Shown here: positions 1 to 64,000 of the stretch, in pieces
Layout: each line of letters opens with the position of its first letter
How positions within the stretch are numbered: the stretch's first letter is position 1
From: Salegentibacter sp. 24
GTDB taxonomy: Bacteria > Bacteroidota > Bacteroidia > Flavobacteriales > Flavobacteriaceae
Direction of reading: 5' to 3'
Assembly: GCF_004362395.1 (NCBI RefSeq)
Contig: NZ_SNWE01000003.1
Span: forward strand, 124,001 to 188,000
DNA length: 64,000 nucleotides
Translations under genes and position numbers: made by a program
Notes under the pieces: generated by a model
Databases searched by the model: none
The model's input: only the letters and a program-made list of their open reading frames with translations
Told to the model about the DNA's origin: nothing

Positions 1-784
1 TAGAGAAGGGTACTTTTTTTACATGTTCCGGTGCTATGGCTGGTAGAATCGTTTCTGCCGATGTGCCTCCTATTTCAATCCGGATTTTAGCATCTTTAAG
101 CCAGTTATCCTCTGAATTAATTATCCTTATTGCCCCCCAGAGAGGTGTGTCATTTTCTATTAATAAATCAGGCAGGGTAAGGTCCCTTGTAGTGAATTCA
201 ACCGGCTTGTGAGGAGCTAACAATCGAGCACGTATATGTGAGAATCTACCGCCGGAGAGTAAGAACTGGTTTTTCCCTTTTTTGAGCTTTACAGGGATTA
301 GGCTCCATCCAAAATCATAATGATCCCCAGCATGGGGTAGGCCGTTAATAAGCACGGAGGAATGACCTGAGGCCTCAAAAAGAACCGTTTTTTCTGATGC
401 AGATTCATATTCCAGATAAAGGTACCCCGTATTTTGAAGATTTGGATCCTTAAATTCACTGCTCTTGTTCACACGAATTGGTTTCCAACTCACTGTTTCC
501 CCAAGAAAACCGTCATATTCTTTTTTGTCTTTAGTAATTTTTAGGCCATTAGCAACAGCATTACTAAATATGAGATCATGCGTTACTGCAGCCTTGCTAA
601 AGGGAATTCCCGAGGTGCTTAGAATTAAACCTTTTTTAAATAGATGAACCACTTCTCCTTCACTTATTTCGTCTACTTTCTCTTTCCCGAAATACGCTAC
701 AATATTACCTTCTCTCTGCTGAGCATTAATGAAATCAACTAAAAGAAAAAAAAGCGTAAATAGTGTAATTCTAAGTAAATGCAT
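1..784 (-). CDS. Secreted protein of unknown function, C-terminus beyond the window
   Basis: The minus-strand frame is open from an ATG at 784 to the window edge, giving about 261 residues. It starts with a clear signal peptide (MHLLRITLFTLFFLLVDF, cleavage near INAQ). After it come about 230 residues of predicted beta-rich sequence with the segments GEVVHLFKKG and YLYLEYES. I do not recognise the family. The fragment resembles the N-terminal beta domains that precede hydrolase domains in some secreted Bacteroidota enzymes, but that is only an impression. It starts 48 bp after the SusD stop, so it is probably the third gene of the SusC-SusD operon and acts outside the cytoplasm on the same glycan. 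No function is assigned because the catalytic part, if any, is not visible. Confidence 0.6.
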   Translation of the reverse strand, partial: MHLLRITLFTLFFLLVDFINAQQREGNIVAYFGKEKVDEISEGEVVHLFKKGLILSTSGIPFSKAAVTHDLIFSNAVANGLKITKDKKEYDGFLGETVSWKPIRVNKSSEFKDPNLQNTGYLYLEYESASEKTVLFEASGHSSVLINGLPHAGDHYDFGWSLIPVKLKKGKNQFLLSGGRFSHIRARLLAPHKPVEFTTRDLTLPDLLIENDTPLWGAIRIINSEDNWLKDAKIRIEIGGTSAETILPAIAPEHVKKVPFS

Positions 785-832
785 AATAGATAATTTTTGA
801 AGAAGAAATGGTTCGATAATTTCTATGGTCTG

Positions 833-2380
833 TTATTGCGCCTCATCCCACCAGATTCTGGTTGTTAAATTATCAGGCCCCTGAGAAGATACTGCCGCAT
901 TATAATTTTCAGCATTGGTTAACTGTTCTGACTGCAGATATGTTAATCTTCTGGGTATAGTCCCTCCGGTAACATTCCCCGGATAATCAACCGGATCCAA
1001 AACAGGATATCCAGTTCTTCTCCAGTTGGCATAGGCTTCATATTCATTTAGAAAAACTGCTGCCCAGTACTGTGTATTTATTTGCTCAAGGGCATTACTT
1101 GGATCATAAGGATTGGCTTCAAGGTAATTGGAAATTTCCTCCTCTGAAATCACTGCCTCAGGAGAATAAAGTTCTAAATAGTTCATCGCGGCTCTCACTC
1201 CCGCCTTGTAATGAGACTCCACATCTCCATCACCAGACCCCCATCGATATGCCGCTTCTGCCAGCATAAATTCAACTTCGGCATAGGTTTGAAAAAAATT
1301 CGGTGCTGCCTCACTGGTAAGATATAACCTGTTAGGTTCTGAAAAATCCTGTGTATTTGTTTTTCCTGTCTGCTCTTGCAGTAAAAAGCTATCCAGTCCA
1401 TTGGGCAAACCAACCTGGGCCTCAGGATCGGTGCGTTCTTCAACCGTTCTTAAAATAGGGTTGCCGTTGGCATCGGTTTCTCCGGTGTTTTCCGGAAGAC
1501 TCGCATAAATGGTTAACCTGGGATCACCTTGTAAAAACTCAATAAATGTATTACTAATCCGGGGCGTGCCATCAGCGGTAAAGGTTTCTCCATTTCCGTT
1601 TTGGACAATACCATTTCCTTCTTCGTGCACCACATAGGCAATATCGTCATTTGATTCCATAACTCCGCCGGCTATTGCTTTTTCAGCCCATTTCTGAGCC
1701 GCGGCCTCATCTACTTTAGTCATTCTTAATCCTAATCGCAGCATTAAGGAATAGGCCCATTTTTGCCACTTTGAGGTATCTCCATTAAAAATGATATCCG
1801 TTGAGCCCAAGGTACTTGTGGATCCCTCGAGTAGCTCAGCGGATTCTTCCAATTCTTTTAACATATCTGCATAAATATTTTCCTGTAAATCATAAGCAGG
1901 TCTCATATTCCCAGTGATATAAGCATTTCCAGCCTCTGAATAAGGAATGTCCCCATAGAGATCTGTCATCCGATGATATGCAAATACTCTTAAAACTCTT
2001 ACCATCGCATAATCAGCTGAAAGGGTATCCCCTTCTGTTTCCAGCTGATATTTCATATCTTCAATAACCTTGATGGTTTGGGGATACTGGGCGGTCCAAA
2101 AAGCTTCTGCGTACCCCGCGCTGTAGGTATATTTATCCCCGTTCCAATAGCCCTGGGTATTGGCAAGATGCTGAATCATCGTGGAGGCATATATTAGATT
2201 CGCTCTCCAGCTTTCATATCGTTGGCCGGAAGCGTATAAAACCGCAGTTGGGAATTTATAGTTCAAATCAATTTGCGTCGCTGTTGTGGGGTCGACATTT
2301 ATATCTTCAAAATCATCATCACAAGAAGATAAAAAGAGAGATAACCCCAAAAACATAGATATATATAACTTGGTTTTCAT
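833..2380 (-). CDS. SusD-like outer-membrane glycan-binding lipoprotein (SusD/RagB family)
   Basis: This 515-residue protein starts with a lipoprotein signal ending in LFLSSC, which places it on the outer membrane. The sequence after the lipobox (DDDFEDINVDP) and the helical TPR-like body with RVFAYHRMTDLYGDIPYSEA fit the SusD-like_2 branch of the family. The C-terminal part carries the usual RRTGYP segment (NWRRTGYPVL). SusD proteins cover the matching SusC barrel and capture oligosaccharides for uptake. The gene follows SusC by only 9 bp, so the two are co-transcribed. The ligand is not readable from sequence. Neighbouring GH92, GH20 and GH130 enzymes suggest mannose-rich, GlcNAc-containing glycans. 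Confidence 0.95.
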   Translation of the reverse strand: MKTKLYISMFLGLSLFLSSCDDDFEDINVDPTTATQIDLNYKFPTAVLYASGQRYESWRANLIYASTMIQHLANTQGYWNGDKYTYSAGYAEAFWTAQYPQTIKVIEDMKYQLETEGDTLSADYAMVRVLRVFAYHRMTDLYGDIPYSEAGNAYITGNMRPAYDLQENIYADMLKELEESAELLEGSTSTLGSTDIIFNGDTSKWQKWAYSLMLRLGLRMTKVDEAAAQKWAEKAIAGGVMESNDDIAYVVHEEGNGIVQNGNGETFTADGTPRISNTFIEFLQGDPRLTIYASLPENTGETDANGNPILRTVEERTDPEAQVGLPNGLDSFLLQEQTGKTNTQDFSEPNRLYLTSEAAPNFFQTYAEVEFMLAEAAYRWGSGDGDVESHYKAGVRAAMNYLELYSPEAVISEEEISNYLEANPYDPSNALEQINTQYWAAVFLNEYEAYANWRRTGYPVLDPVDYPGNVTGGTIPRRLTYLQSEQLTNAENYNAAVSSQGPDNLTTRIWWDEAQ

Positions 2381-2389
2381 AGTATTTGT

Positions 2390-5300
2390 TTAAAATTTTA
2401 CGTTGATGTTCAATCCATAACTTCTGCTGGTAGGTAAGCCAAATCTTTCTAGTCCTACCCCACCAGAGGAATTATTAAAAGCGGATTCAGGATCGATATT
2501 CTCTGTTTCCCTTTTGATAAAGAAAAGATTTCGCCCGATTAAGGAAATATTTGCACTACTTATAAAAGTATCCTCCAACAGCTGGCTGGGAAAATTGTAA
2601 CCCAGACTAATTTCTCTGAACTTGATAAAATCAGCATCCTGAATATTTGCTTCTGCTATCTGATATAATTTCTGATAATATATACTTGTATTTTCCGGAG
2701 CTATAGTTGTTGAAAAAGCATTTCCATCAACATCCACTCCGCTTATATCAAGTCCGTTTTCGCGTCCTACTAAAGTATTTTTACTGGCCCCATAATAATT
2801 GGCAAAGGCACTGGTTCCCGAAAGTATTTCTGCACCGAATTTGGCGTCGATAAGAAAAGACAGGTTGATATTTTTATAATTAAAATTATTACTGATCCCC
2901 ATAGTCCAGGGAGCAACCCCGTTGCCCAAAAATTCACTCGGTCCAACAGTGGGTGTACCGTTGCTATCATACTGAATATTGCCCTGATCATCTCTTATAA
3001 AGGTTGTTCCATATATAGCACCAAATGGCCTTCCTACAATGGCACCAGATTGTGCATTGACTCCGGAATTACCAATGAACAAGGGATTCCCATCTAAATC
3101 AGTGGCTTTGACCTGGTTATCATTATAAGCCAGGTTATAAGAAATATTCCATCCAAAATTTTCTAAATCTATTGGAGCACCTGTCAGTAATAATTCCACT
3201 CCCTGGTTGGTCATTTCACCAACATTGATATAAGCCTGGTTGTATCCTGAAGAATTTGAGATACTAATGGGCACGATATCATCTGTAGTTTTATTCGAAT
3301 AATAGGTTAGATCCACACCCAGACGACTTTCAAGCATCATAAGGTTTACACCGAATTCATATTCCGTTTTGGAAAAAGGTTTTAAATCCTGGTTAGGCAA
3401 ATAGGAATTTGTAATATTCCCTAAAGGCACATTATTCCCCTGCCCTGAGTAAGTATCGAAAATACCATAGGCTAAAGAAAGTTGATAGGCCTCTGGGACC
3501 CCTCCCCCAATATCAGAATAACCAGCTCTGAATTTACCAAAAGTAACCCATTCAGGCATATCAAATGCATCAGAGAAAACAAAGCTTGTACTGGCAGAAG
3601 GGTAGAAATAAGAATTAGGACTTGTCTTTCCGGCCAGGGACAAGGTGGAAAACCAATCCTTTCTTCCTGTTACATTCAAAAACAGGTAATCTTTATAAGA
3701 AAGTTCGGTGGTAAAGTAGAGAGAATTAATTTTTATCTGGGCAAAGTCATAAGTATAGTTCTTTGTGGTGACATTCGAAATATCCTCTAACCCGGGCAAT
3801 ACAAATTCCGACCCGTTTAATACTGTTTGTTCATTTTTCTTATCATTGCTATTGGCTCCCAAAATTACAGAAGCTCCGAAATCATCAAAGCTCTTCTCAA
3901 GGCCTAACATGATATCGGCATCTACAGTTTTCACATTAAAGGCTGTTTCGGTCATGGATCCAAGGGGTTTATATGCAGTTCCAAAAGGTTCTACTGCGGT
4001 TATCCTGGCGGTATACTGATCGATACCTGCTCTACCCAAAACATACATCCAGTCTGTAATATCGTATCTTAAATTTGCAGACCCGATAAACCTGTTTTTT
4101 TTGCTTTCATTATTAAATGCATAGGCAGACCAGTAAGGGTTTTGGTGGTATGTACTACTGGATATTCTAAGTTCTGTACCCTCTTCATTATATCCAGGGC
4201 GATAATCCAGGACATTGATATTGGGTGGAGATAAGACCACTGCAAAATTTGCATTACCGGGAGAATCTGCCAGACGAGGCCTGTTTTTTACATCTTCCAG
4301 TATATATTTTGTATTAATGTCCAAACTGAGTTTGTCTGCTAATTGCATTCCCGCATTAAGGGAGAAAGATTTTCTGTTTAAACCTGAATTTGGTGTCACA
4401 TCCTCATTGGTCAAATCCGTTGCTGAAAATCTTATATTATAGTTATCACCTGCCTTGGCAAAAGCCACCGTATTTGTTAGGGTAACACCCGATCTATAAA
4501 ACCTGTCAATATTATTTCCCTGATCGGAATAAGGTCTTTCAATCCCGTCAAACTGAACAACGCTGGAACCATCCAGCCTGCTTCCCCAGGCCTGCATTCC
4601 AGCATCCAAAGCTTCTTGCTGAGAAGTTGGAGCCTGCCCTAAGGTGCCCTGGCCATATTGATTCTGAAAATCGTAGATATCAGACATTACGGTCTCCATA
4701 AGTACCGAACCAGCGTATTCCACACCAATTCCTTTCTGGCCCTTTCCGGATTTAGTATTGATTATAATAACTCCATTGGATGCTCTAGACCCATAAAGGG
4801 CAGCCGCGGCACCTCCTTTTAAAACATTGATGGTTTCAATATCATCAGGGTTGATACTTGAAATTCCATCTCCGAAATCCGATCCTCCCCACTGGCTGGC
4901 AGAGCCCAAATTGGTATTATCAATTGGAATTCCATCTACGATATACAAAGGTTGATTCCCCCCGCTAATACTACTAGCACCTCTTATAATTACATTACTT
5001 GTTCCTGCGGGTCCAGTTGCTGAACCGGTAATATTAAGACCAGCGACCTTGCCCTGTAAGGCGTTAATCGCATTGACCTGTTTTACCTCAGCCAATTCTT
5101 CCCCGTCTACCTGCGTAACGGAATATCCCAAAGCTTTTTCAGATCGCTTAATTCCCAAAGCAGTCACTACTACTTCATCAAGTGCCTCTGAATCTGCTTC
5201 CAACTGTATGTTCATCATGTTTGAATCAGCGGGAACCTCTAGCGTTTTGAATCCCACCATGGAAAACACCAGGGTGGCACCATTATCCACCTGTAGTTCA

Positions 5301-5491
5301 AAATTTCCATCGAAGTCAGTAGAAGTACCATTATTGGTACCTTTTTCCAACACCGTTACCCCGGGCAAAGGTATTTCGGATTCCGCTTCTTTCACCGTAC
5401 CATTAACTGTTAGCTCCTGGGCCTGGACAAAACTTATAAATCCAAGCGAAAAAAGGAACATGCAAATAAACTTTCTTACCATGTTTATCAT
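2390..5491 (-). CDS. SusC/RagA family TonB-linked outer-membrane transporter
   Basis: This 1033-residue protein has a signal peptide ending near FVQAQ, then a carboxypeptidase-like regulatory domain (about 28-110, with LPGVTVLEKG and STDFDGNFEL). A plug domain follows (about 115-240, with ALQGKVAGL, NVIIRGASS and PLYIVDGIPIDN), then a 22-strand-type barrel ending in the aromatic GLNINVKF. It imports oligosaccharides across the outer membrane with TonB energy and pairs with the SusD encoded next to it. No anti-sigma-interacting N-terminal extension is visible, so sigma/anti-sigma control is unlikely. The ATG at 5491 or the one 9 bases later (MVRKF) could be the start. The 201-bp upstream gap holds a motif shared with the LytS/GH92 intergenic region. 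Confidence 0.96.
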   Translation of the reverse strand: MINMVRKFICMFLFSLGFISFVQAQELTVNGTVKEAESEIPLPGVTVLEKGTNNGTSTDFDGNFELQVDNGATLVFSMVGFKTLEVPADSNMMNIQLEADSEALDEVVVTALGIKRSEKALGYSVTQVDGEELAEVKQVNAINALQGKVAGLNITGSATGPAGTSNVIIRGASSISGGNQPLYIVDGIPIDNTNLGSASQWGGSDFGDGISSINPDDIETINVLKGGAAAALYGSRASNGVIIINTKSGKGQKGIGVEYAGSVLMETVMSDIYDFQNQYGQGTLGQAPTSQQEALDAGMQAWGSRLDGSSVVQFDGIERPYSDQGNNIDRFYRSGVTLTNTVAFAKAGDNYNIRFSATDLTNEDVTPNSGLNRKSFSLNAGMQLADKLSLDINTKYILEDVKNRPRLADSPGNANFAVVLSPPNINVLDYRPGYNEEGTELRISSSTYHQNPYWSAYAFNNESKKNRFIGSANLRYDITDWMYVLGRAGIDQYTARITAVEPFGTAYKPLGSMTETAFNVKTVDADIMLGLEKSFDDFGASVILGANSNDKKNEQTVLNGSEFVLPGLEDISNVTTKNYTYDFAQIKINSLYFTTELSYKDYLFLNVTGRKDWFSTLSLAGKTSPNSYFYPSASTSFVFSDAFDMPEWVTFGKFRAGYSDIGGGVPEAYQLSLAYGIFDTYSGQGNNVPLGNITNSYLPNQDLKPFSKTEYEFGVNLMMLESRLGVDLTYYSNKTTDDIVPISISNSSGYNQAYINVGEMTNQGVELLLTGAPIDLENFGWNISYNLAYNDNQVKATDLDGNPLFIGNSGVNAQSGAIVGRPFGAIYGTTFIRDDQGNIQYDSNGTPTVGPSEFLGNGVAPWTMGISNNFNYKNINLSFLIDAKFGAEILSGTSAFANYYGASKNTLVGRENGLDISGVDVDGNAFSTTIAPENTSIYYQKLYQIAEANIQDADFIKFREISLGYNFPSQLLEDTFISSANISLIGRNLFFIKRETENIDPESAFNNSSGGVGLERFGLPTSRSYGLNINVKF

Positions 5492-5574
5492 CTATTAGAG
5501 TTTGTATTAATTTTAAGCATTTCTAAATTTTAACTTAAATGTTATGAATTAGTTAAGCTTTTAAAAATAAAATC

Positions 5575-5608
5575 GACGGACAACAAGTTTTAACCTCTGA
5601 ACAACTTA
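5575..5608 (-). promoter_or_regulatory. Candidate LytTR-type operator upstream of SusC
   Basis: On the plus strand two ACAAC repeats begin at 5580 and 5601, 21 bp apart. They sit in a context (GAC-2-ACAACAA and CTGAACAACT) that is repeated with the same spacing at 17906-17939. Read on the minus strand this is a tandem GTTGT repeat about 90-115 bp upstream of the SusC start. LytTR regulators bind two direct repeats about two helical turns apart, and a LytTR regulator gene lies in the same locus. The link is inference from the shared motif. I found no exact TAnnTTTG -7 box in this gap. Confidence 0.5.
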
Positions 5609-5692
5609 GTTATAGGAATAAGGTTTGAATCCAAAACATATAAATTAAATTGTTTTAAGTTTTTCTAAGAAGCAAAATAATTTAGGAAGATG

Positions 5693-7930
5693 CTATTGAA
5701 ATATAATTTTTTTAGGTAAGTTTTCGGTGGAAAATGGGATAAACAGCTGCTCTAATTCTATATTATCCACCTCTACTTTTGGATTTCTTTCTGAACTCTG
5801 ATCTTTGGAAATAATTATAAGATCATGCGGATAGAATTTCTGATTCAGATTGAGTTTTATTTTATCAAAAGTTGGAGTAACCAAAGTATATAAAGGGCTG
5901 GCAGGAGTGACCGGGTAAATTCCCATCATAGAATAGATTACCCAGGCACTCATCGTACCAGTATCATCGTTTCCGGGAATACCATCAGGGGAATTTTTAT
6001 AATAGGTATCAATCAATTCCCTTATTTTTTCCGAAGCTTTATACTGCTTACCAGGAATAAAATTGTACAGATATCCATAGGCGAAATCCGGTTCATTAGC
6101 CATATCAAACTGCCCTTCAGCAAAAAGCTTATCCAACCTCTTCTCAAATTTTTTATTCCCACCCATTAATTTTTTAAGTCCTGCTATATCATGAGGGACC
6201 ATAAAAAGGTATTGCCAGGCATTACCTTCAATATAACCCGGATTCTTTGTGAAATTAGCCCCGGCTAAAGGATCAAATTCCGCATACCAGGATCCATCCC
6301 TATGCCTGGGCTGGAGAAACCTGGTTTCTGGATTGTATAATTTTTTATAGGAAAGCGATCGTTTGGTGAATTCCTTAAATACTTTCTTCTTTCCTAATTC
6401 CTCTGCCAATTGTGCAATGGCATAATCAGCTATATTATATTCCTGTGTAGTGGACACCGGACCTTCAATATCACTGTCGACCCCTATAAAACCCTTTTCT
6501 ATATATTCCCTTAATCCAGGACGTAAAGGATTGCCTGTAGTGTCTGTTGCGCTTTTCAACATCGCTTCAAATGCCTTTTCCACATCAAAATCAGTAAGAC
6601 CACGCAGGTAAGTATCAGCCAGGACCACTGCCGCGGGATCCCCAACCATGGTAAATGTCTCTGTAGCATTTAACTCCCATTTTGGCAACCAGCCGTTCTC
6701 ATCATACATTTCCAGCATTGATTTCACCATATCTAATTGCTCCTCAGGATAAAGTAAGCCCATCAACTGGTGATAATTCCTGTAGGTGTCCCAAAGCGAA
6801 AAAGTAGTATACCGAGTCCCTTTTGTTTTGCCAATTTTTCCTGTGGCAATTTCCGGATATTCCCCATTAACATCATTGAGAATATTAGGATGAATTTGCG
6901 TATGATATAAAGCGGTATAGAATATCGTCTTTTCCTCTTCAGTGCCCCCTTCAACCTCTACCACCTGTAATTTGTTTTTCCACTGCTGCCTTGTTTGGGC
7001 ATATACTTCATCAAAGCTTAAGGCTCCTACCTCTTTTTCTAAATTTTCTCTTGCATTTTCTATACTTACATAAGATACCCCGATCTTAAGTTCTACTTGC
7101 TCCGGCTCTTTAAAATCATAGGTCATATAGGCTCCGATACTGTCCCCCACCACTTCCCTGGTAAAGCCTTTCTTGATCCGTGTTTTACCGTTATAGCTCA
7201 TCCATTGTGCCTCTGTACCTTCATAATTATAAGGGGTTTTCCAGATTCCAAAATCATCGGCCGGCCTGGAGAATTTTGCAACAAAATAAACAGGATAAGC
7301 TGCCTGCGCGTTATTATAACAAAAACTTCCTACCATGCGCATCCCTTCAATTTCGCTAGGGGAAACAATATGAACCATAGCGCCCTGCTCGTTAGTAAGG
7401 CCCAGTCCCAGATTCAGTAAGATATTGGATTTCCCCTGGGGAAAGCTATACCTTGTTACCCCGGTCCTGGTACTGGCGGTGGCTTCCACCTGGACCTTAT
7501 ATTTATCCAGTTTTGTGGAGTAGTACCCTGCTTTTGCTACCTCCTCTGAATAAAGGCTACCATATTTTATATGACTGGTTTCCAGTGCTCCGGTGGTGGG
7601 CATCGTCAGGATCACCCCCAGGTCCGGACAGCCAACCCCGCTCATATTTACGTGGCTGAACCCGGTCAAAAATTTATTTTCATACACATAAGGATTGGAC
7701 AACCATTGGCTATCCTTTTCTAAGGGATTCAGGTCAAGTCTTCCGGCAACATTAAAAGGCGACACACTTGCCATTGCTCTGGGGGCAATAGCACCAGGGT
7801 TTGTCGCTCCATAATTTGATGTTCCAATAAACGGATTAACATAGGTTACAGGATGAGCATCCTGTGCAGTAATTTGTAAGGAAATAAAAGTTAACCATCC
7901 TGCAAGAACTACTCTGAATACTGACATCAT
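5693..7930 (-). CDS. GH92 alpha-mannosidase (copy 1)
   Basis: This 745-residue protein has a signal peptide ending ITAQ (1-23) with no lipobox, so it is probably periplasmic. It has the GH92 layout: an N-terminal beta-sandwich (about 28-265, with YVNPFIGT and the HVNMSGVGCPDLG motif) and an (alpha/alpha)6 catalytic domain to the end. Glu424, in the NATET segment, aligns with the family general acid. The pair Asp655-Asp656 in GNDDTGTMSAW is the calcium-dependent base region. GH92 enzymes are inverting exo-alpha-mannosidases needing calcium. The gene ends about 200 bp before SusC and starts 5 bp after the GH20 stop, so it is co-transcribed with GH20. Linkage preference (1,2, 1,3 or 1,6) cannot be told from sequence alone. 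Confidence 0.95.
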   Translation of the reverse strand: MMSVFRVVLAGWLTFISLQITAQDAHPVTYVNPFIGTSNYGATNPGAIAPRAMASVSPFNVAGRLDLNPLEKDSQWLSNPYVYENKFLTGFSHVNMSGVGCPDLGVILTMPTTGALETSHIKYGSLYSEEVAKAGYYSTKLDKYKVQVEATASTRTGVTRYSFPQGKSNILLNLGLGLTNEQGAMVHIVSPSEIEGMRMVGSFCYNNAQAAYPVYFVAKFSRPADDFGIWKTPYNYEGTEAQWMSYNGKTRIKKGFTREVVGDSIGAYMTYDFKEPEQVELKIGVSYVSIENARENLEKEVGALSFDEVYAQTRQQWKNKLQVVEVEGGTEEEKTIFYTALYHTQIHPNILNDVNGEYPEIATGKIGKTKGTRYTTFSLWDTYRNYHQLMGLLYPEEQLDMVKSMLEMYDENGWLPKWELNATETFTMVGDPAAVVLADTYLRGLTDFDVEKAFEAMLKSATDTTGNPLRPGLREYIEKGFIGVDSDIEGPVSTTQEYNIADYAIAQLAEELGKKKVFKEFTKRSLSYKKLYNPETRFLQPRHRDGSWYAEFDPLAGANFTKNPGYIEGNAWQYLFMVPHDIAGLKKLMGGNKKFEKRLDKLFAEGQFDMANEPDFAYGYLYNFIPGKQYKASEKIRELIDTYYKNSPDGIPGNDDTGTMSAWVIYSMMGIYPVTPASPLYTLVTPTFDKIKLNLNQKFYPHDLIIISKDQSSERNPKVEVDNIELEQLFIPFSTENLPKKIIFQ

Positions 7931-7935
7931 ATGCT

Positions 7936-10263
7936 TTATTTTACCAGAATTTCATCTAAAAACAACCAGGATCCCCCTCCTTTTGGATTATTCTCCAATG
8001 GCTCGACACTTAGCCGAACAAATTCTATATTATCTTTACTTTCGAATCCAATTTTGAAATTTTTAATTTTGGCAACCGGGTTATTTTTGAATTCACGCTT
8101 TAGTTCACCGACTTTTTCAAAGGTTTTTCCATCCTTAGAAACTTCCACTTTAATTTCCTGCGGAAAATAGATCCCTGTTCCCTGTTCTTCTAAACTACCA
8201 ACGATTACCTGGCTGACCCTGGTGGGTTGCTCCAGGTTGATAGTAAGAATTGCCGGCTGGTTAATCCATCCCTGCCAGCGGCCGTCCTTAAAATATTTAC
8301 TCCCCCTTAATACATCCACCAGGCCTGTTTCTCCCCCGCCTTTATAATTGTTATGGTATGAATTTTTATATGTGACAGGTTTTGCCACTGCTTTATGGAA
8401 TTGAAAATCTTTATCCATAACAGGCCCCATCCGCTGCTGGTTTTTATAAACAGCGGCCTTTAGATTTAATGAGGAATCTATTTGAATCGGGCTCTCATAA
8501 ATCCTGGACTCCGGGCTTAATTCAGCCCCGTCCTGTGCATATCTTATTTCTACCCCGGGAAATTCAGCTTTGAGCCTCAGGCTTATTTCTTTCGTATCCA
8601 GATTGATATCAGCCTCCGGCACAACGGCATAGGCACTTTTGGCGTAATTGATACCCATTAGATCAAAACGTTCCATCATTTTCTGAATTCTAACCGAAAA
8701 ATCCTCCCATCCTAATTTGGCTTCCGGGGTCCAAAGCACTTCCGACAGGGCAGCAAGTCTTGGAAAAAGCATATATTCAGAATGTTCCGGGGTTGAGACA
8801 TATTCGGACCATAAATTCGCCTGTCCTCCAAGGACATGTTTTCGCTGGCTAAGGCTCATAGAATCCAGGACTGGGCTAAATTCATAGACACGATGAAGCG
8901 GAACAAAGGCATTAAAAGCTACCGGCTCATAATCCGGGCTTCCCTGGTAATAATCAAAATACATATGGCTGGTAGGGGTCATAATCACATCATGCCCTTG
9001 TTGTGTTGCTTCCCAACCACCCTGAAATCCACGCCAGCTCATCACCGTGGCTTCTTCCGCGAGACCACCTTCCATAATTTCGTCCCACCCGATCAACACC
9101 CTTCCATTTTGGTCCAAAAACTTTTCGATGCGCTTTATAAAATAGCTTTGTAGTTCCTCTTCATTGGCAAGTCCCTGCTCCCTTATCCTGGCCTGACAAT
9201 CTGGGCAGGTTTTCCAATTGGTTTTGGTAGCTTCATCCCCACCTATATGGATATATTTTCCGGGGAATAATTCCATGACCTGGGTAAGTACGGCTTTTAA
9301 AAAGGTAAAAGTAGATTCTTTTCCTGCACAGTAAATACTGGTAATGGGCCAAACTCCACCAGAAGGCACCGCGATGGGCTCCCCGGTACAGGAAAGCCAG
9401 GGATAGGCTGCAATGGCGCTCATCACATGGGCGGGCATCTCTATTTCAGGGATGATACGAATTCCTTTCTCGCGGGCATAGGCCACAATTTCTTTAATAT
9501 CCTCCTGGGAATAAAAACCGCCATAGGTTCCTTCTTCTTCGGGACTATTTTCGCCTCTGGCATTCCAGTGCTTATCTTCCTGATTTACCCTAAAACCGCC
9601 GACCTGGGTTAATTTTGGATAGTCTTTAATTTCAATTCTCCATCCCTGGTCATCTACCAGGTGAAGATGCAAAGTGTTTAATTTTAAAAAAGCCATCCGG
9701 TCGATATGCTTTTTGATATACGCTTTATCAAAGAAATGACGAGCAACATCCAGCATATTTCCGCGGTAGGGATATTGTGGAGCATCTGAAATTTCCACAT
9801 TTGGAATTAGCCAGTTTATGTTTGAAATTTTTGAAGTATCCTCTATTTCTTTTGGCAGTAATTGCCTGATAGTTTCCAACCCATACACATAGCCCAGCCT
9901 GGAATTTGCCTCCAGCACGACCCTGTTGGTAGTTACTGAAAGCTTGTAGGCCTCTTCTGTCAATGCTGTTTTTTTCTTTAGCTGGATAAAATTGTCCCCT
10001 GAAGCTTCCCGGGCAAGGGCCATTTTAAAGCCCGCTGATCTTTCCAATAAGTCATTTAAAATTCCAGCAAGGGGTTGCAAACTGTCCCCTGGAATTACTA
10101 GCCTGGTGTCTTTATTTATCCTGAAGCTTCCCTTGTTTAATTCCAATGATTGCGGTAAGGGAATTAAAACCAGGTCTTCTTTAGAAAAAGAAGTCTCACT
10201 CCTCTTGTCACAACCCATCAACAATACCATAAAAAAACACAGCAGGGATTTTATTAATCTCAT
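7936..10263 (-). CDS. GH20 beta-N-acetylhexosaminidase, lipoprotein
   Basis: About 775 residues if translation starts at the ATG at 10263, which gives a compact lipoprotein signal (MRLIKSLLCFFMVLLMGC). ATGs at 10308 and 10287 would add 15 or 8 residues. Domains in order are the GH20b-like N-terminal domain (about 30-150), then the GH20 barrel (about 160-510) with LHLHLVDDQGWR and the catalytic pair in HIGGDEA. A chitobiase-type C-terminal region and a discoidin-like module (last about 150 residues) follow. It removes terminal GlcNAc or GalNAc from glycans outside the cytoplasm. With GH92 on one side and GH130 two genes upstream, the likely job is trimming GlcNAc from N-glycans. The 5-bp gap to the next gene shows coupling. 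Confidence 0.92.
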   Translation of the reverse strand: MRLIKSLLCFFMVLLMGCDKRSETSFSKEDLVLIPLPQSLELNKGSFRINKDTRLVIPGDSLQPLAGILNDLLERSAGFKMALAREASGDNFIQLKKKTALTEEAYKLSVTTNRVVLEANSRLGYVYGLETIRQLLPKEIEDTSKISNINWLIPNVEISDAPQYPYRGNMLDVARHFFDKAYIKKHIDRMAFLKLNTLHLHLVDDQGWRIEIKDYPKLTQVGGFRVNQEDKHWNARGENSPEEEGTYGGFYSQEDIKEIVAYAREKGIRIIPEIEMPAHVMSAIAAYPWLSCTGEPIAVPSGGVWPITSIYCAGKESTFTFLKAVLTQVMELFPGKYIHIGGDEATKTNWKTCPDCQARIREQGLANEEELQSYFIKRIEKFLDQNGRVLIGWDEIMEGGLAEEATVMSWRGFQGGWEATQQGHDVIMTPTSHMYFDYYQGSPDYEPVAFNAFVPLHRVYEFSPVLDSMSLSQRKHVLGGQANLWSEYVSTPEHSEYMLFPRLAALSEVLWTPEAKLGWEDFSVRIQKMMERFDLMGINYAKSAYAVVPEADINLDTKEISLRLKAEFPGVEIRYAQDGAELSPESRIYESPIQIDSSLNLKAAVYKNQQRMGPVMDKDFQFHKAVAKPVTYKNSYHNNYKGGGETGLVDVLRGSKYFKDGRWQGWINQPAILTINLEQPTRVSQVIVGSLEEQGTGIYFPQEIKVEVSKDGKTFEKVGELKREFKNNPVAKIKNFKIGFESKDNIEFVRLSVEPLENNPKGGGSWLFLDEILVK

Positions 10264-10466
10264 TTGACTATTTCTTGTTGACATCATTTTTAAATCCTCA
10301 TTACTCATATCACCACTGATTTTGGAGTTATTAGGCCTCTTTTCTTATAGATAAAAAAGATGGAATATAATCACTCGCGTTTGCCCGTAAATAACTACAT
10401 GATTCTACCAGAAACCAAAGTTTTATCCCATGAGGGATTTCCCCATTTCCGGCTTCCAAGTGCAAA

Positions 10467-10484
10467 GTACACCCGGGGGTGCAC
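10467..10484. repeat. GC-rich inverted repeat between GHL10 and GH20 genes
   Basis: Two 8-bp arms (GTACACCC and GGGTGCAC) flank a GG centre, with one mismatch. It lies in the 264-bp gap after the GHL10 stop and before the GH20 start. There is no U-run beside it on the minus strand, so it is not a classical terminator. It could be an RNA stem that adjusts expression within the operon. No other element is evident in this gap. Confidence 0.3.
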
Positions 10485-10527
10485 ATCAAAGATTCCAGGG
10501 AATTAATAACTACCAGGCTTATGAACT

Positions 10528-11634
10528 TTACTTAGCATGCTTTACCGATTCGATAACTTCCAGTTTTTCTGGTGTAAAAGCCCCGCCATCAAAAAAGGCA
10601 GCACCCTTTGCTCCATTGTCCCGGGCATAATTGATGGCCTGTTTTAGCTCCTTTGGATTTAATGCGGGCAGGTATATTCCAGTATGTAATTCGGTATTTG
10701 TACCTTCTAAATCCTTTACTCCCTGGCCGGTGGCGTAGCCAATCCAATCAACTTCTTCATTATAGAAATTATAATAAATCATCGGCAGGACCATATCGAC
10801 ATCCCATTTATCCCAGCGCTGGCGGACCATATGGTCAGCCATTTCGGGGTAAGGAAAAACCGCAGCAGTTAAGTATTTCCCATTATCGTGGGCAATTTTA
10901 TAAGCCTCATCAACGATGGCCTTTACTTTATTTAAACGGAATTGTTTCCATTCCATATCGATGGCAGGGTTTTCAAAATCCATTGGATTTTTATGATGTT
11001 GTTTTTCAAATTCCGCTACGCAGACCTCGCAATAACAAAAATCATATCGAGGAAGTTCCTCGTTTTGCTCTAAATCATATTTTGGTAGCAAGCCAATGGG
11101 AAGAAAAATATCTGAATATCTGATATAATCCAAATGGACACTTTCAACATCCTCCACTTTAGCCAGGCCTTCGACAAGGCTTAAAATGTGATCTTTAGAA
11201 GCTTCCCGGGTAGGGCAAAGCCATTTATAATAATCCACATAAGGCGGCTGGTCGTAAGTAGATTTTCCATCCCTGCTCACCGCGTACCATTCCGGGTGTT
11301 TTTCTGCTACCTTATCTCCAGGACGATTTACGGTAAACATCCAGGCGTGAACTTCCAAACCTTCATTTTTAGCCAGGGGTGCAAGTTCTGCCAGTAATTC
11401 GGCATCAGCTTCGGTATTGATCAGCACAGCATCAATTCCGTGCTGCTTATATTTCTTAAATTCTTCGGTATATTCCTGGTCGGATTTTTCCGGGCTGGCG
11501 GTGATCCAGACCCAGTATTTAAAATCGGAATTTTCTGTTTTGTTTTTTTCTTTTACTGCCTTTTCATCCTGTGCAGAAGAATTTAAACACGAGCTAGCAG
11601 CAAAAACCACTAATAAATAATACAAATATTTCAT
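10528..11634 (-). CDS. GHL10-type putative glycoside hydrolase, lipoprotein
   Basis: This 368-residue protein starts with a lipobox-like signal (VVFAASSC). The body matches the family-10-like (GHL10, formerly DUF187) TIM-barrel group. Supporting segments are FKYWVWITASPEK at the first strand, GLEVHAWMFTVNRPGD, SVHLDYIRYSD and DVDMVLPMIYYNFY. The LDYIRY motif typically carries an active-site Asp in this group. The activity is not established for most members. A role on glucan, mannan or peptidoglycan-like substrates has been proposed for relatives, and none can be chosen here. It sits between the CBM9-like gene (20-bp gap) and GH20, inside the mannoside operon, so it is most likely a surface or periplasmic accessory hydrolase. 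Confidence 0.8.
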   Translation of the reverse strand: MKYLYYLLVVFAASSCLNSSAQDEKAVKEKNKTENSDFKYWVWITASPEKSDQEYTEEFKKYKQHGIDAVLINTEADAELLAELAPLAKNEGLEVHAWMFTVNRPGDKVAEKHPEWYAVSRDGKSTYDQPPYVDYYKWLCPTREASKDHILSLVEGLAKVEDVESVHLDYIRYSDIFLPIGLLPKYDLEQNEELPRYDFCYCEVCVAEFEKQHHKNPMDFENPAIDMEWKQFRLNKVKAIVDEAYKIAHDNGKYLTAAVFPYPEMADHMVRQRWDKWDVDMVLPMIYYNFYNEEVDWIGYATGQGVKDLEGTNTELHTGIYLPALNPKELKQAINYARDNGAKGAAFFDGGAFTPEKLEVIESVKHAK

Positions 11635-11654
11635 CCTGATAATTATTAAAGCTA

Positions 11655-12728
11655 TTAATTACTTTTTTTTATAAATTTTCCATCTTCAGTTATAAATAAA
11701 ATCTCGCTGGTAAAAGGACTTTTTACCCAAATATTCCAACCGGTCTGATGCAGCTCCAGGCGGGGCTGGATTATTTCGTTTTCAACCTGCAATTGCTCTT
11801 CTCCCAGCAGGGAAAGATCACTGGCCCATCTCCCGTGATTTTCTCTATAGGCTTTTTGAGCGCGATACAAACGATATAATTCCCATTTGATTTTTTGGTC
11901 CCGGGGAATATCAAAATTCTCCTGGGCTCCCGGTGATTTTTCTGAAAAATAAACATAGCCCCAGTGTTCCGGTTCATGCATATTTATCACCCCCTGGGGT
12001 GACCATACCCAGTTATATTCAGCTTTATAATCCCCCTGGGCATCCTTTGCCCTGGAGTAGGTCCCATTATCCAGATCAAAATCCCAATTCACCCTAGAGA
12101 AATTAATGCGCCAGAACTCTTCTTTAGGGATTTCACTGTGCGTATTGGCCTCTTTTAAAACCTCCCAGGGAATGGCTATCTCCACACTCCAGTACTGGTC
12201 CTTATCCGAGGGATCATTCAAGGTTCCCTGTATATACACTTCGGATTTTAAACCTTGAATATCCCAGCTATCAACAACTGGTGCCGGTTCACGATAGGGT
12301 TTGACTATAAATAAATCCCAGATCGTGTTTAAGGCATTCATTTCAAATTCATAGTAATTATGGGTATCTCCGTCAGGATCGATAAAAATTTCAAAATCAT
12401 TGTTATAGAAGATCACGGTATCACGTTTTTTTAATGTAGCCCAAATATGTGGCTCTTCCATTTTGGCATAAAAATATAAGTAGTTCTCATCCCAAAGCAT
12501 TTTCATATTGGTCCTGTAACGCGGCGTTTTTTCTCCTTCAATATCTATAAAATTCTGACTCTCAGGCGCCTTTTTCCAGGTGGTTTCCCCAGCTTTTCCA
12601 TCGATTAATATTTTCTCAGAAGTTTTATAAGCTACATATGTCCTGGGCTCCATTTTAACTTGGGCAGCGGCCGGGAACTGAAAAAAGAAATTGATTAACC
12701 CTAAAACTAATAAAAACTTTCTCATCAT
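11655..12728 (-). CDS. CBM9-like (DOMON-fold) carbohydrate-binding protein
   Basis: This 357-residue protein has a signal peptide (cleavage near AAAQ) and a family-9-like carbohydrate-binding domain (about 28-260). Recognisable segments are [51 protein letters not shown] and FWRINFSRV. The C-terminal 90 residues form a separate small domain with WASDLSLLG. No catalytic residues are evident. Its ATG overlaps the GH130 stop by 4 bp (ATGA), so the two are translationally coupled. The likely role is binding sugar outside the cytoplasm during degradation, although proteins of this type occasionally carry unrecognised activity. Confidence 0.85.
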
Positions 12729-13693
12729 AAACTATTGTTTTTAACGAAATCTATAATCTCACTGAGTTTTCCAAATGCCAGGGCCGTGACAGTATCCGCG
12801 GCGCCGTAATAAAGCGCTAATTTATCGTCTTTTTCCGAATGTAACGCGGCGCATGGAAAAATCACATTTGGAACATCACCTGTCAGTTCATACAATTGCG
12901 CGGGAGCCATCAGATATGGCTGGGAACGGAATTTTACGTTCTCGGGTTCATTTTCATCCAATATGGCTGCACCGATGGAATATCTGAACCCATTACAGGT
13001 ATTGATTACCCCGTGATAAAATAGCAACCAGCCTTCCCTGGTTAAAATCGGGACAGGGCCGGCACCTATTTTGGTACATTGCCAGGCACTTTTTTCAAAG
13101 GGACTTACCTTCATCACACAGCGGTGCTCCCCCCAGTATTTCATATCAGGACTATAACTTATATAAATATCACCAAAAGGGGTATGTCCGTTATCACTGG
13201 GTCGGCTAAGCATGGCATACTTCCCGTTTATTTTCTTTGGAAATAACACCCCGTTGCGGTTAAAAGGTAAAAACGCATTTTCACACTGGAAAAATTCTTT
13301 AAAATCAAAAGTATAACCGATACCAATGGTAGGCCCGTGGTACCCGTTACACCAGGTAATCCAGTATCGGTCTTCAATAAAAACCACCCGGGGATCATAC
13401 TTGTAATCTGAATCGATCATATCGGTGTTCCCTGCTTTAAAAGCTATAGGCTCATGGTTTATATCCCAATCGATTCCGTTTTTACTAAAGCCGGCAAAAA
13501 TATTCATTTGTACAGCTTTATTATCGCATCTAAATACTCCTGCATAACCATTCTCAAAGGGTACCACGGCACTATTAAAAATACTGTTTGACAAGGGAAT
13601 GGCATAACGATCAATAATGGGGTTCTGATCATATCGCCAAAGGACGTCTTTGCAATTATCAGGTTTATTCTGCCAGGGTATATTCTTCATCAT
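12725..13693 (-). CDS. GH130 beta-mannoside phosphorylase/mannosidase, cytoplasmic
   Basis: This 322-residue protein has no signal peptide. It shows the five-bladed propeller pattern of GH130, with [17 protein letters not shown] near residue 40, the DYKYDPRV segment carrying the likely catalytic Asp, and [13 protein letters not shown] with LLFYHG further on. Length and motifs fit the GH130_2-like group that includes beta-1,4-mannosyl-GlcNAc phosphorylases. That enzyme splits Man-beta-1,4-GlcNAc with phosphate into mannose-1-phosphate and GlcNAc, the last step of N-glycan core use. The subfamily call is inference. The gene overlaps the symporter gene by 29 bp and the CBM9 gene by 4 bp, so uptake and intracellular cleavage are coupled. 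A beta-1,2-mannosidase is the main alternative. Confidence 0.88.
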
Positions 13694-15566
13694 CTTTATG
13701 TTTTAATTTTTTCACTTTATCTAACCATGTAAATTTTAAAATCAGGGAGGTCAAAAGGAAAATTGCTAATGACATCCAGGTTTTATTATAATCTCTCACC
13801 ACCAAAAAGATGGGTAGTAAAATCATGCTTGACTGCCATATAATGCCAATCAAACAATTAAACATATCCAGCCAGAATTGATTATTCTTCTCTATTTTTT
13901 CATTCACAAACTCCTCTCTGACAGGTTTCCACCATCCCCATGGATGAACATTTTTATAAAATGCCTTCAGGGTGGGCATATTGGTTGGCCTGGTAAAAAA
14001 AGTCCCCAGTAAAGATCCTAATAAAGAAAAGACTAAAATAATAGGAAACAGGTATATTGCGGGAATGACCGAAAGCTCATGCAATAAAGTGCCTGCTTCA
14101 AGATTTGCTTTATTCTGGTCCAGGACAAATTGGAAAGTCGCAATAATTAATCCGGCCAACATACCCCAAAAATAGCCCCAGCCATTAAATCGCCACCAGA
14201 CCCACTTAAGAAAATTAGCAGCAACATAGCCTCCATAGAGCGCACTGGTAATCCAGATGGTAATAGCGTTAATGGAATCTGCAAAAAATCCCATGATCAC
14301 CCCTAGGATCACAACTCCAAATGAGGCCACATAACTCGCCCTGATATAATGTTTGTCCGAGGCTACCGGCTTGAAATATTTCTTATAAATATCATTTACA
14401 ATATAGGCCGGACCAGCATTGACAAAGGCTGAAAAAGTAGACATAAAAGCAGCTAACAACCCAGCCAACAACAATCCTTTAATACCGACTGGTACATGAA
14501 AATTAATCACTTTAGGCAAGATAACTTCCAGGTCATTACCTGAAATTGCACCGCTTTGGGCCATTTGTGGAGCTATGAAAACCAATCCTATAACCACAAT
14601 ACCCGCAATTAACAGGTATCGTGGAATAAAGAGTACCAGGTTGGTAAAACCACTCATGTAGGCGGCTTCTTTGGTAGTTCTGGTAGAGAGAATTCGCTGC
14701 ATATCGTATCCTGGAGTTGGGCCTGCAACACTTGCAAAAAAGCCTTTAAATAAAGTCATTCCTATAAAGGCACCAAACATTTTATAGCCCTGGGTATCGA
14801 TCAGACGATTGAATTCCTGGTAGTCGCCCGACCAAAACCCCCTTAGTTCATTATCGAAGATAACATTTTTCCATTGCTCAGGGATTAAGGCATGTATTTC
14901 AAGGTCGGTAAAGGCGAAAAAAGTATAACCGGCCACTAAAATTCCGGCTAGTACCATAATCAGGTATTGCAAGACTTCGGTAGTCACTACAGAAAACATC
15001 CCCCCTTTAATGGTGTAAATGGTAGTAAAAAATATGATCAGTAATGCATAGGATTGCTCGGAAGTAAATAAGGTATAATCAGCAAGTGCCAAAGTTAAAT
15101 CCCAGGGTAAAACTACCGTCATAAACTTCCCGGCACCTTCGAAAAAATAAGCGATAAACCCAATGGAAGCCATCACAGCAAATATCGCTACTATTAAATG
15201 AGACGCCCTGCCTGCTTTATCATCTCCAAACCGGGTAAGAATCCATTCTGAACCTGTCATTACCTTAGATCTACGTATCCAGACCGCAAGGAACATCATC
15301 ACGAAGACCTGGTTCCAGATGGGCCACATCCACATGAACATAAAGCTTTTGACACCATAGAGGAATAAGATCCCTACCATCCAGGCAGTCCCCGATACAT
15401 CAAACATCCCTGAACCATTACTTAAACCCAGGTAATACCATTTTATAGTTTTACCCCCTAAAAAGTAAGAGTCCAACCCCTTACTTGCTTTTTTGGATAC
15501 CCATACCCCAACCCCGAGAGTCAGGAGGATATAAAGGACGATAATTATAACATCAATTATATGCAT
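13665..15566 (-). CDS. Sodium:solute symporter (SSS family), likely disaccharide importer
   Basis: This 633-residue integral membrane protein has about 14 hydrophobic segments starting at residue 3. The SSS pattern is visible in [20 protein letters not shown] and [15 protein letters not shown] near the N-terminus, and in [20 protein letters not shown] around residue 375. The family moves sugars, amino acids or ions with sodium across the inner membrane. Its 29-bp overlap with the GH130 gene and 5-bp gap to GH92 suggest it brings in the small product of extracellular trimming, plausibly a mannosyl-GlcNAc or mannobiose. Family membership is clear, but the substrate is inferred from context. Confidence 0.92.
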
Positions 15567-15571
15567 TGCTT

Positions 15572-17842
15572 CTATTTCTGTTTAGCTAATCCCCAGTTTT
15601 TATTCGGTTCATTACCCATGACAAACTCGAGTTTGCCTCCAGCCAGGATTTGTTTATGGGAAATAGAAGTTTGGTTAAAATTTTCGCCGTTAAGCTTAGC
15701 GGATTGAATATAGAAATTATCAGGAGATACATTTTCTGCTTCAATGATAAATTGTTTACCATTCTCCAGGTTTATAGTTGATTTTTCAAAAATGGGCGAT
15801 CCAATTTCATAGGTAGCACTTGCAGGATTAAAGGGGTATAATCCCATGGAGCTAAAGACATACCAGGCCGACATTTGTCCCGCGTCTTCATTCCCGCTTA
15901 AACCATTTGGTGTGGTATTGTATTGTGTTTTGAGAATTTTATTAACATAATACTGGGTTCGCCAGGGTTGACCTGCCTTATTAAATAAATAGGCGATATG
16001 GTGGCTAGGTTCATTCCCATGGGCGTACTGACCTATTAATCCCGAAATATCCGCAGAAGTATGATCCCCGGTAATTTCTGAACTCTCATTAAAAAGCTGC
16101 TCTAGTTTTTCTGCAAATGGCTCTTGCCCTCCGTGTAGCGCTATTAACTCCTGGGGCTGATGTAATACGAACCAGCTATGTTGCCAGGCATTGCCTTCGG
16201 TGTAGTCGGTATTCACTCTGTGCTGGGAATATTTAGGATCAAACGGGCTATGCCACTTCCCATCCTCTGACTTACCCCGCATAAAACCGGTCTTTGGATC
16301 AAAAAGTTCCTTGTATGCCTTTGATCGGTTTAAAAAATATTGGTAATCTTCCTCTTTGCCCAGGGCTTTGGCCATTTGAGCAACACACCAGTCGTCATAA
16401 GCATATTCAAGGGTTTTGGTTACCGATTCATTTCCCAGGTTATATGGAATATAACCATATTCTTTATACTCTTTTAGGCTTCGCTGGTCCTGCATCATGG
16501 TATGTTTCATCGCCTGGTATGCCTGTTCAGCATCAAAGCCCTCAATTCCTTTAAAATAAGCTTCCACAATTACGGGGATGGAATGATAGCCCGTCATGGT
16601 ATTGGTTTCGTTGGCATAAAGGGTCCATACCGGAAGTGACTTTTCGCTTTTGTAATAGGCCAGCATAGAATTGATAATATCATCAACTTTATCCGGGTTC
16701 GTTAAGGTAAGAAGCGGTTGTTGAGCCCTAAAGGTATCCCACAGGGAAAGCGTAGAATAAGCCGTGTAATTTGCTGCTACAATACTATCATTCCCCTTTC
16801 TGAATTCTCCGTTGCTATCACTAAAAGTTACTGGAGCGAGTTTTGTATGGTAAAGGGCAGTATAGAAAATGGTTTTTAAAGAATCCTGGGGAGTTTCCAC
16901 TTCTATTGTTGATAATTCTTCTTCCCAGTTTTGGATAGCCTTTTCTTTAACCCTATTGAAATTGAAAGCTTCCTTATCCAAATTTTCCCGGGCATTTTCA
17001 ATACTAACCGAGGAAACTGCAATTTTCATTTGAATTTCAGAACCGGAGTCCTTTTCGAAGTAGAATTGTGCCGATGTTTTTTCACCGGAAACCTCCTGGC
17101 CCTGCACGGGTTCATAGTTTTGAAAAAAACGGTGGTCAGCAATCGGTTTTGAAAATGCTGCTACAAAAAAAACCTTTTGATTATTTGCCCAACCGGTACT
17201 ATGTCTAAAGCCACTAATGCTATTTTCATTTTCGATTTTTATAGCCGTTTGGGTAGGTCTATCCCAGTTAATGGCAAAACCCAGATCCAAAACCACGGAT
17301 TGCTCGCTGTTTTCTTCAAACTGGTAGTTGTGGTATGCGGTCCTGTCAAGGGTAGTAAGTTCAACTTTCACCTGAGGTTTATCCAGAAAAACACTGTAAA
17401 AACCAGGAACTGCGATTTCAGAATCGTGTTGAAATTCCGAAGCATATGGAATATCCTTTTGTGAGTTTATTTTTTTACTAAGATCAATTTCCCCGCTCAC
17501 GGGCATAAAAAGTAAATCAACAAGATCTCCAATACCGGTTCCGCTTAAATGTAATTGACTAAAGCCGGCAATGGTATCGCTTGAAATATGATAACCCGAA
17601 CACCAATCCCAGCCACTGCGACCGTTATCTGGACTGGCTTGCAACATCCCAAAAGGTTGACTAGCTCCTGGAAAAGTATGGCCATGCCCCCCGCTGCCTA
17701 TAAAAGGATCAACAAATTGCGTTAGATTTTCTTTTTGAAGCCTATCTGGTGTTTCCTGTTTTTCTTTACAAGCAATAAAAATTGATAGTAAAAAAAGTAC
17801 CCTTAAATTTCCTGGAGTACAAAGCAGTTCTTTTAACATCAT
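15572..17842 (-). CDS. GH92 alpha-mannosidase (copy 2), lipoprotein
   Basis: This 756-residue protein starts with a lipoprotein signal (LLSIFIAC). It has the GH92 beta-sandwich with FVDPFIGSGGHGHTFPGAS and the LSGTGIGDLVD motif, then the helical catalytic domain. Glu412 in LYANETNTM aligns with the general acid. Glu652-Asp653 in GNEDAGQMSAW occupies the base and calcium site, with Glu-Asp replacing the Asp-Asp of copy 1. It is an exo-alpha-mannosidase on the cell surface or periplasmic face. It is the first gene of the long minus-strand unit that runs through the symporter, GH130, GH20 and copy 1. The intergenic region towards the divergent LytS gene holds a candidate operator. Confidence 0.95.
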   Translation of the reverse strand: MMLKELLCTPGNLRVLFLLSIFIACKEKQETPDRLQKENLTQFVDPFIGSGGHGHTFPGASQPFGMLQASPDNGRSGWDWCSGYHISSDTIAGFSQLHLSGTGIGDLVDLLFMPVSGEIDLSKKINSQKDIPYASEFQHDSEIAVPGFYSVFLDKPQVKVELTTLDRTAYHNYQFEENSEQSVVLDLGFAINWDRPTQTAIKIENENSISGFRHSTGWANNQKVFFVAAFSKPIADHRFFQNYEPVQGQEVSGEKTSAQFYFEKDSGSEIQMKIAVSSVSIENARENLDKEAFNFNRVKEKAIQNWEEELSTIEVETPQDSLKTIFYTALYHTKLAPVTFSDSNGEFRKGNDSIVAANYTAYSTLSLWDTFRAQQPLLTLTNPDKVDDIINSMLAYYKSEKSLPVWTLYANETNTMTGYHSIPVIVEAYFKGIEGFDAEQAYQAMKHTMMQDQRSLKEYKEYGYIPYNLGNESVTKTLEYAYDDWCVAQMAKALGKEEDYQYFLNRSKAYKELFDPKTGFMRGKSEDGKWHSPFDPKYSQHRVNTDYTEGNAWQHSWFVLHQPQELIALHGGQEPFAEKLEQLFNESSEITGDHTSADISGLIGQYAHGNEPSHHIAYLFNKAGQPWRTQYYVNKILKTQYNTTPNGLSGNEDAGQMSAWYVFSSMGLYPFNPASATYEIGSPIFEKSTINLENGKQFIIEAENVSPDNFYIQSAKLNGENFNQTSISHKQILAGGKLEFVMGNEPNKNWGLAKQK

Positions 17843-17905
17843 CTAAACATTTATTTAACTTGTATGCTAAATATTTATATATTCAGCCTTGCAAAAAATA
17901 ATTTT

Positions 17906-17939
17906 AGACCAACAACAATTCAGGACGGCTGAACAACTA
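17906..17939. promoter_or_regulatory. Candidate LytTR-type operator between GH92 and LytS genes
   Basis: Two ACAAC repeats start at 17912 and 17933, again 21 bp apart, in the same wider context as the site upstream of SusC (24 of 34 positions agree by eye). The site lies about 65-95 bp upstream of the GH92 start and about 15 bp upstream of the LytS start. It could therefore activate the operon and feed back on the regulator genes. LytTR proteins are known to bind paired direct repeats at about this spacing. Binding here is not proven. Confidence 0.5.
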
Positions 17940-17953
17940 TAAACCAGCAAAAG

Positions 17954-19042
17954 ATGCAAGCCAGAAAACAGTTTTTAGAAAATTTTTCTGTCCAAAACCT
18001 AACGGGTTTTAATATAAGTGCCCGGCATCATGTGATTTTTTGGTTAGCCTATTTTCTTTTCAATACACTTCGCTGGGGTAGCTACTATGATGATTTTCTG
18101 TTATCGCTTAAAGGTAATGTAATCGGCTTTCCCATTCACATGCTTTTATGCTATTTCACGATCTATTTTTTAATACCAAAATTTATTTTTAAAAGACATT
18201 TTGTACAGTTTTCCATCATTTTGATAACCAGCATTTTTATGATGGTTATGATGAAATTTTATCTGACATTATTCCTTATTAGCAATAACGTATGGCCGGA
18301 AGGCCCTGAAGCTACCTCCGAATTCACCTTCAACTATGCTCTAAATATGATGTTAGGGGAATTCTATGTTATTTCCTTTGTAACGGCTATAAAAATCACT
18401 TTGGACTGGCTCAGTGCAAGCAAACGGGCGGCTCAGCTCGAAAAGGAACAATTACAAACCGAATTACGATTTTTACGTTCTCAAATTTCACCTCACTTCT
18501 TTTTTAATACCCTAAATAATATATACGCTCTAAGCCTCGAGCAATCTAAAAAAACCTCGGAAACGGTTTTAAAATTATCTGAATTGATGCGTTATCTTCT
18601 ATATGAAACCAAAAAAAATAAGCAACCCCTGGAAATGGAAATTCTTTGCATTCAGAATTACCTGGACCTGGAGCGCATCAGGTATGGTAAACAGCTAAAA
18701 TTAGATATGGAGGTCGAAGGAAATACCCGGGATAAAACAATTCCACCAATGCTACTGATACCTTTTATTGAGAATGCCTTTAAACACGGGGCTAGCAAGA
18801 ATATAGGAGAGGTGTCGATTTTTATTAGATTGCACGTATTGGAAGACGAAATTTACTTCACAATAAGCAATACGTTACCCAATGAAAGTTTACATGGGAA
18901 AGCTGAAAAAGAAAGCGGTGGTATAGGTATAGAAAACGTCAGAAAACGCCTTGAGCTGGGCTATGCAGAAAATGATTATAAGCTTGACATATACCAGGAA
19001 AACGGACATTTTATAGTAAAATTAAAATTGAAATCTAAATGA
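17954..19042 (+). CDS. LytS-type sensor histidine kinase (His_kinase family)
   Basis: This 362-residue protein has four hydrophobic segments (about residues 27-47, 57-76, 84-110 and 128-155). A coiled-coil linker (about 158-175) and a LytS/YehU-type kinase domain follow. His181 in QISPHFFFNTLNN is the phospho-acceptor, PFIENAFKHG is the N box and GGIGIENVRKRLEL is the G box. There is no extracellular sensory domain, so the signal may be sensed through the membrane part or a partner. It is divergent from the GH92 operon and its stop overlaps the ATG of the response regulator by 4 bp. It is probably the local PUL regulator, taking the place of the hybrid two-component systems or ECF sigma factors often seen in PULs. 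Confidence 0.93.
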   Translation: MQARKQFLENFSVQNLTGFNISARHHVIFWLAYFLFNTLRWGSYYDDFLLSLKGNVIGFPIHMLLCYFTIYFLIPKFIFKRHFVQFSIILITSIFMMVMMKFYLTLFLISNNVWPEGPEATSEFTFNYALNMMLGEFYVISFVTAIKITLDWLSASKRAAQLEKEQLQTELRFLRSQISPHFFFNTLNNIYALSLEQSKKTSETVLKLSELMRYLLYETKKNKQPLEMEILCIQNYLDLERIRYGKQLKLDMEVEGNTRDKTIPPMLLIPFIENAFKHGASKNIGEVSIFIRLHVLEDEIYFTISNTLPNESLHGKAEKESGGIGIENVRKRLELGYAENDYKLDIYQENGHFIVKLKLKSK

Positions 19043-19728
19043 ATTTACAATGCGTGATAATTGACGATGAACCCCTAGCAGTAAATGTTATAAAGAACCA
19101 TATTTCAAAAATCAAGGATTTAACCATTGCTGGTAGTTTTAATAATGCCGTGGAAGCTCTTGAATTTATAAGAACCAATCCTATCGACCTACTATTCCTC
19201 GACATTAATATGCCTGTTTTAAACGGTATTGATTTTTTAAGTGCGCTGGAAGAAAAAACTGCTGTAATAATAACTACCGCCCACGTTGAATACGCTGTGA
19301 AAGGTTATGAACTGGATATTTCTGATTATTTATTAAAACCTATCTCTTTTCCACGTTTTCTTAAAGCGATAGAAAAGATCAAACGCCAGAGAAATGAGGT
19401 CACCAATAAAGAACATCTTTTCGTGAAAATAGAACAGAAGAAAATTAAGAAAATATATTTTAATGAAATTCTGCTGGTGGAAAGCTTAAAGGACTATATA
19501 AAAATTATAACTCGATCCGGAAAATACATCGTACACCAAACTTTAACCAATTTCACTAACAGTTTGCCCGCAAATAAATTCTTAAGGATTCACCGATCAT
19601 ACACTATTTCTGTGGATAAGGTTGACGCCATCATAGGCAATAGCGTTGAAATAAATGGCTCTCTTTACGTAATTGGGCGTAGTTATTTAAATGAAGTAAA
19701 AGCCAGAATACTGGATCTGGAGAAATAA
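19039..19728 (+). CDS. LytTR-family response regulator
   Basis: This 229-residue protein has a receiver domain (1-120) with the acidic pocket IIDDEP, phospho-acceptor Asp55 in LLFLDINMP, switch Thr in IITTAHVEYA and Lys in LLKPIS. A LytTR DNA-binding domain follows (about 130-229), with ILLVESLKDYIKI and KFLRIHRSYTISVDKV, both characteristic. LytTR domains bind paired direct repeats in the major groove. The gene is coupled to the kinase through an ATGA overlap. The paired repeats near 5.6 kb and 17.9 kb are its best candidate targets. No terminator is obvious in the 146 bp after the stop. Confidence 0.95.
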   Translation: MNLQCVIIDDEPLAVNVIKNHISKIKDLTIAGSFNNAVEALEFIRTNPIDLLFLDINMPVLNGIDFLSALEEKTAVIITTAHVEYAVKGYELDISDYLLKPISFPRFLKAIEKIKRQRNEVTNKEHLFVKIEQKKIKKIYFNEILLVESLKDYIKIITRSGKYIVHQTLTNFTNSLPANKFLRIHRSYTISVDKVDAIIGNSVEINGSLYVIGRSYLNEVKARILDLEK

Positions 19729-19874
19729 TTTTCCAAAAATCAATTTAAGTAAATTCCCGGCCCTCACTACTTATCATTTTTCATTAAGCGATAAATTAAA
19801 AACAGCCATAAATTTATCGGATTATATAATGAAATAGGAGATTTTTTAATCGTAAAAATTGGGTTTTAACTGTA

Positions 19875-20135
19875 TTAATTTTTATAATCGTAAAGACAGG
19901 CTGCTATTAAGATTTCATCTTCTTTATATTTATAAACCAATCGATGTTCCGATGTAATTCTCCTAGACCAATAGCCCTGTAAATCACCTTTCAAGGCCTC
20001 GGGTTTTCCTATACCATCAAAGGGCGTCCGCATAACATTTTTAATCAGTTCATTAATGCGTTTCACAATCTTTTTGTCGACTTTTTGCCAATACAAATAA
20101 TCATTCCAAGAAGAAGTGGACCAGGTTAATTTCAT
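19875..20135 (-). CDS. yoeB: YoeB/Txe-family mRNA interferase toxin
   Basis: This 86-residue protein aligns over its whole length with E. coli YoeB. It keeps LTWSTSSWNDYLYWQ at the start, PFDGIGKPEALKG with catalytic Glu46, and the WSRRITSEHRLVY block with Arg65. YoeB is a ribosome-dependent endoribonuclease. The usual C-terminal CRYHY is replaced by CLYDYKN, so catalytic His83 is Asp here while Tyr84 is kept. Activity may be lowered or altered. The start overlaps the antitoxin stop by 4 bp, the usual arrangement for the pair. Confidence 0.9.
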   Translation of the reverse strand: MKLTWSTSSWNDYLYWQKVDKKIVKRINELIKNVMRTPFDGIGKPEALKGDLQGYWSRRITSEHRLVYKYKEDEILIAACLYDYKN

Positions 20136-20383
20136 TTATTTAATAAATCATTTTCAATACCTTTACCCGCTTCAAGTTCTCTGATTGAGTTTAATAAAAC
20201 ATCCCTGTTTTCACCGGTTAACAGGTAACTGGTTTCCTTTAATGAATTGTATTCGTCCAATGATATCAGTACAAGGTCCTTACCGTTTTTACGCTTGATA
20301 ACAATATGGCTAACATCATTGATCACTTTATCGAACCAATGCTTTAAATTTGAGCGAAAGTCTGTATAATTTACTATTTCCAT
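20132..20383 (-). CDS. yefM: YefM/Phd-family antitoxin
   Basis: This 83-residue protein has the YefM/Phd N-terminal DNA-binding fold. MEIVNYTDFRSNLKHWFDKV is followed by HIVIKRKNGKDLVLISLDEYNSL, the classical strand-helix pattern. The C-terminal tail is flexible and acidic, as expected for the toxin-neutralising part. It should bind the YoeB dimer and repress its own promoter. A twin palindrome lies 18-37 bp upstream of the ATG. Its 4-bp overlap with yoeB supports coupled translation. Confidence 0.92.
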   Translation of the reverse strand: MEIVNYTDFRSNLKHWFDKVINDVSHIVIKRKNGKDLVLISLDEYNSLKETSYLLTGENRDVLLNSIRELEAGKGIENDLLNK

Positions 20384-20387
20384 AGTG

Positions 20388-20420
20388 CAAAGATGCTTAA
20401 AAGTACTTAATAAAGTACTT
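20388..20420 (-). promoter_or_regulatory. Candidate yefM promoter and twin-palindrome operator
   Basis: Two copies of the perfect palindrome AAGTACTT occupy 20401-20408 and 20413-20420, centre to centre 12 bp. In E. coli the YefM-YoeB operator also has two palindromes 12 bp apart, with core TGTACA. On the minus strand CATCTTTG (20388-20395) lies directly next to them and resembles the Bacteroidota -7 box TAnnTTTG with one mismatch. If it is used, transcription would start almost at the ATG. This is a sequence-based inference. Confidence 0.5.
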
Positions 20421-20524
20421 TCTTGAAATTATATTATAGAGAAACTTGGTATACTGCGGTTTAACTTTTCAATTTTAAATTGGACCTGCAAGAATGGACA
20501 TTGCTTGCGAATATAAGGCATGAA

Positions 20525-20642
20525 TAAACCAATCGATGTTCCAATGTAATTCCCCTAGACCAATAGCCCTGTAAATCATCTTTTAAGGCCTCGGGTTTTT
20601 CTATACCATCAAAGGGCGTCCGCATAACCTTTTTAATCAGTT
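20525..20642 (-). pseudogene. Truncated duplicate of the central part of yoeB
   Basis: This 118-bp stretch matches 19933-20050 of the intact yoeB with about six differences and no gaps by eye, roughly 95 percent identity. It corresponds to about codons 29-68 and lacks both ends, so it cannot make toxin. No second antitoxin gene flanks it. The rest of the 570-bp gap up to the MntA gene (20384-20953) holds the yefM operator and AT-rich sequence in which I see no further gene. Confidence 0.85.
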
Positions 20643-20953
20643 ACAAAGAATTAAGCCTAAGTGTAGTGTTTAAACAAAAATTGTGGTTAATCTATATAAT
20701 TAGAAATTCTAATTTTTTATTGCTTTAAACTTAGCACCAAACATATTTATTTTTGCATTGCATCTTTACTCTAACAAAGCTTCATTAAAAATCAACTCCC
20801 TAAAAGTTGAATCAATATGGAATAATGGAAATTAAAATATTATTTACCAGAGACAAGATTATTGTTTTTCATAGGACCCGTCTTGGGCAACAAGTCGGTT
20901 TCAACTGCATAAGGAGAAATCCGGGTCAATAAGAAATTGATTATATTAGCTTT

Positions 20954-21289
20954 ATGAAAATAAAGGATAGTATAAAAGCTAAATTGTATGACTTTACCAC
21001 ACTATGTAAATTATATAATGTGAAGCATCTTTATGCCTTCGGATCTGCCACCACAGAAAGATTTGACGAAACTTCAAGTGATATAGATCTATTGATCGAA
21101 ATAGAAGAAAATGATCCATTAGAAAGAGGAGAAAAACTTTTAGCTATTTGGGATAAATTAGAAGAATTCTTCCAAAGAAAAGTTGATTTAATGACTGAGT
21201 CTTCTCTTAAAAATCCTGTTCTCAGAAAAAATATTGAGGCTACTAAAATTCTTATCTATGACGGAAAAAGGCAAGAAGTATCTCTCTGA
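20954..21289 (+). CDS. mntA: MntA-type nucleotidyltransferase antitoxin
   Basis: This 111-residue minimal nucleotidyltransferase has the signature HLYAFGSATTERF followed by DIDLLIE, the GS...DxD metal-binding motif, and VDLMTESSL, where the third acidic residue sits. Family members in this arrangement are antitoxins that AMPylate the HEPN toxin. The gap between GS and DID is one residue longer than the commonest form, which is also seen in relatives. The gene overlaps the HEPN gene by 32 bp and is on the plus strand, opposite to yefM-yoeB. Confidence 0.88.
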   Translation: MKIKDSIKAKLYDFTTLCKLYNVKHLYAFGSATTERFDETSSDIDLLIEIEENDPLERGEKLLAIWDKLEEFFQRKVDLMTESSLKNPVLRKNIEATKILIYDGKRQEVSL

Positions 21290-21602
21290 CATACTAATGG
21301 CTATTGATTTGATAGAAAATTTTATAGTTGACACACCAGATTTCATCTCCTACCAAGAGGACTTAAAAACACAAAGCGCCATAGAGAGGCAATTAGCAAT
21401 AATTGGTGAAGCTCTAAATAAATTAAAACAATCGGAATCCGATCTGTCTATCCTTCACGATAAACAAATAATTGGGTTTAGAAACCGACTTGTTCACGCG
21501 TATGACAGTATTGATAATACTATTGTGTGGGTAATTGTAAAAAGACATTTACAGGAACTCAAACTTGAAATAAAGAAATTAGCATTGGCCAATAACTTAT
21601 AA
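21258..21602 (+). CDS. hepT: HepT-type HEPN (DUF86) toxin
   Basis: About 114 residues from the ATG at 21258 (MTEKGKKYL). An upstream start at 21234 would reach further into mntA. The all-helical HEPN fold is marked by AIERQLAIIGEALNKL and by the RNase motif Rx4HxY in RNRLVHAYDSI near residue 80. HepT toxins are ribonucleases neutralised by the cognate MntA through AMPylation of the motif's Tyr, which is present here. The intact motif and intact partner suggest a working pair. Confidence 0.88.
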   Translation: MTEKGKKYLSDILMAIDLIENFIVDTPDFISYQEDLKTQSAIERQLAIIGEALNKLKQSESDLSILHDKQIIGFRNRLVHAYDSIDNTIVWVIVKRHLQELKLEIKKLALANNL

Positions 21603-22224
21603 AAAAAGATTTTTAATCCTTGGTTCTATGTAAAGTTTGGAATTCAGGTTTTTTTTGAAGGAGATTCTATGAATGTACTATATGGCAATAATTTTAAAAT
21701 AGAACCTTACAAAGGTGATTTTTAGTGGCAGAAAATAATGGCGGTAGGGAAAATGGCAATAATAGAAATGATACAAATTCTCAGTGGAACCCGAAGATCG
21801 TTGGGAACCTTTATAGAACGATTGTAGATGCTTTGGAAGCTGCGGCCGATCTTGCTGCAAAGCGGGGTAAGCTTTAGATGGAGACTTAAAAATAACCAGA
21901 AAGATACTCTCTCATCACCCTGATAATATAATACCTGGATTTCAGGCAGAGGCGTGGAAGTCCGATGCCCATTTGTTACTTGCAAATAGGCAATGGTTCT
22001 TCAGGAGGTTATAGGCTTCATTGTTTTAATATCAGACTTCTTCATTTTTTAATCGGGATCATTAAAAAATGGCCAACTTTCCATAGATAGAAAACCAGGA
22101 AATGAATTTTCAAAAAACCCTCCAACACTTTTAAAATTTGGAATATACACTGAGGATTAATCCTAGTCAATATTTAGCAGCGTTTTTGAAAATAGGTGGT
22201 ACTGTTATAATTATTTCTATTTAT
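21603..22224. other. Gene-poor 620-bp gap with possible degraded small ORFs
   Basis: No convincing gene is present. A plus-strand mini-ORF at 21669-21725 (18 codons, preceded by AAGGAGATTCT) overlaps a GTG-started 50-codon ORF at 21725-21877. That ORF reads VAENNGG at its start and ends in a helix-like stretch (DALEAAADLAAKRGKL). A third frame continues as amino-acid-like sequence to about 22013. The pattern looks like a decayed coding region with frameshifts, but I do not recognise it. Minus-strand ORFs here look like chance frames. Confidence 0.3.
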
Positions 22225-23538
22225 TTATTCCACCACTATCTTTCTTCTTTTATTGGAATAGGCATAATAAAATATATAGACATAACATAGCATTACTAAA
22301 ATAAAGGCCACTTGAAAATTATAGGAGTCTGTTAAAAAACCATAGGCCGGTGGTATAATAGCACCCCCAACGATCATGGTACATAATACTCCTGATCCCT
22401 GGGCTTTATCATCTCCTAACCCGTCTAAGGCAAGGCTGAAAATTGTGGGAAACATTATAGAATTAAACAATCCAACCGCAATTATGGTCCACATCGCTGT
22501 AAGGCCAACAGAAAAAGCGGAAATAACAATCATTCCAATGGCACCCAATGCAAAGAAGCTTAGCACTTTGGCAGGATTAAAAATTGTGGTCAAATACGAT
22601 CCTATAAACCTACCGATCATAGCGCCTGTCCAGTAAAAAGTGACAAAAACACCAACCAGGGCCATATCACTGGAAGCCGAGATCCCGGTGCTCAAAATTA
22701 AGTCGGCGATGCTTCGCATAAAAGAAGTTTGTCGTACGGTTTCAGCAAGGTCAAGGCTTAAAAAATAGTTCACCATATAGCTTCCAAGGGCTACCTCGGC
22801 CCCTACGTAACAAAACAAACCGATAGCTCCCAGGATTAAGTTGCGATTCTTTAAAACTCCACGATAATCATTGGAAGCTTCTTTATCCCCCACCTTAGGA
22901 AGATTTACAAAGAAGAAAACTACGGCAATCACCGCTATAAAACCGGCAATCCCCAGAAATGGGGTTTGTACTGCTGAAGCTTCCGCTATATAATAGCTTT
23001 TTTGAGCCGCCTCATCAAGGGCCGCGATCTCAGCTGTAGATTTCACTTTATCCTGAAGGATAAATAATGCTCCAAGGGCAGGAGCAATGGCCGTCCCCAG
23101 GGAATTAAAAGCCTGTGATAAGTTCAGCCTACTGGAGGCGGTTCTTTCAGAACCTAAAATGGTCACATACGGATTTGCCGCTACCTGCAGGATCGTTATA
23201 CCAGCGGCCAGGGTAAAGTACCCAAACATAAAAATCCCAAAAATACGATAGGAGGCAGCTGGATAAAACAACAAGCAGCCAAGGGCCATGGTTGCCAGGC
23301 CTAGAATTATTCCTTTTTTATAACCTATTTTGGATAAAATAAACCCGGCGGGAATGGATAGTAGAAAATAAGCACCAAAAAATGCGAACTCAACCATTCC
23401 GGCCTGAAAATAAGAGAGGGTAAAAACCTCTCGTAATCGAGGTATAAGTGAATCTACCAGTACGGTGATAAAACCCCATAGAAAAAAGAGGATTGTTACA
23501 AATATAAAGGCGGTGCGATAAGATTTCTTTTGATTCAT
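22225..23538 (-). CDS. FHS-family sugar MFS transporter
   Basis: This 437-residue protein has 12 predicted membrane segments. It shows the FucP/GluP-like pattern: FFLWGFITVLVDSLIPRLRE in the first helix, FGAYFLLSIPAGFILSKIGYKKG in the loop region, and LQVAANPYVTILGSERTASSRLNLSQAFNS between helices 4 and 5. The family imports hexoses (fucose, glucose, galactose, GlcNAc) with protons across the inner membrane. Its ATG overlaps the stop of the GH92 copy 3 gene by one base, so it is the last gene of the mannoside block. Import of released mannose is the likely role. Confidence 0.92.
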   Translation of the reverse strand: MNQKKSYRTAFIFVTILFFLWGFITVLVDSLIPRLREVFTLSYFQAGMVEFAFFGAYFLLSIPAGFILSKIGYKKGIILGLATMALGCLLFYPAASYRIFGIFMFGYFTLAAGITILQVAANPYVTILGSERTASSRLNLSQAFNSLGTAIAPALGALFILQDKVKSTAEIAALDEAAQKSYYIAEASAVQTPFLGIAGFIAVIAVVFFFVNLPKVGDKEASNDYRGVLKNRNLILGAIGLFCYVGAEVALGSYMVNYFLSLDLAETVRQTSFMRSIADLILSTGISASSDMALVGVFVTFYWTGAMIGRFIGSYLTTIFNPAKVLSFFALGAIGMIVISAFSVGLTAMWTIIAVGLFNSIMFPTIFSLALDGLGDDKAQGSGVLCTMIVGGAIIPPAYGFLTDSYNFQVAFILVMLCYVYIFYYAYSNKRRKIVVE

Positions 23539-25907
23539 CAGTTAGACTTTTTACTATATATATCTTTATTGGGTTCACTGCTCATATAGAACTTCAGTTG
23601 TCCTCCACTCATAATATCATTATGTGTGATAAAAGGCGATTCCAACACCTTTCCATTGAGTTCAACCTTAGTAACAAAAACATTCTCGGCAGACTGGTTT
23701 TCTGCAATTATTGTAAATTTTTCTCCATTATCCAGTTTTATCTCCGCCCTTTTTACAGCAGGACTACCTAATGCGTAGGCTGTAGAACCAGGTGCTACCG
23801 GGTAAAAGCCAAAACTGCTGAAAATATACCAGGCACTCATTTGACCAAAATCATCATTCCCCCCTAGACCATCGGCACCTGTTTGGTATTGGTCCTTTAG
23901 AACCATCCTTATCTTATCCTGGGATTTCCAGGGAGCATCCGTCCAGTTGTATAAATAAGCCACATGGTGTGAGGGTTCATTCCCGTGAACATAATTTCCA
24001 ATGATTCCTTCCCGGGAAATATCCTCGGTATCTGCGAAATACCTATCGGGTAGCTCCATAGTGAACAAAGAATCAAGGTGCTGGGTAAACTGCGCTTTTC
24101 CCCCCATCATTTCAATCATTTCTGCCGGTTGGTGGGGAACATATAAACTGTAATTCCAAGCATTCCCTTCAATAAAACCCTGTCCATGGGTGTTTAGGGG
24201 ATCAAACTCCTTTTTAAAACTACCATCATCCAACCTGGGTCGCATAAAACCGGATTCAGAATCATAGACATTCTTATAGTTTTCCGATCTTTGGATGAAT
24301 TCATCATAAATTTTATCTTTTCCCAATTTTTTAGCAGCCTGTGCTATAGCCCAGTCATCATAAGCGTACTCCAGGGTTTTAGAAACGGAAGCCCCGTTTT
24401 TATCCTCAGGAACATATCCCTTGGCCATATAGTATTCCAGCCCATCATAATAGCCGGTTTTTGCAGTTTGTACCATGGCTTCCATGGCATGCTCCTGATC
24501 AAAACCCGCTACCCCCTTCACCATGGCGTCGGAGATTACCGAGGCGCTGTGGTAACCGATCATACACCAGTTTTCGTTGGCATAATGGGACCATACCGGC
24601 AGCATTTTATGAACGCTCTGATCGTAATGTGCTAACATGGAACTTACCATATCACTATTGCGCTGTGGTTGTAAAATATTAAAAAGAGGATGCAAAGCGC
24701 GATAGGTATCCCAAAGCGAAAAACTTGTGTAGTTGGTAAAATCCTCCGCCTGGTGGATATTCATATCCAGTCCCCGGTATTTGCCATCAACATCCATATA
24801 TTCGGTAGGGCCTAAGAAAGCATGGTACATAGCGGTATAAAAATTCGTTTTTTCCGCATCATTTTCCACTTCAACCAGAACTTTATTGAGCTCCCTGTTC
24901 CACTCTTTATAAGCGTCTTCTCTTACTTTTTCAAAATTCCAATGTGGAATTTCCTCCTTCATATTTTTAAGTGCTCCTTCAGAGCTAACCGGAGAAATTG
25001 CCAGTTTAATCTGAAGTTCTTCGCCAGGCTCCATATCAAAATCAAAATACATCCTGATCTTTTCGCCCGCTACCTCAGGGAAATTCTCGTCCTGATCAAA
25101 TTTTCTCCAAAACCCATTATAGGGTTGGTTATCGTAACGTGCACGCCCATAATTTTTAATGGGCTTATCAAAGCTCATGGCAAAGAAAACTTTTCGGGTT
25201 CTTGCCCAACCGTTTGTTTGTCTAAAGCCGGTAATTAGGGTATCATTTTCAACCCTTAGAAAAGTCCAAACATTTTTATCATCGTAATTATAAATACCTG
25301 ACATCAAATCCAGAATAACATGCGTGGTTGCCTTTTCGGGAAAAGTATATCGGTGCATTCCCACCCGGGTAGTCGCTGTCATTTCAGCCTCAATACCATA
25401 ATCTTCCAATAATACCTTGTAGTACCCCGGTTCGGCTTGTTCGTTTTGATGGGAAAAACGGGAACGATAGCCACTATCAGGATTATCCTCGGTGCCAGGA
25501 TTTAATTTCAGATCACCAGTGGTTGGCATAACTAAAAAGTCGCCCAGGTCAGAATGCCCGGTGCCACTGAAATGGGTATGACTAAAGCCTACAATCGTAT
25601 TATCATCATGTTGGTAGCCGGCACAATATTTATAAACATCAGGATTGTATTTTCCATCAACCGCGTAAGGGATGGTATCGGTATCAGGACTTAACTGCAC
25701 ACTGCCAAAGGGCACTGTAGCCCCTGGGTAAGTATGTCCCATTTTCGCAGTTCCTATCATCGGGTCTACAAATTTGGCCAGGTCCTTATGGCCTTCTACG
25801 GAATCATTTGCCTGGACTTCTTTTTCTTGCTGCTTATCACAGGAAAAAAATAGCAGGAGCATTAAAAACGCTCCTGCAGGAATTCTAAAATTATATTTGA
25901 TTTTCAT
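23538..25907 (-). CDS. GH92 alpha-mannosidase (copy 3), lipoprotein
   Basis: This 789-residue protein has a lipobox in LLLFFSC. It has the GH92 beta-sandwich (FVDPMIGTAKMGHTYPGAT, SHTHFSGTGHSDLGDF) and the helical catalytic domain. Glu445 in HYANENWCM lines up with the general acid, and GGNDDFGQMSAWYIFS carries the Asp-Asp base pair. It releases terminal alpha-mannose outside the cytoplasm. It follows GH92 copy 4 by 39 bp and overlaps the MFS transporter gene by 1 bp, coupling mannose release to import. Linkage preference cannot be read from sequence. Confidence 0.95.
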   Translation of the reverse strand: MKIKYNFRIPAGAFLMLLLFFSCDKQQEKEVQANDSVEGHKDLAKFVDPMIGTAKMGHTYPGATVPFGSVQLSPDTDTIPYAVDGKYNPDVYKYCAGYQHDDNTIVGFSHTHFSGTGHSDLGDFLVMPTTGDLKLNPGTEDNPDSGYRSRFSHQNEQAEPGYYKVLLEDYGIEAEMTATTRVGMHRYTFPEKATTHVILDLMSGIYNYDDKNVWTFLRVENDTLITGFRQTNGWARTRKVFFAMSFDKPIKNYGRARYDNQPYNGFWRKFDQDENFPEVAGEKIRMYFDFDMEPGEELQIKLAISPVSSEGALKNMKEEIPHWNFEKVREDAYKEWNRELNKVLVEVENDAEKTNFYTAMYHAFLGPTEYMDVDGKYRGLDMNIHQAEDFTNYTSFSLWDTYRALHPLFNILQPQRNSDMVSSMLAHYDQSVHKMLPVWSHYANENWCMIGYHSASVISDAMVKGVAGFDQEHAMEAMVQTAKTGYYDGLEYYMAKGYVPEDKNGASVSKTLEYAYDDWAIAQAAKKLGKDKIYDEFIQRSENYKNVYDSESGFMRPRLDDGSFKKEFDPLNTHGQGFIEGNAWNYSLYVPHQPAEMIEMMGGKAQFTQHLDSLFTMELPDRYFADTEDISREGIIGNYVHGNEPSHHVAYLYNWTDAPWKSQDKIRMVLKDQYQTGADGLGGNDDFGQMSAWYIFSSFGFYPVAPGSTAYALGSPAVKRAEIKLDNGEKFTIIAENQSAENVFVTKVELNGKVLESPFITHNDIMSGGQLKFYMSSEPNKDIYSKKSN

Positions 25908-25946
25908 CTATTCTATGTTAAGGGACGCGCTTGAATGCTTTGTATA

Positions 25947-28241
25947 TCATATTTCATTAGAAAGCGAATACGGAAAATCAGATTTCTTGGTTCCCCGGTT
26001 TTTATTGGGCTCATCTCCCATTTCAAATTCGATAACCGCGCCTTTCATCAGTTCTTTATGGCTCAAATAATTCTTGGTGTAAGTTTCCCCATTAATTTCC
26101 ATGCTTTGAATATACTTATTAGCATCACTATTTTCGGGAGCTTTAATAATTACCTCATTTCCGTTTTGAAGTTTCATGGTTACTTTCTTGAAAAGCGGCG
26201 TTCCAATTACATACTGGTCAGTAGCTGGAGCTACGGGGTAAAAGCCCAAGGCTGAAAATACGTACCATGCGGAAGTCTGTCCGTTATCTTCATCCCCACA
26301 ATATCCATCCGGGGTAGGTTGGTACATCCTGTCCATGGTCTCTCTGACCCAGTATTGGGTTTTCCAGGGCTGGCCTGCGTAGTTATACAAGTAGATCATA
26401 TGTTGAATAGGCTGATTTCCGTGGGCATACTGACCCATATCTGCAATTTGCATCTCCCGGATCTCGTGAATTACACCGCCATAATAACTTTCATCAAAAA
26501 CCGGGGGCAACTCAAAAACCTTATCCAACTGGGCTACAAATTCCTCTTTGCCTCCCATAAGGTCAATTAACCCCTGGGGATCGTGAAATACGGACCAGGA
26601 ATAGTGCCAGCTGTTTCCTTCCGTAAAGGCATCTCCCCATTTAAATGGATTGAAATCCTCCACAAATTCACCATTTTTATTCTTCCCGCGCATCAGTTTG
26701 GTTTCAGGATCGTATAAATTCTTGTAATTAAGACTGCGCTTTTTATATAATTCGATCTCCTCCCTAGGACGATTTAATTTTTTTGCCAGTTGATATATGG
26801 CAAAATCATCATAGGCATACTCAAGGGTTCTGGCAGCATTCTCATTAATACCGACATCATATGGTACGTAACCAAGATCCTTATAGTACTCAGCACCGGC
26901 ACGTCCTACAGCAGTCATAGGACCTGCGTTATTAGCACCTTTGAGAAGTGCCTCGTATAATAAATCTATATCATAATCAAATTTCCCGTCTGTTTTCAAG
27001 TAAGCGTCTGCAACCACAGAAGCAGAATTATTGCCAACCATAATATTTCTAAGGCCCGGGCTTGCCCATTCCGGTAGCCAGCCACTCTCTTTATAAGCAT
27101 TGGCTAATCCTGCCTGCATCTTGGCATTGAGTTCAGGATACATTAAATTCAAAAATGGGAATAAAGATCGGAAAGTATCCCAGAAGCCCGTGTCAGTAAA
27201 CATGTAGCCCGGAAGAACTTCCCCGTTATAGGGGCTATAATGAACAACTTCCCCTTGTGCATTGTATTCATAGAATTTTCTTGGAAACAGCAAAGACCTG
27301 TATAAGGTGGAATAAAAAGTCGCCACTTCATCGGGTGTACCACCCTCTACTTTAATTCTGGAAAGTTCGGTATTCCATTCTTCTCTACCTTTTTCGCGTA
27401 CGGTTTCAAAATCGTCATTTCCAATTTCTTTCAGGTTTAATTCTGCCTGTTCAAAGCTTATGAAAGAGGAAGCTACCCTGGCGTTAACCTCTTCTCCCTT
27501 TTCTGTCTTAAAGCTTATCACTGCACCTACGTGCTCATCTTCCATTTCTAAATTATCAGACAGTTCTTTTCCGCTAAAGGTGCTGGAGGCAGTAAAATCT
27601 TTATCGAATTCCAGAATAAAATAATTTTTAAAATTATCAGGAACCCCACCACTGTTTTTGGTAGTATACCCAATAACTTTATTTTCCTCCGGAATTATTT
27701 TAATATAAGAACCATTATCCAGTGCATCTATCACCACATGGGAACTATCAGATTCCGGGAAGGTAAAACGAAAACGAGCAGCCCTTGAAGTAGGAGTTAT
27801 TTCCGTAGTCACATCGTGATCCGCAAGATAAACGCTGTAATAATGTGGCATTACTTTCTCAGATTTATGCGAGAACCAACTGGCACGCTCATCCTGATCA
27901 AAACGGATTTTTCCGGTTACTGGCATAATAGCAAATTGCCCATAATCGTTCATCCAGGGCGAAGGTTGGTGAGTTTGTTTAAAGCCACGCAGTTTATCAG
28001 CAGTATACTGGTATGCCCAGCCATGCCCCATAACCCCAGTTTGAGGGGTCCAGAAATTCATTCCCCAGGGTCTGGCAATTGCAGGGTAAACATTCCCATT
28101 GGAAAGACTTGGTTTTGAATCTGTTCCCATAAGGGGATTAACCCATTCAACAGGATCTTCCACCTGGTCCACCAGGTAATCCTGTGCCTGTATATAGGTG
28201 GCAAAAAAACAAAATGCCAGGATAAAAAATTTAGTTCTCAT
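25947..28241 (-). CDS. GH92 family protein (copy 4) without the usual general-acid Glu
   Basis: This 764-residue protein has a signal peptide ending IQAQ. The GH92 fold is clear: WVNPLMGTDSKPSLSNGNVY, the helical domain, and CGDEDNGQTSAWYVFSALGFYP at the calcium and base site. Where copies 1-3 have Asn-Glu-Thr or similar, this protein reads EWASPGLRNIMVG, with Leu397-Arg398 and no Glu. The general acid seen in classical alpha-1,2-mannosidases is therefore missing. Known GH92 members with a changed acid act on activated substrates such as mannosyl phosphodiesters, which is one possibility. It lies between GH43 (11-bp gap) and GH92 copy 3, in the same unit. Confidence 0.92.
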   Translation of the reverse strand: MRTKFFILAFCFFATYIQAQDYLVDQVEDPVEWVNPLMGTDSKPSLSNGNVYPAIARPWGMNFWTPQTGVMGHGWAYQYTADKLRGFKQTHQPSPWMNDYGQFAIMPVTGKIRFDQDERASWFSHKSEKVMPHYYSVYLADHDVTTEITPTSRAARFRFTFPESDSSHVVIDALDNGSYIKIIPEENKVIGYTTKNSGGVPDNFKNYFILEFDKDFTASSTFSGKELSDNLEMEDEHVGAVISFKTEKGEEVNARVASSFISFEQAELNLKEIGNDDFETVREKGREEWNTELSRIKVEGGTPDEVATFYSTLYRSLLFPRKFYEYNAQGEVVHYSPYNGEVLPGYMFTDTGFWDTFRSLFPFLNLMYPELNAKMQAGLANAYKESGWLPEWASPGLRNIMVGNNSASVVADAYLKTDGKFDYDIDLLYEALLKGANNAGPMTAVGRAGAEYYKDLGYVPYDVGINENAARTLEYAYDDFAIYQLAKKLNRPREEIELYKKRSLNYKNLYDPETKLMRGKNKNGEFVEDFNPFKWGDAFTEGNSWHYSWSVFHDPQGLIDLMGGKEEFVAQLDKVFELPPVFDESYYGGVIHEIREMQIADMGQYAHGNQPIQHMIYLYNYAGQPWKTQYWVRETMDRMYQPTPDGYCGDEDNGQTSAWYVFSALGFYPVAPATDQYVIGTPLFKKVTMKLQNGNEVIIKAPENSDANKYIQSMEINGETYTKNYLSHKELMKGAVIEFEMGDEPNKNRGTKKSDFPYSLSNEI

Positions 28242-28252
28242 AATTGCGATGT

Positions 28253-29245
28253 TTATTTATTAATTGGATTTGCTTCCACTCCTTGGTGAGTGATAACTAC
28301 TGGTTTGATATGACCGTTCTCATCAAAATACATTCTATCGATGCTAGTCACTCTTGAATTTCTATCTGTTTCCCCTTTTGGTCGTCGGTGATATACGATG
28401 TAATAGGCATCCTCACCTGGTGCTTTAATCACCGAATGGTGTCCTGCCCCGGTGGCAATTTCAGGATCTTGTTGCAATATCTTGCCAATTCTTTTAAAAG
28501 GCCCGGTAGGAGAATCGGCAATAGCATAAGCTACACTATAATCAGGTCCGGTCCAACCGCCTTCTGACCACATAAAATAGTACTTACCATTTCGCTTAAA
28601 CATAAAAGGACCTTCCACATAGCCTTCAGGAGTGACTTCTTTAAAAACTTCTCCATTCTCAAAGGGTACAAATCCGGTGAAATCATCATTGAGCTTTGCT
28701 ACATTACAATGCTGCCAACCACCATAGAACATATAATATTGTCCCTTATCTTCATAGACAAACTGGTCAATTGGCTGGGCACCATTGTGAAATTTACCGA
28801 TAAGTGGTTTTCCCAGGTGATCCTTATAAGGCCCTTGGGGACTAGAAGCTTTGGCCACCCCTATACCCCCTAATTCTTCATCACTTTGAATGTCGTTGGC
28901 ACCGAAAAACAAGAAATAATCATCGCCTTTTTTTATAACTGCCGGGGCCCACATAGCGCGCTTCGCCCATTTTACTTCAGCGGTATCGATTATTCTTTTA
29001 TGTTTTTCCCAATGCACCAGGTCCTTGGATGAAAAAGCATCCAGGAATACCTGCTCATCATATGGAGCCGAATAGGTAGGAAAGATCCAGTATTGGTCGT
29101 CAAAAACAATTCCTTCCGGATCGGCATACCAACCCGGGAATACCGGGTTATTATTTTTGGTTGTCTCCTGTGCTTTTAGCTCCCCAAGCATGATGAAAAA
29201 AGAGGTCACCCCTACAATCATCAATTTTTTAGATATACTTTTCAT
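28253..29245 (-). CDS. GH43-type secreted five-bladed propeller hydrolase
   Basis: This 330-residue protein has a signal peptide ending LKAQ. The single propeller domain has the three GH43 acidic positions: Asp in PGWYADPEGIV (base), Asp in GAQPIDQFVYED (modulator) and Glu in EGYVEGPFMFKRNG (acid). The length fits a GH43 without an accessory domain. The family is mostly arabinofuranosidases and xylosidases, with some galactosidases. The mannan context makes the natural linkage uncertain, and a side-chain pentose or galactofuranose on fungal mannan is possible. It starts the GH43-GH92-GH92-MFS run, about 200 bp after the ROK kinase stop. Confidence 0.9.
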   Translation of the reverse strand: MKSISKKLMIVGVTSFFIMLGELKAQETTKNNNPVFPGWYADPEGIVFDDQYWIFPTYSAPYDEQVFLDAFSSKDLVHWEKHKRIIDTAEVKWAKRAMWAPAVIKKGDDYFLFFGANDIQSDEELGGIGVAKASSPQGPYKDHLGKPLIGKFHNGAQPIDQFVYEDKGQYYMFYGGWQHCNVAKLNDDFTGFVPFENGEVFKEVTPEGYVEGPFMFKRNGKYYFMWSEGGWTGPDYSVAYAIADSPTGPFKRIGKILQQDPEIATGAGHHSVIKAPGEDAYYIVYHRRPKGETDRNSRVTSIDRMYFDENGHIKPVVITHQGVEANPINK

Positions 29246-29447
29246 AATTTAATTATATGTTTAATAATTACTTTAATTCTTAATTTGGTTTTGGTTTTGG
29301 TTTATAAGGCCATAGCTCAAATCCTAACAAAGCTTTTTATTGATACTCATAATCCACACCTTAACACCCAACCATTAGCTCTTAAGAGCAAAACACCAAT
29401 ATCACGCTAATAAATTTGCCTTTAGGCTTATTACAGCCTTAAGTTAT

Positions 29448-30572
29448 TTATACTTTTTCCTTTGTCTTTACTTCTCTTCCTGTCCTGTTTAACGCAACAG
29501 CATAGGCCCCGAGCATAGTAGCCTTGTTTGTTCCCAAACGTGAAATCCCTACTGGGATCCTTTTATTTTGAATGAATTCTATCTTTCTGTTTGAAAATGG
29601 CACCTTAAGTTTTTCTGTGGCGGTATTGTAGAAAGCTCGCTTGGATTTTTCCTCCTCAAAGGAAAAAGCCTCTGGAACTATTCTGCTGAATTCTTCATTT
29701 TTACGATTTTTGATTTTACCGCCCAAATGTTTTAAAATCTGTGGGAGTAATAGTTTTGAAGATCCTGCAATTCCTCCTCCTATTACCACGGCTCCATCGA
29801 CAATGGTAATAACATTAGCCAAAGCCTCCGCCGCAACTTCTGCCACCTGATCATAAGCTTTTACGGCTGCTTTCCGGTCGCCTTCTTTCTCCCCTATTGC
29901 AATTTGAAAAATATCTTTAGGATTCAAATCAATTTCCTTACCAGAAAATTTTTGATAATAAAACTGAATTCCCCTGACACTTACGCTTTCTTCAGCTATT
30001 ATACCAGGCTCAAGTATATTGCGCATTAACCAAATTTCTCCTCCCGCGGAATTATCTCCCCCGCAAATCTGTTTATTTATAACCACACCACCTCCAAAGC
30101 CGGTACCTAAAGTGATTCCTATAAGGTTTTTAAATTCTCTTTTAATTTCTAAATCTTTAAATCCCTTATTGACTTCTGGAAGAAAACCTCCAATAGCTTC
30201 TCCGTAGGCAAAAAGGTCCCCGTCATTATTGATATAGGTCGGTAATTTAAAATAATCCTCCAGCATCGGACCCAATGCCACCCCTCCCTGGAAAGAGGGA
30301 AAGTTCGGTGGATTGATTATAATTCCATTCTGATATTCAGCCGGACCTGGAAAGGCAAAACTAATGGCCACAGCCTTAGCCGGTAGTAGGATTTCTATTA
30401 TTTTTTTAAAACCCTCGATAATTGATTGTAAACACTTTTCTAAATCCTTAGAATGAGAGGGTAAAGTGATAAAGGGAGTAATAGGTTCCCCCCCTTTTAT
30501 AGCTGAAAAAACCAAATTTGTTCCTCCTGCATCGAGTGTTAAAACAATTCTTTCGTCTTGAAATATTTTCAT
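29448..30572 (-). CDS. ROK-family sugar kinase, probably a hexokinase
   Basis: This 374-residue cytoplasmic protein has the ROK phosphate-binding motif LTLDAGGTNLVFSAI at the start, catalytic Asp in TYINNDGDLFAYGEA, and the second phosphate loop GITLGTGFGGGVV. The CxCGxxGC zinc site of many ROK proteins is not seen, and the position reads GGDNSAGGEIWL instead. ROK kinases phosphorylate glucose, mannose, GlcNAc or fructose. In this setting mannose to mannose-6-phosphate is the best guess. The gene follows the GH97_N/GH125 gene by 39 bp. A run of seven G lies in codons 25-27 of the minus strand. Confidence 0.88.
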   Translation of the reverse strand: MKIFQDERIVLTLDAGGTNLVFSAIKGGEPITPFITLPSHSKDLEKCLQSIIEGFKKIIEILLPAKAVAISFAFPGPAEYQNGIIINPPNFPSFQGGVALGPMLEDYFKLPTYINNDGDLFAYGEAIGGFLPEVNKGFKDLEIKREFKNLIGITLGTGFGGGVVINKQICGGDNSAGGEIWLMRNILEPGIIAEESVSVRGIQFYYQKFSGKEIDLNPKDIFQIAIGEKEGDRKAAVKAYDQVAEVAAEALANVITIVDGAVVIGGGIAGSSKLLLPQILKHLGGKIKNRKNEEFSRIVPEAFSFEEEKSKRAFYNTATEKLKVPFSNRKIEFIQNKRIPVGISRLGTNKATMLGAYAVALNRTGREVKTKEKV

Positions 30573-30611
30573 CTGTAGTTAAGCGGTAGATTTTCGGATT
30601 TATTAAATGAT

Positions 30612-32444
30612 TTAAGCCAGTAAATGAGGTTTTTCCTGGTAGGTTTTCCATAAAAATTCCCCAAAGAGAGTATTTGCCCATGCGAACCAGGCCCTGGTAA
30701 AATCTGTCGGATCGTCTTTATGGAAAGTTTCATGCATAAAGCCTGTATTACCGTGGGTATTTTTAAGGGTATCTACACACCATTTGATCTCCTTTTCATC
30801 ATTACTTGTTAGTCCTTTCATAGTGATGGACATTGGCCAAATCATATCCAGAGCCACGTGTGGTCCTCCTATTCCTTCACCAGCCGTTCCCTTAAAAAAG
30901 AAAGGATTGTCTTTTGACCAGACATAATTTCGGGTATTTTGGTAAATTTCATCGGTAGCATCCACCGCCCCTAAATATGGCAAAGCTAATAAGCTAGGGA
31001 CATTGGCGTCATCCATCAACAACTTATTTCCAAATCCATCTACTTCAAAGGCGTAAATTTTACCATATTTTTTATGATCCACTATAGCATGTTCTTCCAA
31101 AGCAGTTTTAACTTCTTTCCTTAAACTTAATAATTCTTCAGACAGGGAGGAATCTTGCTGTATGTCTCGCATCATTTCAGCTGCCTGCTCCAGGCTAACT
31201 ATGGCAAAGAAATTTGAAGGTATCAAAAAAGAAAAAACGGTAGCATCATCACTAGGCCTGAAAGCCGAACAAATCAGTCCTACGGGGTTAACCGGGTAAC
31301 CATAACCCTGTAAAGCTCTGGTATCGGTAGCCTTTGTGGTTTCTCTTTGGAAAGAATATTCACCTCTGTCATTTTTTTTCTGCTGATCCCTGAATACATG
31401 TAATATGGACTGGATTGCTTTTTTCCATTCCTGGTCAAAAGGGGCGGTATCCCCGGTCGATTTCCAATAGTGATAACCTAACCTGATAGGATAGCATAAA
31501 GAATCAATCTCCCATTTTCGTTCGTGAACTCCAGGTTTCATATCTGTTTGATCTGAAAACCATTCCCCTTTTTTATTAGGATCATCATAAAATGCATTGG
31601 CATATGGATCCTTAAGAATATATTTTGTCTGGCGGTTAATAACCCCTGCAATCAGGTTTTTTAATTTTTCATCCTTATCTACGAAAGCCATGTAAGGCCA
31701 TACCTGAGCGGAACTGTCCCTGAGTCCCTGGTCCTCATAGGCTAAAGGTTGTTTTGGAAAAACAGACGCTAAGGTGTTCTGTGCAGAATACTTTAAAAAC
31801 ATACCCGGATAATCATATAAATCAGATTCTGAAATTAAAATCTCATAATCCGAATCCGTTTCTAGTAGTACCGGTAGTGTACTCATATTGCTTTCCGGGG
31901 ATAATTCACCTGGTGATACATGGCTGTATGGATGCTCATAGGAAGTTTTAAAGGATGGAGTTTGTTGAAGATGCATCTGGTAAGCATCAGGAATGTTTAG
32001 ATGAAAATCTTCGTTTAAAACTTCAATTTCTCCGGGTTTTTCTGTTATAAACCGATAAGCAACCCCCTCATTATAAGCCCGGAATTCGATAGCGTAATCT
32101 CCTTCGAACTCCAATATCAAGTTATTGTAATGATTATTAATTTTTGAATATTTTAGAGGCACCTCAGGGCTATGGGTCTCTTCTACTGAATTAGTTTGCT
32201 GTCCAATTAATTCAGGTTTTTCACCTAACATTTCATCTTTGAGTTTCATCCCTAAAGAATTATTCTTAAGTAAAATATTGTTTTGAGCTGAGATGGTATA
32301 ATATACTTTATCATCCAGGCTCACTGATAATTTCAATTCTTTATCTGGTGATTGTAACTCAAAATCCTGTGCCTTAGAATTAGTGCTCAACAGCACCAGG
32401 AAAAACCCCAAAAATGCAATTTTCTTTAGTTTTAATATCTCCAT
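30612..32444 (-). CDS. Chimeric protein: GH97 N-terminal domain joined to GH125 catalytic part
   Basis: This 610-residue protein has a signal peptide (to about NSKAQ, 26). Residues 27-238 are the GH97 N-terminal beta-sandwich (LQSPDKELKLSVSLDD, IEFRAYNEGVAYRF, YDYPGMFLKYS). From Leu241 the sequence is GH125 exo-alpha-1,6-mannosidase (LRDSSAQVWPY, LIAGVINRQTKYIL, EIDSLCYPIRLGYHYW, GTAGEGIGGPH). The GH97 TIM barrel is missing. So are about 60-110 residues of GH125, including the GDIxAMW segment that normally precedes WLRDS. The join at 31725-31730 is in frame. It looks like an in-frame deletion between adjacent GH97 and GH125 genes, and GH125 activity is doubtful because part of the sugar-binding wall is gone. 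Neighbours are the esterase and ROK genes. Confidence 0.85.
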   Translation of the reverse strand: MEILKLKKIAFLGFFLVLLSTNSKAQDFELQSPDKELKLSVSLDDKVYYTISAQNNILLKNNSLGMKLKDEMLGEKPELIGQQTNSVEETHSPEVPLKYSKINNHYNNLILEFEGDYAIEFRAYNEGVAYRFITEKPGEIEVLNEDFHLNIPDAYQMHLQQTPSFKTSYEHPYSHVSPGELSPESNMSTLPVLLETDSDYEILISESDLYDYPGMFLKYSAQNTLASVFPKQPLAYEDQGLRDSSAQVWPYMAFVDKDEKLKNLIAGVINRQTKYILKDPYANAFYDDPNKKGEWFSDQTDMKPGVHERKWEIDSLCYPIRLGYHYWKSTGDTAPFDQEWKKAIQSILHVFRDQQKKNDRGEYSFQRETTKATDTRALQGYGYPVNPVGLICSAFRPSDDATVFSFLIPSNFFAIVSLEQAAEMMRDIQQDSSLSEELLSLRKEVKTALEEHAIVDHKKYGKIYAFEVDGFGNKLLMDDANVPSLLALPYLGAVDATDEIYQNTRNYVWSKDNPFFFKGTAGEGIGGPHVALDMIWPMSITMKGLTSNDEKEIKWCVDTLKNTHGNTGFMHETFHKDDPTDFTRAWFAWANTLFGEFLWKTYQEKPHLLA

Positions 32445-32524
32445 AACAAAAAGTTTAAATGCTAACTTAATTAGGTCAGTTTAAGGTTTACTAAATTTTA
32501 TTTTAAATGCTAATATTTTGATTG

Positions 32525-32539
32525 CAAAGCCAGGCTTTG
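32525..32539. repeat. Perfect 15-bp palindrome upstream of the chimeric GH125 gene
   Basis: CAAAGCC and GGCTTTG flank a single A. The palindrome is about 80 bp upstream of the GH125 start and about 120 bp downstream of the esterase stop. A U-run is absent, so it is not a standard terminator. It could be a protein-binding site or a short mRNA stem. The rest of this 213-bp gap is plain AT-rich sequence. Confidence 0.3.
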
Positions 32540-32657
32540 ATAAGAAGCATGGTTTATTTAACTGCTTTTTTATCAAATAGAAAGCCTCCTTATATTACAC
32601 CCTTTATTTGCCTTGACCATTTTCTAATATTATTCTGGCTTCTTTCAGCTTTAGGAT

Positions 32658-33482
32658 CTACATTTTTTGGTTACTCCCCATTTTACTTTTCACAAAATCC
32701 AGCAATAAAGGAAATGCTGGGTGAGTCATGCCATGACCATATCCATCCATTTCATAAATTTTGATATCTTTTTGACCGTTTATTTTCATCATCCGGTAGA
32801 AGTAGGCGTTTTCTTCATACCTGCCGAGCATTTCTAACTCCCTGTCACCGGTAATCAATAGAATCGGTGGGGCATCCCCTCTGACATGGTATAATGGAGC
32901 CCAAGGGTCTATAATAGGTTGCTCGCCGGGAATACCCTGCTCTTTTCTAATGGTAAAGTGAGTGATGGTATGATCACTAAAAGGAATTAGACCTGCTATC
33001 TGGTTAGCATCTAAATCGTATTCTTTTAAAAAGGATTTATTCAAAACGCTCATCAGTGCCAGGTACCCCCCGGCCGAATGTCCGGAAACAAATATTTGAC
33101 TGGGATCTCCATTGTACTTAGAAATGTTCCGTAGGACCCAGGCAATCGCCCCGGCAGCATCCCGGACACTGGTCTTTGCTTTTACCTTTGGTGACAACCT
33201 GTATCCAACACCGACAATACAATATCCTTTCCGGGTAAGCTGTTCTGGTATTTCTTTCTCTCCCCCTGTAAGTCCCCCTCCGTGAAACCAAATTATGACA
33301 GGAACTTTTTTATCTGTATCAGGATAACTAATGTCCAAAAGAGCCATCTCTTTCTGATATTCAGAGCTTGGGTCCTTCAATATTTCGTGGTATGGAATAT
33401 TACTTTTTTGTTTGTAATTTAATTCCTGGGCGTGGATTAATACAGGTAGCAGAAGTAATAAAAAACGAAAGAGAAAGTTCAT
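32658..33482 (-). CDS. Secreted alpha/beta-hydrolase esterase
   Basis: About 274 residues from the ATG at 33482 (MNFLFRFLLLLLPVLIHAQ), which gives a proper signal peptide; the longer frame to 33548 adds an unlikely leader. The fold is shown by VPVIIWFHGGGLTGG (oxyanion hole), the nucleophile elbow FVSGHSAGGYLAL and a C-terminal His in DGYGHGMTHPAF. The Asp is likely in LLITGDRELEM. It resembles BD-FAE/carbohydrate-esterase-like proteins, so removal of acyl groups from decorated glycans is likely. It lies between GH92 copy 5 and the chimeric GH125 gene. Confidence 0.88.
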   Translation of the reverse strand: MNFLFRFLLLLLPVLIHAQELNYKQKSNIPYHEILKDPSSEYQKEMALLDISYPDTDKKVPVIIWFHGGGLTGGEKEIPEQLTRKGYCIVGVGYRLSPKVKAKTSVRDAAGAIAWVLRNISKYNGDPSQIFVSGHSAGGYLALMSVLNKSFLKEYDLDANQIAGLIPFSDHTITHFTIRKEQGIPGEQPIIDPWAPLYHVRGDAPPILLITGDRELEMLGRYEENAYFYRMMKINGQKDIKIYEMDGYGHGMTHPAFPLLLDFVKSKMGSNQKM

Positions 33483-33624
33483 AGGATTGATATATGATAA
33501 ATAGTAAAATTTAAAAAAATAGCTCACTACAAATTCAGGTCGTGGCAATACGCAGCCTCTGGATCCTTTTAAAAACTGGCTAAATTTATTAGGGTTTAAC
33601 TATCAGTCTATTGAAAAAAATGAA

Positions 33625-35802
33625 TTATTCAGTCACAAGCTCTACTTCTCCCCCCGTCTCAAATAAATTATGAGGAATGAAATAACCTTCCAGGTCCTGC
33701 TGGTCTACCATTATATTTTTCAATTTTCTTCCTGAATTTGGTCTCTTTATGGTCAAAGTTTTATTGCCAGGTAAATTCCATGTAACTTTTTCAAAAATGG
33801 GTACGGTAACTAAATATTCCGGATCTGCAGGTGACAAGGGATAAAGGCCCGAAGCCGCAAAAACATACCAGGCAGACATCTCTCCGGCATCATCCATTCC
33901 TGGAAGAGCTAGCCCTTCTTCGCCTACCCCATAGAAATTTTCAAGAATATTGTCAATTATCTTCTGAGACTTTTCAGGTTTATCTACAAAATAATAAGAA
34001 AAGGCAGCCTCATGATCGGGCTGGTTGCCGTGGGAATATTGTCCAATAAAACTAGCCACATTTCGCGCAATATAATCAGGGTTCCATGGCACTGAAAAAA
34101 GGGAATCCAATTTCATCTCAAATTCATTTTTACCCCCGTATAATTCAACCAGTTCAGGCATATCGTGCGGTGCATAAAAGGAAACCTGCCATGCATTTGC
34201 CTCCCGGTACATATATTCGTAATAGGGATGTTCCGGATTAAATGGACTGATCCAGTCACCATTCTCCAGTCTGCCCCGCATAAAATTAGTAGAAGTATCA
34301 AATACATTTATGTAATTTTCAGAGCGATCGATAAGGTCCTCATATTTCTGATTATCTCCAAGTGCTTTTGCGAGCTGTGCCACGGAATAATCGTCATAAG
34401 CATATTCCAGGGTTTTAGAAACACCGGCCTTCGCTTTAGTTTCTACACCAGGATTCTCCACATCTGGGTCTGAAATATATCCCTTTTCAATATATTCCTT
34501 AATATGCGGACGTGGACCACCTTCTTTATAAGCATTATTTAGTAGCAATTGGTAAGCCTTCTCAATATTAAAATCTTTATTACCTCTCAAATAAGTTCCG
34601 GCAATAAAGGGGGCTGCGTGATCACCATGGAAGAAAGTAGGAATAAAACCTGTGTTTTCACCTTTATTAATCAGAGATTTAATTATATCGGTGGTTACCT
34701 CGGGAGAAACTATACTTAAAAGCACTAATTTATTCCTATAAGTATCCCAGAAAGAGGGATTTGTATAATACTCAAAATCCTTTTTTACAACCTCCCCCTT
34801 TACATTTTTAAATTCCCCATTGACGTCACTTCTAAGGGCAGGCCAGAGAAAAGAACGATAAAACGAAGAATAAAACAGTTCGTTTTGCTGCTCATTACCT
34901 CCTGTAACTTCAATTGTTGACAGTAAATTTTCCCACTTCATATCGGCTTTTTTCTTTATATCTTCAAAACCAGACTTCCCGATTTCTAGTTTTAGATTTT
35001 CAGCAGCATTTTCAATACTCACATAGGATATTCCAATTTTAAGATTTACTGGTTGTTCTCCATCCTGCAGGTGAAGCATAGCGTACCCGTCCTTTTCACC
35101 ACTACCGATAACATCGAGTTCCTCAATTTTAACGTTGGTCTGGGCATAGAAATGAACTTTATCCCCTCCAACTCTTTGAAAGCCCGATACCACAGAGTCA
35201 TTATTCTTTTTTATTTCCCATTGGGAAACCCCATTATTTGCTTTGTCAAGGTCAAAAAGAATCTTTCTTCCAGAATTGTTTTCAAAGCTATATTGATGAA
35301 ACCCACTTCGCAAGGTAGAGGTAAGCCTTACCCTGACATCATAATCATCTAAATAGACTTCATAATACCCAGGGGAGGCAAACTCTTTCTCATGGCTAAA
35401 AGTAGATTTAAATGGAGCTTTTGAATTTCCTGAAACCGGAAGAATCGGGATATTACACAAATTCCAGTGACCTTTATTGGTATGGGCAAAACCAAGTATT
35501 TCGGTGTCTTCATACTGGTAACCAGCTCCTGTTCCATACTCGGTTATCGGACTTAGCTGAACCATGGCATTAGGCAAAGATGATCCCGGAAAAACCAATC
35601 CCGCCCAAACCCGCCAGTTTTCAGGAGGAGTATAACCTATAAAATCAGGATCAGTTAAAGGAGCTGTTCCTATGAAAGGATTAACCAGAGAAGTGTAGGC
35701 TTTTTCTTTGATCTTAGCTGAGCTTTCAGGTTCATCCTGTTTGGAATTATTACACGAAAAAAGAATCACAGAAAAAACACAGGCTACTATAGTTTTTCTC
35801 AT
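33625..35802 (-). CDS. GH92 family protein (copy 5), lipoprotein, general-acid segment deleted
   Basis: This 725-residue protein has a lipobox in SVILFSC. The GH92 layout is present (LVNPFIGTAPLTDPDF, FAHTNKGHWNLCNIPI, and GMDDAGEMSAWYVFAASG at the base and calcium site). The stretch that carries the general-acid Glu in copies 1-3 is shortened to FIPTFFHGDHAAPF, so that residue is absent. The HSD motif of the beta-sandwich side is changed to NKGHWNLCN. This suggests a different substrate or an altered mechanism within GH92. The gene is 55 bp downstream of GH76, in the same transcription unit. Confidence 0.92.
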   Translation of the reverse strand: MRKTIVACVFSVILFSCNNSKQDEPESSAKIKEKAYTSLVNPFIGTAPLTDPDFIGYTPPENWRVWAGLVFPGSSLPNAMVQLSPITEYGTGAGYQYEDTEILGFAHTNKGHWNLCNIPILPVSGNSKAPFKSTFSHEKEFASPGYYEVYLDDYDVRVRLTSTLRSGFHQYSFENNSGRKILFDLDKANNGVSQWEIKKNNDSVVSGFQRVGGDKVHFYAQTNVKIEELDVIGSGEKDGYAMLHLQDGEQPVNLKIGISYVSIENAAENLKLEIGKSGFEDIKKKADMKWENLLSTIEVTGGNEQQNELFYSSFYRSFLWPALRSDVNGEFKNVKGEVVKKDFEYYTNPSFWDTYRNKLVLLSIVSPEVTTDIIKSLINKGENTGFIPTFFHGDHAAPFIAGTYLRGNKDFNIEKAYQLLLNNAYKEGGPRPHIKEYIEKGYISDPDVENPGVETKAKAGVSKTLEYAYDDYSVAQLAKALGDNQKYEDLIDRSENYINVFDTSTNFMRGRLENGDWISPFNPEHPYYEYMYREANAWQVSFYAPHDMPELVELYGGKNEFEMKLDSLFSVPWNPDYIARNVASFIGQYSHGNQPDHEAAFSYYFVDKPEKSQKIIDNILENFYGVGEEGLALPGMDDAGEMSAWYVFAASGLYPLSPADPEYLVTVPIFEKVTWNLPGNKTLTIKRPNSGRKLKNIMVDQQDLEGYFIPHNLFETGGEVELVTE

Positions 35803-35857
35803 AAATATTTATTTAATGGGTTGGTTGGTTTAACTTTATATATAATCTTTGGCTTCT

Positions 35858-37036
35858 TTAAGATCCATTTAGTAATGCATTTGCCTCCATTAGCATAACT
35901 CCACTTAACTGGGTAGATAAATCAACCCTTCCACTTGGTTGGTCACTCCAGTTGGGCCCAAACAGCCCCTGGTCACTACGCCCGTTGGAATACAGGGTTT
36001 CAGCATTGAATTGTATAAATTCTTTGTATTGCTCTTGCTTCTCTACTGCTAATTCGGGATTTAAAGCCAGTTGGGTTAAATACCTCACCAGGATTCCTTT
36101 AAATAAGCCTCCATCGCCCTGTCCTTCATTTTTTAAAATTCCACCCGTAGTCAACTCCCCTGAGGAGATCACTGAATTTGCAGATTTCATAGCGTCTTGT
36201 AAATAGACCGAATTGCCGGTTGTTTGGTGCAACAAATTGGCTGCCCCAATATAAGTTCCTACATTATAGGTAAAAATCCAATCCCGGTTAATCACCGCCT
36301 GTCCATCCTGGAAATTTATATTATCCCAGACTAAGCCTGTATCCGGGTCTACCAAAGTATTTTTCAACCAGTGATAAATATCTTTTGCCCATTGAAGATC
36401 TTCCGGGTCCTGGTCGATTTGATAGAGATAAAGTGCAAATATTGCGGCGGGTCCATTAGAACAGGCATTTTTACTATTGGGCGTATCGGTTTTCCAGGCA
36501 ATCCCACCCCCGTGGACATCACTCCAAGCCTTTTTTACTTCCACCCAAAGCAAGTCGGCCACTTCTTTATAACTTTCATCTCCGGTCTCCTCATAGGCTC
36601 GCAAACTTGCAATCCCTAGCCATTCCATATCATCTATAAAGTCATTTTTATACCGGTTCCCATTTCGTGTTTTAATTCCTTCTAATAATGCCTTCATTCT
36701 CGGGAGATAGGCATCATTTCCGGATCTTTTATACCCATCGACAAGAACGTCCAACATATGAGCATTCCACCAATAATTAAAATTTTGATTTCCTAAATTA
36801 TCCTGGCCAAAGGTTCCTGCTGAGCTCAGATAGGTGTCGTAGGTAATCTGTTGAAATTTTTGGGATACTTCCCCCCAATCACTAACCTCTTCTTCAAAGT
36901 CCTCTTCATCTTCATCAGGTTCAGAGGGGGTTTCATTTTCCTTTTCTTCAACCTCGGGTAGATTCTCTCCATCGGTTGAACAAGAATTCAGAAAAAACAA
37001 TGTTAAAAAAAGGACTCCTAGTCTTACTATTTTCAT
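35858..37036 (-). CDS. GH76 endo-alpha-1,6-mannanase, lipoprotein
   Basis: This 392-residue protein has a lipobox in FLNSC and an acidic linker (about 30-55, rich in Glu and Asp) that could hold the enzyme off the membrane. The (alpha/alpha)6 barrel shows the catalytic Asp-Asp in FIDDMEWLGIAS and further conserved parts GGGIAWKTDTPNSKNACSNGPAA and DWIFTYNVGTYIGAA. GH76 cuts the alpha-1,6-mannan backbone of yeast and fungal cell walls inside the chain. It is the strongest evidence that this half of the window targets fungal-type alpha-mannan. It follows lacI by 122 bp, with a LacI-type operator between them. Confidence 0.94.
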   Translation of the reverse strand: MKIVRLGVLFLTLFFLNSCSTDGENLPEVEEKENETPSEPDEDEEDFEEEVSDWGEVSQKFQQITYDTYLSSAGTFGQDNLGNQNFNYWWNAHMLDVLVDGYKRSGNDAYLPRMKALLEGIKTRNGNRYKNDFIDDMEWLGIASLRAYEETGDESYKEVADLLWVEVKKAWSDVHGGGIAWKTDTPNSKNACSNGPAAIFALYLYQIDQDPEDLQWAKDIYHWLKNTLVDPDTGLVWDNINFQDGQAVINRDWIFTYNVGTYIGAANLLHQTTGNSVYLQDAMKSANSVISSGELTTGGILKNEGQGDGGLFKGILVRYLTQLALNPELAVEKQEQYKEFIQFNAETLYSNGRSDQGLFGPNWSDQPSGRVDLSTQLSGVMLMEANALLNGS

Positions 37037-37099
37037 ATTTCCCGTATTATTTCAATTGAAACGTCTTTTATATTAATGTTAATAAAATCACAACTAATA

Positions 37100-37117
37100 T
37101 ACTAAAACGATTTAGTT
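37100..37117. promoter_or_regulatory. LacI-type operator in front of GH76
   Basis: The palindrome CTAAAACGATTTAG (37102-37115) has the central CG and symmetric arms typical of LacI-family operators, with one mismatched pair. It lies about 65 bp upstream of the GH76 start and just downstream of the lacI stop. Its reverse complement is nearly identical to a site at 57765-57778. The adjacent LacI regulator is the obvious binder. Confidence 0.6.
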
Positions 37118-37158
37118 ATACAAGCCAAAAAAAGCAAATCTTCCATAATAATCTTAAT

Positions 37159-38199
37159 TTATCTATGCTGACTTGAAACTCTAGGTATAAATTCGGTATT
37201 TAAGGTAATATTTTTCGGTTCTGAATCTTTAGCAGGCTTCTTGAGAAGCTGTAACATCACGTTCATCAAATTAACGGCAATCTCCTTTTTTGGTTGTGAA
37301 ATTGCAGAAATGGATGGAGTATGGATTTTAAAGAATTCATGATCATCAAAGGTTAAAATGCCCAGCTTCCCTAAAAGTTCAGGAAAGCTTTCATGTAAAA
37401 CTTCCAAACCACTCTGGGTTAGATAATTGGTGGAAAACAAGATAGCATCCAGATCATTTGCTTCCAGGAATTTTTTAATTTTAAGTTTCTTTTGGTCCTG
37501 ACCATTTTCATGGAATGCTATTCTTAAAATATTGCTGTTCAAATCCTTCTCTTCAACGGCAATCTGATAACCTCGCATCCTATTTACCATTTGGTTTTGC
37601 TGGGTATCGATGGTAATAAAACCAATTTTTTTATAACCATTTTCGATAAGATGTTTTGTTCCCTGGTAGGAGGCATGTTCATTATCAATCACTACATAAT
37701 TAGTATCTAAACTGGGAAAATATCTATCGAACAATACTACAGGTATCCCCTCTTCTATAAGTGACCTTATATCGTTTTCAATTCCAGGACTCGGTATAAT
37801 TATGTACCCGTCGATCTGTCTATGCTTAAAAATATTTATAAGGTCTCTAGCCTTTTCATCATTGTTTTCATTACTACAAAAAATGACCTTATACCCTTTT
37901 TTATAAGCTAAATCCTCAATAATTCGAGCAATGCTGGCAAAAAACTGGTTAGAAATGTCCTCCACCATAAAAACTATAATTTTGGATTTTCCGGTGCGAA
38001 GACTTTTTGCCAGCTGATTGGGTTGGTAGTCAATTTCCTTTACATATGCCAAAACTTTCGCTATCATTTCGTCGGAAATTTTTTTCTCCTTGGCCTGGCC
38101 ATTAAGCACGAATGATACAGTTGTTACGGAAATATTTAATTTTTCTGCAATCTTCTTTAAAGTGTACTTTTTACTTTTTTTTATCATCTTAACATTCAC
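37159..38199 (-). CDS. LacI-family transcriptional regulator
   Basis: This 346-residue protein has an N-terminal LacI helix-turn-helix (YTLKKIAEKLNISVTTVSFVLNG) and the hinge helix YQPNQLAKSLRTGKSK. The periplasmic-binding-protein-like sensor domain starts at IIVFMVEDISNQFFA and includes IPVVLFDRY and GILTFDDHEFF. It should bind palindromes with a central CpG and respond to a sugar or sugar phosphate. The best target is the palindrome directly before GH76, and a near-identical one lies before the DUF1080 gene 20 kb away. Start choice between 38199 (MNVKM) and the ATG 12 bases later (MIKKS) is open. Confidence 0.94.
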   Translation of the reverse strand: MNVKMIKKSKKYTLKKIAEKLNISVTTVSFVLNGQAKEKKISDEMIAKVLAYVKEIDYQPNQLAKSLRTGKSKIIVFMVEDISNQFFASIARIIEDLAYKKGYKVIFCSNENNDEKARDLINIFKHRQIDGYIIIPSPGIENDIRSLIEEGIPVVLFDRYFPSLDTNYVVIDNEHASYQGTKHLIENGYKKIGFITIDTQQNQMVNRMRGYQIAVEEKDLNSNILRIAFHENGQDQKKLKIKKFLEANDLDAILFSTNYLTQSGLEVLHESFPELLGKLGILTFDDHEFFKIHTPSISAISQPKKEIAVNLMNVMLQLLKKPAKDSEPKNITLNTEFIPRVSSQHR

Positions 38200-38308
38200 T
38201 AATCAGAAAAATTCACTTCCCTACTTTAGATCTCTAAAATTTTAAAATGAATTTAAAAAACATATATCGGTCAAAATTAGAAAAATCATTAGTAAAAATT
38301 AGGCATTT

Positions 38309-39898
38309 TTAATCTTTTTTTAATGGATTGATATGAAAGGCGTTGAATTTTGCTGTTTTATTTTCTTTTCCTTTAACAGTTAAGCCTATTCGAACCGCCC
38401 TATCCCATGGGGGAAGGTAATATCCATTGACAAAATTATTTTTTACATCCAATGGTTGCCAATCACTGCCTTCTTCCCTCCAGGAAAACGAATATTTTTC
38501 CCCATCATTTACCAATAGCTTTAGTTCAATAGCTCCCTTTGTCTGGGTTATATTCTTACTGACAAGTTTTTCTCTCTTAGCATCTTTAACTTTCCATACG
38601 AAGACTTCCTGATCCGAGACACTTATACCCAGGGCATTATGCACATCGCCAATTGCACTTAATCCTGCTTCAATATTTCCCGTGGGAATGTTAAGCTTTG
38701 TGGTGGCCTTATAATCCGGGCTTAATGTCCGCCTGGCCAATACAGCTCCAATATTGTCCTCATTGGCCTGAATTATTAAAGCATCGTCCTGGAGTTTAAA
38801 TTCCGGCTTAATTCCTACCGGCCACTGCCAGTATGGAGAAAGATCAGCAGTAGAAAAATCCGCATGATACTCCGGTATTTCGGATCTTTCAGGCATTTTA
38901 AAATCAGCAGCTTCATCCTTAAATTCCGGCCATCCTGTTTTCTTATTCCAGACTACCTCGCTTATTAGTCCCTGTCGGCCGGTATAAACTGTACCATTCT
39001 TATTATAAGCATGGTATAAAAAGAAATACCTGCCATTATTATCCTGTACCATAGATCCATGACCGGCACATTTCCAGTTCTCAGTTTCCTTCTTTAATGG
39101 ATTTTTCTCGTATTTTTCCCAAGGACCGCGTAAATTTTTCGCCCTGGCAACACCTATCCCATAGGTGCATCCCCGGCCACAACAGCTATCTCCAGAATAA
39201 AAAGTATAATAATACCCGTTCTTTTTCAATAAATAGGCTCCCTCCACCAGGTTTCCTTCCCAGGTATCGGGTTCATTTCTAAAAAGCTCAAAGCGTTCTC
39301 CAATTAATGCCGTTCTATCCTCATTCATCCGCTGTCCCCACATTGGAGTTGGTTCGCCCCTGCTATTGCCATCTTCCTTCCAGATTAGAAATAAGTTTCC
39401 TTCTTCATCTCTTATTTGGAACCCATCTATGGCTCCTGCTTCCTGACAAACTATTGGCCCGTGATCCTTATAAGGCCCTGTAGCCTTATCTGCACTGGCC
39501 ACCCCTACACATAGAGGACCATCCTTCTTTTTGGCTGTATAATAGATGTAAAATTTTCCATTATCATAAGCAATTTCTGGAGCCCAGAAATGAGCTTCTG
39601 CCCAATCCGGACGTTTATCCGGGAAAACATGTCCTTTAATTTTCCAGTCCTGAAGATTATCAGAATGCAAAATAGGAAATAAGGGCGCCCATTCTGAAGA
39701 GGTAGCAGTAGCCCAATAATCATTGCCCTTTCTAACTACTGAAGGATCTGCATAATCCCCGGGTAATACAGGATTTGTAATGCTTGTTTTTTCCGTGGAG
39801 GTGATCTCTTCCTTACTGGATTTATCACCGTTTTTACAGGAACTAAGAATTAGAAAAAAACAGCTAATAATTAAAATGGGGTTAGTAAAATATTTCAT
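38309..39898 (-). CDS. GH43-type lipoprotein hydrolase with C-terminal beta-sandwich
   Basis: This 529-residue protein has a lipobox in LILSSC. The propeller (about 40-335) has the GH43 acids: Asp in PGDYADPSVV (base), Asp in AGAIDGFQIRDEEGN and Glu in NLVEGAYLLKKNGYYY. A Cys-rich loop (DSCCGRGCTYG) is unusual. The C-terminal 190 residues form a concanavalin-like sandwich (YHADFSTADLSPYWQWP, GIKPEFKL) like the xylosidase C2 domain. It is probably a surface exo-glycosidase on pentose or related side groups. It is 110 bp upstream of lacI and co-directional with the PHP-like and sulfatase genes. Confidence 0.9.
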   Translation of the reverse strand: MKYFTNPILIISCFFLILSSCKNGDKSSKEEITSTEKTSITNPVLPGDYADPSVVRKGNDYWATATSSEWAPLFPILHSDNLQDWKIKGHVFPDKRPDWAEAHFWAPEIAYDNGKFYIYYTAKKKDGPLCVGVASADKATGPYKDHGPIVCQEAGAIDGFQIRDEEGNLFLIWKEDGNSRGEPTPMWGQRMNEDRTALIGERFELFRNEPDTWEGNLVEGAYLLKKNGYYYTFYSGDSCCGRGCTYGIGVARAKNLRGPWEKYEKNPLKKETENWKCAGHGSMVQDNNGRYFFLYHAYNKNGTVYTGRQGLISEVVWNKKTGWPEFKDEAADFKMPERSEIPEYHADFSTADLSPYWQWPVGIKPEFKLQDDALIIQANEDNIGAVLARRTLSPDYKATTKLNIPTGNIEAGLSAIGDVHNALGISVSDQEVFVWKVKDAKREKLVSKNITQTKGAIELKLLVNDGEKYSFSWREEGSDWQPLDVKNNFVNGYYLPPWDRAVRIGLTVKGKENKTAKFNAFHINPLKKD

Positions 39899-40069
39899 AC
39901 AAACAGGTTTATATTTAACTTTTTTGAACTTATGCGTCTTTTTGATATTTTGAGTTTACAAGGTGCTAAAAGTGAATAGGCACAATTTAACCGGCTAATT
40001 ATGGATAAAACTATCCGAAATAATCGGTAGTATGATACACGCATCTTAAACTGATTTTTTAATTTATTT

Positions 40070-42196
40070 CTATTGCAACCAAACATTTTGAGTAAAGGCT
40101 CCATTTACCGCTGCGTCCCATACCTCTACTCTTACCCATTTGCGATTTTTAAGCCTGGTGTTGAAGGTGAATTCCTTGTTCCCAAATGCCTGGGTTGCCT
40201 CCATATTTATTCTTTCACGAAAAACCTCTTCCCCGTCCCCTGAAATTATCTCTACAAAGCTTAAGGGGAAGGTCCAGTCTATTTTTAAATTAATTTCTGC
40301 GTCCCCGTTGTCATTTAAAACTATCGTTTCTCCCGGTCCCTTTCCATTGACTTGGAAAACCGGCAATAAAACTTCTCCGGTTGACACAAAGAATTTACCA
40401 GCTTCCATGGCATCCAATACAGGTTGCCATCCCTGCTCAAAAGAAGGCAGCTCATCAAGTTGCAAATAATTGATGTTCATATTGCCATATAATTCATAAT
40501 CTGGTTCAATCTTAAAAAGATCTGCCTCAGCGATCACATATTTTTTATTTCCATCATTGGACATATCGTCCAATACATCCAGCACTCTGGATCCCAGTCT
40601 GTCTTTCGATAAATCAGCAGGCATAGCTTTCCAGGCCGCCCCGAGGAATCTATCAGATTTAAAAAAATCTTCCTCCATATACTGATCAGGAAAGCCTGTA
40701 GAGCCTTTTATTCTGGCATGGGCAGTCCAAGCTAATCCATTCTCGATTTCTAACAATTTTAGCATCTCCTGCTTGTTTCCCACACGATAAACCGTTCCAT
40801 ATTCTGGATGCTCTTCAACAAAAGCCTGACCTGGTTCCCTGGACATTATCCAATAAACCGGTTTCGGAAAAAGGTTCATCCAATGTCCCCCAAAATGGCT
40901 ATTTGGTTCTTCCCCAGGAAGCATGAGAAAATCACCACTAGATAACCTGGCACACTCTTCAAACATCTTTTTAAATTCCAAAAGTCTTCTTGGACCTTTA
41001 TCTCTGGGGTTTCCTGCTAAATGGAATTCCCCCAAATGCATAATGTTGACCCCTGTATTTCGTAAAGCTTTCACGTGACCGGGAATTTCCGGAAGCGGTT
41101 TATGAGTCAGGACGTCCATTACATGTTCAGTATGAAAATGGCTGGCCATGGTATAGGAATCCTGTAATGGTTTATAGGAATCTCCATGAGTAAACCGTTT
41201 AACCTTTTCTAAAATCTTCCCGTCTTTTTGATCGTCCATAAGGAAGAAGAAATTCAAACTTTGTTTACTGCCCGGGGGAGCATTAAACCATGGTACATGG
41301 CGACGATCACCCAAAAGCTCATGCCTGATGCCAATACCCGATTCTGAAATCATATCCCGGTAATTAGCACCATGCCATACATATTTGAGGTTATAAGCAT
41401 TATCGAGAGGGTAAAAGTATTGATGAGGAGGTGGAAATACCGCAATGCTGCCATTGTCTGTTTCCCCTATAATTGCGCGGTACTTCACGGCCAGGTTCTC
41501 GCTTTCAGAGGCAGGATCTACAGAAGCTCTCTGTAAATAATCATCCGTGTCGGACCAAAAGATCCTTTCCCAGTCAGGACTTACAAGGCCGGCATCATAG
41601 ATTATAGCTAATGAATCTTTTTCAGATGACATTACAGCCGCCATATTTACCAGTGGACTCCCATTAAATAATGTGATTTCCAAATTTCCCTGAAAGCTTC
41701 CTGCAGTTACTTCAGAAATTATCACTTTCGTTCTGGAACCATGGGTTTCCACATTAACCTGGTCTCTGTCGAGTTCAACCCGATATGACCTATGAGGTTT
41801 ATATGCTGTTTCATCAAAAAATATATTCCACCCCCCCCTTTTTTCCAAATCCCTTTCTCCCACTGTTAGAATAAAGGCAGGATCGACACCGGTTATAATT
41901 TCTTTAAATATTCCTTCTTTACCAAGTTGGATACTTTTAAATAAAGGTTTTTCCTGGTTAAGGTTTATATCAAGTCTGCCATTTTGCTTCTCGCCTGTTG
42001 GCCAGGTTATATTTAAAACCTCATTAACCACGCTGGCGGCAACTTGGTCTTCCCCATTGAACTTATTTAAATCCACATTTGTCTGTGCATTCATAGTCAG
42101 GATAGAGACCAGTAGGACTAAACACCAGGATGCTTGTCCTTTCCTTAAGGAATGCAAGGAGAGTGATGGAAGAAAAACATTTTTTACAATAGACAT
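40070..42196 (-). CDS. Secreted PHP-like/beta-sandwich protein of unknown activity
   Basis: About 708 residues from the ATG at 42196, with a signal peptide ending TMNAQ. The frame extends upstream to 42241 through a run of eight G. The N-terminal half (about 45-340) is beta-rich. The second half looks like a metal-dependent PHP-type region, with ASHFHTEHVMD, MHLGEFHLAG, LMLPGEEPNSHFGGHW and LAWTAHARIKGSTG supplying several His, Asp and Glu. The last 90 residues form a small sandwich. I do not recognise a characterised family. A hydrolase or lyase role in the glycan locus is possible. A second run of eight G lies inside the gene at 41831-41838. Confidence 0.75.
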   Translation of the reverse strand: MSIVKNVFLPSLSLHSLRKGQASWCLVLLVSILTMNAQTNVDLNKFNGEDQVAASVVNEVLNITWPTGEKQNGRLDINLNQEKPLFKSIQLGKEGIFKEIITGVDPAFILTVGERDLEKRGGWNIFFDETAYKPHRSYRVELDRDQVNVETHGSRTKVIISEVTAGSFQGNLEITLFNGSPLVNMAAVMSSEKDSLAIIYDAGLVSPDWERIFWSDTDDYLQRASVDPASESENLAVKYRAIIGETDNGSIAVFPPPHQYFYPLDNAYNLKYVWHGANYRDMISESGIGIRHELLGDRRHVPWFNAPPGSKQSLNFFFLMDDQKDGKILEKVKRFTHGDSYKPLQDSYTMASHFHTEHVMDVLTHKPLPEIPGHVKALRNTGVNIMHLGEFHLAGNPRDKGPRRLLEFKKMFEECARLSSGDFLMLPGEEPNSHFGGHWMNLFPKPVYWIMSREPGQAFVEEHPEYGTVYRVGNKQEMLKLLEIENGLAWTAHARIKGSTGFPDQYMEEDFFKSDRFLGAAWKAMPADLSKDRLGSRVLDVLDDMSNDGNKKYVIAEADLFKIEPDYELYGNMNINYLQLDELPSFEQGWQPVLDAMEAGKFFVSTGEVLLPVFQVNGKGPGETIVLNDNGDAEINLKIDWTFPLSFVEIISGDGEEVFRERINMEATQAFGNKEFTFNTRLKNRKWVRVEVWDAAVNGAFTQNVWLQ

Positions 42197-42430
42197 GACT
42201 TTGAATTTTCGGTTATAAATATTCCCCCCCCTTGCAATCATTCTTTTTTAATACATCAATCTAAACAGCAACAGGGATACTACAGTTTTTGTCAAATTTG
42301 CAGGTATCATCCTACAATTTTAAGTCGAAAACTTTCCCATTAATAGCTTTAAAAAACAAAGCATCTTTCTAGTTCATTGAATTATAAATTCTCAACTGCC
42401 TTAGGGTCTCTTATAATGATATTCTAAAAA

Positions 42431-43936
42431 TTACGGAAGTTTCTTAGCTTCCGGATACTGATTTAAAATCGATTCCATTTCAGAGACAATACCAGGCTTC
42501 TCAGCGGCAATATTCCTGGTCTCCTTCGGATCAACTTTATAGTCATACAATTCATAAAGATTCTTTTTACTCTCATCCTGCATATGGGTCCACCTGATCA
42601 TTCTGTATCTATCATTACGTATAGCCTCTCCTAGATATCCACCCATTGGAAAGGCATGATAGACATGATCCTTTATTTGCTGGGAACCATCTTTTAACAC
42701 GGGAGTGAGGTCAATCCCATCTATTGGTTGGGGACCACCAGGGGAATTAAGACCTGCAAGCTTTGCCAGGGTCGGATAAATATCTACCGATTCAGCAAAT
42801 TGATTAGTTTTGGTTCCCGGGGTAGTAACTCCAGGTACTTTAAAAATTAAAGGAATACGATTTGCTTGTTCAAAATTGGTATGTTTAGTCCAAATTGCGT
42901 GATCTCCTAAATGCCACCCATGATCACCCCAAACTACTACTATAGTATTTTCATCCAGTTTTAATCGTTCTAATTCATCTATCACTTTTCCAAACTGAGT
43001 GTCCATATAACTTATACTGGCATAGTATCCATGGATCAGTTTTCGTTTTAGATCATCGTCATATACATCCTGGTGCTGAGGAACAGGAAAAAACTGGGAC
43101 ATTTCATGTCCTCTCTTCCGGGTAAACTTTGGGGATCCTTCGGGGGCCTTCTCATACTGGGGCATCGGTAATTCATAGGGATCATAGAAATCCCAGTATT
43201 TCTTCGGGATACTAAAAGGAAGGTGAGGCCTGGCAAAACCTATAGCCATAAAAAATGGGGTATTCCTGTCATCGCTGAGTTCTCTGAGGCGATCTATGGC
43301 ATGGCTGGCTACACGGGCGTCAGCATAAGCTTCATCAAGAACATCAGGAGATTCCCAGGCCGCTCCGCGTGGCAATTTATGATTGGGTGGTGAATCTTTA
43401 ATATACATTGCTGTATTCTCAAAATATGCCTCTTCCCTGGTAAGCTGCCTATTTGTACTATTAGGATCAACATACTCAATAACCTTTTCCTTATAATGAG
43501 GAATAGTCCAGGAGGCCTGGTCATTGGTATTTCCGTGACCAATATGAAAAACCTTCCCCATGGATTCTGTATGATAGCCGGCTTTCTTAAAGTACTGCGG
43601 CAGGGTAACGGCTTCCGGTATAAGCTCACGAAATTCCTTTCCAAAATTATATATCCCGGTACTTGTGGAACGTGATCCTATTAATAGGTTATATCTTGAT
43701 GGAGCACAAACGGCCTGGTTTGCATAAGCCCTGTTAAATACCATCGCCTCATTAGCAAACTGATCAATATTGGGACTTCTTACAACAGTATCGCCATAAG
43801 CTCCCAGGTTTGGTTTAAGGTCATCGATCATAATTAAAACCACATTAGGCCTAGATGCTTTCTCTTGGGCTACGCTACAAGAAATCGACAAGCAAACCGT
43901 AACCAGGAAAATTATTCTGTCAAAATGCATATTCAA
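42431..43936 (-). CDS. S1-family sulfatase, iduronate-2-sulfatase-like
   Basis: This 501-residue protein has a signal peptide (SCSVAQ). Metal ligands are in VVLIMIDDLKPNLG, and the formylglycine motif CAPSR begins at Cys77 in NQAVCAPSRYNLLIGS. ESMGKVFHIGH and VVVWGDHGWHLGDHAIWTKH are further conserved segments. The pattern matches S1 sulfatases close to iduronate-2-sulfatase, which need Cys maturation by an anaerobic or FGE-type enzyme not encoded here. The sulfated sugar is unknown. It hints that the natural glycan is decorated, for example by marine organisms. It is 189 bp upstream of the PHP-like gene and 79 bp downstream of the glutaminase-like gene. Confidence 0.93.
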   Translation of the reverse strand: MNMHFDRIIFLVTVCLSISCSVAQEKASRPNVVLIMIDDLKPNLGAYGDTVVRSPNIDQFANEAMVFNRAYANQAVCAPSRYNLLIGSRSTSTGIYNFGKEFRELIPEAVTLPQYFKKAGYHTESMGKVFHIGHGNTNDQASWTIPHYKEKVIEYVDPNSTNRQLTREEAYFENTAMYIKDSPPNHKLPRGAAWESPDVLDEAYADARVASHAIDRLRELSDDRNTPFFMAIGFARPHLPFSIPKKYWDFYDPYELPMPQYEKAPEGSPKFTRKRGHEMSQFFPVPQHQDVYDDDLKRKLIHGYYASISYMDTQFGKVIDELERLKLDENTIVVVWGDHGWHLGDHAIWTKHTNFEQANRIPLIFKVPGVTTPGTKTNQFAESVDIYPTLAKLAGLNSPGGPQPIDGIDLTPVLKDGSQQIKDHVYHAFPMGGYLGEAIRNDRYRMIRWTHMQDESKKNLYELYDYKVDPKETRNIAAEKPGIVSEMESILNQYPEAKKLP

Positions 43937-44015
43937 TGTATTCTATCGCTTTTTATATTCTAATCTAAAAATTTCATTACCAGGCCGCGGTAATTTACTA
44001 TTGGCTTGCAAAAGT

Positions 44016-46457
44016 TTATTCCCAGTGGTCTTCCAATAACTTAATAAAATAGCCTCCCACTACACTTCTGGCTTTAAAACCTCTTACTTCTCCGGTATGG
44101 GTCCAGTGCCAGTCGCTCATAGGAACTCTATCCGGAGTTTCCGTTGCAAACTTGTAGACAGGATTGGCAAAAAATTGAAAGTCTTCCATATTATCGGTCA
44201 GCGTAGCAGTCCATAAAATCCAATCTGATTTCGAATATTCACTTCGATTATCCAGGGGTAAACCATATTGGTTTTGCTTAGTTTTATAATAGGCCAATTC
44301 CTTTTCAATAACTTCATCCGGAAAAACATCCAGGTCCATTACTTTATCCCAAACAAGGTTATATTTTTGACTCCAGGTATTTTTATCATTAAAGGTAAGG
44401 GCATAATGATCCCCAGCATCTGCTAATTCCATCCATTCTCTTGCCATTGTTTTAGCCATTTTTGTGTACTTCCCGGCAACATCCTCTTTCTCCAGTTCAT
44501 CCGCCAGATATCCATAACTTGCAATAGCCATAATGGCTTTAATAGAAAGATTGGCATTCCTTGCCAGGTGACCAGAAAAATCATCTGTTGATAATTGGTT
44601 TTCGGGATCAAGTCCTTTTTCAGCTAAATAATTTGCCCAGGTAGTTAAGGTCTCCCAGTGTTCCCTGGCATATTCAGCATTACCTTCCGATTTCGCTATG
44701 GCCGCCGTTAGAATAATCATATTCCCGGCTTCTTCTACCGGCATATCCTCTCCATAAGTTTGCCCTGTCGCAATTGGATATGTACCTAAGTCGTGGGCTG
44801 GAAAGGGTTTCTTCCATTTCCCGCTTTCACTATAATAGAATATACCATTTAACATTCCTTTCAATAAATCAGGATTATAAATAAGGAATAAAGGAGCTGA
44901 GGGATAGGTGACATCCACGGTATTAACAGATCCGTTACTGTTATTTTCTTTGGATAAGAATAGAAGATCCCCCTTTGGACTCTCTAATAATTTATGTGCG
45001 GCAATACTTTGACGGTAAGCAATCTCCAGTAAATGTGCATAATTTTCTCCACCGGATTCCAGACCATCTTCATAGAGTTCTTCATCAAAATCACGGCATT
45101 CTTCAATTATATCCTCATAGTTGCTGTAAGCCTTTTCCAGTTCAATTTCCAATGAGCTATTCCCATCCTTATTCCAGTATGGCCTTAATTGTTCCCCAAA
45201 ATAATTTATGGAATAAATATCATCGTATCCTAAAAGGATTAAATGCTCTTTTTCAGAATGGATGGTTTCTTTGGGAAAAACCGTTGCTAACATTAATTTT
45301 TCTCCGCTTGGCTCAGATTCACCGGTTTCCCCCTCAAAAAAGTTATTCTTCGCCTGGGCTGCAGGGATTACCATCTGCCTGGCATTAGAATCTTTTGGGG
45401 CAGCAACATACATATAACCCCAGTCGATCCTCAAATCATCTCCTCTTTTCTCAAGGATAGGTTGAGATTTAGTGCCAGCCTTTAAATATGTCAAGCTAGG
45501 GGTAATTGATTTTTCAGTCATCACTTCCTGAGAATTTTCGTTTACAGCTATTGATGAAGAGGCTCCAAAATATACCTGAACAGCGTGAGGTTTATCATCA
45601 TTAGGTCTGACCTTTGTGGAAATATAAGATACCGGTCTTGAAAATATATCAAGATTGTCCATTAATAAAGGGGAAGTAAAGGTGAGCTCCACATCAACTC
45701 CTCCACAGGTAAGGCTATATATTGTCTGAGTGGCATTAAATTCCACAGAATTTTGCTCCGCCACCAGGGTTTTATGCTGATCTACTATTTCTTCGGCCAA
45801 CCCAAAATCCAACCATTGTCCTCCGGCAGTATTTTTAATATGAATGGCTATAATATTGTTCTCTGCTTTAATTTTATTAATCACAGATTCGGAAATTTCA
45901 TGATATTCAAAATTACTGGTCCATCCGTCTCGCTTAAATATTGGGTCTCCGTTTAAAAATACTTCAATATTGTCATCGTGGTGTAATTTCAAGAAAAGCT
46001 TTTCTAGATCCGTATTTTCTAAATCAAACTCTCTTCTTACCCATAAATCTTCACTTTCCCAGGCAGTTGCTGCGTTAGCATTTTCATCCCCATATGGAGC
46101 CTGTGCCCTTTCCCAGGAAGAATCATCAAAAGAAACTTCCTCCCAACCAGGCCCTGGATTTTGCTGCGTGATCATAGCGGAGAAATTATCATCTTTGGAT
46201 GAAGATAATATCCATTTAAACGATTTAGTTTCCTTGCCCAAAAAACGATAGTTTTTGCCATCAACATTAATATATCCAATAAGCGAATGGTCGGTTCCTG
46301 TCCAATGCTTAGTAGGCTGGGCATTAATTTCATCTGTAAAGGACCATATACTTAAATAGGGGTCATGGGTAACTAAAGGATAGGCAGGGGCCTGTCTTTG
46401 TTGGGCATTTAAAAAAAAGGAAAAGATTAAAAAACTGAAAAGAATATAATTTTTCAT
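44016..46457 (-). CDS. DUF4965/glutaminase A-like secreted protein with inserted galactose-binding-like domain
   Basis: About 813 residues from the ATG at 46457 (MKNYILFSFLIFSFFLNAQ). The start QAPAYPLVTHDPYLSIWSFTDEINAQPTKHWTG is the hallmark of the DUF4964/DUF5127/DUF4965/DUF1793 group called glutaminase A-like. Between about residues 75 and 215 a galactose-binding-like module is inserted (GWEEVSFDDSSWERAQAPYGD, DLWVRREFDL, IEVFLNGDPIF). The C-terminal (alpha/alpha)6 part has NMIILTAAIAKSEG and DWILWTATL. Some relatives hydrolyse glutamine, but the fold is also that of glycoside hydrolases, so a sugar substrate fits this locus better. The activity is not settled. Confidence 0.85.
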   Translation of the reverse strand: MKNYILFSFLIFSFFLNAQQRQAPAYPLVTHDPYLSIWSFTDEINAQPTKHWTGTDHSLIGYINVDGKNYRFLGKETKSFKWILSSSKDDNFSAMITQQNPGPGWEEVSFDDSSWERAQAPYGDENANAATAWESEDLWVRREFDLENTDLEKLFLKLHHDDNIEVFLNGDPIFKRDGWTSNFEYHEISESVINKIKAENNIIAIHIKNTAGGQWLDFGLAEEIVDQHKTLVAEQNSVEFNATQTIYSLTCGGVDVELTFTSPLLMDNLDIFSRPVSYISTKVRPNDDKPHAVQVYFGASSSIAVNENSQEVMTEKSITPSLTYLKAGTKSQPILEKRGDDLRIDWGYMYVAAPKDSNARQMVIPAAQAKNNFFEGETGESEPSGEKLMLATVFPKETIHSEKEHLILLGYDDIYSINYFGEQLRPYWNKDGNSSLEIELEKAYSNYEDIIEECRDFDEELYEDGLESGGENYAHLLEIAYRQSIAAHKLLESPKGDLLFLSKENNSNGSVNTVDVTYPSAPLFLIYNPDLLKGMLNGIFYYSESGKWKKPFPAHDLGTYPIATGQTYGEDMPVEEAGNMIILTAAIAKSEGNAEYAREHWETLTTWANYLAEKGLDPENQLSTDDFSGHLARNANLSIKAIMAIASYGYLADELEKEDVAGKYTKMAKTMAREWMELADAGDHYALTFNDKNTWSQKYNLVWDKVMDLDVFPDEVIEKELAYYKTKQNQYGLPLDNRSEYSKSDWILWTATLTDNMEDFQFFANPVYKFATETPDRVPMSDWHWTHTGEVRGFKARSVVGGYFIKLLEDHWE

Positions 46458-46693
46458 CGTAAGACTTATTGTTATCATTTTTATTATTGGTTCCTATTAA
46501 TTTGTTTATCAGAAGGTCGGTACATTTAGTTTAAAAACTTGTTAGGTTACAATCTTCTAATCACTATAAAGACATGTTCAAATCAATTAAGTTAAATCTT
46601 CGAAAGAGGGGTACATTATGCTAATCTCTTTTATTCACCAGATTTTTTATTCAAAATCCAATAAATTTAGTTTCTATAATTGATAAACGCAAA

Positions 46694-48064
46694 TCATAGT
46701 AAATGTTTCAGTATAAGATTATAAACATCCGTCGCCTCAATAGTTGGATCCATCGTCATTTTTTGATTTTGACTGATAAACATAGGCCAGTTTTCTTTCT
46801 CCAGGTTTACCCTTCCATGCGATCCTTTCACTAAATGCGCATTTAAAGGAATTACGTCCATTAAATATCGAAAGCCTAATTTCTTTTGAAGTAGTTTAAA
46901 AGCGATCTTTCCCTTAAGGAACCTGATACTGGGATCTGCGAAAACCTCCACCGGATCATAGCCTGGTTTGCGATGAATATCTACTGTGCGGGCATAATCT
47001 GGTGCTTTTTTATCATCTAACCAAAAATAATAGGTAAACCAGGAATTTTGATCCGCCATCACAACCAGATCACCCGCCCGACTATGATTGAGATGATGTT
47101 CCTTTTTACCTTCCTCACCCAAAACTAAATCGATTCCCGGAGTATTGTTTAGAAGCTCGAATATGGCAGGGATATCTTCGGGATTTCTCACATACACATG
47201 GGCCAACTGGTGATCTGCCACAGCGAAGGCTCTGCTAGCCCACGTATCAAGTGTTTCATGCCCCAGTTCATCCTTTACCGTTAAATATCCACTGCTTCGC
47301 AACAGCCTGTTAATATGAACTGGATTGTTTACATCTGTAATCCCATATTCTGAAACTATAATAACTTCGGCTCCCTGATTTTCGTAATACGTGATAAGAT
47401 CCTCGCAGACGCTATCAATCTCCTGTAAATCTTTTCCAATCTTCGAAAAATTAATTCCTTCCCTTTGCAGATTGTAATCCAGGTGAGGCAGGTAAATTAA
47501 GGTAAGGGTAGGATCATGCCATTTATCTACCATCATAGAGGCATTAGCGATCCATCGGGTAGACTCAATATTGGCATTGGGACCCCAAAAGGAAAATAGT
47601 GGGAATTGTCCAAGTTCATCTTGTAATCTATGACGCAAATCCATTGGTTGACTATGGATATCGGGTATTTTTAAACCATTGGCAGGATATAGCGGACGGG
47701 GAGTTACGGCATAATCTACGGTAGAATTCATATTAAACCACCAAAACATATTCGCACATGTAAAGTCAGGATCCTGCTTTTTTAATTCTTCCCATATTTT
47801 AGGGGCCTGAACCAGCTTGTTTGACTGCCTCCAAAATTTTATTTCATATTCATCTCTAAAGCACCATCCATTGCCCACAATTCCATGTTCAGCTGGATAT
47901 TTTCCCGTAAAATAAGTCGCCTGCGAAGAACAGGTAACTGCCGGTAGAATCGGTTTAATATTTAGTTGTTTCCCCTTATCAGACCATTTTTTAAGAAAAG
48001 GAGTGTGTTCCCCAATTAATTTCTCAGATAAAGCTACAACATTAAGAACTACTGTTTTTTTCAT
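46694..48064 (-). CDS. eboF: EboF: alkaline-phosphatase-superfamily phosphodiesterase
   Basis: This 456-residue protein has no signal peptide. It belongs to the nucleotide pyrophosphatase/phosphodiesterase branch. The catalytic Thr lies in PAVTCSSQATYFTGKYP, and metal ligands are in IYLPHLDYNLQ, IVSEYGITDV and NHSRAGDLVVMADQ near residue 325. In the ebo cluster this is the sixth gene. The nucleophile and metal ligands are intact, so it should be active on a phosphodiester or phosphate ester, substrate unknown. It starts 4 bp after the EboE stop. It is the last gene of the operon, about 215 bp from the glutaminase-like gene. Confidence 0.92.
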   Translation of the reverse strand: MKKTVVLNVVALSEKLIGEHTPFLKKWSDKGKQLNIKPILPAVTCSSQATYFTGKYPAEHGIVGNGWCFRDEYEIKFWRQSNKLVQAPKIWEELKKQDPDFTCANMFWWFNMNSTVDYAVTPRPLYPANGLKIPDIHSQPMDLRHRLQDELGQFPLFSFWGPNANIESTRWIANASMMVDKWHDPTLTLIYLPHLDYNLQREGINFSKIGKDLQEIDSVCEDLITYYENQGAEVIIVSEYGITDVNNPVHINRLLRSSGYLTVKDELGHETLDTWASRAFAVADHQLAHVYVRNPEDIPAIFELLNNTPGIDLVLGEEGKKEHHLNHSRAGDLVVMADQNSWFTYYFWLDDKKAPDYARTVDIHRKPGYDPVEVFADPSIRFLKGKIAFKLLQKKLGFRYLMDVIPLNAHLVKGSHGRVNLEKENWPMFISQNQKMTMDPTIEATDVYNLILKHLL

Positions 48065-48068
48065 ACGC

Positions 48069-49274
48069 TCAAAAATTATTCTTTACCCATTGAAGTTCCC
48101 TTACAATAGAATCTACTATTTCCAACTGAATATCATCAGGTAAAACATCCCAGGTATATGTTTCTACTTCCAGATGATCGGTAAGCTGTTCCTCTTTTAA
48201 GTATTCCAGTACCTGAACAATATCCTCCTGGGTAGACTCCAGCTTTCCATATGAATTTAGGAAAACTGGCACGTGAAAATGAGTTCGCCACTCCTTTGCT
48301 CTTGGATTGTTCAGTTGTTCCAAGGCCTGAGGTAAATCAGGATAATGTGTCAGAGCATTCTTGAAATCACGTTCTACAACCTGGTGAAGGTAAGTTGATT
48401 CAACAAATGGTGTTAGGGCGTCCAGAACCCATTTCCGCGCTTCTATTTCTTCGGGCAATTGCACTTTTAAGGAAGCGCTTAGTTGGATTTTCCCAACCTT
48501 GATACCCTGCTTTTTTAGTTTTTGAAATACTTCCTTCGGTTTTTCATATACAATGGCAAAATGACAAACATCATAACATAATCGAATATGATTTTTCAGA
48601 CAGTTATTTGCCTGATCAGGTGATAAATTTAGTCGTTGTTTTAAATAGTCAGTACTCAGGGGAATGAGCCACTCATTATACCAGTTAATCACCTCTTCTG
48701 TATTTTCCAGCAGTCCATCTGGTTCAGGTTCAATATCAAGGTGCAGGGTTTGACCGCTTTTTTGGTACCTGTGATACAAGTTTTCTGCAATTTTCACAAT
48801 CTGCAGCGTAGCATTTTTTAAAACTTCATCCTTATTCTTCTCAGAAGCAGGCCAATATTTGTATGAAAGCGGGGAGGTGGAAATTCCTCCTGTAATTCCC
48901 TTAGGTAGTAATGCTGCTAATATCTCAAATAATCGAATGGTATAATTAAAACGTTTGTTGGTTGTCCAATCAGGCTGATGTACTTGATCCTTAACTACCT
49001 GATGATGAAAATCTCCAAAGGGAAAACCATTTAAGGTGAATACATAACAATTGTTTTTCTCCAACCAGCTTTTAAAATCTGACAGATTTTCCTCCTTCAA
49101 AAGAGACCTACTCGCCCTATCGGAAAGACGTAGACCAATACCAAAAGGAGCATCCGAAGACACTTCTTTTTTTATAGAAGGTATATATTTTTTTAGATTC
49201 TCAAAGTGATCCCCCCAGGTTTCCCCTGGATGAATATTCGTGCAATAAGTAAGATGGTACCCGCTTTGCAACAT
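48069..49274 (-). CDS. eboE: EboE: xylose-isomerase-like TIM-barrel protein
   Basis: This 401-residue cytoplasmic protein opens with SGYHLTYCTNIHPGETW, a hallmark of EboE-type metabolite traffic proteins. TLHLDIEPEPDG, LCYDVCHFAIVYE and KIQLSASLKV are typical of the sugar-phosphate isomerase/endonuclease IV-like barrel. Metal ligands Glu, Asp and His are present in these stretches. It is 3 bp from EboD and 4 bp from EboF. A biochemical activity has not been assigned to the family to my knowledge. The barrel suggests isomerisation or epimerisation of a small polar molecule. Confidence 0.93.
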   Translation of the reverse strand: MLQSGYHLTYCTNIHPGETWGDHFENLKKYIPSIKKEVSSDAPFGIGLRLSDRASRSLLKEENLSDFKSWLEKNNCYVFTLNGFPFGDFHHQVVKDQVHQPDWTTNKRFNYTIRLFEILAALLPKGITGGISTSPLSYKYWPASEKNKDEVLKNATLQIVKIAENLYHRYQKSGQTLHLDIEPEPDGLLENTEEVINWYNEWLIPLSTDYLKQRLNLSPDQANNCLKNHIRLCYDVCHFAIVYEKPKEVFQKLKKQGIKVGKIQLSASLKVQLPEEIEARKWVLDALTPFVESTYLHQVVERDFKNALTHYPDLPQALEQLNNPRAKEWRTHFHVPVFLNSYGKLESTQEDIVQVLEYLKEEQLTDHLEVETYTWDVLPDDIQLEIVDSIVRELQWVKNNF

Positions 49275-49277
49275 ACA

Positions 49278-50435
49278 TCATGTATTTAATTCGAATTTTC
49301 CTTCTTCAAAGTCCCTAAGGTGCTCTGCAGCTAATAATATAAGATCTGTATCCATTTGATGAACCTCAACCCCTTTTCCAATATCGGATAACAACATAAT
49401 GGTTAGCTCCCCTCCTAAATGCTCACGAAATTCTTCCAATCCGTCACTAAGAAGATGCTTCTGTGAAAGTTCTGGAATATGAACTACAAAACCTAATTGC
49501 TGAAATAAAGATATAATGCGGTGCAGAGCGCTATAGGAAATCATTTTTTTAAGATAGGAGTAAGTAGCATCTAGAGCAATTCCAATGGCAACTGCTTCCC
49601 CGTGACGCAGCCTGTAATCGGTAAGCTGCTCTAGTTTGTGTGCTGCCCAGTGTCCAAAATCAAGTGGTCGGGAGGAACCCATTTCAAAGGGATCCCCCCC
49701 GGAAATATGATCCATGTGCATCTTGGCGCAGCGATAGATCAATTCCTCCATTGGTGGTATTTCTCTTTCTCTTAGTCCCTCTACACTAGCCTCCATCCAT
49801 TGAAAAAAAGAAGCGTCTTTTATCAGTGCTACTTTTACAGCTTCTGAAATACCACTTCGCCAATCCCGGTCCTCCAGGGTTGGTAAAAAGGTATTGTCGT
49901 TAATAACTGCAAAGGGCGGAGCAAAAGTGCCTAAAAAATTTTTTTTCCCATAGACATTAATACTGTTTTTTACACCTATCCCGGAATCGTTCTGAGCTAA
50001 AACAGTAGTAGGAATACGGATATGCCTAATCCCCCTATGGGCGATTGCCGAGGCAAAACCAGCCATATCAAGAACTGCTCCTCCTCCGATAGCCACTATG
50101 AATGAATGCCGATCAATTCCATTTGCGTTACAAGCCTCTAAAATTTGGTCTACATACTTTTTAGTGTTTTTTACCTCCTCCCCTCCTGGAACCACCAAAG
50201 GATCAGCGCATAATACTAAACAAGCCTTATGAGCCTGTGCATAAGCCCTAATTTCATTAAGAAGGTCAGGATGCTTGGCAACCACTCCATTGTCTACCAC
50301 AAAATACACTTTGGATTGTTGATGCTGACCTATTACTTCTGCAAATAAGGGATTCTCCTTCTTGAAAACATTTTCAGAAAAATGGACAGTATATTTAAAT
50401 GGAACAGAAAATGTCTGTTGGATTGATCTTTTCAT
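49278..50435 (-). CDS. eboD: EboD: 3-dehydroquinate-synthase-like sugar cyclase
   Basis: This 385-residue protein is of the dehydroquinate synthase superfamily. NAD-binding is marked by FIVAIGGGAVLDMAGFASA. Metal and substrate residues are in PTTVLAQNDSGIGVKNSIN and RPLDFGHWAAHKLEQLTDYRLRHGEAVAIG. The usual aroB step needs DAHP, but EboD proteins form their own branch next to 2-epi-valiolone and 2-deoxy-scyllo-inosose synthases. It may therefore cyclise a sugar phosphate. It starts 29 bp after EboC and overlaps nothing. A conventional aroB role is unlikely given the cluster. Confidence 0.93.
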   Translation of the reverse strand: MKRSIQQTFSVPFKYTVHFSENVFKKENPLFAEVIGQHQQSKVYFVVDNGVVAKHPDLLNEIRAYAQAHKACLVLCADPLVVPGGEEVKNTKKYVDQILEACNANGIDRHSFIVAIGGGAVLDMAGFASAIAHRGIRHIRIPTTVLAQNDSGIGVKNSINVYGKKNFLGTFAPPFAVINDNTFLPTLEDRDWRSGISEAVKVALIKDASFFQWMEASVEGLREREIPPMEELIYRCAKMHMDHISGGDPFEMGSSRPLDFGHWAAHKLEQLTDYRLRHGEAVAIGIALDATYSYLKKMISYSALHRIISLFQQLGFVVHIPELSQKHLLSDGLEEFREHLGGELTIMLLSDIGKGVEVHQMDTDLILLAAEHLRDFEEGKFELNT

Positions 50436-50464
50436 TTTAAAATTTTAATAATGATCACCCGTAT

Positions 50465-51370
50465 TTAGGTGACAGAAAATTTTTTTGCAATTCCCACCGA
50501 TACTGGCAGCAAAAGGAGTACTAGAATTCCAAAAATCCAACCGGCGAACGCGGCTGAAAGAGCCGCATTGAGAACCACAAGAGAAAGTATTCCGGCTTTA
50601 ACGGCCTTCTTTATCAATTGAGGCTCCTGTAGCTTTAAAGCACTAATTACGGGAGGAAAGATTAGAAAAGAGAATAAAAGTACAAATGGAATTCCATGCC
50701 ACCAATCTATATTGGAAAATATAGAAAGAAATACTAAGGCGAAAATTATTATACTATACATCACAATTCCACCAATTATAACTTTTTTGTTACCTCCAAA
50801 AACCTCTCCCCTGCTGATCATAGTAATGGCCGCAATATAAATAATAGGAATGATAGCTACGAACCAGAAATCCTGAAGGGCCTCCGGCAGGACGCTTATG
50901 CCTAGTAATAAATTTCCACCTCTACATAATCCCATATTAAGCGGCCCAAAAATCAATTGGTGTTTTCCCCAGGCATCATATAAAACAGCTAAAGTGGCGA
51001 CAATAACAGCAATAATTCCACTAATAAGTGAAACCTGCCACGCAGCCGCAATACCAGTAATCAATAAGGTTCCGGCTAGCAAACTAGCACTTGCAATACT
51101 GGCTTTACCACTTGGAATAGGTCTTTCAGGACGTTCTCTTCGATCTAATTCTGCATCGAAAACATCATTAAAAACAATTCCTCCGCCGTACAGACCGATA
51201 GTTGATAGGATAAGCCATAATAAAGAATCAAAAAGTGTACTATCAATAAAATCTGCTGAAAATAAATGCAAAGCCGCACCCGAGATCGCGAAACCAGCTA
51301 ATATATCGGCAATTGCAGTTATTATATTGGCAGGACGCATCAATCGTAGATGAGCAAGGATGGTTTTCAT
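50465..51370 (-). CDS. eboC: EboC: UbiA-family prenyltransferase-like membrane protein
   Basis: This 301-residue protein has eight to nine predicted membrane helices. The first Asp-rich motif is NDVFDAELDRRERPERPIP (near residue 70), typical of UbiA enzymes. The second is replaced by LYDAWGKHQ. The family transfers prenyl groups to aromatic or polar acceptors in the membrane. In the cyanobacterial ebo cluster EboC is thought to act with the others in moving a precursor across the inner membrane. It is 20 bp downstream of EboB. Confidence 0.93.
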   Translation of the reverse strand: MKTILAHLRLMRPANIITAIADILAGFAISGAALHLFSADFIDSTLFDSLLWLILSTIGLYGGGIVFNDVFDAELDRRERPERPIPSGKASIASASLLAGTLLITGIAAAWQVSLISGIIAVIVATLAVLYDAWGKHQLIFGPLNMGLCRGGNLLLGISVLPEALQDFWFVAIIPIIYIAAITMISRGEVFGGNKKVIIGGIVMYSIIIFALVFLSIFSNIDWWHGIPFVLLFSFLIFPPVISALKLQEPQLIKKAVKAGILSLVVLNAALSAAFAGWIFGILVLLLLPVSVGIAKKFSVT

Positions 51371-51390
51371 TAAATACTTTTATACAATTT

Positions 51391-52302
51391 CTAATTCTCC
51401 ACAATATCCGAAGAAGCACTTCCTTCAACTCTTGGAGACTGTCCTCCCCTTAACACCGTATTGCCAGCAAGTTTGCTGCGCTGGTCAATGGGCTGAGCCT
51501 CCAGCCAATCCTTTTCTTTCATCTGGCCACTCTGTCCATATGCCGATAAGGCATTTTGATAACAGGCAAGATGAATATGTTCATCTTTTATCCCCTTCTC
51601 TTTCATTAATCTAGCCGTCTTAGGCACTGCCAAAGGGTCACTTATTCCCCAATCAGCTGCACTATCCACAATAATTCTTTCAGCTCCATACTGGCGAATA
51701 ATCTCTACCATTCTTTCACTTCCCATTTTAGTATGTGGGTAAATAGTGAATGCTGCCCAATAACCTCTATCCAAGACTTCCTTTACAGTTTCCTCATTGT
51801 TATGGTCTACTACGACCATTGATGGATCCAATCCGTGTTCTTCAGAGACATCCATACTTTTAATAGTTCCTCTTTTTTTATCACGATGAGGGGTGTGGAT
51901 CATCACGGGAAGATTGACCTCTTTAGCCAGGTCCAGTTGTAAACGGTAATATTTATCTTCTGCTTTTGTCTGGTCATCATATCCGATCTCTCCTACGGCT
52001 ACCACACCTTCTTTGCCTACATATAAAGGCAAAAGCTCCATGACCTCTTCAGCTAAGGCCTCATTATTGGCTTCCTTGGAATTTAAACCAATAGTACAAT
52101 AATGCTTTATACCAAATTGACTTGCCCTAAAGCGTTCCCAACCTACAAGACTGTTGAAATAATCCTGAAAACTTCCAACCTTGGTTCGAGGTTGGCCAAG
52201 CCAAAAGGCAGGTTCAATGATAGCCACTATACCAGCCTTCTGCATTGCTTCATAATCGTCTGTTGTACGTGAACTTACGTGTATATGAGGATCTATAAAC
52301 AT
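51391..52302 (-). CDS. eboB: EboB: TatD-like metal-dependent hydrolase
   Basis: This 303-residue cytoplasmic protein starts with the HxH motif in MFIDPHIHVSSRTTDDY. Other metal ligands of the amidohydrolase barrel are seen as VAVGEIGYDD, PVMIHTPHRDKK, VVVDHNNEE and IIVDSAADWG. It is typical EboB in length and in these motifs. It hydrolyses an unknown ester, amide or phosphoester in the ebo pathway. It follows EboA by 9 bp. Confidence 0.92.
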   Translation of the reverse strand: MFIDPHIHVSSRTTDDYEAMQKAGIVAIIEPAFWLGQPRTKVGSFQDYFNSLVGWERFRASQFGIKHYCTIGLNSKEANNEALAEEVMELLPLYVGKEGVVAVGEIGYDDQTKAEDKYYRLQLDLAKEVNLPVMIHTPHRDKKRGTIKSMDVSEEHGLDPSMVVVDHNNEETVKEVLDRGYWAAFTIYPHTKMGSERMVEIIRQYGAERIIVDSAADWGISDPLAVPKTARLMKEKGIKDEHIHLACYQNALSAYGQSGQMKEKDWLEAQPIDQRSKLAGNTVLRGGQSPRVEGSASSDIVEN

Positions 52303-52311
52303 ATAATTATT

Positions 52312-53214
52312 TTATGATTTAATTTTATTTTCCTGCTGCTGACCTATCATTGTCCAGGTTATACGGCCTGCATCAATGTCCTTTCTAATTTCAGGATATT
52401 GAGCCAGTAACTTATCAGCTTTTTTGTTATTACTTGACGCACAAGCCAGCAGAGCTGCTTTCTTTTCCAGTGAGGCACCTGTGTTTACGGTTTTTTCTAT
52501 ATCACTAAAACTATTGTCGTCCATAAATGGTGCAACAAAACGCCATAATTCCGGGGAAACCCAGCGATGGGCAGCCCATCGTTCATGGGCAAAATCTATT
52601 AACATCCTGGACAGATCTGAATTGGCACGCTCATCAGCATTATAAATTCTATACAAAGGTCGTTGCATAAATACCGCTTTTAACACCATCTGATTCCAGG
52701 CAGCCTGTGGAAGAAATTCCGTAGGAAAAGGATTATTTAGTGCAATAGCATCAAAAACAGTGGTAATATTAGTACGTATTCCTTCTATTGCCAGCTTAAC
52801 CAGAAAATTAGGATAAGGAAGTATCGGGAGCGTACCATAAAGGCTTACCTGTTCTTCCATGGTAGCCGTTTCAAAAAGTTTGATTAAACCATTTTCGTAG
52901 GCTTCCCTTTTATGGTTGGCCAGTATAAGTAAGAAATAAGAGCGAACCCAATGCAGCTGATCCCAGTTTTCTGGATAAAATCCACTACGGAGGTTATTAG
53001 CCTGTTTCAATTCCTGCCCACTTAGAAGCAGCGGTTTTTTCCTAATCGATCGTGATGCGGTGGAAAAAGCAATGTAAAATGAACTTAAATTCAAATTACC
53101 TTCGATCTTTTCTTTTTTCTGACTAATCCATTTCAGCTCATCTTCTTCAAGATGATTAGTGATTACCGAATCAAAAAAAATAATCATTTGCAAATTATCT
53201 ACCTGATAGGTCAT
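52312..53214 (-). CDS. eboA: EboA-domain protein, first gene of the ebo operon
   Basis: This 300-residue protein without signal peptide or membrane segment is recognised as EboA from its place and length. Other support is the helical segments HWVRSYFLLILANHKREAY, ERWAAHRWVSPELWRFVAPF and EKKAALLACASSNNKKA. The middle HRWVSPELWR stretch is strongly family-like. The molecular role of EboA is unknown. It is the transcriptional head of A-B-C-D-E-F. An ATG at 53187 (MIIFFDS) could be an alternative start. No operator is evident in the 136 bp between it and the TMEM220 gene. Confidence 0.88.
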   Translation of the reverse strand: MTYQVDNLQMIIFFDSVITNHLEEDELKWISQKKEKIEGNLNLSSFYIAFSTASRSIRKKPLLLSGQELKQANNLRSGFYPENWDQLHWVRSYFLLILANHKREAYENGLIKLFETATMEEQVSLYGTLPILPYPNFLVKLAIEGIRTNITTVFDAIALNNPFPTEFLPQAAWNQMVLKAVFMQRPLYRIYNADERANSDLSRMLIDFAHERWAAHRWVSPELWRFVAPFMDDNSFSDIEKTVNTGASLEKKAALLACASSNNKKADKLLAQYPEIRKDIDAGRITWTMIGQQQENKIKS

Positions 53215-53350
53215 CTGAACTTGATTTTTTCAAACTTACTTATAATTACCTTAATCAGAAAAAACATTCATAAATTCCCGGCGACTGCCAGAGATTAAAA
53301 TGTTCCCTCTTTGGCTACCCGGTCACTACTTAATTTTTTCTCCTATTCTC

Positions 53351-53758
53351 CTAATTTTGCCCTGCAAAAGGTTTAACATCATCTTTCCTGGATCGCTTTT
53401 TTCGAAAACCCGTAAGGGCAGCAAGGGTCATAATAACGGAAATTATCAGCAGACCAAATGATTCCCGTGCCTTTTCCATATCAAGGGTTTTCATGGAAAG
53501 ATCCTTTTGTTGCCATTCCTGCAACACCCATTCACTTACAGAAGAAGGGAAGAAGTATACTCCTAATACAAAGCTAACTAATGCGACCAGGGCCGTAAGC
53601 CACGTAAAATATTTTCTCATAGCTGTCAATACGCACAAGATGGCGGCAATGGCGTAAGCAGCCACCCAAATTACTGCATCTGGATCATTGCCCTGCCAAT
53701 ATGCAAAAAGGATAAACAGCAGGCTCCAAATACTGAAAAAGAATTGCGATAGGCGCAT
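53351..53758 (-). CDS. TMEM220-family membrane protein (copy 1)
   Basis: This 135-residue protein has four predicted helices (about 6-22, 27-45, 50-70, 100-118). The family signature in the N-terminal half is FILFAYWQGNDPDAVIWVAAYA. EKARESFGLLIISV near residue 97 is the typical C-terminal motif. The function of bacterial TMEM220 proteins is unknown. It follows the cytochrome c propeller gene by 89 bp and precedes eboA by 136 bp, so it may be co-transcribed with either. Confidence 0.85.
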   Translation of the reverse strand: MRLSQFFFSIWSLLFILFAYWQGNDPDAVIWVAAYAIAAILCVLTAMRKYFTWLTALVALVSFVLGVYFFPSSVSEWVLQEWQQKDLSMKTLDMEKARESFGLLIISVIMTLAALTGFRKKRSRKDDVKPFAGQN

Positions 53759-53847
53759 TGTATTAACTTTAGGGATACTTTTTCAAGTAATTATTGAAAA
53801 TTATTTCTTTACCTTAATCTGCCTTTCTTAAAAGTTAACCCAAAAAA

Positions 53848-55818
53848 CTAGTCGGCTTCATTATTTAATGAATTTATGTATGCAGCTATTTTTAAACCAT
53901 CTTCTTTAGATACTTGAGGCATAGGAGGCATGGCAACGGGATAATCAGGCCAGTTTGCTGGCTGTGGATTATGAATAAGCTCTAAGATTTTTTCATTGCT
54001 GTAATTCCTCTTTGCAACCTCCCGGTATGCTGGTCCTACTTGTTTTTTATCTACTGCGTGACATGCAAAACAATTATTTTTTTGAAGTAAAGCCTGAACA
54101 GTCTCGTAATCCGGCACCTCTTGCTCCTGGGAAGCTACAGTGGGCTTATTAGACTTAGAACTTTCTTTTTCGTTACTAGCAGAAGGTTCTTTTTTAACTG
54201 CCGGTGAACTGGAAACGCTATAATCTGCGGGATCTAATTGTTCTCCCTTGGGTATTGCATTTAGCGTATAATAAGCAGTTGGATGTACCAGTGAATGTGA
54301 TCTTTCATCAGCTCTCACCCCGAAAAGAGATAGTTGGTGAACAAAACTTTTTCGTAAACTATCCACAGCTATTCTTACTTTCATGCCATCTTCGGAGACT
54401 TTTACCCCTTTAATTTCATGACTTTTAAGTTTAACCGGCGGACTTCCATACACTGGAAAATACTTGTATATAAAACTATCCACGGAATAAGAGGAAAGAT
54501 CTGTAGCAGATTTCCGGTCTACAGGTTTAGTAAACTCAATTTCAAAACCATCAGGCATAGCTCGAACAGCCTTCATTTCAAAGGGCACTCGCTTATTCCA
54601 CACCAGGCGTTGTAAACCCTGATTGGCTTCTCCCGCTGAACCCCAGCCTCGATTGGTTTCACCTACGAAAAGTGAACCATCTTTAGCCCAAGCCAGTCGC
54701 AGTACTCCTGATTGAAATCCACTTCTAAAACCTAAGGCTGCTCCCTGGTGTACTCCGTTTACTTCTTCCATGAACACTCTCATAATCATGCTCATTCCCT
54801 GATCACCCACTAATAATTGTCCTTCAAAAGGGCCAAAACTACCTTCAGGTATTTTTACGATCTCGGAATTAGAAATTCCAAGAATTCCATGGGGCAACCA
54901 GACTGCAGGAGTCTGCAATTGAGGAAAATCATCCTTTAATTCATATAAACTAACAAAATCCTCATTCTGATCATTTTCCGGTTTTATATACCTTCCATTT
55001 TCATCCTTGTTAAACTTGGGATCAACCTTGGCATAAATTTGTTCTGTAGTGATATCAACAGGAGAAGATGGTTTGTCTGACCAACGCAGACCAGCCGGAT
55101 GCCCGGTAAAAGAGCCTTTATTTACCTTCCATATTCCTCCTGAACCCATCCAGTCTCCCTGGTTTTCAGCGTAGAAAAACTCCCCGTCAATCATTCCCAG
55201 TCCTGCCGGAGATCGCATTCCTGTGGCCCATGGCTCCATTGTACCATCTTCCGAGATCTTCATAGTCCAACCCCGCCATGGAACCCTGCTCTCACCTCGC
55301 CACCATTGTTCACTTCCAAATGCTACATTTCCAGTCACAAAAAACGAGCCGTCAGGTGCTATTTTAGGACCAAAACTATATTCATGATAGTGTCCTGATA
55401 GAGGCCAGGAATATACTGTCTTATATAAATCTGCCTTTCCATCCTGATCGGTATCCTCCAGCTTTGTCAATTCTCCCCTTTGTGCTGCATAAAAAGCTCC
55501 ATCCTTGTAAGCCAGGCCTAAGGGTTCATGTAAACCGGAAGCAAAATGTCGAAAGAAAGGATTAGAACTAGTTGGATTTTCTATTACGTAAACTTCTCCT
55601 CTTCTTGTGGCTACCCCTAAATTTCCATTGGGCAGCACACACAATCCCCCTACTTCAAGTAATATTCCCTCAGGGGTTCGGATATTCCGGATATTAAAAA
55701 AATCTTCCTCCATTGGGGATTCCTGTGCATTGAGTGTTGTACAAAAACCTGTGCACAGAACAGCAAAAACATGAAGATATAATTTTTGTAAAAATAGATT
55801 GCTCTTGTTTGGTATCAT
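53848..55818 (-). CDS. Secreted beta-propeller protein with C-terminal cytochrome c domain
   Basis: This 656-residue protein has a signal peptide ending TLNAQ. Residues about 40-430 form a sorbosone/PQQ-dehydrogenase-like propeller (GGLCVLPNGNLGVATRRGEVYV, GHYHEYSFGPKIAPDGSFFVTG, WATGMRSPAGLGM). A Ser/Lys-rich linker leads to a cytochrome c domain (about 570-656). It has CFACH as the haem site and a Met ligand in PVAMPPMPQVS. It likely passes electrons in the periplasm, oxidising a sugar-like or alcohol substrate. It stands 19 bp after the DUF1080 gene, so both are one unit. The cofactor (PQQ or none) is not determined. Confidence 0.88.
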   Translation of the reverse strand: MIPNKSNLFLQKLYLHVFAVLCTGFCTTLNAQESPMEEDFFNIRNIRTPEGILLEVGGLCVLPNGNLGVATRRGEVYVIENPTSSNPFFRHFASGLHEPLGLAYKDGAFYAAQRGELTKLEDTDQDGKADLYKTVYSWPLSGHYHEYSFGPKIAPDGSFFVTGNVAFGSEQWWRGESRVPWRGWTMKISEDGTMEPWATGMRSPAGLGMIDGEFFYAENQGDWMGSGGIWKVNKGSFTGHPAGLRWSDKPSSPVDITTEQIYAKVDPKFNKDENGRYIKPENDQNEDFVSLYELKDDFPQLQTPAVWLPHGILGISNSEIVKIPEGSFGPFEGQLLVGDQGMSMIMRVFMEEVNGVHQGAALGFRSGFQSGVLRLAWAKDGSLFVGETNRGWGSAGEANQGLQRLVWNKRVPFEMKAVRAMPDGFEIEFTKPVDRKSATDLSSYSVDSFIYKYFPVYGSPPVKLKSHEIKGVKVSEDGMKVRIAVDSLRKSFVHQLSLFGVRADERSHSLVHPTAYYTLNAIPKGEQLDPADYSVSSSPAVKKEPSASNEKESSKSNKPTVASQEQEVPDYETVQALLQKNNCFACHAVDKKQVGPAYREVAKRNYSNEKILELIHNPQPANWPDYPVAMPPMPQVSKEDGLKIAAYINSLNNEAD

Positions 55819-55837
55819 TTTAAGCTATATTATAATA

Positions 55838-57691
55838 TTAATAAAGAAGAGTATAAGTAATATTGGAATTCAAAGGTATCAGCAGCTCCTGTCCTTTGTC
55901 ACTAGAGCGAACCACAGGTTTTTCTCTTCCAGTATCATCCAATCTGATATAATATTCTTTATCTCCGATTAGAAACAACTCATCAGAAAGCTTTTCAATT
56001 TTATCTGCATTGGCAAGTCTAACGTGCAGGTTATTCACAGGAGTATCCACCGAAATTTTTCTTTGGATTCCCTGTCCCTCGTTAATGACCTTTAACTCAT
56101 CCTTTATATCCGCACCATAAATACTATAATGAAAGGAAGGTATATCTTTTTGATCAAGTTTGTATCCAAGTGCTCTGTAATTCCTTCCAGTTGTATCGGC
56201 CGCCCATTTCTGCTCCTTAGAAGAAAGTTTTCCCACAGAAATTCCTAAATCACCTAAAGGCAAAACACTCCCTAAGGGAACAGATGTTCCATTTCCACGG
56301 CTGTACCACATAGGGGTGGCATCTAAAAACTTCCCTCTCCAGATTTGTGCTAATGTACCACTGTTTAAGTCATAGGTATAATGCAGCTGCAGGGGATGCC
56401 CTACCGAAACAGCATGAGTTAGAAGCTTGCCTTGAGATTCTTCCCCTCCGGGTATATTCATAAAACTGCGCAAAACTTTAGAATCTTCTGCCTCGACTAA
56501 AATAGGATCAACGGGCTTATCAAAATCTCCGCTTTGATCACTAATTAGGTATTCTCGTAGCCCTTCACCGGAAATCTTAAGTCCCAGACCAGGATCTACC
56601 CAATCTTGAAATTTAGAGTATATCACTTCAAAAGGAAGCTCTCCCGCTGGAAGATTTATCGTAGTTTTTCCTCCTCCACTTCTAAAGGAAAGCAATTCTT
56701 TTTCATTCACTCTGATCAGTCCAGTTCCCCCGGGGGTTTCCAGGTCAAAAGTATATTCTCCTGCTTGCGGAACATTGAGCTCTCCTGTATAGCGAACTAA
56801 AAACTGGTCAGCGCCCGTATTTAAATCTGAGGTAAGCATGGCTGATTTCCCCTCCGCTTCAGGAGGAAGATTTTCATAATCAGGTTCTTTATCATACCTC
56901 CCTTTATAGATTTTATAATTAAGATTCGTCAGTTCAGGACGAGGTTTCTCAAACCTGGTTATTTTCATATTTCGAAACGCAACAGCTCCATGGTCTCCCT
57001 GGATACGAATCGGACCGACGGGTTTTTCGCCTGCAACTGAACTACCACGCGTGGGGCCTAAGAGTTCCAAATCTTCATGGATTGTCACTCCGTTCAATTT
57101 TACATAGATGAATTTGGCATTTTCAATTTTCTCCCCCTGAGCGTTAAATTTTGGAGCCTTAAAGGACACCTCCAGATGCTGCCATAAGCCAGGAGCCTTG
57201 CTCACATTCTGGCGCGGTGAATATCCCTGGTAACCTTTTTCCCCTTCAGGTTTTTGATCATCCCAACGTTGATAAACCCCTCCGTTTTCTCCAGAAGTAA
57301 TAGCATTTACTCCCCAACTATCCTTTAACTGAAGTTCATACTGACCTTGAAAATAAATTCCAGAATTTGAGCCTTTTGCCATTAGATAATCGAGCTCTAA
57401 ATCGATATTTCCGTACTCATCCTCAGTGTAAAGATCCTGTCCATTATTTCTATCTGGATCATTTACAAGAATGCCGGTTCCCCTTACAACTTTAAGTTCA
57501 TTTGATTCATCTAAATCAGTAAAGACATTACCTGCAGTGCGCCAGCTGTCACCTGGATTTTTAAAAGATGAAAGATCATTGAAATCAAATTCCTGTTGCT
57601 GGCCAAAGGAAGTTTGTACAAAGAGAACAAGCGTCAGTAGAAGGATAATTCTTTCACTTCTAAAATGGTGATGAAAATACTTAAAATTCAT
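55838..57691 (-). CDS. DUF1080 (3-keto-disaccharide hydrolase-like) and PA14-like secreted protein
   Basis: This 617-residue protein has a signal peptide ending SFGQQ. Residues 33-250 are a DUF1080 concanavalin-like sandwich (EFDFNDLSSFKNPGDSWRTA, SNSGIYFQGQYELQLKDSWG, PIRIQGDHGAVAFRNMKI). A PA14-like module (about 285-385, ADQFLVRYTGELNVPQAGEY, DWVDPGLGLKISG) and a C-terminal domain without family match follow. Some DUF1080 proteins hydrolyse 3-keto-glycosides, products of C3 oxidation of sugars. The gene is headed by a LacI-type operator and followed by the cytochrome propeller, which suggests a periplasmic oxidative sugar module. Confidence 0.88.
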   Translation of the reverse strand: MNFKYFHHHFRSERIILLLTLVLFVQTSFGQQQEFDFNDLSSFKNPGDSWRTAGNVFTDLDESNELKVVRGTGILVNDPDRNNGQDLYTEDEYGNIDLELDYLMAKGSNSGIYFQGQYELQLKDSWGVNAITSGENGGVYQRWDDQKPEGEKGYQGYSPRQNVSKAPGLWQHLEVSFKAPKFNAQGEKIENAKFIYVKLNGVTIHEDLELLGPTRGSSVAGEKPVGPIRIQGDHGAVAFRNMKITRFEKPRPELTNLNYKIYKGRYDKEPDYENLPPEAEGKSAMLTSDLNTGADQFLVRYTGELNVPQAGEYTFDLETPGGTGLIRVNEKELLSFRSGGGKTTINLPAGELPFEVIYSKFQDWVDPGLGLKISGEGLREYLISDQSGDFDKPVDPILVEAEDSKVLRSFMNIPGGEESQGKLLTHAVSVGHPLQLHYTYDLNSGTLAQIWRGKFLDATPMWYSRGNGTSVPLGSVLPLGDLGISVGKLSSKEQKWAADTTGRNYRALGYKLDQKDIPSFHYSIYGADIKDELKVINEGQGIQRKISVDTPVNNLHVRLANADKIEKLSDELFLIGDKEYYIRLDDTGREKPVVRSSDKGQELLIPLNSNITYTLLY

Positions 57692-57762
57692 TTTTTTGTT
57701 TTAATTAATCAATAGAATTTTCTGTGTTCTAAAAGGATGTGATTTATTCCATTAAAACACAA

Positions 57763-57780
57763 AACTAAATCGTTCTAGTT
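57763..57780. promoter_or_regulatory. LacI-type operator in front of the DUF1080 gene
   Basis: CTAAATCGTTCTAG (57765-57778), inside AACTAAATCGTTCTAGTT, agrees with the reverse complement of the GH76 site (CTAAATCGTTTTAG) at 13 of 14 positions. It has the central CG expected for a LacI-family target. It is about 75-90 bp upstream of the DUF1080 start. The only LacI regulator in the window is at 37159-38199. Confidence 0.55.
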
Positions 57781-57998
57781 AGGAAAAGGTAAATATTACT
57801 ATTATTTTTCATTTGGCAAAATTTATGAAAAATTTTTTATATTATTTAAAATTCATTTTCTTTAGCAGACCCTTAAAACCCATTGATTTTCAATTATTTA
57901 TTTTCTAGTTCATAGAGATTTTTGTAATCGATTTTCATAAATATCCTTCCTACAAATGATTTATTGAGTAGCATTATGCTGAGAATCTGCAAAATTTC

Positions 57999-58166
57999 CT
58001 AGATTTCCCACTCCACCTTTAAGGTGTTTGCTATGATTGTGAGAAGAAAGTAAGCGATAATTGAACAGTAAATTTGAATCTTAACAGCATTCCTGGTATT
58101 TCCTTAAAAAGATTTAATTTTTAAAAGCTGTTTCATCCACTTAAAAACAACTCCACCTCCCATCGC
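57999..58166 (-). pseudogene. Remnant of an IS4-family transposase C-terminus
   Basis: On the minus strand the region reads RWEVELF, then after a one-base slip FKWMKQLLKIKSF, a stop, and GNTRNAVKIQIYCSIIAYFLL. This is the conserved end of IS4-type transposases. The frameshift and stop make it non-functional, and neither inverted repeats nor the DDE core are visible. The rest of the 780-bp gap (57692-58470) contains the LacI-type operator at its lower end and otherwise only AT-rich sequence. Confidence 0.65.
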
Positions 58167-58470
58167 TTTTAATACAGAAATGTTATTTCACTCGTGCTGA
58201 TTTACTATTTTAACCCATAAAATTATTTAATTACTAATGCGAATCGAGGGTTGAAAAAATAGTAAAAAAGTAAGTCTAATTTGTTGAAAACAACGCATTA
58301 TACTTGCTCAAGTCGCTTTCAAATCGAAAATTATTTCAATGAACGTTTATCATTTATATAATCATACTTCCCAATGATTCACATACCTCTTAACCGGACA
58401 CTAATGATTTTATTTTAACATATTTCGCTGTTATTAAAAGGGTTAAACCTTATTCCCCGAAATAGGGAAT

Positions 58471-58839
58471 TCAAGTAGAAATAAAATAATTCATGGCTAA
58501 TGCAGCACTAATAATAATTAACCCAAAAAACTCCCGAGTCTTTTCAATATAAGGCTTGGTTGCCTGCATACTGTGTACGATACTTTCTTGCTTATATTTG
58601 GTAATCCATTCAAGAACTCCATTTTCTGAAAAAAATAATATCACTGCATAAACCAGGTAAAGTCCAATTGCTAAAAGATATACCAGCGGAAAATATTGCC
58701 CAAACGTCGCCAGCCCACAACCTACAGATGCTATCATATAAATAGACACCCAAAGCCACGAATCTTTATCGTTTAAATTAACATATGCAAATCCTGCAAA
58801 GGCGAGACAGAAAAAAACGTTTAAAATAGAAAACAGCAT
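58471..58839 (-). CDS. TMEM220-family membrane protein (copy 2)
   Basis: This 122-residue protein has four predicted helices. It resembles copy 1 in layout, with CLAFAGFAYVNLNDKDSWLWVSIYMIA at the start and YIEKTREFFGLIIISAAL at the end. It lies 51 bp downstream of the haem-binding HEAT-repeat gene and probably shares its transcript. Its function is unknown. Both copies sit next to cytochrome c genes, which suggests a role in the periplasmic electron or membrane process. Confidence 0.85.
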   Translation of the reverse strand: MLFSILNVFFCLAFAGFAYVNLNDKDSWLWVSIYMIASVGCGLATFGQYFPLVYLLAIGLYLVYAVILFFSENGVLEWITKYKQESIVHSMQATKPYIEKTREFFGLIIISAALAMNYFIST

Positions 58840-58890
58840 AGAATTGGTTTATTTAAATTTCTCAATAATTTAAAAACAGTGATAGCTAAC

Positions 58891-61800
58891 TTATTCTCCA
58901 TGTGAACGGGTGATTTCTTTTGAGCTACCTGCACTCATTTCATCTTCTTTTAAAGTTGCTAAATAACTTACAAGGTCACGGATTTCCTTAGCGGTAAGCA
59001 AGTGTTTCATATTTGGCATACTCGAGGTAGCATTATTCCTCTGCAATACATTCTTTTTCTGGATGATCGTATCTGGCTGATTGCCCATTTTTATTGCAAG
59101 ACTGCTATCGTTCTCAGATTGAAGTACTCCTGTAAGTTTTTGTCCATTATCAAGTTCAACTGATACAATCCCAAATCCTGGAGCCAGATCCTTACTTGGA
59201 ACTATCAAAGCCTCCAGTATTTGCTCTCGGGATAATCTTCCAGCCACCCCATTTATACGCGGCCCTGCATTTCCTCCGTAATCATCAAAAGAGTGGCATT
59301 TCATACATTGAGCAGTTGGGTGCTCCAGGAAAATTTTTCTTCCTTCCTGCTCGTTCCCTCCAAACAAACTTCCCTGATAAGCCGCCAATGCAGATTCGGA
59401 TCCCTTACCAAGGCTTATTTTTTCATAACGTGATTTTAAGGTTCGAGATTGCGTGCTGTCAATAGCCTCCGCTAATTCCAGATGAATTCCTGGCACCAGT
59501 TTTCCATGGTCCATTTTGTCCAGAAGATCCTCAAAAATTTCCTGAGAAAATTGTACAGGTATACTTCCAAGCGTGAGAACTGCTGCCTGTTTTTCTTCCA
59601 AACTCCGCTTATCAATTACTTCTGCTAATAATCGGGCAGTTAATTCTTTTGAAACATCTTGAGTTGCCAACAATTCCAGCCCTTTTATCCTTACCGATTT
59701 TTCTTTGTCAGAAATGGCCTGCTGGATAGCTTTATCCATTTGTTTATAATTCATCCCTGCTAAAGCAGTCAATGCTGAAACACGCACCTCCGGTTCGCTG
59801 TCCTTTTGTAACATTCCAAAAAGTTTGGATGATCCATTCTCGATTTGAAGCTTAGCAATAGCCATAATGGCATTGATTCGCACGGATTTTTCTCTCTCGC
59901 CAAGTAATTGGATTAAGGGTACAGCAGCTTCTTCCCTGACAAGAGTGGGATCGCGCTCTATCACCCCTCTATATCGGCCGTCCACCCGATCCAGAACAGA
60001 AGGATTAGGCCAGGTACTCAATGCTTTCAAAGCTTCAATCCGCATAGCTAAGGGAGCACTTTTTTTCTGCGCAAATCGGATAAGATTCTGCATCGCCTTT
60101 GGGCTGCCAACTCTTAAATTTGCATTAATCGAACGTCTTATCAAGGGTTCATTGGTGAATTCTGTTGTTATAAGTACATTTCCAAGTGCGGGCAATGCTT
60201 GCTCTATAGAATAATCGTCATTAATGGCACGTGCCGCCTCTGTTACAATATATTCATCCCCATCATCCAAAAATTCTGTAATCTGCGGGTGCCTAAGCCT
60301 GCGCAATGCAAGAACTGCTCCCATTCTAACAGCCGGTGAGGAGTGATCGGACAAATCTATAATAGGTGTAGCATTACCTATCCTGGCTAAAGCTAGGCTC
60401 GCAGCATGTCGGATATATTCATCTTTGTCATTATTGGCTTCCAGTAGACTAATTATAGGCTGAATAGCAGGATCATATGCAATTCTTCCCAATGCCTCGG
60501 CAGCAAAGAACCGAGCTCTGCTATGACTATCCTTTAGAAGTGGCATCAACTGGTTTCCAGCTTCCTTATATCGTATATCTCCAATCCATTTAGCTGCTTG
60601 AGCTCTTATCTCAGGATCACTATCCTTCAATAACGGTATTAATAATTGTGCATATTTTTTTTCCTTTCGGGCTAGTTGACTGATTCCCCATATGCCATGA
60701 ATACGGGCTAATTGATGGTCCTGCTGTTTGATACTTTTTTTGAATTCTTCCACCCCTTTAGCTCCTCGCTTAACCAATTCAAATTGTGCTTTTTGCCTGA
60801 CCCTCATATCAGGATTTTTTAAATATCCTCCTAGCTCACTTTCATTTACCAACGAGAAATCTGCAGAAAGTAATTTTTCCGTGAGTTGTCGTTGTGGACT
60901 TGATGCTTCTTTATCAATATCAAGCTTCCAGATTCTACCTTTATTTTTGGTATCCCATCCTTCCAGCCAGTCGGCTACATAAAGGGCTCCGTCTGGACCA
61001 AAATCCATACCAGTTGGCAATATTCCCTTAACCAGCATTTCTGTCTCGCCCAATTCAAAAGAGGCCCCGCTTGGATTTAACTTAAAGGCGTGCACCCCAG
61101 ATTGAGCGGGGTTACCGACAAATTCGGAAACAAAAAAGGTCTTTTTATATTTTTCACCCAATGCTGTCCCGGGATTGTATACCATCCCGGCAGGGCCACT
61201 TATATAATTTGCAATGGCGGGAGTAATGTAAGCTGCCTGGCCCTCAAAACGTGGCAAAAAGAGCTTCTCATCCATCCATACTTTGTAGCTATTGTTATCT
61301 GGATCCCTATATTTTCCAAACTGCCAGTTTATCCTCCAGCCTGAATCTGATCCATTAACTAAGTACACAAGCCTTTCTTTTTCACCAGGATGATCACCGT
61401 CATTATCTACACTGAAAAGATTTCCATACTCATCAAAAACAAATTCATGTGTGTTTCTCACTCCCATAGCGAATACTTCAAAATCACTCCCATCAGGATT
61501 AGCTCTGACTATAACCCCTCTGTTGGGATATTTCCACTCCTTGCCGTCCGGTCCTTGCCCGTTAAATCCTATATCCCCTATTCCCCAGTAAATTCTACCA
61601 GCCGGGCCCATCTCTAATCCAGACATCCCATGTCCTCCGAAGCCTATATGGACCCCGTATCCATGGGATATGGAAGTTTTCTCATCAGCTAGACCATCCC
61701 CATTGGAATCTTTTATTCTCCATAGATCAGGTGCCACTCCAACAAAAAGATCATCCCCCTGGATTAAAACAGCCCCTGCAACATCATTGACCTCATCATT

Positions 61801-62086
61801 GAAATCTTCTACAACAAGCTGGGAAAAATCTGCCACGCCATCTCCGGATACATCTTCCAGTCGATACACATGTTCCTTCTCCATGGTCAAATCTTTCCAA
61901 TCATGAGATCCATCGCCGTTAAGATCAGCCAGCCATTCATTTTCAGCACTGTTTTCAGGAGACAATGTTCTGTGCAAAAAATCACGTTTGTCCTCGACCG
62001 TTTGCAACTTAATTGAGGCCGTTTCCCACTCCTGATGTCCTCGTATATCAAATTCCGAATTTTTCTGTCTATTTGTTCTTGTATAA
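58891..62086 (-). pseudogene. 3' part of a PVC-type haem-binding HEAT-repeat protein, split by an IS element
   Basis: Coding continues in frame from 62086 (first codons TRTNRQKNSEFDIRGHQEWETASI after the insertion) to the stop at 58891, over 1060 residues. Domains are a propeller (FVGVAPDLWRIKDSNGDG, GFGGHGMSGLEMGPAGRIYWG), many HEAT repeats (about 390-850) and a cytochrome c domain with CMKCHSF. This is the membrane-bound dehydrogenase-like group common in Planctomycetes and Bacteroidota. The N-terminal part is on the far side of the IS element (63737-64000). The signal peptide is lost, so any remaining product from an internal TTG start at 62007 would stay in the cytoplasm without haem. Confidence 0.9.
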
Positions 62087-62120
62087 CCTTAAATCCGCAG
62101 GTTAGCATTAAAAAAGAAAA

Positions 62121-62158
62121 GGAAAAGCCACTAAAACCAAAGGTTAAAAGGCTTTTCC
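62121..62158. repeat. Terminal-region hairpin of the IS element
   Basis: GGAAAAGCC (62121-62129) and GGCTTTTCC (62150-62158) form a 9-bp perfect stem around a 20-base loop, followed by a second shorter stem TTCACC/GGTGAA at about 62171-62188. Both precede the transposase start. Such structures in IS elements often limit transposase made from outside promoters. Confidence 0.5.
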
Positions 62159-62201
62159 AATTCAAATATTTTCACCAATTTGGGTGAAAACATCGTTGCG
62201 G

Positions 62202-63476
62202 ATGAAAATTACAACTTCATTAGAAAACATACAATCATTTGGCGGGCTTAATTTTGTTTCAGCCGAATTTGACCAATTAAACCTTCCAGAAATGATTGCC
62301 CGGCACCTTGGGCAGCGCCCTTCACAAGCCAAGTTTAGCTATTCTGATATGGTCAGAAATATGTGGTCGGTTCTTTTTTCCGGAGGTGACTGCGCAGAAG
62401 ATTTGCAAACCAACTTAAAAAATGAGTTCCTGCATATCCAGGACCTCAATGTATGTTCTCCGGATACTGTTTTGCGCCTTCAGAAATCCTTGGCTCTGGG
62501 CAAGGAAATCCATATAGGCAAGTCGGGGTCTGTGAATGAATTCAGCAAACATCCCAAGCTCAATGCTCTAAACCTGGATCTGTTGCTGCAATCAAAAACA
62601 TTGTGCCCAAACCAGTCTTATGATCTTGACTTTGACCACCAGTTTATCCCTTGTGAGAAATACGATTCCAAAAAGGGCTATAAAATGAAGCAGGGCTATT
62701 TCCCGGGCGTGGCAAGCATCGGCAAACATATCGTGTATGTTGAGAACAGGAACGGCAACTCTAATGTAAAGTTCAAACAGGCGGAAACACTGCAGGACAC
62801 CTATGATCTGCTAAAAAGCCAAAACATTCAAATTGACAGGAGCCGTATGGACTGTGGCTCTTTTACAAAGGAAATCATTAAAACGGTCCAGGCCAACAGC
62901 GAAAGGTTTTACATCAGGGCTCAGCGCTGTGGTGAACTGTCCAACAAAATAAAGAACGTACAACAATGGCAAACGGTAAAAATAGGGCTGTTCGATGTGG
63001 AGGTCTGCAGTATCGAGTATACACCTTTTGGGGGCAAGAAAACATATCGGTACGTGATAAGCAGAGAAAAGAACCATACCGGCCAGACCGATGCTTTTTT
63101 TGGCGATGCCTTTACCTACAGGGCAATAGCCACTAATGACCTGGCTTCCACCGATAAAGAGATCATAGAATACTACAATCAAAGAGGGACCTCCGAAAGG
63201 ATATTTGATCAAATGAACAATGATTTTGGATGGAAGAACCTGCCCTTTTCTTTTTTAGAGGAGAATACGGTGTATATGATCCTGACGGCCATGTGCAGGA
63301 ATTTCTATTTGATGCTCTTAGAGAAATTATCCAAAAAAATACCTTTTGTGAAGCCTTACTTCAGGCTCAAAAAGTTCATCTTCCGCTTTGTAACCGTGCC
63401 TTTCAAATGGATCAGACGAGCAAGACAGAGGATCCTCAAATTATTCACCAAAAAACCCTACCACCTACTGGTTTAA
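62202..63476 (+). CDS. IS1380-family transposase
   Basis: About 424 residues from the ATG at 62202 (MKITTSLENIQSFGGLNF); a GTG at 62184 would add six. The DDE catalytic acids are visible as Asp in DLDFDHQFIPCEK, Asp in QIDRSRMDCGSF and Glu in the YNQRGTSERIFDQ signature. The basic C-terminus (KWIRRARQRILKLFTKK) is typical. It moves the IS by cut-and-paste. The frame is intact, so it should still be mobile. A short ORF in the next frame (63230-63502) is a chance frame. Confidence 0.94.
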   Translation: MKITTSLENIQSFGGLNFVSAEFDQLNLPEMIARHLGQRPSQAKFSYSDMVRNMWSVLFSGGDCAEDLQTNLKNEFLHIQDLNVCSPDTVLRLQKSLALGKEIHIGKSGSVNEFSKHPKLNALNLDLLLQSKTLCPNQSYDLDFDHQFIPCEKYDSKKGYKMKQGYFPGVASIGKHIVYVENRNGNSNVKFKQAETLQDTYDLLKSQNIQIDRSRMDCGSFTKEIIKTVQANSERFYIRAQRCGELSNKIKNVQQWQTVKIGLFDVEVCSIEYTPFGGKKTYRYVISREKNHTGQTDAFFGDAFTYRAIATNDLASTDKEIIEYYNQRGTSERIFDQMNNDFGWKNLPFSFLEENTVYMILTAMCRNFYLMLLEKLSKKIPFVKPYFRLKKFIFRFVTVPFKWIRRARQRILKLFTKKPYHLLV

Positions 63477-63736
63477 AGGTTCTAACTACCAGCAAATATT
63501 AACCTTTATGGGGAAGGTATGCCCATGTATCAGCGCTAATAGCCCTAAAACCGTTATTCGTTGCCAATCTCACTCACGGAAAAACAGTGGGGTTAAAAAA
63601 AAACAAAATAAGGATATGAGTACACCCAAATAACAGAATTTGTAAAAATATAACCCAAAACAGAAGACAAAAAACCTTAAATTCACCCTACAAAATAGAT
63701 TTTAAAATCACTAATTAACTACCTGCGGATTTAAGG

Positions 63737-64000
63737 TATAATACAAATTCCCCTGATCATCTATATCTATAGCAATAGGATCAGCTACCAGAGAATCTAC
63801 TCCCCATATCTTGAGGCTGAGTCCGTTGGCAATTTCAGGATTAATTAATTCCTCGATATCTTTAGCCAAGGCTGTTGCAACCTCCGAATCCATTTGCTCT
63901 ATTCTTGTATCAACCGGATCATTTTTACAGCTAAATAGAAAAAGAGCACATAAAAAAGAGCACAACCAAAGAAAAGAAGTGTTATTAACAAAAAAACAAT
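63737..64000 (-). pseudogene. 5' part of the split haem-binding HEAT-repeat protein
   Basis: On the minus strand the frame enters from beyond the window, runs through a lipoprotein-type signal (LCALFLFSC) and continues as EQMDSEVATALAKDIEEL to DDQGNLYYT. It is cut by the IS at 63736, then reads five foreign residues to a stop at 63711. The lost junction is restored by removing the IS and one TATAA copy: LYYT then joins RTNRQKNSEF of the downstream part. The real start is past 64000. With a signal or lipobox the intact product would have been exported. Confidence 0.9.

Follow-up and report, generated by a model that had tools for sequence, protein, structure and literature searches.

We sought to elucidate how one open reading frame of Salegentibacter sp. 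24 came to carry pieces of two glycoside hydrolase families, GH97 and GH125, and whether its product could still work as an enzyme. In the window, by which we mean the whole 64,000-nucleotide stretch of DNA that was analysed, this frame runs from an ATG through a stop codon with no internal stops, and is built as follows:

30612-32444, minus strand: chimeric open reading frame, GH97_N fused to GH125, 610 amino acids (open reading frame call and Pfam).
31725-32444, minus strand: GH97-derived part, residues 1-240, with a signal peptide that looks Sec-type by eye (about residues 1-26) and a beta-sandwich.
30615-31724, minus strand: GH125-derived part, residues 241-610, sharing 85-87% identity with the GH125 enzymes found in three genomes of the same genus.
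31724-31725, minus strand: join of the two parental genes, between GGA and CTC; the surrounding 301 bases are single copy in the genome.

Our preferred reading, which we hold with good confidence, is that of a young GH97-GH125 fusion born by deletion and probably lacking normal GH125 activity.

A first, sequence-only reading had described a GH97 N-terminal domain followed in the same frame, from about residue 241, by GH125, with the GH97 barrel and the first part of GH125 absent, and Pfam confirmed this layout. GH97_N was matched at residues 30-247 (E 2.9e-47, profile positions 1-203 of 229), and residues 241-598 gave a match to Glyco_hydro_125 (E 4.6e-154, profile positions 41-413 of 414); a chance origin of either match is excluded by these E-values. 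The N-terminal beta-sandwich profile of GH97 (PF14508) is thus present with its final 26 positions cut off, while the catalytic barrel (PF10566) and the C-terminal domain (PF14509), both found in the intact GH97 of the same-genus genome G010, gave no Pfam match in the chimera. The GH125 profile is covered only from position 41, versus 1-413 in the intact G010 enzyme. Nine distinct sequences of solved structure were matched, seven of them GH125 and two GH97 alpha-galactosidases. With the GH97 retaining alpha-galactosidases (BT1871; PDB 3a24, 5e1q) the chimera has the N-terminal beta-sandwich in common (residues ~29-240), and the two structures align to residues 29-260 at most; unlike them, it has no catalytic barrel or C-terminal domain and falls far under the cut-off of NCBIfam NF053844 (a partial match of 144 bits, cut-off 800 bits). 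With the GH125 exo-alpha-1,6-mannosidases (CpGH125, SpGH125, BT3781), the alignment covers residues 240-604 and begins at the WLRDS motif of the solved structures (2p0v, 3p2c, 3on6, 2nvp, 3qt3, 5m7i, 3qpf).

Comparison with the sister genes placed the join best at chimera nucleotides 720/721 (codons 240/241), that is between window positions 31725 and 31724, in keeping with the in-frame join first read near 31725-31730. The position is uncertain by a base or two because the GH97 parent has diverged. The motif that reads WLRDS in relatives is GLRDS in the chimera, the tryptophan itself being lost. The sequence of the chimera near the join is CAGGGACTCAGGGACAG, and at the matching places the G010 GH97 reads GGGGATAG and the G010 GH125 AGGGATAG; the short similarity at the join may fit illegitimate recombination. 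A transposon-driven fusion was rejected, as no transposase was seen adjoining the join; the only one identified in the window is a DDE transposase (PF13701) at 62184-63476, near its right end. Promoter-like sites around the chimeric gene numbered 16, not above shuffled sequences (mean 13.3, sd 3.1).

The order of genes was then compared with that of other Salegentibacter genomes. The neighbours relevant to this comparison are:

25947-29245, minus strand: GH92 and GH43 genes, downstream; order as in G010, G008 and G004.
29448-30572, minus strand: ROK-family gene, downstream neighbour; it adjoins GH125 also in G010, G008 and G004.
32658-33548, minus strand: BD-FAE-like esterase, upstream neighbour; G010 has it on the corresponding side of GH97, separated from it by a GH38-like gene.
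33625-35802, minus strand: GH92 mannosidase, upstream; order as in G010.
35858-37036, minus strand: GH76 gene, upstream; beside GH92 in G008 and G004, not at the corresponding place in G010.

The genes around the chimera comprise GH92, GH76, GH43, GH20, GH130 and ROK members, a SusC/SusD-like pair is recognisable by look at the sequence at 833-5491, and the locus is, as read from its sequence, of the alpha-mannan type. Such loci have been described in the genus: according to passages of PMC9213526, GH76-containing alpha-mannan PULs of Salegentibacter hold GH92, GH76, GH125 and GH43 together, as here, in syntenic modules with variation and with a suspected loss of function in one strain. The main text of that paper does not mention GH97, in contrast with the GH97-derived half found here.

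GH125 occurs in three of the 14 other same-genus genomes (G010, G008 and G004) as a protein of 477 amino acids, 85-87% identical to the chimera core (87% for G010). G010 is the only one of the three with a GH97 in the locus (654 amino acids, intact). The suggestion to look in sister genomes for both genes in the same position proved fruitful there: both are intact in G010, 62.6 kb apart, at the place where the window has the chimera, and the genes on either side are in the same order and orientation. Along the coding strand, G010 reads GH92e, BD-FAE, GH38-like, GH97, 62.6 kb of other genes, GH125, ROK, two genes that match the GMC oxidoreductase pair of G008, GH43, GH92d, GH92c and MFS; the window reads GH92e, BD-FAE, hybrid, ROK, GH43, GH92d, GH92c and MFS. 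One deletion with an end within GH97 and an end within GH125 is enough to convert the G010 order, at this point, into that of the window. The remaining differences are separate from it: G010 has the GH38-like gene and the GMC pair, which the window lacks, and the GH76 gene of the window, G008 and G004 is not at that place in G010. The length of the deletion in the ancestor of the window is not fixed by the 62.6 kb of G010, because the distance from GH92e to GH125 is short in G008 (11.8 kb) and G004 (11.7 kb), and a whole-genome search gave no GH97 match on the GH125-bearing contigs of these two genomes.

From this we infer that an alpha-mannan utilisation locus in a Salegentibacter-like lineage lost a stretch of DNA whose ends lay at codon 240 of a GH97 gene related to retaining alpha-galactosidases and between codons 107 and 108 of a GH125 gene for an exo-alpha-1,6-mannosidase. 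Read in frame, the fusion protein would use the GH97 signal peptide (predicted by eye) for export, and it would probably have no normal GH125 activity, as it lacks the initial helices, the conserved segment ahead of WLRDS and the -1 subsite tryptophan. Origin by deletion is well supported by these comparisons, made with a draft genome and one sister genome holding both parents. That the GH97 parent is in the locus of only one of the three same-genus genomes with GH125, and that G010 differs in other ways too, counts against our reading. The case is a clearly traced natural fusion, with both kinds of parent, the gene order and the join known, in a type of locus already studied in the genus.

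What has the GH125 half lost? Conservation was assessed on 33 sequences, from 35 collected, leaving out L015 and L078, which are shortened by an in-frame TGA. The chimera is without residues 1-107 of the sister enzyme (107 residues), and in this stretch before L108 conservation in 30 or more of the 33 relatives is seen at 34 positions, four of them within the Tat-like signal. Among the 34 is the last lost residue, W107, the counterpart of CpGH125 Trp62; this tryptophan stacks on the -1 sugar, and its neighbours Arg64 and Asp65 bind O3 and O4 (as described in passages of PMC9883506). Position 240 of the chimera is glycine, where tryptophan stands in 33/33 relatives compared. Arg64 and Asp65 are kept as R242 and D243. 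The catalytic acid and base of CpGH125, Asp220 and Glu393 (roles as given in passages of PMC9425025 and PMC9883506), are present as D399 and E572, counted along the alignment with CpGH125 (2nvp), and both are invariant in relatives. Alignment to solved structures also located the equivalent of Asn302 (N481) and the ERK motif (E308-R309-K310); R242, D243, N481, E308 and K310 are invariant in the conservation listing and R309 nearly so. The chimera thus shares with CpGH125, SpGH125 and BT3781 the acid, the base, the Arg-Asp pair and the ERK motif, and differs from these mannosidases in having neither the -1 subsite tryptophan nor the N-terminal helices nor the Tat-like RRxF signal.

Because this tryptophan and a strongly conserved segment are gone, normal GH125 activity has very probably been lost, provided that the fusion is real, and as between a dead fusion and a new enzyme, the two outcomes first proposed, the sequence leans to the inactive one. 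If dead, the fusion leaves the strain without its only GH125 and without the GH97 of the locus, and poor use of linear alpha-1,6-mannooligosaccharides would be predicted.

Two side observations concern the GH125 relatives. The Tat-like RRxF near the start (R3, R4, F6) is present in 33/33 GH125 sequences compared, L007 among them; the signal peptide of the chimera is the Sec-type one of the GH97 parent, judged by eye, and those of its GH125 relatives are Tat-like. The GH125 genes of L015 (G076) and L078 (G320) each hold one in-frame TGA, and these may be sequencing errors or a sign that GH125 loss is not unusual in the order.

Structure models were built for the intact and the chimeric protein. 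The intact G010 GH125, modelled from alignment A2 (30 of the 33 sequences), reached a pLDDT of 89.7 and superposed on 3p2c with Z 60.5 and rmsd 0.8 over 440 residues; in this model the lost stretch forms helices at 51-63, 67-76 and 79-83 plus a beta hairpin. The chimera was modelled from A4, a shallow alignment of 13 rows, where the chimera is accompanied by 8 GH97 N-domains and 4 of the 33 GH125 cores and the GH97 rows are 28-57% identical to the chimera; they are misplaced in A1 and A5 (13-21%) and absent from A3. Its model has a pLDDT of 69 and a pTM of 0.51, with the join and several loops below 50 and a helix at residues 2-20, in the signal-peptide region. The GH125 half matched 3p2c with Z 27.4 over 328 residues (rmsd 3.4) and the GH97 half matched 5e1q with Z 20.9 over 207 residues (rmsd 3.1). 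With 13 rows in one alignment and 30 in the other, the lower confidence of the chimera model does not prove misfolding.

Bacterial GH15 and GH65 enzymes, clan relatives of GH125, carry a beta-sandwich before an (alpha/alpha)6 barrel. The deletion fusion might by analogy be a working or altered enzyme, its GH97 sandwich capping the GH125 barrel on the open side while the kept acid, base and Arg-Asp pair still act on alpha-1,6-mannosides, which we consider unlikely. It would agree with the in-frame join, with the remaining catalytic residues and with the lack of relaxed evolution in either half, and 1lf6 and 7fe3 do align over both parts of the chimera model. These two-part alignments, however, have an rmsd of ~16 Å and show no shared packing, the model itself is poor, and the 34 highly conserved N-terminal positions, the tryptophan of the -1 subsite among them, are lost. 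A specific version, in which one deletion created in a single step a working glycosidase with a GH15/GH65-like sandwich-plus-(alpha/alpha)6 layout, a glycine for tryptophan in the -1 subsite, a changed substrate range and a switch from Tat-like to Sec-type export, is in our view very unlikely. If the product were active, it would mean that a GH125 barrel can survive the exchange of its N-terminus for a foreign beta-sandwich.

The evolution of both halves bears on this comparison. The GH125 core of the chimera deviates at none of the 75 columns invariant in the 33 relatives and at one of the 140 columns with 90% conservation. The nonsynonymous branch lengths are 0.0421 for the chimera and 0.0404 for G010 (difference 0.0018, bootstrap range -0.018 to 0.022), and the neighbouring genes ROK and GH92d showed no clear difference either. 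The N-domain (residues 27-240) is 61% identical to that of the G010 GH97. With G380 as outgroup, the GH97 half has 20 unique changes in the chimera versus 18 in G010, and none falls in the 22 columns invariant in eight GH97 sequences. N-domains are more variable generally: G010 and G380 are 48% identical in this domain and 73% in the barrel. Synonymous sites are saturated between most pairs of species (observed proportion 0.74-0.79 in the core), which ruled out dating by dN/dS. Since neither half has decayed, either the event is recent or the product is useful: the hybrid would be young or under selection, the data fitting either, and a long neutral life seems unlikely. The lack of decay and the kept catalytic residues are points counted against an inactive young fusion, and the former would equally be expected if a working product were under selection.

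We also considered that the fusion might be an assembly artefact, the reads of two separate genes having been wrongly joined, all the more as the draft genome is in 61 contigs. It is, however, listed as 99.91% complete, the join lies within a 232-kb contig with flanks collinear with G010, and no direct repeat of at least 11 nt was found within 31300-32200. The missing halves do not turn up anywhere else in it. Searched against the own genome, the catalytic half of the G010 GH97 found no match above 34% identity, and the GH125 N-terminus found none at E 1, whereas the same query matched 5/5 control genomes. The SusC lying between the genes in G008 gave no long match above 37%, a shorter stretch matching the window's own SusC at 45%. 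The genome holds one GH125 match and four GH97_N matches, the chimera being counted in both. The absence of the halves, the single-copy join and the lack of a repeat argue together, as indirect evidence, against misassembly, and also against inversion and translocation; the last two were rejected, the missing halves being absent elsewhere in the assembly, and an artefact is highly improbable. The gene-fusing deletion proposed at the outset is, in turn, supported by the synteny with G010, the halves missing from the genome and the single-copy join.

To see how widespread the fusion is, we searched three overlapping samples. The chimera query matched 33/99 relatives (E 1e-3), 48/397 family genomes and 74/395 phylum genomes (E 1e-20), the own genome included each time. 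Both halves in one frame were found in no other genome among 98 relatives, 396 family genomes and 394 phylum genomes (up to three candidates per genome being scored in the last two). Some GH97 matches extend past residue 240 (271 at most), and these are frames of GH97 size, not fusions. A contig scan with the N-domain alignment (A6) yielded 24 loci, including two Leeuwenhoekiella records and Salegentibacter sp. oa5 (CP051246.1), the GH97 catalytic part of which is 100% identical to that of G010; the same scan with the single chimera protein as query found no relative. The N-domain continues into a GH97 barrel in 24/24 loci, and in 11/24 it is preceded by a same-strand GH125 stretch within the DNA available for each locus; GH97 and GH125 are thus neighbours in about half of them, yet were not found fused. 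An old conserved GH97_N-GH125 family, the result first named as refuting a recent deletion and not found in these samples, would agree with both halves evolving at the rate of their intact parents, but the lack of a second one-frame case and of any N-domain relative departing from the GH97 barrel make it extremely improbable. A literature search on GH97, GH125 and fusion together yielded a single paper, concerning a cloned enzyme library.

Some minor observations accompany the fusion. Among proteins of solved structure, retaining alpha-galactosidases are the best matches to the G010 GH97, and passages of a review (PMC10154615) note a GH97 that strips alpha-galactose caps off S. pombe mannan; for these two reasons the lost GH97 would suit the trimming of galactose-capped mannan. 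The gap between ROK and GH43 (29246-29447) lacks the GMC oxidoreductase and gluconate 2-dehydrogenase subunit 3-like genes present in G008, and no remnant of the pair was found in it; Pfam identified the pair on the G008 copies, and the G010 and G004 genes were matched by sizes and start sequences. No tRNA was found in the 64-kb window. Inside the locus, a nucleotidyltransferase and HepT-like pair at 20954-21602 is likely an MNT-HEPN toxin-antitoxin module. In a Bacteroidota MAG (L095:7737-7937), a GH125-like stretch of ~67 amino acids (52% identity) immediately precedes an intact GH97 gene; most of it falls between two listed open reading frames, and it is perhaps a relic of a second GH125.
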